A DNA stretch of 40,196 nt from Gammaproteobacteria bacterium. GTDB lineage: Bacteria > Pseudomonadota > Gammaproteobacteria > GCA-2400775. The stretch spans positions 972 to 41,167 of the forward strand of contig JAADIY010000026.1 in the NCBI GenBank assembly GCA_013151045.1. The letters are read 5' to 3'. Numbering within the stretch: position 1 is the first letter of the stretch; each line of letters opens with the position of its first letter. Shown piece by piece: positions 1-40,196 of this stretch. The notes beneath the pieces are model-generated. The model worked only from the letters and a program-made list of their open reading frames with translations. It ran no database searches and was not told the origin of the DNA. The position numbers and the translations under genes were made by a program.

Positions 1-329
1 CTATAAACACCACTACCATTTGAAGTAGTAGTAGCAATCACTGAATCTACACTACCCGTAAGGTTAAGGCGAACTAGCTCTACCGTAGCGTTGGTAACTG
101 CTGAAACTCCAGTAAAATCTGCCAATACTGCTGGCAAAAAAATATCTAAAAGCTCATCACCAATATTTCTATCTTGGAGCAATACTAAAGCACCACTAGG
201 CGCCAATACTTGGCCTGATAAGGTATTAGCAGGGGCACTACTAAAAGAACCACCGCCCCCGCCACCGCCCCCACACGCGACAAGTAAAACCAAAAACATA
301 GCCATTGAAAAACCACGTAAAAACGACAT
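1..329 (-). CDS. Lipoprotein with polyglycine tether, C-terminus outside window
   Basis: The reading frame starts at ATG 329-327 and stays open to the window edge, giving 109 codons of the N-terminal part. A strong ribosome site (GAGGGAGA) lies just upstream of the start. The protein opens with a short basic and hydrophobic signal (MSFLRGFSMAM) and a lipobox VLLVAC, with the Cys at about residue 19. Eight glycines follow immediately, then a Ser-rich linker. Such a glycine run after the lipidated cysteine is a known flexible tether in exported gammaproteobacterial lipoproteins. The following residues contain a segment SGQVLAPSGA and alternating hydrophobic residues that could begin a beta-sandwich (carboxypeptidase-regulatory or Ig-like) domain, but the domain is cut off. 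The function is unknown. I am confident it is a real lipoprotein gene and unsure of anything beyond the signal region. Confidence 0.75.
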   Translation of the reverse strand, partial: MSFLRGFSMAMFLVLLVACGGGGGGGGSFSSAPANTLSGQVLAPSGALVLLQDRNIGDELLDIFLPAVLADFTGVSAVTNATVELVRLNLTGSVDSVIATTTSNGSGVY

Positions 330-513
330 TAAAATCTCCCTCAATAAATATAAAAACGAAACTTAGTCATTAATTCAAAAACACTTTCTTATTTATAAGA
401 CTGTATCAGTATTTTTCGACTATTTATGCAGGATATTCCCTACAAATTAAAAAATTCGTCACAAAAATGCTTATTTGCAGGTTTGTCGACCATTTGTAGA
501 AATGATTGGTAGT

Positions 514-2730
514 TTAAGTGCTAATGCGACGTGCGCTAACGACATTGGATAATTGGGAGATTTTTGCAAGGACTCGACTAAGGTCATCAATATTGCTTAT
601 TTCTATTGTTAAGCGCATTTTTGCCTGGTTATTGTCCTTATTTGACAAAGTGTTAGCGGCGACGAGGTTGACTCTATTGTTAGCAAAAACTGATGTCACA
701 TCATGTAATAAACCGTGACGGTCATAAGCGATAATTTCTATATCAACACTATAATCTTTATCAGGTTCTTGGCCCCAGGATACTGCTATCAATCGTTGTG
801 GAGATTCCGCACTTAAACGTAAATAGTTACTACAATCACGTCGATGAATACTGACGCCAGCGCCACGAGTAATATAGCCGCCAATCGATTCACCCGGAAT
901 AGGTTTACAACAACGCGCAAGTTGTGTCATTAAATTACCGACACCTTGTACCTTGATATCTCCAGATTCACGCGTTTCGATTACTCTCGTAGGCTTTGGC
1001 AACTCAATTGGAGCCTCTTGAGTCTTTCGATTTAGCAATCGTTCGGCAGTTCTAACAATTTGACCTAATTTAATTTCATTGCGGCCAACACCTGCGTAAA
1101 AGCTGTCTATTTTTGTGCAATTAAATTGCTCAGCTAATTTTTGCGTATTCACTTGATTTAAACCTAATCGATCCAGCTCTCGATCAACCGCTTGTATGCC
1201 AGCAGCCATATTTTGTTCAAAATCTTGCAACCGTAACCAATGTTGTATTTTGCTACGTGCACGTGCAGTTTTAACATAGCCCTGATGTGGGTTTAACCAA
1301 TCTCTACTGGGGCCACCACGTTTAACTGTTAAAATTTCTACGTAGTCACCCGTCGCTAAGGTATAAGTCAGCGGCACCATCAATTGGTTTACCTTTGCAC
1401 CACGGCAACGGTGTCCTACCTCGGTATGAATATGATAAGCAAAATCTACTGGGGTAGCCCCAAGCTCAAGGTCAACAATTTTTCCTTGCGGTGTAATGAC
1501 ATAAACACGATCTGAATGTACTTCTGATTTAAAGCGGTCAACAAAATCACTCGCATCAGAGACTTCTTCCTTCCAATCGAGCAACTGACGCATCCATTGC
1601 AGTTTGTCTTCAAAAGCGCCATCGTGAGTTGCTCCTTCTTTATAAGCCCAATGTGATGCCACACCATGCTCAGCATGTGCATTCATATCATGAGTGCGAA
1701 TTTGTACTTCTACGGTGCGACCATGTGGCCCAATAACAGCAGTGTGTAATGATTGATAATTATTTTTTTTTGGCGTTGCGATATAGTCATCAAACTCGCC
1801 ACGCACATAATTCCATTCTGAGTGAACAACACCTAACACGGCATAACACTGCGCCATATCTTTTACTAACACGCGCACACCCAAGACATCATAGAGTTCG
1901 TGATAGTCGATATTCTTGCGCTGCATTTTTTTCCATATGCTATAAATATGCTTAGGCCGTGCAACAATATCAGCAACTATATTAGCTTCTTTTAATCGAT
2001 TTTCTAAATGCTCCCTCAATGCATCGAGATAATCTTGGCGCTCTACTCGGCGCATCTCCAACATCTTAGCAATACGCTTATAGGTATCAGGCTCAAGGTA
2101 GCGAAATGAAAGATCTTCTAGCTCCCATTTTAATTGCCATATACCTAAACGGTTTGCTAGCGGCGCAAAAATATCTAATGTTTCGCGAGCAATACGTTTT
2201 TGTTTTTGTGGGCGAAGGCAAGACAATGTGCGCATATTATGCAGACGGTCGGCAAGCTTGATTAAAACCACTCGCACGTCTTCTGCCATGGCTAATAACA
2301 TTTTACGAAGACTTTCTGCTTGCGCGTGTTCTTTGAGCATTGCCGGATCATGACCAGGCAATGAATCGATCACATCCATTTTAGTCACACCATCGACCAG
2401 GGTCGCTATGGTGCTACCAAATTCAGCTTTAAGTTCTTCTAGAGTAGTACTGGTATCTTCTGCTACATCATGCAATAAAGCCGCTGCAATAGCTTCGTGA
2501 TCCATCTTAAGACTAGCCAGAATGTTGGCTGCCGCAAGCACATGCTGAAAATAAGGTTCACCCGATGCGCGGGTTTGATCAATATGGGCTTTTTGAGCGA
2601 GATCACTAGCTCGACGAATAATACTGATGTCATGCGGACTGTATACCGAAGCTAAACTGTCTAACCATGTTTCGACATCAAGTCCGCTATCGGTAGTTTC
2701 TATTGGGTGTGTTTCGGCTGCTTGTACCAC
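514..2730 (-). CDS. relA: RelA-type (p)ppGpp synthetase with intact HD domain
   Basis: This 738-aa protein belongs to the RelA/SpoT family, which makes (p)ppGpp from GTP or GDP and ATP during starvation. In order it has an HD hydrolase domain (about 45-195), a synthetase domain (about 250-365), a TGS domain (about 410-475), a zinc-finger/helical part (CC near 645) and a C-terminal ACT domain (about 665-738). The synthetase carries the EFDD motif (312-315) typical of RelA rather than the basic RxKD of SpoT, and length and overall match also favour RelA (E. coli RelA is 744 aa). Unlike E. coli RelA, the HD residues are all present: H63, H87-D88, E91-D92, D161 and N165. It may therefore still hydrolyse (p)ppGpp. 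The start is GTG with a weak ribosome site, because the next in-frame ATG would remove part of the HD domain. Confidence 0.93.
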   Translation of the reverse strand: MVQAAETHPIETTDSGLDVETWLDSLASVYSPHDISIIRRASDLAQKAHIDQTRASGEPYFQHVLAAANILASLKMDHEAIAAALLHDVAEDTSTTLEELKAEFGSTIATLVDGVTKMDVIDSLPGHDPAMLKEHAQAESLRKMLLAMAEDVRVVLIKLADRLHNMRTLSCLRPQKQKRIARETLDIFAPLANRLGIWQLKWELEDLSFRYLEPDTYKRIAKMLEMRRVERQDYLDALREHLENRLKEANIVADIVARPKHIYSIWKKMQRKNIDYHELYDVLGVRVLVKDMAQCYAVLGVVHSEWNYVRGEFDDYIATPKKNNYQSLHTAVIGPHGRTVEVQIRTHDMNAHAEHGVASHWAYKEGATHDGAFEDKLQWMRQLLDWKEEVSDASDFVDRFKSEVHSDRVYVITPQGKIVDLELGATPVDFAYHIHTEVGHRCRGAKVNQLMVPLTYTLATGDYVEILTVKRGGPSRDWLNPHQGYVKTARARSKIQHWLRLQDFEQNMAAGIQAVDRELDRLGLNQVNTQKLAEQFNCTKIDSFYAGVGRNEIKLGQIVRTAERLLNRKTQEAPIELPKPTRVIETRESGDIKVQGVGNLMTQLARCCKPIPGESIGGYITRGAGVSIHRRDCSNYLRLSAESPQRLIAVSWGQEPDKDYSVDIEIIAYDRHGLLHDVTSVFANNRVNLVAANTLSNKDNNQAKMRLTIEISNIDDLSRVLAKISQLSNVVSARRIST

Positions 2731-2845
2731 ACTAAAAACATCTATTTAAATTGTCTAAGACTACAATAACACTGCGTTTTACTTATTGCGACAACTAATT
2801 GAAACAGCGAAATATTGCTTAGCTCAGAGAGAAGAATCAAACTTT

Positions 2846-3352
2846 TTAGGCAGCAACCTGAATTCGATCGCGACCGAATTCTTTGGCTCGGTACAGCTCA
2901 ACATCGGCATTACTAATCATCGTGCTGAGACTGACAGCAATACGATCTGTCACGCCTGCGCTAAAAGTGACATTAATTAATTCATTATGCCAGGACATAG
3001 GCAAATCGCGCATGTCCGTTCGAATAGATTCCAACAATTCATTGCACTTTGATGCTTCTACACCTGGCATGAGTAAACAAAACTCTTCTCCACCGATGCG
3101 TGCAATCATACTATCAGCACATTTTTCCACTAGATAACCAGAAAATATTTTCAATACAGCGTCGCCACAATCATGCCCATAGCCATCGTTGAGTCGTTTA
3201 AAGTAATCGATATCAATTATTGCAACACTAATCGGTGTATTATTTTGGCACGCCTGACCTAGCAATAACTCCCCTTCACGAAACAAATATCTTCTATTGA
3301 ACAGCCCCGTTAAATAATCTTGATTTGCTTCCGCTTCAATTTTTTCTATCAA
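2846..3352 (-). CDS. GGDEF (diguanylate cyclase) domain, truncated from a receiver-GGDEF protein
   Basis: The 168 residues form one complete GGDEF domain, which condenses two GTP into cyclic di-GMP. Visible landmarks are the DxLTGLxNRR entry motif (about 12-21), the metal-binding IDIDYFK segment, and the active-site GGEEF near residue 85-90. The frame ends in YRAKEFGRD, the usual GGDEF C-terminus. No ATG is available; the first possible start is a TTG at 3352 with no convincing ribosome site. The frame is open for 17 more codons upstream to a TAA at 3404-3406, and those codons read as the last helix of a receiver domain (ALEELLCRV). It is therefore probably the surviving output half of a broken response regulator. 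It may or may not be translated alone. It lies between rsd and relA on the same strand. Confidence 0.75.
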   Translation of the reverse strand: MIEKIEAEANQDYLTGLFNRRYLFREGELLLGQACQNNTPISVAIIDIDYFKRLNDGYGHDCGDAVLKIFSGYLVEKCADSMIARIGGEEFCLLMPGVEASKCNELLESIRTDMRDLPMSWHNELINVTFSAGVTDRIAVSLSTMISNADVELYRAKEFGRDRIQVAA

Positions 3353-3466
3353 GTGAATAACATCAAGATTGTGTAAAACTCGGCATAATAATTCTTCTAA
3401 TGCTTAAGCGGTTTCGCGGAAAATGTCGCCTTCGCTTCACTCTCCTTGACAGTCAGCAGAGGTTAC
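3353..3466 (-). pseudogene. Frameshifted C-terminal remnant of a receiver (REC) domain
   Basis: Upstream of the GGDEF domain, one frame reads FSAKPL and the next frame reads ALEELLCRVLHNL. Joined, they give the canonical end of a receiver domain: the conserved Lys-Pro dipeptide followed by the last helix (KPFALEELLxRV in OmpR-like proteins). The junction lies at about 3403-3410 and would need a net two-base insertion or one-base loss to repair. The rest of the roughly 110-residue receiver domain is missing, since the rsd stop codon lies only about 60 bp further upstream. This indicates both a deletion and a frameshift. The reading is based on motif recognition, not on alignment. Confidence 0.55.
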
Positions 3467-3468
3467 GA

Positions 3469-3906
3469 CTATCCAACCATTGCTCTGATAACTTGATCTT
3501 CCAACTCAATACGGTCAGCTAATGTTTCACCAAGAGTAGATAGATCTGTTCTCAAATGATTAAGTTCGTCAGTATCAGGAATTGTCTCTGGGTGGTCGTA
3601 TTTATCATTGAACTCAAGAATAGAGTCCGTGCACTTTGAAATACGCGGGAAAGCTTTTTCGGCAACGTCAATAACGGCTTTACGTCGCTCACGCTTTTCA
3701 TCAAAATATTGGTATAACTTAAAGTGTGCGGTCGCAGTGTAATCGATTAGTGATTCACAAAAACGCTGCAAAAGCACGGGTACTGCTGCATCGCCAACCT
3801 GAGGTGGATGCGTTGCTATCTCGTTATACAAAGAAAGTAAGTGCGTGCGGGTTACTACTAAATCATCAATAGAATTATGTGTCACTGTACGGCGTTCATT
3901 ATCCAT
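3469..3906 (-). CDS. rsd: Regulator of sigma-70, Rsd/AlgQ family
   Basis: The 145-aa helical protein matches the Rsd/AlgQ family, anti-sigma factors that bind region 4 of the housekeeping sigma factor and shift RNA polymerase towards alternative sigmas. The family pattern FCxSLIDYTAxxHFKLYQ is visible in the middle, preceded by a helix beginning RTHLLSLYNEI and followed by a C-terminal helix with LADRIELEDQVI. Length agrees with E. coli Rsd (158 aa). I chose ATG 3906-3904, preceded by AAAGG at good spacing, over a GTG eight codons upstream. It lies upstream of the GGDEF remnant and relA on the same strand. In E. coli, Rsd also stimulates the hydrolase activity of SpoT, so the proximity to an HD-intact RelA enzyme is noteworthy. 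Confidence 0.88.
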   Translation of the reverse strand: MDNERRTVTHNSIDDLVVTRTHLLSLYNEIATHPPQVGDAAVPVLLQRFCESLIDYTATAHFKLYQYFDEKRERRKAVIDVAEKAFPRISKCTDSILEFNDKYDHPETIPDTDELNHLRTDLSTLGETLADRIELEDQVIRAMVG

Positions 3907-4101
3907 TAGATTACCTTTTATTGTTATCACGTAACTATCTACTGTGGGCTATAACGAGCGCGTCAATTTATTGCCTAAATCGCTCTTCCTCCCACCCCTG
4001 ACACTACTAATACAATTCTCATGCCAATACGATAAAAATAATCTATAGAAACAACCAAGACGCACCACACATCGAACCATCATGCCAGCTATGATGCCTT
4101 T

Positions 4102-4338
4102 CTATACCTTGGTATCGATTAACGATCCAATTAATTCGTTTGTGGTGTTCACCACCTCTGACGAAGCTTGAACCTGCTGTTCAGCCTGCCGCAGATCAAC
4201 GACTGCACGGGTAACATCACCTACAGTGCTGTCTTTGTTAGCCACAGCACCGCTAATCTCATTTGCACTTTTTTGGGTCTGCCCCAATCCGCGCTGTATA
4301 CCCAACAATCCGTTATTAAACGCACTGTCAATTCTCAT
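4102..4338 (-). CDS. Small flagellar rod/hook-like protein of unknown function
   Basis: The 78-aa protein begins MRIDSAFNNGLLGIQRG and ends VVNTTNELIGSLIDTKV. Both ends resemble the heptad-rich terminal helices of flagellar axial proteins (FlgE/FlgG type: N-terminal AxxGI..., C-terminal VIxTxDELLGTLI). The middle rod or hook body is absent, so only the two coiled-coil ends are joined through a short linker. Small proteins of this layout are scattered in gammaproteobacterial genomes without a proven role. A good ribosome site (AAGGA, seven bases before ATG 4338-4336) supports the start. No other flagellar gene is present here. It could be a chaperone-like or accessory axial component; this is inference. 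Confidence 0.6.
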   Translation of the reverse strand: MRIDSAFNNGLLGIQRGLGQTQKSANEISGAVANKDSTVGDVTRAVVDLRQAEQQVQASSEVVNTTNELIGSLIDTKV

Positions 4339-4502
4339 GGCGTATCCTTCGGTATGCCCCCCGAATCAAGCCAATCACATCGTGTGATTTTGCCTGCGTC
4401 GCCTATTATTCATGTCAGCTTCTTTTCCGACTTATAGTGATTAACGACCAAAAACCGTCAAACTTTAGGCGCAACCAAAAATTTAGATCGTAAAATAGGG
4501 TT

Positions 4503-6536
<2,034 letters not shown>

Positions 6537-6575
6537 TTAAGTAGCAATGCGGGATAGTGCAAAATGCATAAGAAT

Positions 6576-7580
6576 CTAAAGATTCAATTGACCTTGCTGC
6601 CATTTATTCTTTGACTGAACTTTAGGTTGCACTGGGCGCTTACTATAAAACTCATGAATGGATTCCTTGATCAGATTAGCACCTTGTGAAGTCAAAGTAC
6701 CTCGCTGACTATCGCGTAACTCACCGCCTAAGCGTTTCGCAAGTTGATTACCCACATCAAGCAAGCTCTCAAATGTCTGGACATTATTGTTTGCGCCAGG
6801 CAGTAACATAAACAGGGTAACGCCGTTGGTGTTAGTCTGCTCCATAGTACTAGGATTAAATGTGCCTGGCTCAACCATATTCGCCGCGCTAAACTGAATT
6901 GACTCACCCTCTTCACTACAATCATATGAGTGAAAAATATCGCGATCACCGTGCTGCAAGCCTACTTCGTTGAATGCTTCCAGCAACTGACCACCATGGA
7001 ATTCACGCCCCGATTTAGCCACAACATGAACACTAACAACCATTTCTGGATTCTCAGGTAAGGTGGCTTGATTAGCGGGTGATCTATCTTGCAGTGACCT
7101 TAACTCATCAACCGTTGCTGATTGTTGCGCGTATTCTTCATCGATATCAGCTATTTCCGAAACTACAGTTAAATCATCTTCAAGCTCATCTTCTCTAACT
7201 AGCTTAGCTAGTTGATCAAGCTCATCACCAAAGATATCTTCATCAACATCCGCAGCGCTTAACTCTTGATCAATGTGCTTTCGTCCAGTGACATCGTGAT
7301 TAGAGAAGTGAGCTTGATCATATGTTGTTTCATTATCTTGAGTTTCAGCAATATCTGCTGCGCGCGCGACTGTTTCGTGCTGATCGCTAATATCAGTCAG
7401 TTGATCAATATCAGATACCGCTCGCTCAACCGACGATGCATCGTCAGCATCAATTTGTTCCCAACGAACGTCGTCATGACCAAAGCTCGATTCATCTTCT
7501 ATATGACGTTGATACCACAAATAGCCGCCAATGCCTATCAAAGATAAACCTACTACGCATAAGATAATAGTCATTAGCAT
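6576..7580 (-). CDS. zipA: Cell division protein ZipA
   Basis: The 334-aa protein has the ZipA plan: a short periplasmic start, one N-terminal membrane segment (about 4-22, IILCVVGLSLIGIGGYLWY), a long acidic variable linker (about 30-175), and a C-terminal FtsZ-binding domain (about 180-320) with VVSVHVVAKSGREFHGGQLLEAF-type strands and TLFMLLPG. ZipA anchors the FtsZ ring to the inner membrane. The linker is rich in Asp and Glu rather than Pro and Gln as in E. coli. The start ATG 7580 lies four bases after the smc stop, with AGGGTG as ribosome site; an ATG two codons in is a possible alternative. Co-transcription with smc is very likely. Confidence 0.93.
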   Translation of the reverse strand: MLMTIILCVVGLSLIGIGGYLWYQRHIEDESSFGHDDVRWEQIDADDASSVERAVSDIDQLTDISDQHETVARAADIAETQDNETTYDQAHFSNHDVTGRKHIDQELSAADVDEDIFGDELDQLAKLVREDELEDDLTVVSEIADIDEEYAQQSATVDELRSLQDRSPANQATLPENPEMVVSVHVVAKSGREFHGGQLLEAFNEVGLQHGDRDIFHSYDCSEEGESIQFSAANMVEPGTFNPSTMEQTNTNGVTLFMLLPGANNNVQTFESLLDVGNQLAKRLGGELRDSQRGTLTSQGANLIKESIHEFYSKRPVQPKVQSKNKWQQGQLNL

Positions 7581-7584
7581 TGCA

Positions 7585-10500
7585 TCACCCTGTAGCGCGG
7601 CCGTCCGTCATGGCTACTGCCTCGTCAACATCAACAGCAACTAAACGTGACACCCCAGGTTCGTTCATCGTCACACCAAGCAACTGATCTGCCAATTCCA
7701 TAGTGACTTTATTATGACTGACAAAGATAAACTGAACCGTTTTTGACATTTCTTTAACCAGTTCACAGAAGCGTCCAACGTTGGCATCATCCAGCGGTGC
7801 ATCAACCTCATCGAGCATACAAAACGGTGCTGGTGTGAGCTCAAAAATTGCAAACACCATCGCCACCGCCGTTAACGCTTTCTCACCACCGGATAACAAT
7901 TGAATCGTACTATTACGTTTACCAGGTGGCTGCGCCATCACTGTTACACCCGTATCCAACAAATCAGTACCGGTCATTTCAAGATACGCTTCACCACCAC
8001 CGAATAAGCGTGGAAACTTCTCTTTAATACCACTATTCACTTTATCGAAGGTTTCTTTAAAGCGTAGTCGAGTCTCACCATCAATCTTACCGATAGCCTC
8101 TTCTAAAGTGGCAATGGCTTCAGTTAAATCTTCATTCTGTGCGTCAAGATAAGTCTTACGTTCAGTTTCTGACTTATATTCATCAATAGCTGCCAAATTA
8201 ACCGGCTCTAGTCGACGAATTTTTGCATCAATTTTCTCTAGTCGCTGTTGCCACAAAACATCATCAGCATCTTCTGGCAGTGACTCTACAACTTCTTCTA
8301 CCTTATAGCCGCTCTCTTCAACTTGCTCGACTATGGTATCGGTACGCACTTTAAGCTCGCCCATGTGTACACGGGAGGATTCTAAACGTGTGCGCACTTT
8401 CTCAATTTTTTGATCAATTTCATGGCGTCGTTTATCCAGCGACATTAACTCATTATCAAGCGTGGCAACGGCATCACGGGCTTTATTTAAAGACGCTTCT
8501 ACTTGCAAACGTTGTTCAAGTTTCTGCTCCAAGTCAGCAGAAAACTTCTCTATGGGCTCGTCTGCTGTTGTCAGTGAAAGCTGCAGTTGTTCTCGACGTG
8601 AGCCAATAGTCTGCAACTGTTCAGTCATACGCTCCAAACTTTGCTTGGTTAAGCGCAGTTGAGTACGCATAGACTCTACACTCAATGCTAGCTGATGCTT
8701 TGCGTCTCGGTCGGTTTGAGATTGAGTTCGCAGACTAGCAAGCTGCGAAACATGGCCGTCTCGCTCCTGGCTTAGACTGCTGCGACTAATATCCACTTGC
8801 TCAGTTTCGCTGAGCGCTTCATACAAGCGTAGCTGCACATTACCCAGCTCATTTTCTGTCGTTTCAAGGCCTACGCTAACTTCTTTTAGCTGTACTTGCA
8901 TTTGCTCAAGCCGTGATCGACGCTGCGCCAAATGTGCTTTCTTACCACTTAACTGTTCACGTAACTTAGCATGCTCAGACGAAATAGTGGCTAACTCTGC
9001 TTGTAGGTTCTCTCGTGCAGCTTCTGTGTTATCAATTTCTTCCGCAACGCCCATCAACTGCGTCTTTTGTGATTCAATTTCACTGTCTACGCTATCAGAT
9101 TGGCTCTGTAGATGCTGAATCACTTTTTCACGTGCCAGTACACCCGCAGCTTCGTCATTAGGCTTCAGTACTCGCACCCAAGATGGGCCGAACCAAATCC
9201 CTGCACGCGTAACAACTGAATCACCTTCAGCTAAACGAGAGCGAATAGCTAAGGCCTGATCAATAGAGTCACAAACGCTAACGCGCGACAATAGGTTTAA
9301 TACTGGTTCTGGGGCCTTAACCTTACTTGCTAAGCTATCAGTATTTGAAGCACTCGATGTCTTTAACTGGCTACCAGCTAGACTCAGCAGTTCAAGTTCA
9401 CCTTGCTCGAGCTTATCTAATACTTGAGCATAACTATCCAAATCATCAACACATACCGCCTGCAAATGGAAATCGAGCACCGACTCAACAGCCTGCTCCC
9501 AGCCCTCATCTACGTCAACAATGTTTGCTAAACGTTTTGCATCAGCAAGGCCACTTTGCTCTAACCATTCTCCGACTTGCTCTTGCTGACCACCCAAGGC
9601 TGCCTGTTGCAAGCCTTGTAGAGAAGCGAGTTCATGCGTCAATTTTTGGCGTTGCCCACGTTTTTGTTCTAGGTCTTGCTCAAACGTCGCTTGCTTTTGA
9701 CGTTGCTCGCTGAGTGTTTGTCCGTAAGTTTCTAAACGCTGGCGCGCATTACCCAATTTATCGCTTGCTGCTATCGAAGCAGTTTCCAGTTTTTCAATTT
9801 CCGCTTCATCATCAGACAAATTAATGCCGGCAATTTCACTGTCTAAACGTTCATTCTGTTGAGTAAACTGACTGCGACGTTGCTCAAGATGACGTCCACG
9901 CTCACGTTCTACTTCGGCCACACGCTGCTGTTCTGCGCTTTTTGCTGTTATGATATCCCAGGCTTCTTGCCAAGTATTCATCAATGCTTCTAATTCTGCC
10001 AAAGCGGAAACATTGGCTTGTTCGCTTTCCGTCAGTTGTTCTAAGCGCGGTTCGTTTTCAGTTAAACTCTGCTGTAATTCTATTACCTTACTATTGTCTT
10101 GCTCAATGTGAGCATTAGCATGTGCCCAAGCATGCTCTGCACTTTCTAGTTCGGATTTTTGTTGCGCTTTTTTATCTTTCGCACTATTTACTGACTCTTC
10201 AAGTCTTGCGATATCTGCACCTAACTCATAATAGCGAGCCTGAACAGTATTCAGTTCGGCATCGTCTTCGCCTCTTTGTTGACGCTGCTTTTCTGTGCTC
10301 GTTTCAACACTCCGCAATTCTGCCTGTTCTTCCTCTAGCTTATTTTCATCTTCGCGCAGACTAACAAGCTGCTTTTCAACATCAATTTGTAAGGTTTGCC
10401 AACGCAGCACCAAAGCCTGTGCTTTAATTTCTCGAGACTCTTGCTTTAATATTTTGTATTGTTCAGCAGCCTTAGCTTGGCGATCAAGCACACCAATACG

Positions 10501-11109
10501 CTTGCCGATTTCTTCACGAATGTCGCTTAAACGACTGAGATTTTCGTGGGTATGACGCAAACGCGTTTCGGTTTCACGACGGCGCTCTTTATATTTGGAG
10601 ATACCGGCGGCTTCTTCTAATAAGTTGCGCAACTCATCTGGCTTTGCCTCAATGAGACGCGAAATCATCCCTTGCTCAATAATCGCATAGCTACGCGGGC
10701 CTAAACCGGTGCCCATGAAAATATCGGTGACATCACGACGACGACAACGAGTACCGTTGAGAAAATAGGTGGATTGCGATTCTCTGGTCAGTAAACGCCG
10801 TATCGAGATTTCATTATAAGCGGCATATTGACCGCCTGCCGCGCCATCGCTGTTATCAAAAACCAGCTCGATCGATGCTTGGCCTACTGGCTTTCTCGTA
10901 CTTGATCCATTAAAAATGACATCGGTCATCGATTCGCCACGTAGATGCTTGGCTGAGCTTTCGCCCATCACCCAGCGCACCGCGTCGATAATATTTGATT
11001 TACCACAGCCATTTGGGCCAACAACACCAATTAAATCACCAGGCATTGACACACTAGTTGGGTCGACAAAGGATTTAAATCCTGAGAGTTTGATTTTTTT
11101 TAAGCGCAT
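7585..11109 (-). CDS. smc: Chromosome segregation protein SMC
   Basis: The 1174-aa ATPase belongs to the SMC condensin family, which loops and compacts DNA with ScpA/ScpB. Walker A is at residues 31-38 (GPNGCGKS). Long coiled coils rich in Glu, Gln, Leu and Arg flank a hinge near 510-640. The C-terminal head has the ABC signature [12 protein letters not shown] and Walker [14 protein letters not shown], followed by the D-loop and the FVSHN switch histidine. Length fits bacterial SMC. Its presence together with ZipA suggests a lineage that uses SMC-ScpAB rather than only MukBEF. The gene heads the zipA-ligA operon and is divergent from queF. Confidence 0.97.
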
Positions 11110-11202
11110 TCCACTTCTATTATTATGAGGAGATCAATTATAAAGCTCATAGTTGCTACAATCATTCGGTACAATAGGCATTTACCTAATAATACTGAGA
11201 TC

Positions 11203-11592
11203 ATGACAACAACACCGAGCAAATTACTGGAAACATTCCCAAACCCAAATCCCGAAAGAGATTATACGATACGGATTCATACCCCAGAATTCACCTGTCT
11301 GTGTCCTAAGACCGGACAACCTGATTTTGCCACAATCGACATCGAGTATGTACCGGAAAATGCATGCATCGAACTTAAGTCATTGAAACTATACGTTTGG
11401 TCATTTCGTGAGGAAGGCGCATTCCACGAAGCAATCACTAATTCCATACTCGGCGACCTCGTTACAGCGTGTGCACCAAGGTTTATGCGGATCAGCGCTA
11501 AGTTTAATGTTCGCGGCGGCATTTATACCACCGTAGTGGTCGAACATCGAGCTGATGGCTGGGCTCCGCAGCAAGCTGTCACTTTGCCATAA
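11203..11592 (+). CDS. queF: NADPH-dependent 7-cyano-7-deazaguanine reductase QueF
   Basis: The 129-aa enzyme reduces preQ0 to preQ1 in queuosine biosynthesis for tRNA. It is the short unimodular type (YkvM-like). The catalytic motif CPKTGQPDF carries the nucleophile C34 and D41, followed by the NADPH-binding ELKSLKLY (57-64) and the FHE motif (H75). The C-terminal [11 protein letters not shown] strand is typical. I chose ATG 11203 because the upstream 26 codons of the longer frame are not family-like. The gene is transcribed divergently from smc; the intervening 93 bp must hold both promoters. Confidence 0.95.
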
Positions 11593-11640
11593 CTGCGTTC
11601 TATTACTGACTTAGCACCACCAAATCTTATCCATTACGGC

Positions 11641-12945
11641 GTGCTAGACACATCTCAGCCACTATATTTAGGTATAGATTTCGGCACTTCTGGCTGCCGA
11701 ATCGCACTTATTGACGATAATGGCTTGAATCACGGCTTATACAAAGCCTCGCTACTGCCTTCTACAGGTGGCAGTAACCGTGCTGAGCAAAACCCGTTAG
11801 ATTGGTGGCATACTCTCAAAACCCTAATCGACAAGCTTGATATCGGACTCAAACAGCGTATTAAAGCGATAGCAGTAGACGGCACATCCTCCAGCCTGCT
11901 CTTAGCTGACAAACTCGGCAACCCCCTAACACCGTGCCTAATGTACAACGACCAACGCGCGCTTAGCGAAGCGCAGTCGATTATCTCTAGCTCTCATGCA
12001 ATACCCAGCGCAGCAAAAGGCCCTAGTTCAGCACTAGCCAAACTGCTCTATCTCGAAAAGCAAGATATCAAAGAACCATTTTACGCTTTGCATCAAGCAG
12101 ATTGGATTAGCAATAAATTAGCTGGCAAATTTGGCTATTCTGATAGTAATAATTGCTTAAAACTTGGTTATGACCCGCAAACCCAGTGTTGGCCTGAAGA
12201 AGTTATCAGACTCATCGATCAACCCTCTTGCTTACCAAAGGTGGTATCACCCAGCAACGTCATTAGTCATATCGACCCGGCTATCAGTGATGCTTGGTCG
12301 CTACCAAAAGAAACATTAATTATCGCCGGCATGACAGATAGCATTGCCGCGTCATTTGCAGCGGGCGCAAAACACCCTGGTGATGCAGTGACCTCTCTTG
12401 GCAGTACGCTAGTCGTCAAGGTCGTCTCTACCAAAGCTGTCTCGTCGGATGAATACGGTATATACAGCCACCCTTACAATGGCAATTGGTTGGTTGGCGG
12501 AGCATCGAATACTGGCGGCGCTGCATTGCTCAAGCATTTTAATTTAGAACAAATAAAACAGCTATCGCAAACGATTGATCCAGAACATGAGACCGGTCTT
12601 GATTATTATCCTCTGCCGGCAGTAGGTGAGCGCTTCCCGTTTTCTGACTCTGCAAAAAAATCTAAGACACTGCCTCGCCCAGATAGTGATGCAGAATATT
12701 TTCAAGCATTGCTTGAAGGCATTAGTAATATTGAAAAACTGGCCTATGAACGACTTACCGAACTCGGCGCCACACCGGTTAAACGTATTATTAGTATCGG
12801 CGGTGGCAGCAATAATACTGCCTGGCAAAATATACGCGAACGCAGATTACAATCGCCTATGTCAGCGCCGTTATATCAAGAGGCCGCTTGCGGCAGTGCA
12901 CTGCTTGCGCGCGAAGGCTATAGTAAGTACCGCAAGCTTTCTTAA
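11641..12945 (+). CDS. FGGY-family kinase, D-ribulose kinase-like
   Basis: The 434-aa protein has the two-domain FGGY sugar kinase fold. The N-terminal phosphate-binding loop is LGIDFGTSGCRIALID (about 9-24). The second ATP-binding region includes GMTDSIAA, with the probable catalytic Asp, then VTSLGSTLVVKV, the block GGASNTGGAAL and the adenosine motif SIGGGSNN near the C-terminus. These blocks resemble the cyanobacterial/plant proteins once called xylulokinase-1 and shown to phosphorylate D-ribulose, more than classical XylB or AraB. The product would be ribulose 5-phosphate. The start is GTG 11641 without a clear ribosome site, chosen because the nucleotide-binding loop begins soon after. 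The substrate is an inference. Confidence 0.78.
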   Translation: MLDTSQPLYLGIDFGTSGCRIALIDDNGLNHGLYKASLLPSTGGSNRAEQNPLDWWHTLKTLIDKLDIGLKQRIKAIAVDGTSSSLLLADKLGNPLTPCLMYNDQRALSEAQSIISSSHAIPSAAKGPSSALAKLLYLEKQDIKEPFYALHQADWISNKLAGKFGYSDSNNCLKLGYDPQTQCWPEEVIRLIDQPSCLPKVVSPSNVISHIDPAISDAWSLPKETLIIAGMTDSIAASFAAGAKHPGDAVTSLGSTLVVKVVSTKAVSSDEYGIYSHPYNGNWLVGGASNTGGAALLKHFNLEQIKQLSQTIDPEHETGLDYYPLPAVGERFPFSDSAKKSKTLPRPDSDAEYFQALLEGISNIEKLAYERLTELGATPVKRIISIGGGSNNTAWQNIRERRLQSPMSAPLYQEAACGSALLAREGYSKYRKLS

Positions 12946-12972
12946 TTCAACAACCATTATATTAACCAAACT

Positions 12973-13746
12973 ATGCAATTACTACGTGGCGCAAAATACT
13001 TCTTCACCGGCTTCAGCTTAATACTAAAACCCAATGTCAAGCGCTTTATGTTAATCCCGCTTGCCATCAACATAGCATTATTCGCCTTGGTTATCGCCAT
13101 AGGCTATAGCTATACCAGCGATCTAATACTATTGTTGACGACAAGAATAGATGACTGGATTATTTCTTTGCCAGGTTGGTTATGGTGGCTGGGCTCACTC
13201 GTGAGTAGTCTTCAGTGGATAATTTGGCCACTATTTGTTTTATCACTATTACTTTTTTTCTTTTTTTTCTTTTCGATGCTCGCTAACTTAATCGCCGCAC
13301 CATTTAATGGTTTTCTAGCCGAAGCAGTAGAACAGCACTTAACCGGCAATAAACCAAACGGTGATAATGTAAGCCTAGCCAAAGAAACCATTCTTGCTAT
13401 GACGCATGAGCTGCGCAAAATTGGCTATTTTTTACTGCGCGCAGCACCGTTACTGCTTTTATTCGTCATCCCTGTCATTAACGTCGCCGCCCCTTTCTTA
13501 TGGCTGCTTTTCACTAGTTGGATGCTTGCCGTGGAATATATTGACTATCCAATGTCAAATCATCGGATCGCATTTAAACATCAGCAGCAATATCATAAGC
13601 AACGACGCGGCCTATCGCTGGGCTTTGGAGCAATCGTCGCCTTTGCCAATAGTATTCCTTTACTTAACTTTATCGTCATGCCTATCGCTGTCGCCGGTGC
13701 TACTGCGTTATATTGCCAAAATACACACGAAGAATCTGAGCAATAA
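12973..13746 (+). CDS. cysZ: CysZ/EI24 family membrane protein (sulfate uptake)
   Basis: The 257-aa inner-membrane protein matches CysZ, a sulfate permease feeding cysteine synthesis. It starts with the family pattern RGAKYFFTGFSLILKPNVKR, followed by hydrophobic segments at about 27-48, 68-105 and 150-185 and a C-terminal segment at about 220-245. The interior ANLIAAPFNGFLAEAVE is the characteristic CysZ motif. A run T7-C-T8-C-T4 at 13253-13273 encodes LLLFFFFFFS inside a membrane helix. It lies 27 bp after the FGGY kinase and may be co-transcribed; no other sulfur gene is nearby. Confidence 0.88.
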   Translation: MQLLRGAKYFFTGFSLILKPNVKRFMLIPLAINIALFALVIAIGYSYTSDLILLLTTRIDDWIISLPGWLWWLGSLVSSLQWIIWPLFVLSLLLFFFFFFSMLANLIAAPFNGFLAEAVEQHLTGNKPNGDNVSLAKETILAMTHELRKIGYFLLRAAPLLLLFVIPVINVAAPFLWLLFTSWMLAVEYIDYPMSNHRIAFKHQQQYHKQRRGLSLGFGAIVAFANSIPLLNFIVMPIAVAGATALYCQNTHEESEQ

Positions 13747-13837
13747 ATTCAGCTAAATAAAATAGCGCCGATATTTAAGGTAGTCATATCGTAAAGATAA
13801 CTTGCATCAATTAATTGAAGACTTACACTAAGCCCCC

Positions 13838-14422
13838 ATGACCGTTAAATTCTTTAGCAAAACACCTCTTTTCATCTATACCTTCGTATTGCTGACCTCA
13901 TCGATTCTCATATCAAGCAGTCACGCTGTAGTGAAATCTTATGAACCATGGATATTAATTGACACGACTGCTGAACAATTATCGATCAAACGTAGCAATA
14001 CGACTGTTAGAGTATTTAAGGATATTGCCATTGGTCGTGGCGGCGCCGCGCAATTACGTGTACGTGATGATGGCAAAACACCCTTGGGCGAATTCAAAAT
14101 AGCGTGGATAGCCGACGAAAGTCAGTTTCATATGTTTTTTGGTCTCAACTACCCTAATCTTGAGCGCATACAAAAAGCTTACGATAGAGATGAAATCGAT
14201 CGACGCACTTATTACCGCATCAAAGACGCCATTGCACTTGGCGAAGTCCCTCCGCAAAATACCAAGCTAGGCGGCTATCTTGGCATTCATGGCCTAGGCA
14301 ACAAAGACCTTAAAGTTCACCAGAGATATAATTGGACGCTTGGTTGTATCGCATTAACCAATCAAGAAATAGAAGAACTGGCTTTATGGTTAAAGATAGG
14401 CACACGGGTCGTTATCCGCTGA
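13838..14422 (+). CDS. Secreted L,D-transpeptidase (YkuD domain), short form
   Basis: The 194-aa protein has a signal peptide (about 1-30, hydrophobic core FIYTFVLLTSSILI, ending SSHA) and a YkuD catalytic domain. The active-site signature is IHGLG (H151) followed by WTLGCIALTN (Cys170). Such enzymes form 3-3 crosslinks in peptidoglycan or attach lipoproteins. The early segment KTPLGEF is the usual substrate-cleft strand. The usual Arg after the catalytic Cys-Ile is replaced (CIAL rather than CIRL). It lies upstream of the Lpp-like lipoprotein, its possible substrate, in the same orientation. Confidence 0.85.
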   Translation: MTVKFFSKTPLFIYTFVLLTSSILISSSHAVVKSYEPWILIDTTAEQLSIKRSNTTVRVFKDIAIGRGGAAQLRVRDDGKTPLGEFKIAWIADESQFHMFFGLNYPNLERIQKAYDRDEIDRRTYYRIKDAIALGEVPPQNTKLGGYLGIHGLGNKDLKVHQRYNWTLGCIALTNQEIEELALWLKIGTRVVIR

Positions 14423-14467
14423 ACCCTAACTGAATATGAAATAAAGTTAAAAAAACGCATTAAATAT

Positions 14468-14495
14468 TTGACGAAGCTGAAAATATTGCTACCAT
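14468..14495 (+). promoter_or_regulatory. Candidate sigma-70 promoter of the lipoprotein gene
   Basis: TTGACG at 14468-14473 and TACCAT at 14490-14495 are separated by 16 bases. The -35 matches consensus at five of six positions and the -10 at four of six. It leaves a leader of roughly 65 bases before the ATG. Lpp-type genes are usually expressed from a strong dedicated promoter. Confidence 0.45.
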
Positions 14496-14566
14496 TGCGT
14501 CTGAAAGCTTAATGCAGCAATTCTTCTGTATCGATTGGGCTGAAACAAAGAGGGAGACACTTACTC

Positions 14567-14887
14567 ATGATTAATTTGAAATCTGTATCTAAATTGGCAG
14601 CCGTTGCCATTACCGCTGGCGCACTTTATGGTTGTGCTGGTCATGAAGGTCTTGAAGCTGCTGTTGCAGAAGCTCAAGCTGACGCTGCTGCCGCTTCTGC
14701 TGATGCTGCTGCTGCATTAAGTGCTGCTAACAGCGCTAAATCTGCTGCTGCAAGTGCTACTAGCACAGCAAACGCTGCACAAAAAGACGCTAATGCTGCT
14801 TACGACTTGGCTTCTGAAGCTAGTGAGTGCTGCGATGCAAACACAGATCGTCTTGACCGTATGTTCAAGAAATCTATGCAAAAATAA
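14567..14887 (+). CDS. Lpp/OprI-type alanine-zipper outer-membrane lipoprotein
   Basis: The 106-aa protein has a lipobox GALYGC (Cys23) and a mature part dominated by Ala in heptad spacing (ADAAAASADAAAALSAA...). This gives the trimeric alanine-zipper coiled coil of Pseudomonas OprI and E. coli Lpp. It ends MFKKSMQK, and a C-terminal lysine is the residue L,D-transpeptidases join to peptidoglycan in this family. The Ala helix is longer than in E. coli Lpp (78 aa precursor). Two adjacent cysteines (ECCD) near residue 88 are unusual and might form disulfides. L,D-transpeptidase genes on both sides support the anchoring role. A monocistronic transcript is suggested by its own promoter and terminator. 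Confidence 0.87.
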   Translation: MINLKSVSKLAAVAITAGALYGCAGHEGLEAAVAEAQADAAAASADAAAALSAANSAKSAAASATSTANAAQKDANAAYDLASEASECCDANTDRLDRMFKKSMQK

Positions 14888-14907
14888 GCACCACCCAGAA
14901 AACAGAA

Positions 14908-14935
14908 AAGCCCGCACACTGTGCGGGCTTTTTTT
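14908..14935 (+). terminator. Rho-independent terminator after the lipoprotein gene
   Basis: A perfect eight-base GC-rich stem (GCCCGCAC at 14910-14917 and GTGCGGGC at 14921-14928) with a three-base loop is followed by seven T. It begins 22 bases after the stop codon. A and T on the outer flanks extend the stem, so it could also stop the opposing L,D-transpeptidase transcript, though that strand has a shorter U tract. Confidence 0.93.
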
Positions 14936-14993
14936 ATGTCCATTAATTGAACACAATTAATTTAATAAGATAAAACCAAAGCAATATTTAAAA

Positions 14994-16001
14994 CTATTGT
15001 GATGAAGAAACCATACTCTGTTCAAGGTCTACCGTTGACTCAGGGTTGGCAGGCAACTCACTCGATGAGAACGATATTGGCACGGGCAAACCATTTGCGC
15101 TATCAACAATCAAATTCAAACGCGCCCATTCAATACTCGCTTGCCTATCTCGCGTTGCATCAATAATCGCCTTTACTGCTAGTGTTTTATCAGGCGTCTC
15201 TGCGTCAGCTTCTGTCCCTAAAGCTTCGTGCACTTCAATATATAATTGATTATCCAACCAACCAACCTTATAGGGCTGGTCAACTAAACGTACTTTTACA
15301 CCAACATCAACTGACTCAAATAGAGACTCAATATTTTCTGGGTATAGACGTATACAACCGTGCGTCACCTGCATGCCGACACCTGCAGGCTTATTGGTCC
15401 CGTGAATCAAATACCCGGGCATGCTTAAATTTAATGCAAATTTACCGAGCGGATTATCAGGTCCAGGCAATACCACCTTAGGCAACGGGTCACCATCTTC
15501 TTCGTGTTCTTTTAATATCGAAGCAGGTGGCCGCCAAGTAGGGTCTTTACGCTTACGGACAATTTTAGTTAAACCTAGTGGCGTCGCCCAATCGACACGC
15601 CCAACACTAATTGGATAAGTAATTACCGTCGCAGGCTCATCTTTGGCGGGCTTAGGGTAGTAATACAAACGCATTTCAGAAATATTAACAACAATGCCTT
15701 CACGCGGCGCACGCGGTAAAACATACTGAGTAGGCAAAATAACTTTAACGCCAGAGCCCGGCAACCAAGGATCAACATCAGGGTTAGCTCTAACAATTTC
15801 CTCATAGCCTAAACCCCATTCACGAGCGATATCCGCCAAAGTGTCTTCATACTTTGCGTAAATATAATCAACTTCACCAATCACATCAGTCTCTGCAGAC
15901 GGCAAGTTAAACGTCTGTGCAAAACTAATGCTTACCAGAAAAAAATAAGCTGGCAGGCCAACTAGCAACAACGCTAATAAATTTTGGGGCGCTCTTTTCA
16001 T
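14994..16001 (-). CDS. LysM plus L,D-transpeptidase (ErfK/YbiS/YcfS/YnhG type)
   Basis: The 335-aa protein has a signal peptide (about 1-29, ending SFAQ), a LysM-like peptidoglycan-binding domain (about 44-91, with YEDTLADIAREWGLGYEEI and VILP), and a YkuD domain (about 103-240). Catalytic residues are H200 (LIHGTN), H214 and C216 (THGCIRLYP). This domain order matches E. coli ErfK, YbiS, YcfS and YnhG; the first three attach Braun lipoprotein to peptidoglycan. It faces the Lpp-like gene tail to tail, which fits the same task here. A C-terminal extension of about 70 residues (Ser- and Glu-rich end) lies beyond the catalytic domain. Confidence 0.9.
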   Translation of the reverse strand: MKRAPQNLLALLLVGLPAYFFLVSISFAQTFNLPSAETDVIGEVDYIYAKYEDTLADIAREWGLGYEEIVRANPDVDPWLPGSGVKVILPTQYVLPRAPREGIVVNISEMRLYYYPKPAKDEPATVITYPISVGRVDWATPLGLTKIVRKRKDPTWRPPASILKEHEEDGDPLPKVVLPGPDNPLGKFALNLSMPGYLIHGTNKPAGVGMQVTHGCIRLYPENIESLFESVDVGVKVRLVDQPYKVGWLDNQLYIEVHEALGTEADAETPDKTLAVKAIIDATRDRQASIEWARLNLIVDSANGLPVPISFSSSELPANPESTVDLEQSMVSSSQ

Positions 16002-16059
16002 TAGTAACTACTCACAACAATAAGCCATTTTACCATAGCAATTAGTGGCTGAACCTCTG

Positions 16060-17223
16060 CTAACGCAGCTGCTTTAAATAGGTTGATAGCCTAGAAACAC
16101 CTTCGCGCAGCCGCGATAACTCGGTGGTATAGGCAAATCGCACATAATGTTTCGACTGATTATGACCAAAATCATTCCCCGGCGTCAGCGCAACTGCCGC
16201 ACGTTCTAATATTTGGTCGACAAAAACGCGGCTATCTTTACTAAACGCCGCACATTGCGCGTAGATATAAAATGCACCCTGCGGCATTACTGGCACTTTA
16301 AAACCCAGTTCTGTTACTGCATCAACCAAATAATCACGTCGTTGCTTCAATTGCTGACGACGCCTCTCTAACTCACTCAAAGTCCCTTCGCTAAACGCGG
16401 CTAAAGCTGCATATTGAGCAGGTGTAGAGGTTGCCAGAAAGAAATTTTGAGCTAACTTATCCACTACCGGCACAAAACCATCTGGCATAACCATCCAACC
16501 TACACGCCAACCGGTCATACCAAAATATTTTGAAAAACTGTTAATCACAATTAAATCATCACTCAGCGATAACACTGTTTCAGGCTCTGAGTCATAAACG
16601 AGTGATTGATAAATTTCATCTACAATCAACACGCCGCCCTTTTCTTTAACTAAGGCAACAATCTTTTTTAGCTCGGACAGAGAACAACACGTACCAGTAG
16701 GGTTAGATGGACTAGCCAGTATTACCACTCGTGTGCTTGTAGACCAATGCTTAGCGATTAGCTCAGCAGTTAACTGATATCGTGTTGATTCATCAACAGC
16801 GATAAGTGCTGGTAAACCTTCAAATAAACGAACAAAATGGCGATTACAAGGATAACCTGGGTCAGCCATTAGCACTTCATCACCTGGGTTTAATACCGCA
16901 GCCAATGACAATTGCAACGCACCTGAGCTACCTGGGGTCACGGCAATTCGATCACTACTAATGTTGACGCCAAACTGAGATCGGTAATATTGGCTAATGG
17001 CTTGGCGCAACTGTGGCAAACCTAAGGCCGGAGTGTAATGAGTAAAACCACTTTCTAAGGCCGCAATCCCTGCTTTAACGATGGGCTCTGGCGTTGCGAA
17101 ATCAGGTTCACCGATCTCCATATGAATAACATCTACGCCGCGCGCTTCCATAGAACGTGCGCGCGCCAATATATCCATAACCTGGAACGGCTCTATCTCC
17201 GATGCGCGTTTTGAACTTTGCAC
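16060..17223 (-). CDS. PLP-dependent aminotransferase, class I/II
   Basis: The 387-aa protein is a fold-type I aminotransferase. It has the N-terminal motif HMEIGEPDF (34-42), a PLP-phosphate segment TPGSSGALQL (96-105), N174 in SPSNPTG, D202 in VDEIYQSL, the PLP Schiff-base lysine K232 in NSFSKYFGMTGWR, and a C-terminal substrate-binding Arg in YVRFAYT. The amino donor cannot be fixed from sequence; aspartate- or alanine-type are both possible. The start is a GTG at 17223 without a clear ribosome site. I keep it because the following residues (SEIEPFQVMDILARA) are a conserved start of the family. It follows the CbbY-like gene by 23 bp. Confidence 0.88.
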   Translation of the reverse strand: MQSSKRASEIEPFQVMDILARARSMEARGVDVIHMEIGEPDFATPEPIVKAGIAALESGFTHYTPALGLPQLRQAISQYYRSQFGVNISSDRIAVTPGSSGALQLSLAAVLNPGDEVLMADPGYPCNRHFVRLFEGLPALIAVDESTRYQLTAELIAKHWSTSTRVVILASPSNPTGTCCSLSELKKIVALVKEKGGVLIVDEIYQSLVYDSEPETVLSLSDDLIVINSFSKYFGMTGWRVGWMVMPDGFVPVVDKLAQNFFLATSTPAQYAALAAFSEGTLSELERRRQQLKQRRDYLVDAVTELGFKVPVMPQGAFYIYAQCAAFSKDSRVFVDQILERAAVALTPGNDFGHNQSKHYVRFAYTTELSRLREGVSRLSTYLKQLR

Positions 17224-17246
17224 TACTTAATCTATATATAGCTTAA

Positions 17247-18017
17247 CTAGCGCAAACGATCCAAAGTATCGACATCAAGCATGGTCACTCCGTCAAACTT
17301 CGCCGCTTGAGTGCCGCCTATCACCTGCATACTACTATCTGGCTCACCGAGGTCAGAAACAATTAAATCTGCGCCACTAAAATCGTGATCATGGGTGAAA
17401 CTGTTAACCGTAATCAATGTAGTTAGGTTTGCCCCTTGAGCTGAAAGAAGACCATTACGTGAATCCTCAAAAGCAAGACATTGCTCGGCTTCAAGCCCCA
17501 TTTCTTTTAAAGCATATTTATAGACATCAGCGGCCGGCTTTTTATTTGGCACAATATCACCCGCTGCGATCAACTCGAACCAATCAATAGACTCTTTACC
17601 GAGTGTATTGCTAAGCAAAGCCGTGACATTACCGTAAGTAGTTGTGGTGGAAATCGCCAAACGTCGGTTTTTTTTGCGCGCTTCTCTTATTAATCTCTCC
17701 ACACCAGGGCGCAACGCTACCGCACCATTATCAACTAAATCCTTAAATTGATCGGTTTTAGCCGCATGTATTGATGCAAAATAGTCCTGTAAATCCGTCG
17801 ATGTGTCTTCGAATGGCGGGTCGTATTTCTGCAAATAATGCAGCATCCTTTCCTTGCCACCAGTGACTGTAAGTAGCTCTAAATAAAGCTCAATAGACCA
17901 GTGCCAGGCTAAACCTGCGTCAGCAAAGGCCTTATTAAAGGCGACTAAATGGCCGTCACGCTCGGTATCCGCCAAAGTCCCATCAACATCAAATAGATAG
18001 GCATCAAAACAATTCAT
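17247..18017 (-). CDS. HAD phosphatase, CbbY-like
   Basis: The 256-aa hydrolase of the haloacid dehalogenase superfamily has motif I FDVDGTLADTE (D9 and D11 nucleophile and acid), a C1 helical cap with the CbbY hallmark LLTVTGGKERM, motif II STTTTYGN, and motifs III/IV around NKKPAADVYKYAL and AFEDSRNG. It closely resembles CbbY of Calvin-cycle bacteria, which removes the Rubisco inhibitor xylulose-1,5-bisphosphate. CbbY-like proteins also occur in organisms without Rubisco, and no Rubisco gene is in the window. A strong ribosome site (AGGGGG) precedes ATG 18017. It is likely co-transcribed with the aminotransferase. Confidence 0.85.
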   Translation of the reverse strand: MNCFDAYLFDVDGTLADTERDGHLVAFNKAFADAGLAWHWSIELYLELLTVTGGKERMLHYLQKYDPPFEDTSTDLQDYFASIHAAKTDQFKDLVDNGAVALRPGVERLIREARKKNRRLAISTTTTYGNVTALLSNTLGKESIDWFELIAAGDIVPNKKPAADVYKYALKEMGLEAEQCLAFEDSRNGLLSAQGANLTTLITVNSFTHDHDFSGADLIVSDLGEPDSSMQVIGGTQAAKFDGVTMLDVDTLDRLR

Positions 18018-18185
18018 TAAACCCCCTAATCAAGCGTTCAGCATAGCGTCAGTAACAAAAACATCAGCATGTCAGCATAGCAAACCCACATCTAAGCAGA
18101 TAGCCCAAAGAACTATTTGAACTTGGTCAAGACGTATGAATATGCTATAAAGTGAGGTTTACTGCGTCGAGTGAGGGAGTACGGC

Positions 18186-19043
18186 ATGCCTAAAGTGAAA
18201 AATAAAAAGGCGCCAGCAAAAAAAACGGCCACAAAGAAGGTCGTAAAAAAGACAGTAGCGCCTAAAAAATCTACTGTTAAAAAAAGCGCACCTAAAAAGA
18301 GCAAAACAAAAAAAACGGCCACAAAAAAAACGGTGAAGAAAACTATCGTCAAGAAAAAAGCGGCAGTAAAAAAGTCTCCACCTAAAAAGAAAGCCGCTGT
18401 CAAAAAGGTCGCCCCTAAAAAGAAAACCGTAGCTACAAAGGCTCCTACAAAGAAAGCTGTTGCTAAAAAAGCAGCACCGAAAGCAACTGCGGCTAAAAAG
18501 CCCGCACCTAAGAAGAAGGTACCAGTGAAAGCAGCATCAACAAAAAAAGCAACCACCTCAACACCTAAAGCCAAATTAGTCAGCGCTAGTCGAAAACAGG
18601 CTGCACTTGAAGGCACAGATATTTTGGCAATGGGCGATACGCCTATAGCACCCTATAAAGAAAAACGTGGTGAGTCGTACATGGGCGATGAGCAAGCAGC
18701 TCATTTTAGTAACATCCTCAATACATGGAAACGCGCATTAATGCAGGAAGTTGACCGCACCGTTCATCATATGCAAGATGAAGCCGGCAATTTCCCCGAC
18801 CCTACTGATCGCGCCACACAAGAATCTGAATTTACAATTGAGCTTCGCACACGTGATCGTGAGCGCAAGCTAATCAAAAAAATTGATGAGTCTTTAGGAC
18901 TTATTGATTCAGAAGATTATGGTTATTGCGAAACCTGCGGTATTGAAATAGGTATTCGTCGTCTTGAGGCTCGCCCTACCGCAACACAGTGTATTGACTG
19001 TAAGACGCTGGATGAAATTAAGGAAAAACAAGTTAGCCGTTAA
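18186..19043 (+). CDS. dksA: DksA with N-terminal lysine/alanine-rich histone-H1-like tail
   Basis: The 285-aa protein has two parts. Residues 1 to about 135 are built from Lys, Ala, Pro and Thr repeats (KKTATKK, APKKK, KKAAVKK), like the tail of eukaryotic histone H1 and of Pseudomonas AlgP. Residues about 145-285 are a full DksA: coiled coil, the tip NFPDPTDRA with the two catalytic aspartates needed for effects on RNA polymerase, and the zinc finger C-x2-C-x17-C-x2-C in YCETCGIEIGIRRLEARPT. DksA works with ppGpp at the polymerase secondary channel. The start ATG 18186 has GGGAG at six bases. The long antisense frame here is a product of the repeats. Similar tails occur on DksA of Xanthomonas. 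Confidence 0.94.
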   Translation: MPKVKNKKAPAKKTATKKVVKKTVAPKKSTVKKSAPKKSKTKKTATKKTVKKTIVKKKAAVKKSPPKKKAAVKKVAPKKKTVATKAPTKKAVAKKAAPKATAAKKPAPKKKVPVKAASTKKATTSTPKAKLVSASRKQAALEGTDILAMGDTPIAPYKEKRGESYMGDEQAAHFSNILNTWKRALMQEVDRTVHHMQDEAGNFPDPTDRATQESEFTIELRTRDRERKLIKKIDESLGLIDSEDYGYCETCGIEIGIRRLEARPTATQCIDCKTLDEIKEKQVSR

Positions 19044-19067
19044 AAAATTAACGGCTACAGAGCAACA

Positions 19068-21050
19068 ATGGTGACTGAAAAACCTCAACAAGACACCATA
19101 GACTCTATTTTAGTTGAAGATCGACGTTTTTCACCATCAAGTCAGTTTGTTGAAAACGCGTCGATCAACAACTCTCACCATCTCAAAATTCTCAATAAAC
19201 TCGCGAGCGATGACAACGAATTATTTTGGGCAAAGTTAGCCCACAATGAAATCGATTGGCATACGCGATTTAATAAAGCCCTAGACGACAGTCAAGCACC
19301 CCACTACCGCTGGTTTGACGACGGCACACTCAATATCAGTTATAACTGTATTGATAGACACCTCATTGATCGCGCCAACAAAAAGGCCATTGTCTTTGAA
19401 GGTGAGCGCGGTGACAAACAAACACTTACCTACCGTGAGCTCCATCTTGCTGTAAGTCGCTTTGCCAACGTACTAAAAATGTATGGCATAAAACGCGGCG
19501 ACCGAGTTGTTCTCTATATGCCGATGGTGCCAGAGGCAGTCATTGCAATGCAGGCATGTGCGCGTATAGGTGCCATTCATTCCGTCGTATTTGGTGGGTT
19601 CTCAGCTAAAGCGCTGAAAAATCGTATAGAAGATGCCGCTGCAAAAGCAGTCATTACCGCCGATGGCGGATACCGTGGCGGCAAGATTATCCCATTAAAA
19701 ACAGCCTGCGATGAAGCCTTGTCCGAAGGTTGCAATAGCGTCCAAACCGTCATCGTATTAAAACGCACAGCCCAAGATATTCCTATGGTGCAGGATCGCG
19801 ATATTTACTGGGACGAAGCAATTAAACATGTCAGCGATGATTGCGCACCCGAATGGGTTAATAGCGAACATCCGCTTTTTCTGTTGTATACCTCCGGCTC
19901 AACAGGTAAGCCGAAAGGTATCCAGCACTCAAGTGCTGGTTACCTGCTTGGCGCAATTGTTACTATGCGCTGGGTCTTTGATGCAAATGATAACGACATC
20001 TACTGGTGCACCGCAGATGTCGGCTGGATCACCGGCCATACTTACGTCACCTATGGCCCCTTAGCCTTAGGCATGACACTATTCATGTATGAAGGTGCGC
20101 CAACTGTTCCCGATGCAGGACGCTTTTGGAAATTATGCCAAGATCATAAAGTGACCGTGTTTTATACGGCACCGACGGCTATTCGCGCTTTAATGAAAGC
20201 AGGCGATGATTTCCCTAACAAATATGATCTTTCTTCATTACGCTTACTTGGCACTGTCGGCGAACCCATCAACCCCGAAGCATGGATGTGGTATCACCGA
20301 GTAATAGGCAAAGAACGTTGCCCTATCGTCGATACCTGGTGGCAAACAGAAACCGGCGCCAATGTCATTGCACCATTGCCGGGGGTTGTAGAGACAAAAC
20401 CAGGTTCCTGCACCCTACCACTACCCGGCATGGACGTGGCTATCGTCGATGAAAGTGGCAAGGAAATAGAAGATGCTGATAAAGGGGGTTATTTAGTTAT
20501 AAAAAAACCTTGGCCTTCAATGCTGCGTACTATATGGGGTGATGACAAACGCTATATAGAAACCTATTGGCAACGCTTTAATAATAAATATTATGTCGCC
20601 GGAGATAGCGCACGTCGCGATAAAGACGGTTACTACTGGATCATGGGGCGTATCGATGATGTCCTCAATATATCCGGACATCGGCTAGGCACAATGGAAA
20701 TAGAATCTGCGCTCGTCGCCAATGAAAAAGTCACTGAAGCGGCCGTTGTCAGTAGACCAGACGAATTAACTGGTGAAGCGATTTTTGCCTACGTCGTATT
20801 AAAAGGAGAGCGACCTACAAACGGTATTGATGCCGACTTAACTAACGAATTACAACAATGGGTCGCCAAGCAAATCGGCTCCATCGCCAAACCGAAAGAA
20901 ATACGCTATGCCGACAACCTGCCTAAAACTCGCTCAGGTAAAATCATGCGTCGCCTACTCCGAACTATCGCCTGCGGTGAAGAAATCAGCCAAGACACCT
21001 CAACATTAGAAAACGAAGCCATACTCGAGCAACTACAAGGTAAGCAATAG
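19068..21050 (+). CDS. acs: Acetyl-coenzyme A synthetase
   Basis: The 660-aa AMP-forming ligase converts acetate, ATP and CoA to acetyl-CoA. It has the P-loop-like [11 protein letters not shown], the adenine and acetate pocket block DTWWQTETG, the hinge [22 protein letters not shown], and the C-terminal [11 protein letters not shown], whose lysine is the conserved acetylation site of Acs. The length is standard (E. coli Acs 652 aa). It begins 24 bp after dksA, so read-through from the dksA promoter is possible. The ribosome site is weak. Confidence 0.95.
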
Positions 21051-21137
21051 TTCAGTTTCAGTTGTTATACTTAAGCTACACAACCGTATTTTTAATACTA
21101 GAAAACACCCAGCCACTGTTATAGAGATAAACGAATA

Positions 21138-21953
21138 ATGAAATTTCAATTAAAACAAAGATTTCATATCCCAGCCAGTTTCTTAATCTTAATAACACTA
21201 CTGCTTAGTGCCTGCGCAACGTCACCTACCGGCCGTAAACAAATACTTCTGTTCCCCGAATCACAAATGGCACAAATGGGCGTAGCGGCTTACCAACAAA
21301 CAAAAAAAGACACACCTATCTCTAAAAACTCAAAATCAAATGATTATGTAAACTGTATTATCAATGCTATCACTCCAAAAGTCGATGCCGATACTGAATG
21401 GGAAGTCACCGTCTTTGATAGCGAGCAAGTTAACGCCTTTGCATTACCTGGCGGTAAAATTGGTGTCTATACTGGCCTATTAGAAGTCGCTACCAATCAA
21501 AATCAACTCGCCGCAGTCATTGGTCACGAAATAGCCCATGTCACAGCACGCCACGGTAATGCACGTGTCTCAGCATCAACGCTTACGCAAGCAGGCTTAG
21601 TCGCCGCGCAAGTACTTGCCGGAAGCGCAAGCAAAGAGAAACAACAACTCTTAGGCCTACTCGGCCTCGGTGCTCAAGTTGGAATTTTATTACCTTATGG
21701 CCGAGGCCAAGAAAGTGAATCTGACATACTCGGCCTCGTTTATATGGCCAGTGCAGGCTTTGACCCGAGAGAAAGTGTACAACTGTGGAAGAACATGGCT
21801 AAAGCATCAAGCGGCAAAGCACCACCCGAACTCTTATCCACTCACCCTGCTAATGCCACCCGTATTGCCGATCTCAATAGAGCGATGCCGGATGCGATGA
21901 TCATTTATAACAAAGCTAGAGCTCAAGGCGAAAAACCTAACTGCAAAAAATAA
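21138..21953 (+). CDS. M48-family metallopeptidase lipoprotein (LoiP/YggG-like)
   Basis: The 271-aa protein carries a lipobox LLLSAC (Cys26) and an M48B peptidase domain. Zinc ligands are H130 and H134 in HEIAH with catalytic E131, and probably E192 in ESESD. The segment NAFALPGGKIGVYTGLL and the end STHPANATRIADL are family blocks shared with E. coli LoiP and with the peptidase part of BepA. It likely degrades damaged outer-membrane or periplasmic proteins. Mature length equals the peptidase alone, with no TPR repeats, so it is closer to LoiP than BepA. Confidence 0.9.
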   Translation: MKFQLKQRFHIPASFLILITLLLSACATSPTGRKQILLFPESQMAQMGVAAYQQTKKDTPISKNSKSNDYVNCIINAITPKVDADTEWEVTVFDSEQVNAFALPGGKIGVYTGLLEVATNQNQLAAVIGHEIAHVTARHGNARVSASTLTQAGLVAAQVLAGSASKEKQQLLGLLGLGAQVGILLPYGRGQESESDILGLVYMASAGFDPRESVQLWKNMAKASSGKAPPELLSTHPANATRIADLNRAMPDAMIIYNKARAQGEKPNCKK

Positions 21954-21974
21954 GTTTATTTCGAAAAGATAATA

Positions 21975-22526
21975 TTAATCAGTTTTCACCCGGTCGCCCT
22001 GGCCACGACCGAGAAAAGTAGAAAATATATAATAAAAATAGCTAGTTATATTCAAATGTTCAAGCATTAATGCATCATATCTCGATAGCTTTTTAGGCGT
22101 CGACATATCCACATCGTTGATCTGCGCAAGCCCCGTAATACCCGGTTTAGCCGAATAAACACCCCGCTCAAAACGACAATTAATCAACTCCGTCTGATTG
22201 AACAAACACGGTCTTGGTCCCACCAAACTCATCTGACCTAAGAAAACATTAAAAAGCTGAGGCAACTCATCAAGCTTAGTTCGACGTAAAAAACTCCCCA
22301 AAGTCGTTACCGAAGAACTTTTAGCTAAATGCGTCGCCACCGAATCCGTATTTACTCGCATGGTGCGAAATTTAATCAAAGTAAACGCCTGCTTATTTTT
22401 ACCAACACGCGTTTGAAAAAAGAGTGGCTTACCGGTATCAAACAAACCAACGAGATAGACCAATAACATGATAGGTAAAGAAATAACTATTCCAATACCG
22501 GATAAAATAATATCTAAAAACCGCAT
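21975..22526 (-). CDS. Small monotopic phosphoglycosyl transferase (bacterial sugar transferase)
   Basis: The 183-aa protein is the minimal catalytic form of the PglC/WcaJ superfamily, which transfers a sugar phosphate from a UDP-sugar to undecaprenyl phosphate. An N-terminal re-entrant membrane helix (about 5-27, with the Pro that breaks it at P18) is followed by the basic KFRTM motif (52-56), the catalytic dyad D86-E87 in KLDELPQ, and VGPRP (102-106). The terminal PGITGLAQIN block is present. No other polysaccharide, flippase or glycosyltransferase gene lies beside it. It converges with the M48 gene, and a gene-poor scar follows upstream. Confidence 0.88.
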   Translation of the reverse strand: MRFLDIILSGIGIVISLPIMLLVYLVGLFDTGKPLFFQTRVGKNKQAFTLIKFRTMRVNTDSVATHLAKSSSVTTLGSFLRRTKLDELPQLFNVFLGQMSLVGPRPCLFNQTELINCRFERGVYSAKPGITGLAQINDVDMSTPKKLSRYDALMLEHLNITSYFYYIFSTFLGRGQGDRVKTD

Positions 22527-23175
22527 GCAATACGACTCAACACATTTCCACTAATGCAATGACATCACTATCAAATAGATAGTTTTGCATCACACATTTC
22601 ATAATTTCAATCTACGCAATTAAACACCAAGGTCAAGGGTTAGGTTAGAGTGTACTGAGCAATTAGGATGGATAAATTAAACTGCATGATACATCAATTT
22701 TTTTAGGTGAGGGAAGTGGCAATTAAATGTTTGATACATGCGTTGTCGATTGTAGAAGACCTCCATATACTGAAAGATAGCTGTTTTAGCTTGCGAATAG
22801 CCAAACCCACACTAGGCAGAACCACACCTTAATTAAAATAAATAATGTATGTTGAGACTGTAACAAAACTGTGTAACTGGCTATCAGTAACCCCTGATGG
22901 GAAGGATAGGCAGGTGATTAAGAAAGAAGTGTTAGAAGCTTTTTCACACAAAGCGGCAAACTGGACAAGCCCCCACAGACGTTAAGAGCCGTGCTCACGG
23001 TTGAGGCTGCCCTCAATGCTGAGCTAGACGATCATTTTGGTTCTACTCACTACTGTCCCATAAGCTTTCACAGTCAATATAGCTGGTGAATTTTCTGGGT
23101 ATTTTACTCTGGTGGATCACCAGATAGCACAGTGTTCTGCCCATATTCGATATCAGACACTTTCAGTATCTATTT
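22527..23175. other. Gene-poor stretch with degenerate sequence
   Basis: This 650-base interval has no intact gene on either strand. Its first 390 bases are AT-rich and carry no motif I recognise. The second part holds the transposase-like fragment described separately, and the last 90 bases lead into the truncated reductase. It looks like decayed DNA at the left edge of the antiporter operon. No clear terminal inverted repeats or target-site duplications were found by eye. Confidence 0.5.
22914..23047 (+). mobile_element. Fragment of an IS256-like transposase N-terminus (degenerate)
   Basis: One frame reads VIKKEVLEAF and, after a shift near 22944, the next frame reads TQSGKLDKPPQTLRAVL and then AALNAELDDHFG. 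The last block resembles the conserved N-terminal motif of IS256-family transposases (AxEAEMDxHLG). Only about 45 codons remain, with a frameshift and without the DDE catalytic part. The identification rests on a short motif and is uncertain. Confidence 0.35.
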
Positions 23176-23547
23176 TCAGCCATGAGGTGCTAAAAAGTCG
23201 ATCTCAGGGCCTACCGAGACAATGCGCGTAGGGTTAACAGATTCGTGACTACCATAATAGTGGTTCTTAATTTGATCCATATGTGCGGTTTCAGCCACAC
23301 CTGGGTACTGATAGAGCTCTCTTAAATACCCCCAAAGGTTTGAGTAATTGATAATGCGTCCAATGTTGTATTTAAAATGACTATAGTAAACCGCATCAAA
23401 GCGCATCAAGGTTGTAAATAAACGCCAGTCGGCTGCGGTTATTGTGCTGCCCACTAAATAGCGTTGTTTGCTCAGCCTGTCTTCAAGCCAGTCAAGTGTT
23501 TCGAATAACGGATAAACTGCTTTCTCGTATGCTTGCTGCGTTCGAGT
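23176..23547 (-). pseudogene. Truncated glutathionyl-hydroquinone reductase (YqjG/ECM4 type)
   Basis: The frame encodes only the helical C-terminal domain of a xi-class glutathione transferase. It reads TRTQQAYEKAVYPLFETLD, ITAADWRLFTTLMRFDAVYYSHFK, YLRELYQYPGVAETA, then NHYYGSHESVNPTRIVSVGP. In YqjG these blocks fill the second half of a roughly 330-aa enzyme. The thioredoxin-like N-terminal domain with its catalytic CPWA cysteine is absent; the open frame continues upstream to 23625 with unrelated hydrophobic sequence. The end at APHG is also slightly short. It cannot be an active reductase and is best read as a gene cut by a rearrangement next to the acquired antiporter operon. Confidence 0.8.
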
Positions 23548-23853
23548 GTTAATTTTGGTCGGGCCGGAAAAGTTATTTCTGCAAAAAAATAATAACCTAA
23601 ATAAGTATACGACAAAAACAATCATCGCAATACAAACGCTACTTTCAGCATAAACCCGCCAATATGTGTTTAAGCAAATCTTAACAAATAAGAACTATCT
23701 GCGAACGCCACGCCAATCAAGTGACAAGCTACACCTTACGTAATTTAGGTTATGCTGGCAAAATAGCCACAATCACCAATAAAATAGGTACCATCGGCGA
23801 CACGACAATGAGATGCGTTTTTCAGCACAGCCAAGCAGGGGCTGACCAATAAC

Positions 23854-24345
23854 ATGGATAACAGCAAAACAAGCTGGCCATCCATCCTCGTGCGAGCGAG
23901 TTTATTCGCTCTCATTTGGTCGGTGCTTAGCGGCGGCGCTACAGCATCCTGGTGGATAGGTATACCAGCGGTATTACTTGCCGTTATCGTCAGTGTCGCG
24001 TTAATTCCACCTACACCTTTGGTATGGTCTGAAATACTACGATTCGCACCCTTTTTTCTTCAGCGCTCTCTGCTCGGCGGCACAGACGTAGCCTGGCGTG
24101 CCTTTCATCCGCGCAGGCCCATCGCTCCGGATCTTATTGAATATCCACTGCAACTACAGCCAGGATTGCCTCAAGTATTTATGGTCAATACAGTAAGTCT
24201 GCTGCCAGGCACACTGAGTGCTGTACTTGAGCATAATGTGTTAAAAGTACATGTACTGGACAGACAAAAAAATGTTGTGGCAGAACTCAAGGCGTTAGAA
24301 CAAATTGTGGCAAGGATGTTCGACACATCCCTGAATATTTCTTGA
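23854..24345 (+). CDS. mnhE: Mrp/Mnh-type antiporter subunit E
   Basis: The 163-aa protein has two to three N-terminal membrane helices (about 10-52, SLFALIWSVLSGG and IPAVLLAVIVSVALI) and a soluble C-terminal part with the family block VNTVSLLPGTLSAVLEHNVLKVHVLD. MrpE-type subunits belong to the peripheral membrane group of Mrp cation/proton antiporters and of the related module in archaeal membrane-bound hydrogenases. It is the first gene of a nine-gene plus-strand operon that is visibly richer in G and C than the surrounding genes. The ribosome site is weak. Confidence 0.87.
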   Translation: MDNSKTSWPSILVRASLFALIWSVLSGGATASWWIGIPAVLLAVIVSVALIPPTPLVWSEILRFAPFFLQRSLLGGTDVAWRAFHPRRPIAPDLIEYPLQLQPGLPQVFMVNTVSLLPGTLSAVLEHNVLKVHVLDRQKNVVAELKALEQIVARMFDTSLNIS

Positions 24346-24358
24346 GGAGATATACAAA

Positions 24359-25339
24359 ATGAAAAGATTCAAAAATATTCTTTGCGTAGTGGAAACCGAA
24401 AAGGCATGCAAGCCTGCCCTCGAACGTGCTGTTGCACTGGCAGAGAATAACCAGGCCAGCTTGACAGTCATCGACATAATTGAACATGTCACCGCCGGTG
24501 TCCATATGCCGGACGTAGCGACGATTACTGCCAATCTGCAAACCACAATGGAGAGCACTCATGAGCAAAACTTGAATACATTGGTTGATCCTTATCGCAC
24601 ACGGATCGCGATTAAAACCAAAATATTAACGGGCGTACCTTTTTTGGAAACCGTCCGCGAGGTACTACGCAACAGGTGCGACCTAGTGATCAAAATACCC
24701 GAAACCCGCGATTGGCTAGACCGCTTATTTGGTAGCAACGATATGCATCTGTTACGCAAATGCCCGTGCCCGGTATGGCTCATCAAGCCGCAAACACTGA
24801 AACCCTATCGACGTATCCTGGCTGCGGTTGATGTGGACGATGGCTATCCGCTGGCAGAACTGGAAGCACGAAGCATATTAAATCAGCAAATTATTGAAAT
24901 GGCCAGTGCTGTAGCATTGTCCGATTTTGCTGAACTGCACGTTGCCCATGCCTGGAATATTTTTGGCGAAAGCGCTATGAGTGGTGGCTTTATACAAGCA
25001 CCAGAAGATAAAATTAATGCTTACGTCGAACAAGCAATGCAACTGCACAAAACCAATCTGGATACACTGATGCATAAGGTAACCCACGATTTAGGGCAGG
25101 ACGTCCTCGATTATCTCAAACCACAAACGCATTTGGTCAAGGGCGGCGCGCGTAAAGAAATACCTGCATTGGCAAAACGGATAGAGGCTGATCTCGTCGT
25201 AATGGGAACAGTGGCTCGCACTGGTATTCCCGGCTTTATTATGGGTAATACCGCAGAAACGATTTTGAATCAACTCGATTGTTCCGTACTCGCTATTAAA
25301 CCACCCGGCTTCGTAACACCTATTACGCAATCAAATTAA
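24359..25339 (+). CDS. Tandem universal stress protein
   Basis: The 326-aa soluble protein consists of two UspA domains (about 1-140 and 150-318), the UspE-like layout. The first begins FKNILCVVETEKACKPALERAVALA; the second ends with the Usp nucleotide-loop region VMGTVARTGIPGFIMGNTAE and the terminal strand DCSVLAIKPPGF. Such domains bind ATP or AMP and often act as regulators of transporters. It has a strong GAGGAG ribosome site and sits between the E and F antiporter genes, 13 bp after E and 6 bp before F. It is thus an integral operon member and a candidate cytoplasmic regulator of the antiporter. Confidence 0.88.
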   Translation: MKRFKNILCVVETEKACKPALERAVALAENNQASLTVIDIIEHVTAGVHMPDVATITANLQTTMESTHEQNLNTLVDPYRTRIAIKTKILTGVPFLETVREVLRNRCDLVIKIPETRDWLDRLFGSNDMHLLRKCPCPVWLIKPQTLKPYRRILAAVDVDDGYPLAELEARSILNQQIIEMASAVALSDFAELHVAHAWNIFGESAMSGGFIQAPEDKINAYVEQAMQLHKTNLDTLMHKVTHDLGQDVLDYLKPQTHLVKGGARKEIPALAKRIEADLVVMGTVARTGIPGFIMGNTAETILNQLDCSVLAIKPPGFVTPITQSN

Positions 25340-25345
25340 ACACGC

Positions 25346-25624
25346 ATGCAACCCCTCTACCTTGCATTAGCACTGTTTCTGCTGCTCAACCTCGGCGCTG
25401 GCATGTGGCGTGTGCTGCGTGGCCCGACTGCTGCCGATCGCATGTTGGCTGCGCAATTATTCGGCACTACTGCCGTGGCCATATTATTATTGCTGGCGCA
25501 AGCAACTGCAAACGCGGCACTGCGTGACATAGCACTGGTATTTGCCCTGTTAGCCACAATGACGGCAGTGGCTTTTGTACGACGCGCCTGGCCGAACCGG
25601 GAGGCAAACCATGAATCCAAATGA
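25346..25624 (+). CDS. mnhF: Mrp/Mnh-type antiporter subunit F
   Basis: The 92-aa protein has three membrane helices (about 3-20, 36-54, 59-80) with the family motif RVLRGPTAADRMLAAQ after the first, and ALRDIALVFALLA in the third. This is the MrpF (MbhB-like) small subunit. It overlaps the next gene by 14 bases, which points to translational coupling. Confidence 0.9.
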   Translation: MQPLYLALALFLLLNLGAGMWRVLRGPTAADRMLAAQLFGTTAVAILLLLAQATANAALRDIALVFALLATMTAVAFVRRAWPNREANHESK

Positions 25625-25910
25625 TTACCTCTCCGCTGCATTGCTGATCACCGGAGCGGTCTTCTTTCTGGCTGGCACTCTGGGTCTGTTGCGTTTTCCC
25701 GATGTTTATACCCGCCTTCATGCCTTGACCAAGGCTGACAATGTAGGGTTAGGGCTGATGGTGGTAGGACTCGCCGTGCAAGCAGAATCCTGGTCTGTGG
25801 TCGGTAAGCTACTGCTGATCTGGTGGTTAGTGTTGATCGCCGGGGCCAGCGTTGCCCATCTAATCGCCAGCGGCGCACTACAACGGGGGATTCGCATGTG
25901 GAAGCCATGA
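25611..25910 (+). CDS. mnhG: Mrp/Mnh-type antiporter subunit G
   Basis: The 99-aa protein has three membrane helices and the MrpG pattern GTLGLLRFPDVYTRLHALTKADNVGLGL (family: G..RFPD.Y.R.HA..K). The start ATG 25611, preceded by GGGAGG, is chosen over an earlier in-frame start inside mnhF. Its TGA stop overlaps the ATG of the next gene (ATGA). Confidence 0.92.
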   Translation: MNPNDYLSAALLITGAVFFLAGTLGLLRFPDVYTRLHALTKADNVGLGLMVVGLAVQAESWSVVGKLLLIWWLVLIAGASVAHLIASGALQRGIRMWKP

Positions 25911-26872
25911 CGCTACTGACATGGATATTCGATAGCCTGCTGGGATTAAGCTTATTGTGGTTAGCCTGGCGCGCGCTGGCCTGCCCAAACCTATTCAAGG
26001 CCATTGTCTTGTTCGTCGCCTTTGGCTTGTTGATGGCGCTGGCCTGGGTACGTCTGGCAGCGCCGGATGTTGCCCTCGCCGAAGCCGCCATCGGCGCCGG
26101 ACTGACCGGCGCTCTGCTTATGGCGGCGTTGGCAAAATTGCACCCAACCGAAGCGCATAACGATTTCGCTGTACCACCAGAAAAAAACGTGACAAAAGTT
26201 TGGTCATGGCAATGGTTACCAGCAATTACAATACTGCTGGTCACTACCGGACTCGGCTATGTGGTTTTATCACTACCCCCTTATGCAACAGGACTCAGTA
26301 CAGAGGTTGCCGCAAACCTGGAAATCAGTGGAGCGAGTAACCCGGTGACCGCAGTACTGCTCAATTTCCGCGGTTACGATACCCTGCTGGAGATCGTGGT
26401 GTTATTACTGGCACTGCTGGGTGTCTGGTCACTTAATAGCGCAGATCTCGACCACAAGGCTGCACCAGGTATTGTGTTGGATACCCTAGCGCGTCTGCTA
26501 ACACCGATATTCATTCTGGTGGCCGCGTATCTATTGTGGGTGGGTGCCCATGCGCCCGGCGGTGCCTTTCAGGCAGGGGCGGTACTGGGTGCAGCGGGCG
26601 TATTGTTGCTATTGGCCGGTTGGCGTCCCCGCACTGGTCTCATGGCCTTGCCACTACGACTCGTTCTGGTAATAGGTCCTGCCATATTCGTGATAGTGGC
26701 TATGCTCACCCTGCTGATTGCGGGACAGATGTTGGAATATCCTCCAACGCAGGCTGGAGCACTGATTCTGATTCTTGAAACCGCAGCGACAGTCTCTATT
26801 GGTGTCACACTGGCCGCGCTGTTTCTGGGTGGAGACCCTAGAAAAAATAACCGGAATAAGAACCACACATGA
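25907..26872 (+). CDS. Fused antiporter subunit: MrpA C-terminal (DUF4040) plus MrpB
   Basis: The 321-aa membrane protein joins two antiporter modules. Residues about 1-85 resemble the DUF4040/MbhD-like tail of MrpA, with ALAWVRLAAPDVALAEAAIGAG. Residues about 95-315 include the MbhE-like part and the MrpB domain, with the block PIFILVAAYLLWVGAHAPGGAFQAG. In archaeal membrane-bound hydrogenases these modules are separate genes (mbhD, E, F). In classical Mrp the first belongs to the large MrpA, whose N-terminal NuoL-like channel is not encoded in this operon. The start is ATG 25907 in an ATGA overlap with mnhG; a longer upstream frame lies inside mnhG and is rejected. Confidence 0.85.
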   Translation: MTLLTWIFDSLLGLSLLWLAWRALACPNLFKAIVLFVAFGLLMALAWVRLAAPDVALAEAAIGAGLTGALLMAALAKLHPTEAHNDFAVPPEKNVTKVWSWQWLPAITILLVTTGLGYVVLSLPPYATGLSTEVAANLEISGASNPVTAVLLNFRGYDTLLEIVVLLLALLGVWSLNSADLDHKAAPGIVLDTLARLLTPIFILVAAYLLWVGAHAPGGAFQAGAVLGAAGVLLLLAGWRPRTGLMALPLRLVLVIGPAIFVIVAMLTLLIAGQMLEYPPTQAGALILILETAATVSIGVTLAALFLGGDPRKNNRNKNHT

Positions 26873-27177
26873 GCACCGCTTTTCTTTACGCCCTGGTAGG
26901 TACGGGACTGTTCGCGCTTGGCCTATACGCCCTGATTGTTCATGCACACCTGCTACGCAAAATTCTAGCGCTCAATATAATGGGCAGCGGGGTTTTCATG
27001 GTGCTGGTGGCATTAGCAAAACGCACCGGGGACGCTCCACCGGATGCGGTACCGCACGCCATGGTCATTACCGGTATTGTGGTTGCAGTTTCGGCCACGG
27101 CGCTGGCGCTTACCTTGATGCTTAAGCTGAATGCAAAAAGCGGGCATGCCGAGCTTCCTGACGACCGGCGAGAGTAA
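26869..27177 (+). CDS. mnhC: Mrp/Mnh-type antiporter subunit C (NuoK-like)
   Basis: The 102-aa protein has three membrane helices and resembles NuoK and MrpC. The pattern LYALIVHAHLLRKILALNIMGSGVF is the first to second helix, and DAVPHAMVITGIVVAVSATALALTL the third. Its ATG overlaps the preceding TGA (ATGA). It is a core subunit that joins the peripheral subunits to the D-type channels. Confidence 0.92.
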   Translation: MSTAFLYALVGTGLFALGLYALIVHAHLLRKILALNIMGSGVFMVLVALAKRTGDAPPDAVPHAMVITGIVVAVSATALALTLMLKLNAKSGHAELPDDRRE

Positions 27178-27183
27178 CATTCG

Positions 27184-28650
27184 ATGGGTGCAGTGTTCAC
27201 GGAGTTTCCCTGGGGTGTCATTCTGATCCTGCTGCCGGTAACGGGCGGCATACTCTGTTTTCTTTGGCCACAGATAGCGAAGATAACGGGGCTGTTTATT
27301 GTTTTTGTCGTCGCACTGCTTGTAGTGGGATTGGCTTGGCAAATCTTTAATAATGGTGTTTATCGCCATGCAGTCGGAGGCTGGGGCGCACCTCTGGGCG
27401 TCGATTTGTATGCTGATGGTCTGAGCCTGTTAATGCTCGCCATTACTGCATTGGTGGGGATGGGCGTCAGCGTTTATTCGGCAGCTTATTTCAAACATGA
27501 ACAAGCAGCGCAGTTCTGGCCGCTGTGGCTGTTGCTGCTGGCCGCACTGAATGCCCTTTTTCTTTCAGCCGATATTTTCAACGTCTACGTCACCTTCGAA
27601 CTGATGGGGTTGGCAGCGGTGGCACTGGTAGCGCTGGCGGGTAGCCGCGAGGCGCTCGGTGCTGCTATGCGTTATCTGCTGGCGGCGTTGCTAGGGTCGT
27701 TGGCCTATTTGCTTGGCGTCGCACTGCTTTATCACGGTTTTGGCACTGTGGACATTGCCTTGCTTGTCGAGCGGGCCGAGCCTTCCCCAGTAATTTGGGC
27801 TGCATTGGGGCTGATGGGGGCCGGTCTGTTACTCAAGACGGCATTGTTCCCACTGCATTTCTGGCTGCCACCCGCCCATGCCAGCGCGCCGACTCCTGTA
27901 AGTGCTCTGCTCTCAGCGCTGGTGGTGAAAGCCTCTTTTTATATCCTGCTGCGTTTGTGGCTGGAGATATTCGATCCCCTTGTTGGCGGTGCAGGTGTCG
28001 AACAACTGTTAGGGCTGCTTGGTGCCGCGGCCATACTCTGGGGCTCTGTACAAGCCTTGCGTCAAACCCGACTGAAGTTACTTATCGCCTATTCCACTGT
28101 GGCTCAGGTTGGTTATTTGTTTCTGGCGTTTCCGTTAGTCGCGGCTGCGGGTGTTTCGGCCTGGAGCGCGGTCACATACCTGGTGCTGTCTCATGCCCTG
28201 GCCAAGGCAGCCATGTTTATGGCGGCCGGCAATCTACTGTGCTTTGGTGGGCATGACCGTATCACCGATCTGGATCGAGTGGTACAGCGCCTGCCTCTTA
28301 CCGCAGCCGCCTTTGCTCTGGCCGGAGTCAGCATCATGGGGCTACCGCCGAGCGGTGGCTTTATCGGTAAGTGGCTATTGCTTGAGGCAGCTTTGATGCA
28401 GGGACGCTGGGACTTGGTCGCGGTTATGATTCTCGGCGGCTTGTTGGCAGCGGGTTATATCTTCAAAGTGCTGGGCTACGCCTTCACCCAGGCTGACATA
28501 TCGCACGAATCGAAAGCCGTTCCCGCCAGTATGGAATGGACCGCGTTGCTGCTCGCATGCGGGGCTATCCTACTAGGTTTTCTGGCGGTTCCAGTATTGT
28601 CGTTAGTTGGCATTGGTGACCCATTTGGTATCGGTGAAGTCAGGCCATGA
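27184..28650 (+). CDS. mnhD: Antiporter subunit D, first copy (NuoM/N-like proton channel)
   Basis: The 488-aa protein has about 14 membrane helices of the proton-conducting Proton_antipo_M family. The residues needed for ion passage are present: E139 in VTFELMGL (helix 5), K218 in LLKTALFPLHFWLP (helix 7), H225, H232 in the HASAPTPVSALL loop, and K249 in VVKASF. In Mrp complexes this subunit is one of the ion-translocating channels. It starts six bases after mnhC, and its stop overlaps the next start (ATGA). Confidence 0.92.
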   Translation: MGAVFTEFPWGVILILLPVTGGILCFLWPQIAKITGLFIVFVVALLVVGLAWQIFNNGVYRHAVGGWGAPLGVDLYADGLSLLMLAITALVGMGVSVYSAAYFKHEQAAQFWPLWLLLLAALNALFLSADIFNVYVTFELMGLAAVALVALAGSREALGAAMRYLLAALLGSLAYLLGVALLYHGFGTVDIALLVERAEPSPVIWAALGLMGAGLLLKTALFPLHFWLPPAHASAPTPVSALLSALVVKASFYILLRLWLEIFDPLVGGAGVEQLLGLLGAAAILWGSVQALRQTRLKLLIAYSTVAQVGYLFLAFPLVAAAGVSAWSAVTYLVLSHALAKAAMFMAAGNLLCFGGHDRITDLDRVVQRLPLTAAAFALAGVSIMGLPPSGGFIGKWLLLEAALMQGRWDLVAVMILGGLLAAGYIFKVLGYAFTQADISHESKAVPASMEWTALLLACGAILLGFLAVPVLSLVGIGDPFGIGEVRP

Positions 28651-30146
28651 ACTGGAATGCATGGATACCCGCCCTTATGATTGCAAGCTCTTTGCTGCCA
28701 GGCCTGATCATTTTCGGCCTGGCAGAAGAGAGAGTTCGCCTACGCACTGTACTCAATTTATCTGGTGCCTTGGTGAAACTGGTCTTGGTCGGATTTGTAC
28801 TGTGGGGGGTTTCCCAAGGGCAGCAGTATGAAACACGGCTGGCACTGTTGCCAGGGCTGGAGCTGGTGCTGCGGGCGGGCCCGCTGTCGCTGTTATTCGT
28901 TTCCCTGTCTGCGCTGCTGTGGCTGGTCACGACTGTTTATGCCATAGGCTATCTGGAAGGTTCACCCCATCGTAGCCGCTTCTTTGGATTTTTCAGTCTG
29001 TGCGTCACCGCCACCGTTGGCGTAGCTCTATCCGGTAACCTGATCACCTTTTTGCTGTTTTACGAACTGCTGACCCTGGCCACCTACCCGTTAGTTGTAC
29101 ATCGCGGTACCGAGGCCGCACGCCATGCCGGGCTGATTTATTTACGGTATACGATTGCAGGGGGCGCCTTGTTACTGGTGGCAACGGTATGGCTCTATAC
29201 CTTGACCGGCACATTGGAATTTACACCGCAGGGGTTTCTTGACAGCGTGGGAGCAGAGCAGCATACGGCATTGATTATTATTTTCACTTTGTTGATTGCC
29301 GGGTTTGGTGTCAAGGCGGCGTTGGTACCGCTGCACGGCTGGCTGCCGCTGGCCATGGTCGCACCGGCGCCGGTCAGTGCCCTGTTGCATGCCGTAGCGG
29401 TGGTAAAGGCTGGCGCGTTTGGCATTGTGCGTGTCGTCTATGATGTGTTCGGGGTGGAATTTGCCGCCAACCTGGGCGTGCTCGGCCCCCTAGCCTGGCT
29501 AGCAGCAATAACCATTATTTACGGTTCCTTGCGCGCCCTGTTTCAGGATGATCTAAAGCGCAGACTGGCATTTTCCACCATAAGCCAAGTCTCCTATATT
29601 GTGTTAGGTACCGCCATCGCCGGGCCCATTGCTGCCATTGGTGGCGTAGTACATTTGGTGCATCAGGGCTTGATGAAAATTACCCTGTTTTTCTGTGCCG
29701 GTAATCTTGCCGAGACTCTGGGGATCCACAAGATCAGCGAAATGAACGGTGTCGGGCGGCGTATGCCCTGGACCATGACAGCCTTTACCGTCGGTGCCTT
29801 TGGCATGATTGGTGCTCCGCCAGTGGCCGGATTTGTCACTAAATGGTACTTAGGTCTGGGCGCGCTGCAAGCAGGCCAGGAATGGGTGATTATCGTACTG
29901 GCAGGCAGTAGCCTGCTTAACGCCGCCTATTTTTTGCCAATTCTGCATCGCGCCTGGTTTCAAGAGCCACCGAACACTTGGCCAAAAGAGTTCGACTTTG
30001 GTCGCAAGGAAACAGCCTGGATGCTATTGCTGCCACCTGTCATCACTGCACTAATGGCATTAGCTGCGGGCCTATTAGCGGCGGTGGCCTTTAGTCCGCT
30101 GGAATGGGCACAATTCATTGCCGAGCAAGAGTTCTCTCGGCCATGA
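28647..30146 (+). CDS. Antiporter subunit D, second copy (NuoM/N-like proton channel)
   Basis: The 499-aa paralogue of the preceding gene keeps the channel residues: E140 in LLFYELLTL, K223 in GVKAALVPLHGWLP with H230, the loop APAPVSALLHAV, and K254 in VVKAG. It is therefore probably a working ion channel. Two D-like subunits in one operon occur in some variant Mrp operons, where the second may compensate for the absent MrpA N-terminal channel. Both ends have ATGA overlaps with neighbours. Confidence 0.9.
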   Translation: MNWNAWIPALMIASSLLPGLIIFGLAEERVRLRTVLNLSGALVKLVLVGFVLWGVSQGQQYETRLALLPGLELVLRAGPLSLLFVSLSALLWLVTTVYAIGYLEGSPHRSRFFGFFSLCVTATVGVALSGNLITFLLFYELLTLATYPLVVHRGTEAARHAGLIYLRYTIAGGALLLVATVWLYTLTGTLEFTPQGFLDSVGAEQHTALIIIFTLLIAGFGVKAALVPLHGWLPLAMVAPAPVSALLHAVAVVKAGAFGIVRVVYDVFGVEFAANLGVLGPLAWLAAITIIYGSLRALFQDDLKRRLAFSTISQVSYIVLGTAIAGPIAAIGGVVHLVHQGLMKITLFFCAGNLAETLGIHKISEMNGVGRRMPWTMTAFTVGAFGMIGAPPVAGFVTKWYLGLGALQAGQEWVIIVLAGSSLLNAAYFLPILHRAWFQEPPNTWPKEFDFGRKETAWMLLLPPVITALMALAAGLLAAVAFSPLEWAQFIAEQEFSRP

Positions 30147-31426
30147 GTGCAGAAACCTACGCTATTTTGCTTTCGATTGTTATGGTAATTGCCGTGGTCT
30201 GGCCGCTGCTACTGACCATACCTGCACTGCATTCGCGCCTATACTGGCCGCGTCATCTAGCCATTGTGCCGGCAGCGCTGCTGACTGTATTACCTGGCGA
30301 TATCTCGCGGCAACTGCCCTGGCTACTTTTCGGAGCAGAGTTCGCCATCGATGGTGTAACTCGCTGGGTTTTGGCGATGTCCGTTGTAATCTGGTTCATA
30401 GCGGCGACGATGATGAAGTCTTCGAAACAAGGTTTTGCGAACGGACGCACAACCACATTTTTTCTACTGACTCTGGCTGGTAACCTGGGCGCCGTGTTGG
30501 CAAACGATCTAGTGGGCTTTTTTTGCTTTACTACAATCATGGGCTACGGTTTTTACGCTCTGTTCGTTCAGAACGGTAATGCAGAGACGCAGCGCGCTGG
30601 TCGCCTTTACCTTATCTTTTTAATCATAGCGGATCTACTGTTATTCGAAGCACTATTACTTGCCGCGTTCACGACAGATAATTTACGTTTCGAAGGCGTT
30701 CGCGCAGCCATAGCAAAGGCTTCATCATCACAATTTTATCTTTGGGTAACCTTCATCGGTTTCGCACTCAAGACAGGAATATGGCCTGCCCATTTGTGGT
30801 TGTCGAGCGCATTCAAGTCAACGAACCAGGCCACAGCTTTGTTAATAATTGGCGTGCCGGTTGTTATGGGATGGCTTGGAGCAGTGCGTTGGTTGCCGCT
30901 TGGCGAACATGCCTTTGGTATTTCAGCGATGATTATCCAAATGGTCGGGGTAATCGGCGTACTGTACGCGACGCTTAAGCTTTGCACGCCAACATCTGTA
31001 AAAATAGTGTGGATGAGCAGTGGCGCCGCTAGCTTGTTTATCGCGGCATTGGGAACAGGGCTGGCCCACCCAACGATATGGCGTCAATACGAATACCTTG
31101 GCTATCCCTTCATCGCTTCATTGGGGGGCTTGCTAGCATTACTGATTGTTACCATCGGCTGGACGCAGAAAACACGCCACCAACACCCTGCCGTAGCGTT
31201 ACCGCGAGTAGACATATTGAGCCGATGGATCGGCGCAACCCGGCAATGGGTTGAAGACACGCTGCTCGGACTTCCGTCGCTTTGGCATGTCTCACGGTTA
31301 AAGCTGGTAAAACACTATCAGTACGGCAGTCACTGGCAAAAACTGCGAGACTTTGTAGTTGGATGGAAGGCTGCGATCACACTGTTTGTGTTATTGGGTT
31401 TGGCACTGGCCTGGCTGGCTACATAA
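30143..31426 (+). CDS. Divergent third NuoM/N-like subunit lacking the helix-5 glutamate
   Basis: The 427-aa membrane protein is shorter than its two upstream paralogues. The helix-7 lysine persists (K210 in GFALKTGIWPAHLWL), but the helix-5 glutamate is replaced: the aligned segment reads FFCFTTIMGYG, with T131 at the expected position. The discontinuous-helix loop APxPVSALL becomes STNQATALLI. The C-terminal third carries a soluble or amphipathic stretch (about 345-405) ending in one last helix (about 407-425). It may be a non-conducting structural subunit or use a different path; this is inference. I chose ATG 30143 from the ATGA overlap with the previous gene. It closes the operon. Confidence 0.82.
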   Translation: MSAETYAILLSIVMVIAVVWPLLLTIPALHSRLYWPRHLAIVPAALLTVLPGDISRQLPWLLFGAEFAIDGVTRWVLAMSVVIWFIAATMMKSSKQGFANGRTTTFFLLTLAGNLGAVLANDLVGFFCFTTIMGYGFYALFVQNGNAETQRAGRLYLIFLIIADLLLFEALLLAAFTTDNLRFEGVRAAIAKASSSQFYLWVTFIGFALKTGIWPAHLWLSSAFKSTNQATALLIIGVPVVMGWLGAVRWLPLGEHAFGISAMIIQMVGVIGVLYATLKLCTPTSVKIVWMSSGAASLFIAALGTGLAHPTIWRQYEYLGYPFIASLGGLLALLIVTIGWTQKTRHQHPAVALPRVDILSRWIGATRQWVEDTLLGLPSLWHVSRLKLVKHYQYGSHWQKLRDFVVGWKAAITLFVLLGLALAWLAT

Positions 31427-31661
31427 CGTGAAGCGTGATCTTTTGCTGACCGCAAGGAGAGCACCCCTAGGGCACGTAGCGCAGCGGAGGCGATTAGTCC
31501 CCGATAGGCAACCCTACTTTGCTTTAGATAAGTCCTGATATTTAGGAGAAACAGTTACTAATGTCATAACTAGGCTACTATCGATAGATGTATCGTATTG
31601 CGATATTTCTATCAATAAAATCTGTCAAGACAGTCTTAGAGTGCCACGGACAAAAAAAACT

Positions 31662-32204
31662 TTACCACATCAAATCATCAGGAATCTTATAATCTGCATA
31701 CGGGTCATCTTCATCAGTAATAGTTTCGGCATCACTGTCCGTATCGACAATACACTCTGAATCACGTTGCTTTATTTTTTCAGCAACTGGCGTAGGCACT
31801 AATTCGTAACCATCGATAAATTTGGCAATAGCTAAGCGGCCAGTGGCGAGATGTTTATGTATGGGTTCTGATACGTGCAAGCGTTTAATCACATTGGCAT
31901 CAGTAAAATTATAGGCCACATCACCATCACGATCTTTAATACAATTCGTTTCGATAAGCTGTTTGATTTGTGCTGCAATGGCTTTTTGATCGGCCGCTTC
32001 TTTTTTCTGCTGATTAAGTAGACGATCGCGTTCGACTTTTTCTGCTTGAGCTTGCTGCGCTAGTCGCTTTGATTCATTAACGGGAACTGGTACGCCCTTC
32101 TTGGCTTTTTGTTTTTTCTTCGGCTGTCCGTGCCTGGCTTTTTTTGCTTTTTTTCCGTCGACCAAGCCGCTTTGTTTTAGCTGCTCGAATAGTGAATTCC
32201 CCAT
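31662..32204 (-). CDS. DUF2058 family protein (YaiL-like)
   Basis: The 180-aa protein matches the DUF2058/YaiL family of unknown function. It begins GNSLFEQLKQSGLVDGKKAKKA, has a Lys/Gln-rich basic and coiled-coil part (about 20-80), then a small globular domain with YNFTDANVIKRLHVSEPIHKHLATGRLAIAKF, and an acidic tail ending DDPYADYKIPDDLMW. The basic N-terminal half suggests nucleic-acid contact, unproven. ATG 32204 with GGAG seven bases upstream is the likely start. It is third in a cpsG-mscS-DUF2058 run. Confidence 0.85.
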   Translation of the reverse strand: MGNSLFEQLKQSGLVDGKKAKKARHGQPKKKQKAKKGVPVPVNESKRLAQQAQAEKVERDRLLNQQKKEAADQKAIAAQIKQLIETNCIKDRDGDVAYNFTDANVIKRLHVSEPIHKHLATGRLAIAKFIDGYELVPTPVAEKIKQRDSECIVDTDSDAETITDEDDPYADYKIPDDLMW

Positions 32205-32223
32205 CACTTGCTCCAATCAATTT

Positions 32224-32754
32224 TTAATTGCTGTTTAAACATTCACTCTCAGACACATTACAAACAACAATTGGGTTGGTAAAGAGTTTCGCATTAGGGA
32301 TTAAGATTTTATCGCCATCTTTGGCTAACTCTGTATAACGTAGGTCAATAGCAACAACATCACCTTCAAAGCCGGCTATTTTTATATGATCACCCATCTC
32401 AAACGGTTGATGCAAAAGTATCAATACGCCCGACAATATATTTGAAATAGTATCTTTTAGAGCAAACCCCAAAGCAAAGCCAGTAAGACCGAGTCCTGCT
32501 ATCATCGCTGAAACATTAACACCCAACACACCTAAGGCACTAACAAAACCAAACAAGAGTAATAACACACCAATAATACGCGATGCCAAGACGGCAATAT
32601 GTTCGTCTAACTTTAAACCGTATGACACTTTAGTGATTACCCTCTTAATCATTTTTGAAAACATGAAAAATACGAACAACACAAAAACAGCCAAGCCAAC
32701 TTTAGGTAACCAAACCACTAATCCATCTAAATAAGATTGAAACACCGATTCCAT
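32224..32754 (-). CDS. Minimal MscS-type mechanosensitive channel
   Basis: The 176-aa protein has three membrane helices (about 14-34, 58-80, 82-115). The pore-lining TM3 is recognisable as LGLTGFALGFALKDTISNILSG, with Gly/Ala packing and the kink before the beta domain. The beta domain follows (HQPFEMGDHIKI, DLRYTEL, ILIPNAKLFTNPI). It stops soon after the IPN motif, so the alpha/beta vestibule and C-terminal barrel of E. coli MscS (286 aa) are missing. Short MscS homologues are known. The gene starts three bases after the cpsG stop, suggesting translational coupling. Confidence 0.88.
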   Translation of the reverse strand: MESVFQSYLDGLVVWLPKVGLAVFVLFVFFMFSKMIKRVITKVSYGLKLDEHIAVLASRIIGVLLLLFGFVSALGVLGVNVSAMIAGLGLTGFALGFALKDTISNILSGVLILLHQPFEMGDHIKIAGFEGDVVAIDLRYTELAKDGDKILIPNAKLFTNPIVVCNVSESECLNSN

Positions 32755-32757
32755 CGT

Positions 32758-34146
32758 CTATGATTCAATAATTGCTTTGATTTCTGCATACTTTGCACGG
32801 ACAAGCGCTTTGTCACCACGTGATTCGACGTTTACGCGCAATACCGGTTCGGTATTCGAACTACGTACGTTTAAACGCCAGTTTTCAAACACCATATCGA
32901 TGCCGTCTATGCGTAGCATTTTGAATGGCTCATTCCAATCATGAGATTCAATACGCTGAATCACTGCTTTAGCATCATCTACGGTAAAGTTTACTTCGCC
33001 GGAACTTGGGTACTTGGCTATACGATCTTTGACCATCGACGATAATGTCTGGCCACTGATACAAATCAGCTCTGCGACTAATAGCCATGGAATCATGCCA
33101 CTATCGCAATAGGCGAAATCACGGAAATAATGGTGAGCACTCATCTCCCCCCCATAAACCGCATCTTCTTTACGCATACGCTCTTTAATAAAGGCGTGTC
33201 CGGTCTTTGACATGATAGGTACGCCGCCGTTGGCTTCGGCGATATCCACGGTGTTCCAATACACTCTTGGGTCGTAAATCACTTTTGCACCAGCGTTTTT
33301 CTTTAAAAATGCTTCTGCTAATAAACCCACTATATAATAGCCTTCGATAAACTCGCCGCTTTCGTCAAATAAGAAACAGCGATCAAAGTCGCCGTCCCAA
33401 GCGATCCCCATATCGGCTTTATGTGCAATGACAGCATCGGCGGTATCCGAACGGTTTTCTGGTAGTAATGGATTAGGGATACCATTGGGGAAGGTTGGAT
33501 CAGCATGATGATGAACCTTTATAAACTCTATGGGAACGTTCATATCACTGAAGCGCGCTTCTATCGCGTCAATGACATGGCCCGCAGCGCCGTTACCTGA
33601 ATTAACAACAAGCTTTAGTGGCGTTACTGACTTTAGATCAATATATTCAAGTAAATGCTCAACATAAGCGGCTAGAGTTGATTGTTGTGTGTAACTGCCA
33701 CGGCCTGTCTCGGCAGTCGCTGCAAAATCATTTTCTTCGGCCAAACGTTGAATATCACGCAGACCGGTATCCCCAGAAATAGGTCGACTGCCTTCGCGTA
33801 CCAGCTTCATGCCATTGTAATCAATCGGATTATGCGAAGCAGTGACTTCGATACCGCCATCGACACCTAAGTGTGTCGTCGCAAAGTAAATCTCTTCGGT
33901 GCCGACCATACCGATATCAATGACATCGACCCCAGCATCTTGTAAGCCGTTGGCTAGTGCCAGCTTCAATTCTTCTGAGGTCTCACGAACATCACCGCCA
34001 ACCACTACGGTTTTTGGCTTTAAAAAATCACCAAAGGCGCGTCCAACTCGATAAGCTATGTCTTCATTCAGCTCCGTTCCTAGTTGACCACGAATGTCGT
34101 AAGCTTTAAAACAAGTCAAAGTTGCTGCGTTTGCGCCCTGTGTCAT
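32758..34146 (-). CDS. cpsG: Phosphomannomutase (CpsG/ManB type)
   Basis: The 462-aa alpha-D-phosphohexomutase interconverts mannose 6-phosphate and mannose 1-phosphate on the way to GDP-mannose. The phosphoserine loop TASHNP (S104), the metal loop DGDFDR (251-256), the sugar-binding [19 protein letters not shown], and the C-terminal phosphate loop RSSNTEP are all present. Similarity to E. coli CpsG is clear through the whole protein, while the AlgC-type dual specificity (phosphoglucomutase) cannot be excluded. A ribosome site (GGGAAG) precedes ATG 34146. It could serve the same surface polysaccharide as the orphan sugar transferase at 21975-22526. Confidence 0.94.
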
Positions 34147-34271
34147 GTGTCTTCCCAGTAAATATACTATAAAGGTAGCATGCTAGTATAAGCATAATAC
34201 AGATGCGTTATATCAGCGCAAATAGAATCTTATGTATTGGCGCCAGCCATACCAAAATTAGGCTCATCAGT

Positions 34272-34859
34272 ATGCGTACAATCCAGCTATTTAGCGCTGC
34301 TGCGGGCTTTGTGGTACTAGCACTTCTTGCTGCCTGCTCTTCAACCTCGCATAGCAATACTACTGATGACGTGATCGAGTTAGCTAATTACTCGCTGAAG
34401 TATTCGGTTGAAACCAGCGCTAAAAAAAGCACTATTTGGCGACTCTGGAGTGATGTAGAGAATTGGCAAAAATTCGACACGATATTAGAATATTCTTATC
34501 TCGTTGATAACGCCGAATTCAAAACGGGTTCTATCGGCTACTTAAATGCCAAAGGCGCGCCTAAAACAAAATTCATATTAACCGAAGTGAATGATGAAAT
34601 CTCATTCACCGAAAGTCTAAAAATACCGCTTTATCAAACCATTGACCTACAACGCTATTTCGAAGTAAACAATAAAGGCAAGACAACCTTCACCCACGAA
34701 GTAAACTTCAAAGGGTCACTAAAAAGTATCCTATATTTCCTACTGAGCGGAACATTTAAAAGCGAACTGATCAATGTCATGGAAAACCTAAAAAAAGTCG
34801 CTGAAAATGAAGAACAAGAAGCCCTAGAGCAACATAGAGAAACACAGGAAAATAACTAA
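34272..34859 (+). CDS. Lipoprotein with SRPBCC (START-like) fold
   Basis: The 195-aa protein, read from ATG 34272, has a signal peptide and lipobox ALLAAC (about residue 22). It is followed by a domain that looks like the SRPBCC/polyketide-cyclase fold: KSTIWRLWSDVENWQKFDTILEYSYL at its start, strands containing GSIGYLNAKG and FTESLKIPLYQTIDL, and the C-terminal long helix ending in a Glu-rich stretch. Such folds bind hydrophobic ligands. An earlier in-frame ATG at 34203 would put charged residues before the signal and is less likely. Ligand and role are unknown. Confidence 0.72.
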   Translation: MRTIQLFSAAAGFVVLALLAACSSTSHSNTTDDVIELANYSLKYSVETSAKKSTIWRLWSDVENWQKFDTILEYSYLVDNAEFKTGSIGYLNAKGAPKTKFILTEVNDEISFTESLKIPLYQTIDLQRYFEVNNKGKTTFTHEVNFKGSLKSILYFLLSGTFKSELINVMENLKKVAENEEQEALEQHRETQENN

Positions 34860-34880
34860 CAACCACTGTAACGACCCAAT

Positions 34881-34944
34881 ATTGCTATACCTCAAAATAA
34901 GGATTAACTAAAAAAGGATACTTTGCTATGATTGATATAGCAAT
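34881..34944. promoter_or_regulatory. Inverted repeats upstream of the WYL regulator (candidate operator)
   Basis: ATTGCTATA at 34881-34889 is repeated as TATAGCAAT at 34936-34944 on the other strand, and a further half-site TTGCTAT at 34923-34929 pairs with ATAGCAA at 34937-34943 across a seven-base spacer. Three TTGCTAT half-sites within 65 bases, about 70 bases before a DNA-binding regulator, suggest an autoregulatory operator. Random AT-rich palindromes cannot be excluded. Confidence 0.4.
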
Positions 34945-35012
34945 TTGCCCCCAATGGAGTACCCGCTCGGCCTAAATAGTAGCGCCGGTGCTGGTTAAAA
35001 TCGCAGGAGCGG

Positions 35013-35975
35013 ATGAAACACGATCAGATTCGAAAACTCAGTCAGATTCTAAAGGCGCGGCGCACACCTGTTGCTATTCGTGTTCTAGCAGACGAACTCG
35101 ATTGCACCACCCGAACAGTGCAACGCTATCTTGACGACTTGCGCGACATCTACCACGCACCGTTAGATAACCTGCCCGGTAAAGGCTGGATACTCGACCA
35201 GAAAAATAGCCCTAACTGGGAAATACCAGGTTTATGGTTAAGCGAACAAGACATTCAGTCGATGTTGCTATTGCTGTCCATTCTCAAACGTTTTGGTAAC
35301 GGCCTCATGCGCAAAGAGCTAAAACCAGTCGAACAACTCATCAACAACACCCTAGCACAACGCAATATCTCTCGCAGCCAAATAGACCAACGCATCAAGA
35401 TTATTCCCCTAGCCAATGCTGTCCTAACTAATAAACACCTCTATTGTTTTTTTAACGCCATCATCAACCGTCAACAAATTACCCTGGATTACTGCGATTA
35501 CCAGCAGCAACACAGCCACCGAACCATCAGCCCACAACGCCTCGTCTATTACCGCGACAACTGGTTTTGCGATGCCTGGTGTCACCGCCGCGACGAGCTA
35601 CGTACCTTTGCCCTTACTCGTGTAGAGCAAGCCGAACTGGCCAATAACAAAGCCATAGACATTGCCAGCGAACAACTGGATCAGCATTACAGCCCCGGCT
35701 ATGGCTTGTTTGCAGGTAACAATAAATATAAAGCCACCCTACGGTTTTTTCCTACTATCGCCCGCGACATTGCCAAACAACAATGGCACCCACAGCAACA
35801 CGGAGAATGGGATGGCAACGACTACCTGCTCACCCTACCCTATTCCGACCAACGCGAATTGGTACAAGACATCCTGCGTCACAGCCCTAACGTCATCGTA
35901 GAATCGCCAGCGCGCTTAAAAAATGCCGTCAAGCGCCAATTACACATGGCCCTAGAGGTTTACAATCAAGTCTAA
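35013..35975 (+). CDS. WYL-domain transcriptional regulator of the Cas locus
   Basis: The 320-aa protein has an N-terminal helix-turn-helix (about 1-60, VAIRVLADELDCTTRTVQRYLDDL), a linker, a WYL domain (about 150-215, with the ISPQRLVYYRDNWFCDAWC strand pair, where the WYL triplet is WFC, and DELRTFALTRV), and a C-terminal WCX extension (about 240-318). WYL domains sense nucleic acids or nucleotides and often control CRISPR-Cas and other defence loci. It lies 89 bp upstream of cas1 in the same orientation. The start has AGGAG unusually close (three bases) to the ATG. Confidence 0.88.
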   Translation: MKHDQIRKLSQILKARRTPVAIRVLADELDCTTRTVQRYLDDLRDIYHAPLDNLPGKGWILDQKNSPNWEIPGLWLSEQDIQSMLLLLSILKRFGNGLMRKELKPVEQLINNTLAQRNISRSQIDQRIKIIPLANAVLTNKHLYCFFNAIINRQQITLDYCDYQQQHSHRTISPQRLVYYRDNWFCDAWCHRRDELRTFALTRVEQAELANNKAIDIASEQLDQHYSPGYGLFAGNNKYKATLRFFPTIARDIAKQQWHPQQHGEWDGNDYLLTLPYSDQRELVQDILRHSPNVIVESPARLKNAVKRQLHMALEVYNQV

Positions 35976-36012
35976 CTATAAAAAACTACTGTATAAATAC
36001 TCACGACAGGTT

Positions 36013-36040
36013 TTGTCACTGGCGTGGGGTAGGATATAAA
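36013..36040 (+). promoter_or_regulatory. Candidate cas1 promoter
   Basis: TTGTCA at 36013-36018 and TATAAA at 36035-36040 are separated by 16 bases, each matching the sigma-70 consensus at five of six positions. The cas1 ATG follows 24 bases after the -10 and is preceded by AAAGGA. This would let cas1 be transcribed independently of the WYL gene, with a very short leader. Confidence 0.5.
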
Positions 36041-36064
36041 TGAACAAAAACAGGTAAAGGAAAA

Positions 36065-37024
36065 ATGGAACAGCTAACGGACTTAAAAGCCATCCTTCAC
36101 TCCAAACGTGCCAACATTTATTATTTAGAAATGTGCCGTGTTATGCAAAAAGACGGTCGCGTACTTTACCTCACCGAAGAGAAAGTCGAAAAGCAATACT
36201 GGAACATCCCAATCGCCAATACTACCTGCATCTTACTTGGCACAGGCACATCCATTACCCAGGCAGCCGTTAGAATGCTGGCATCGGCCGGCGTACTGAT
36301 CGGTTTCAGCGGCAGCGGTGGCACACCACTCATTGCTGCCAACGAAATTGAATGGTTATCACCACAAAGCGAGTATCGGCCAACGGAATATATCCAGGGC
36401 TGGATGACCTTCTGGTTTGACGAACAAAAGCGTCTCCTCGCAGCCAAATCCTTTCAGCAAAGCCGCCTGGATTACCTGTTGACAGTCTGGTCGAAAGACC
36501 GGGATTTACAGACCGAAGGGTTTGCAGCGGACGATACCGGCATTCAGAGAGCCATCAGTAATGCCTCCGCAAAAATAGAACGCTGCACCCGCGTATCCGA
36601 CCTGCTCCTGGTCGAAGCGCAACTCACCAAGCAGCTTTACAAGATTGCTGCCAATCGCACCAAACAGGGTAATTTTACCCGTGACCATGCAGCGGTCGAT
36701 AACGCCAACGCCTTTTTGAATCATGGCAACTACCTGGCCTACGGACTTGCCGCCACCACACTCTGGGTGCTTGGCATACCCCACGGATTTGCCGTCCTGC
36801 ACGGTAAAACCCGGCGCGGCGCACTGGTTTTTGATGTGGCAGACTTAATTAAGGATACGTTGATTCTACCTTGGGCATTCATCTGCGCCAAAGAAGGTGC
36901 GAGCGAACAGGAATTTCGCCAGCAATGCCTGCAAAATTTCACCCAGCACAAAGCCCTCGACTTTATGTTTGAGAAAGTAAAAGCCATTGCACTGGAAACC
37001 CACTGGGAGACGCAAACCCCGTGA
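36065..37024 (+). CDS. cas1: CRISPR integrase Cas1, type I-F
   Basis: The 319-aa protein is the type I-F (Ypest) form of Cas1, the integrase that inserts new spacers. The N-terminal beta domain has RANIYYLEMCRV and the glycine-rich turn IGFSGSGGTPL. The catalytic helical domain carries the metal ligands expected for the family: E184 in LLVEAQLTKQLY, H246 in VLHGKTRRGALVFDVADL, and D257 or D260. Length fits (Pseudomonas aeruginosa Cas1 is 324 aa). In this type cas1 is normally directly followed by the cas2-3 fusion on the same strand; here a toxin-antitoxin pair intervenes. No stop or frameshift interrupts it, so it appears functional. Confidence 0.96.
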   Translation: MEQLTDLKAILHSKRANIYYLEMCRVMQKDGRVLYLTEEKVEKQYWNIPIANTTCILLGTGTSITQAAVRMLASAGVLIGFSGSGGTPLIAANEIEWLSPQSEYRPTEYIQGWMTFWFDEQKRLLAAKSFQQSRLDYLLTVWSKDRDLQTEGFAADDTGIQRAISNASAKIERCTRVSDLLLVEAQLTKQLYKIAANRTKQGNFTRDHAAVDNANAFLNHGNYLAYGLAATTLWVLGIPHGFAVLHGKTRRGALVFDVADLIKDTLILPWAFICAKEGASEQEFRQQCLQNFTQHKALDFMFEKVKAIALETHWETQTP

Positions 37025-37069
37025 TTAAAGGTACCCATCTACAAAATGAAAGATCAAACCTGACGCGAT

Positions 37070-37441
37070 TCACACAGAGGGTTTCCAGCAAAGTTGCAGA
37101 TCTTCAGCAACGGCCCGCAAGCGACGATCCTTCGTCCAGAGGGAGGTGCCAGGTGTGAGTAATACAGAGGCCAGAAGATGGATATCAATCCAGCCTGTCC
37201 CTTTGCCCATTAAACAGTTGTGCTCAAGACAGTGTAGCGCTTCACTGTGTGACGTTTCGACGGCATGTGGCAGTTTGTGTAGCAAGGCGATGAGGGCATG
37301 ACGATTGTGCAAATTCCCACACGCCAGTTCACCAATGACCATCGGGTGCATCAATACTCGGCCTTGTTCAAGCAGTGCGACGAGTACCGAATTCGTCGAA
37401 CGCAAATGATCTACCCAGACAGAGGTATCAACCAATACCAT
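37070..37441 (-). CDS. vapC: VapC-type PIN-domain ribonuclease toxin
   Basis: The 123-aa protein is a PIN-domain RNase, the toxin of a type II VapBC module. The acidic active-site residues are visible: D5 in VLVDTSVWVDHLR, E38 in VIGELACGN, D86 in GWIDIHLLAS, and D105 in WTKDRRL. VapC toxins typically cut tRNA or rRNA. It begins five bases after the vapB stop, the usual antitoxin-first operon. The gene runs opposite to cas1 and converges with it, with only 45 bases between the two stop codons. Confidence 0.94.
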   Translation of the reverse strand: MVLVDTSVWVDHLRSTNSVLVALLEQGRVLMHPMVIGELACGNLHNRHALIALLHKLPHAVETSHSEALHCLEHNCLMGKGTGWIDIHLLASVLLTPGTSLWTKDRRLRAVAEDLQLCWKPSV

Positions 37442-37446
37442 GGCAA

Positions 37447-37647
37447 TCAGCTGGAGGGTTTTGATCGGCGCCGGCGGATAGATTCCAGTGCCGGTTCAGA
37501 ACCGCCCAAACGTGCCAACCTGCGAGCGCTTTCACGCTCAATCAAGGCTTTCAGACCTTCGCGCAACAAGGCTGTTTTTTCAGAAATACCAGTCAGTTCA
37601 ACAGCTTGCTCGTATAGTAAATCATCAATATTTAAGGTGGTACGCAT
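37447..37647 (-). CDS. vapB: VapB-type antitoxin
   Basis: The 66-aa protein is a ribbon-helix-helix antitoxin of the DUF2191/VapB family, with the DNA-binding strand MRTTLNIDDLL and helix, the conserved TGISEKTALLREGLKALIERE, and a Ser/Arg-rich C-terminal toxin-binding tail. I chose ATG 37647, with GAGGG upstream, over the preceding TTG. VapB binds VapC and, with it, the operator in its own promoter. It is divergent from cas2-3, with 90 bases between the start codons. Confidence 0.93.
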   Translation of the reverse strand: MRTTLNIDDLLYEQAVELTGISEKTALLREGLKALIERESARRLARLGGSEPALESIRRRRSKPSS

Positions 37648-37677
37648 CAATCAGCCCTCGAAAACGCATCAAAATAT

Positions 37678-37712
37678 GCATCATTATATGCAATTAATGA
37701 TGCTATTTGCAA
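37678..37712 (-). promoter_or_regulatory. vapBC promoter with overlapping perfect inverted-repeat operator
   Basis: On the minus strand TTGCAA (37712-37707) and a perfect TATAAT (37688-37683) are separated by 18 bases. A perfect nine-base inverted repeat, GCATCATTA (37678-37686) and TAATGATGC (37695-37703), with an eight-base spacer, covers the -10 and most of the spacer. This is the expected place for VapBC autorepression. The same DNA is also the region immediately upstream of cas2-3. Confidence 0.75.
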
Positions 37713-37737
37713 CTCGAATAATGGCAGGTGACCCACC

Positions 37738-40196
37738 ATGATGGTTACCTTCATTTCTCAATGCGAAAAGAAATCACTCAATAAAACCCGACGAGTGCTT
37801 GACGCATTTGCTAACCGCATCGGCAATCGAACATGGCAAACTGTTATTACCAATGAGGGTTTGCAGGCGGTGAAGAAGTTGTTACGAAAGACAGCGAGCA
37901 AAAATACAGCGGTGAGTTGCCATTGGATACGTAGTCGTAGCCGGAGTGAATACCTATGGGCAGTTGGCAATAAAGATAAATTTAATTCGGAGGGCATTGT
38001 GCCTGTGAATTATACCAATCAACTTGATGCACTAAAAATGGATGAAATCGACGTGAACATTAAACAATACTACGCAAATACAAAGAAGCAACCACTAGAT
38101 CAGCATCTATTCGCAGTGGGTTATGTTGCACATCAAATCATCAAGCAGTTTGCTATTGACGATGATGGAGGCAAGTTAGCGAGAGCTGTTTTTATATCAG
38201 GATGTCTGCATGACATTGGTAAAATTGATCCTGCTTTTCAAACATGGATTATAGATAAAACAAAAAATAAACTTATCAATGAGTTGCCCGATGAAGGGCA
38301 GCATATCAACAAAGCTGGAAAATTCTCGTTTGAAACGCATCCCCGACACAATGAGATTTCAGCATTGCTATATCATTTAATGGTAAACGATAATTACAAA
38401 GAAAAGGACGCATTAAATAATGCCAATAAAAACAGAGTCAAACATGCACTCTATTGGCATCACGCTAAACCGATAAGAAAACAAGAATTTAAAACACTCG
38501 ATACTGTTTACAAGAAGCTCAAGAAAAATATCGGAGATGCTGAAATAACGACACTAATACAGGTCTTTAAGCAGATTGTTGCTGGAATCAATACAATTTC
38601 AAACAGCTATTTTTCTGAAGATTCAGAAGACCTCTTACTACTCAAAGGATTTCTATCAAAGTTAGATGAAGACAAGATATATGAACTTGATGATGAACCT
38701 TTGCCTAAATACAAGCGATATGCTCTGAATGAAGATATTGATGATTACGTCGGTTATGTGAAGGAAAACGCCAAAAACAACCTTGCCCGAACGGCACTGA
38801 TTACTGCGGATCGCTTGGTGTCATCCATTAGCTCTGAAGCTTTAAACAATCATATTGAAGAAGCCTCGTTAAACACACTTTTAGAATCGGCCTTAGCCAA
38901 AGAGCGTGGCTTAAAGAAAGACATACAAGCCTGTCTTGATGGATTTATAGAGAGGTTCCCAGACAGCGATCAAAACAAAGCACAAAGCATAGCCGCGAAT
39001 AAACTAACAGAAGTTGATGATATTGGTGTGCTCAATGGTCCTGCTGGTTGCGGTAAAACTAAAATCGCTCTGGAGTGGGCAGTTTTAGGAAATGCCAGGA
39101 AAATAATCTGGGTCTGTCCACGGGTTCAAGTCTGCCAGGGGTTAATTAATGATTTAACGGCTGATGACTATTTGCCTGATACAAAAATTGAAATCAATAC
39201 CGGTGAATTCAAAACCATTTACCAATCAAGCAAAGAAACCGAAACACCTGAAGGACAAGAGTTTTCAGGTGACATCGTCATTACCACGATAGACCAAATC
39301 GTTAATGCTATTGTCACTCATCGAAGCGTGACCACATTGGTTGAGTATATGAATGCTCATATTATATTTGACGAATACCATGAATATATCACCATGCCAG
39401 CGTTTAACCTGTTATTCGCAGAGCTGGTGGAATGTAAAAAACTTCAACAAGATAACGCCAACACACTTTTAGTATCAGCGACCCCAAACTACTATTTTGT
39501 AGAAAAATTACTAGACATTGACGCTAACGATATTATCGGTATTGATAGCTTTAATAATAGCCAGTATTCCATTCAGTTCGCTAACTATGATGAAACCTTA
39601 CAGGATAACGGCAACCCACTTTATGAAAACCAGCCAGAAAGCACCTTTGTTATCAGTAACACAGCCATTACGGCACAAAAGAGCTTTATCCAAAACCAGA
39701 GCAATGAAAATGCCTTATTAATTCACTCCAAGTTTAAGAAATCAGATAAACAAGAGCTGTTTGAAAAGGTGTTTGATTGTTTTAAACGGGACGGAAATAA
39801 ATCCTACGATGTACTACGAGCAGGGCCGATTGTGCAAGCTTCATTGAATATCACCTGTAACAAAATTATTACCGAGTTTACCCACGCCGAGAATTGGCTA
39901 CAGCGATTAGGGCGGCTTGATCGCTTTGGTGAAAACGATGCAATCAATCTATACATTACTGCTGTTCCAGAAAGCATAGCCGAAACCGGAAAACAAAAAG
40001 GCGCTTGCTCACGTTTTCTAAGTGGCTTGCATAGCTTCCAAAGTGCAAAAGCATGGCGAGAGTTTTTAATGGATAAAGATATTGAAGGCAAATCCGTAAC
40101 ACTTGCAGAAATCTATCAGCTCTATCGAGACTTTTATGAGGATGACAAATGCCGTGATGCAGTTGATCAAGATTTGATAGGCGCACTTAAAAAGAG
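37738..40196 (+). CDS. cas3: Type I-F Cas2-Cas3 fusion (nuclease-helicase), C-terminus outside window
   Basis: The frame is open for 819 codons to the right edge. Residues 1 to about 95 are the Cas2 domain of I-F systems (VTFISQCEKKSLNKTRRVL, NRTWQTVITNEGL, then VSCHWIRSRS and a terminal VPVNYT). The HD nuclease follows (H158-D159 in CLHDIGK, with downstream HHAKP). The helicase has Walker A GPAGCGKTK (434-442, K440), DEYH (545-548), motif III SATP (580-583), and motif VI QRLGRLDRFG (722-731). It cuts and unwinds target DNA recruited by the Csy complex, and its Cas2 part works with Cas1. The start ATG 37738 has AGGTGA six bases upstream; a second ATG follows at once. The expected csy1-csy4 genes and CRISPR array would lie further right. 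Confidence 0.96.
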   Translation, partial: MMVTFISQCEKKSLNKTRRVLDAFANRIGNRTWQTVITNEGLQAVKKLLRKTASKNTAVSCHWIRSRSRSEYLWAVGNKDKFNSEGIVPVNYTNQLDALKMDEIDVNIKQYYANTKKQPLDQHLFAVGYVAHQIIKQFAIDDDGGKLARAVFISGCLHDIGKIDPAFQTWIIDKTKNKLINELPDEGQHINKAGKFSFETHPRHNEISALLYHLMVNDNYKEKDALNNANKNRVKHALYWHHAKPIRKQEFKTLDTVYKKLKKNIGDAEITTLIQVFKQIVAGINTISNSYFSEDSEDLLLLKGFLSKLDEDKIYELDDEPLPKYKRYALNEDIDDYVGYVKENAKNNLARTALITADRLVSSISSEALNNHIEEASLNTLLESALAKERGLKKDIQACLDGFIERFPDSDQNKAQSIAANKLTEVDDIGVLNGPAGCGKTKIALEWAVLGNARKIIWVCPRVQVCQGLINDLTADDYLPDTKIEINTGEFKTIYQSSKETETPEGQEFSGDIVITTIDQIVNAIVTHRSVTTLVEYMNAHIIFDEYHEYITMPAFNLLFAELVECKKLQQDNANTLLVSATPNYYFVEKLLDIDANDIIGIDSFNNSQYSIQFANYDETLQDNGNPLYENQPESTFVISNTAITAQKSFIQNQSNENALLIHSKFKKSDKQELFEKVFDCFKRDGNKSYDVLRAGPIVQASLNITCNKIITEFTHAENWLQRLGRLDRFGENDAINLYITAVPESIAETGKQKGACSRFLSGLHSFQSAKAWREFLMDKDIEGKSVTLAEIYQLYRDFYEDDKCRDAVDQDLIGALKK

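Follow-up and report, generated by a model that had tools for sequence, protein, structure and literature searches.

The type I-F2 cas locus described here carries, between cas1 and cas2-3, a vapBC cassette that was probably mobile and probably entered the cas1/cas2-3 junction antiparallel to the cas genes, bringing its own promoter and operator; on this reading cas2-3 would be expressed mainly by read-through, and any coupling between the toxin–antitoxin (TA) pair and the nuclease gene would be incidental. By the window we mean the whole 40,196 nt stretch of DNA that was analysed. The original prediction for this locus was that VapBC occupancy of an operator in the divergent region ahead of cas2-3 is placed to tune expression of that gene. 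The divergent arrangement is confirmed and is found again at L007, L025 and L034, but the proposed mechanism is not supported, since the operator is family-wide and the region holds no plus-strand promoter above chance.

The features of the locus are collected in Table 1. As predicted, vapB and cas2-3 share a single divergent region, the start codons of vapB (ATG at 37647, minus strand) and cas2-3 (ATG at 37738) leaving exactly positions 37648–37737 between them; the gene-finding tool placed the vapB start at a TTG at 37650, in frame and 3 nt upstream of the ATG. The vapB gene lies directly upstream of vapC on the same strand, with 5 nt between them, and the VapC translation contains the PIN acidic motifs (VDTSVW, GELACG, WIDIH and WTKDRR). 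Domains, motifs and operator together identify the pair as a putative VapBC type II TA module; among solved structures, none matches VapB or VapC by sequence. The cassette resembles described VapBC type II operons with autoregulatory inverted-repeat operators (PMC3920265) in its antitoxin–toxin order, PF09957 VapB, PIN toxin and operator over the −10 element, but differs from them in lying antiparallel inside a cas operon, which places a cas gene next to its regulatory DNA. The cas genes themselves share Cas1fv and Cas3fv with the type I-F2 (I-Fv) systems of Shewanella putrefaciens CN-32 and Vibrio (PMC6360697), but in the window cas1 and cas2-3 are 713 bp apart and the contig ends in cas2-3, 2 bases past the matched frame and before any cas7fv, cas5fv or cas6f. 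A search of the draft genome for cas7fv and a typical I-F repeat, run without a positive control, found neither, and an Rfam scan of the window was empty.

Table 1. Coordinates of features at the cas1/cas2-3 junction (window numbering)
Feature	Position	Strand	Basis or remark
WYL-domain regulator, upstream of cas1	35013–35975	+	HTH_11, WYL, WCX
Candidate cas1 promoter TTGTCA-16-TATAAA (36013–36040) with CGACAGGTTTTGTCA (36004–36018)	36004–36040	+	−35 inside CGACAGGTTTTGTCA
cas1, type I-F2	36065–37024	+	PADLOC Cas1fv, E 3.5e-178
vapC	37070–37441	−	123-aa PIN-domain toxin, PF01850 (PIN 1.3e-06)
Open frame antisense to vapBC	37298–37741	+	147 aa; TGA overlaps cas2-3 ATG by 4 nt
vapB	37447–37647	−	66-aa antitoxin, PF09957 (2.4e-14)
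Divergent region vapB (−)/cas2-3 (+)	37648–37737		90 bp
Predicted vapBC-family operator GCATATAATGATGCATATTTTGATGCG	37665–37691	−	Covers vapB −10 and predicted start site
Perfect 9-bp inverted repeat	37678–37703		Arms GCATCATTA (37678–37686) and TAATGATGC (37695–37703)
Predicted vapB promoter TTGCAA (37712–37707) -18- TATAAT (37688–37683)	37683–37712	−	Predicted start about 37676
Weak plus-strand promoter-like pair TTAATG-17-AATAAT	37694–37722	+	Chance-level
Shine–Dalgarno AGGTGA of cas2-3	37726–37731	+	Sequence
cas2-3, type I-F2	37738–40194	+	PADLOC Cas3fv, 1198 bits; open at window end

The regulatory DNA in the 90 bp gap is, on the evidence of its sequence, the vapBC cassette's own autoregulatory equipment. 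The near-consensus vapB promoter and the perfect nine-base inverted repeat of the original prediction are both borne out: the promoter ranks among the best 0.1 % of 90-mers from the window in a consensus scan, and the arms of the repeat are 100 % complementary across an 8 nt gap. When the 90-mer was shuffled 2000 times with dinucleotides preserved, 23 of the shuffles had a 9 bp arm. GCATCA/TGATGC half-sites occur at four positions (37644, 37666, 37678 and 37698), with 0.11 expected per 90 bp. About 30 relatives of the window VapC were drawn from 369 genomes of the class and the 110 bp upstream of vapB compared; the 31 upstream regions contained 66 TGATG/CATCA half-sites against 15.4 expected. 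The 27 usable vapBC loci that lie away from cas genes, and no others, served to build a 27 bp position weight matrix with the consensus GCATCAAATGATGTATAATTTGATGCA. This matrix matched the window operator at 29.2 bits, a score reached in 0 of 300 shuffles, and also matched L007 and L025, with a weaker match in L034 (p 0.07). In the window the match stands at −44 to −18 from vapB, near the usual position in relatives outside cas loci, and the inverted repeat comprises a portion of this operator together with an additional half-site, at 37698. Since a motif learned outside cas loci matches here, the regulatory DNA most simply belongs to the vapBC cassette; the idea that the operator evolved for cas2-3 was rejected, because the same family operator is found at vapBC loci outside cas genes. 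By analogy with the family, the operator DNA from 37665 to 37703 would serve vapBC autoregulation, with VapBC bound across the vapB −10 element and start site, and the vapB promoter would be derepressed when toxin is in excess or antitoxin is lost. The control region touches the start of cas2-3, and nothing in it points to control of that gene.

Comparison with relatives suggests what the junction looked like before the cassette arrived. Of the 125 distinct junctions, 79 show an overlap of exactly 4 bp (ATGA) between cas1 and cas2-3, and at 96 the gap is 30 bp or less; inserts of more than 150 bp are present at 24, a fraction that is approximate because the sample consisted of the best 80 of 423 relatives together with even genome draws. 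One I-F2 relative with an empty site, L021, has a Cas3 about 71 % identical to that of the window. The ancestral junction would have been a 4 bp ATGA overlap within one operon, into which a mobile vapBC cassette with its own promoter and operator would have moved in antiparallel orientation.

Judged by its occupants, the cas1/cas2-3 junction of type I-F is evidently a recurrent cargo site. Antiparallel vapBC pairs of the window type are found in the window, L007, L025 and L034, and those of a second group, with a MazE-like antitoxin, in L050, L138 and L092, also antiparallel; a further vapBC pair lies forward in L044. Other junctions hold KilA-N (L008, L060, L064 and L081), Bro-N (L033, L035, L134, L141, L169 and L171), RhuM (L059), ORF6N (L082 and L075) or WYL (L145) genes, or ParDE-like and YefM/YoeB-like pairs in forward orientation (L161, L164 and L165). 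Representatives of the inserts were named by Pfam and the others by sequence resemblance only, which is the case for the ParDE-like and YefM/YoeB-like pairs. The KilA-N, Bro-N, RhuM and ORF6N genes lie in sense orientation, many of them almost touching or overlapping the cas genes on either side (L060, L064, L059, L081 and L082 among them), an arrangement that fits a cas1-X-cas2-3 operon. An orientation bias of TA inserts, with all of them reversed, was considered and dropped in view of the forward TA pairs in L044, L161, L164 and L165.

The window-type cassette does not seem to have reached its present hosts by simple descent. For the four loci that carry it, a single clade was rejected both for the Cas1 proteins (94 lnL units, p-AU 0.006) and for the Cas2 domains (p-AU 0.005), and a single ancestral insertion carried vertically with cas1 is thereby rejected. 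Between the four loci the VapBC proteins are closely related, and a single origin for them was not rejected (p-AU 0.43). This is read most simply as one vapBC lineage having arrived at the junction on several occasions, or having been passed from one cas locus to another by recombination; the window and L007 may share one insertion event (p-AU 0.44). The toxin is not always kept, since vapC of L034 (5365–5723) is frameshifted and split over two frames; the adjoining cas2-3 is one continuous match.

Why the cassette is kept is a separate matter, and one answer is that it acts as an addiction module, stabilising the cas operon because deletion of the junction would free VapC, with no role in cas2-3 regulation. 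Unrelated TA families have come to occupy one junction (two kinds of vapBC, and pairs like ParDE and YefM–YoeB, the last two recognized by resemblance), as might be expected of such a function, but so have KilA-N, Bro-N, RhuM, ORF6N and WYL genes, which are not classical TA pairs, and vapC is broken in L034. We regard addiction as possible but rather doubtful; it is compatible with the insertion that we favour, as it concerns only the retention of the cassette.

With respect to the transcription of cas2-3, the original prediction pointed to a weak plus-strand promoter-like pair overlapping the inverted repeat. On that basis a cas2-3 promoter would overlap the vapBC operator, VapBC would repress in both directions and stress would raise expression in both. 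Such control gains some plausibility from the short distance of 90 bp that separates cas2-3 from vapB, a stretch containing the operator, and from the recurrence of the layout in the three loci named above. However, the pair is equalled in score by 33 % of the 90-mers in the window and by 48 % of the shuffles, and it is absent from the output of the consensus scan; moreover, its predicted start (about 37729) falls within the cas2-3 Shine–Dalgarno sequence, and a transcript beginning there would cut off the cas2-3 ribosome site. Its −35 element lies within the spacer of the vapB promoter, so that the two promoters could not be occupied together and simultaneous firing would be impossible. The pair was accordingly rejected as a cas2-3 promoter, being chance-level and misplaced. 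Scans with consensus sigma-70 weights, which may miss non-consensus promoters of this genome, covered the gap and the complete insert in the window and in five other antiparallel vapBC loci; on the plus strand they gave no promoter scoring above chance, and the other loci offered no better-placed candidate above that level. Given also that the operator is generic to the vapBC family, joint repression of vapBC and cas2-3 from this region is very improbable.

Read-through from cas1, across vapBC in antisense, is our best guess for the origin of cas2-3 mRNA, because no plus-strand promoter above chance was found in the insert, the window scan turned up nothing resembling a plus-strand terminator from cas1 to cas2-3, and the candidate promoters ahead of cas1 (8.1 bits) and ahead of the WYL gene (8.5 bits) score higher than the one in front of cas2-3 (5.2 bits). 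Gene order and strands agree with the earlier statement that a cas1 transcript would have to cross vapC and vapB in antisense. The cas2-3 gene has retained its own ribosome site and would be translated from mRNA begun mainly at the cas1 promoter; the message would include some 700 nt of antisense RNA that is largely non-coding, and Rho could stop read-through there. Bound VapBC might then be a partial roadblock to the read-through polymerase, and an active vapB promoter would fire against it. Under read-through a freed operator would produce a converging vapBC transcript and thus lower cas2-3, which makes the predicted rise of cas2-3 on freeing of the operator doubtful in sign; the effects of freeing and of occupancy would both be negative or nil. 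Any effect of VapBC on cas2-3 would therefore be only incidental and most likely negative.

It could be argued that this opposition has itself been selected as a TA–CRISPR switch, with a VapBC roadblock or collision from the vapB promoter acting against cas read-through, and cas RNA acting as antisense to vapBC. The ends of vapC and cas1 are indeed convergent and 45 bp apart, with no terminator found, and the same layout persists in divergent loci. However, L034 retains the layout with its frameshifted vapC, TA pairs at the same site elsewhere lie forward, and opposing effects follow from any antiparallel insertion and so are no evidence of a selected switch, which we consider unlikely.

The open frame antisense to vapBC bears on a further proposal. 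In the window it comprises 151 open codons, and 4.8 % of synonymous-codon shuffles are as long; frames of this kind also occur in L025, L050 and L138 (shuffle fractions 0.033, 0.086 and 0.31, against 0.048 in the window), with none in L007 or L092. In L050 and L138 the frame stays open the entire way between the cas1 stop and the start of cas2-3, spanning the complete insert. With shuffle fractions of up to 0.31 and no such frame in two of the loci, the idea that selection keeps the frame open is only suggestive, and its ATGA overlap with cas2-3 is alone no evidence, because this TGA would close every plus-strand frame in that register. In the proposal concerned, the I-F cas1/cas2-3 junction would be a dedicated docking site for TA and KilA-N/Bro-N genes with cargo functionally coupled to the adaptation–interference operon, and antiparallel vapBC would oppose or gate cas2-3 through shared DNA, ribosome coupling being preserved by way of the antisense frame ending at the cas2-3 start. 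We think this distinctly unlikely. If the junction were a true docking site, TA and phage-type regulatory genes would have been built into the type I-F adaptation–interference operon, and the cas1/cas2-3 ratio, normally fixed by coupling, would have been opened to change; if it is not, the locus is a caution that a divergent layout alone is no proof of shared control. The junction would also offer a simple way of asking if expression of a CRISPR nuclease can be adjusted by a TA promoter.

In the open-licence literature we found no description of TA genes between cas1 and cas2-3, and the word toxin is absent from a review of CRISPR regulation (PMC10013973). The closest concept to TA genes in a cas locus is that of the CreTA/CrePA modules (PMC12737573), in which a toxin module likewise lies beside cas genes but the toxin is repressed by the Cas effector under the direction of a crRNA-like antitoxin (PMC12737573, PMC10097628). 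CreP toxins typically carry a KilA-N domain (PMC12737573, PMC10097628), as do some of the other inserts at the cas1/cas2-3 junction. The window TA differs in being a self-contained protein pair, and the control proposed for it runs in the opposite direction.

The WYL gene upstream of cas1 recalls Sll7009 and BrxR, WYL-domain proteins that regulate CRISPR and defence loci (PMC9122601); Sll7009 is reported to repress a type I-D locus (cited in PMC9122601). The likeness is that cas1 is preceded by a WYL regulator both in the window and at other I-F loci, and that the cas1 promoter has a candidate inverted-repeat site; the difference is that this candidate site accompanies only a few WYL genes. 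The sequence CGACAGGTTTTGTCA at 36004–36018 is a possible WYL site. Near-identical copies occur downstream of WYL genes in L075 and L145 and a weaker copy in L013, with none after most others; since three of these loci supplied the consensus of the putative site, L013 alone counts as an independent match. The TGACATGTTTTGTCA-like sequence that follows the WYL gene in these four loci, the window included, overlaps the putative cas1 −35 element in the window.

Two further observations concern recombination. The Cas2 domain of the window protein (37738–38030) is 80–89 % identical to that of I-F1 Cas2-3 proteins (L006 and L007) and the remainder of the protein is I-F2, so that the two parts may have been recombined together. 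In L165 the insert contains, at 559–783, an apparent cas2-start fragment fused to an internal piece of cas1, beside YefM/YoeB-like and ParD-like genes, which looks like a sign of recombination at the junction.
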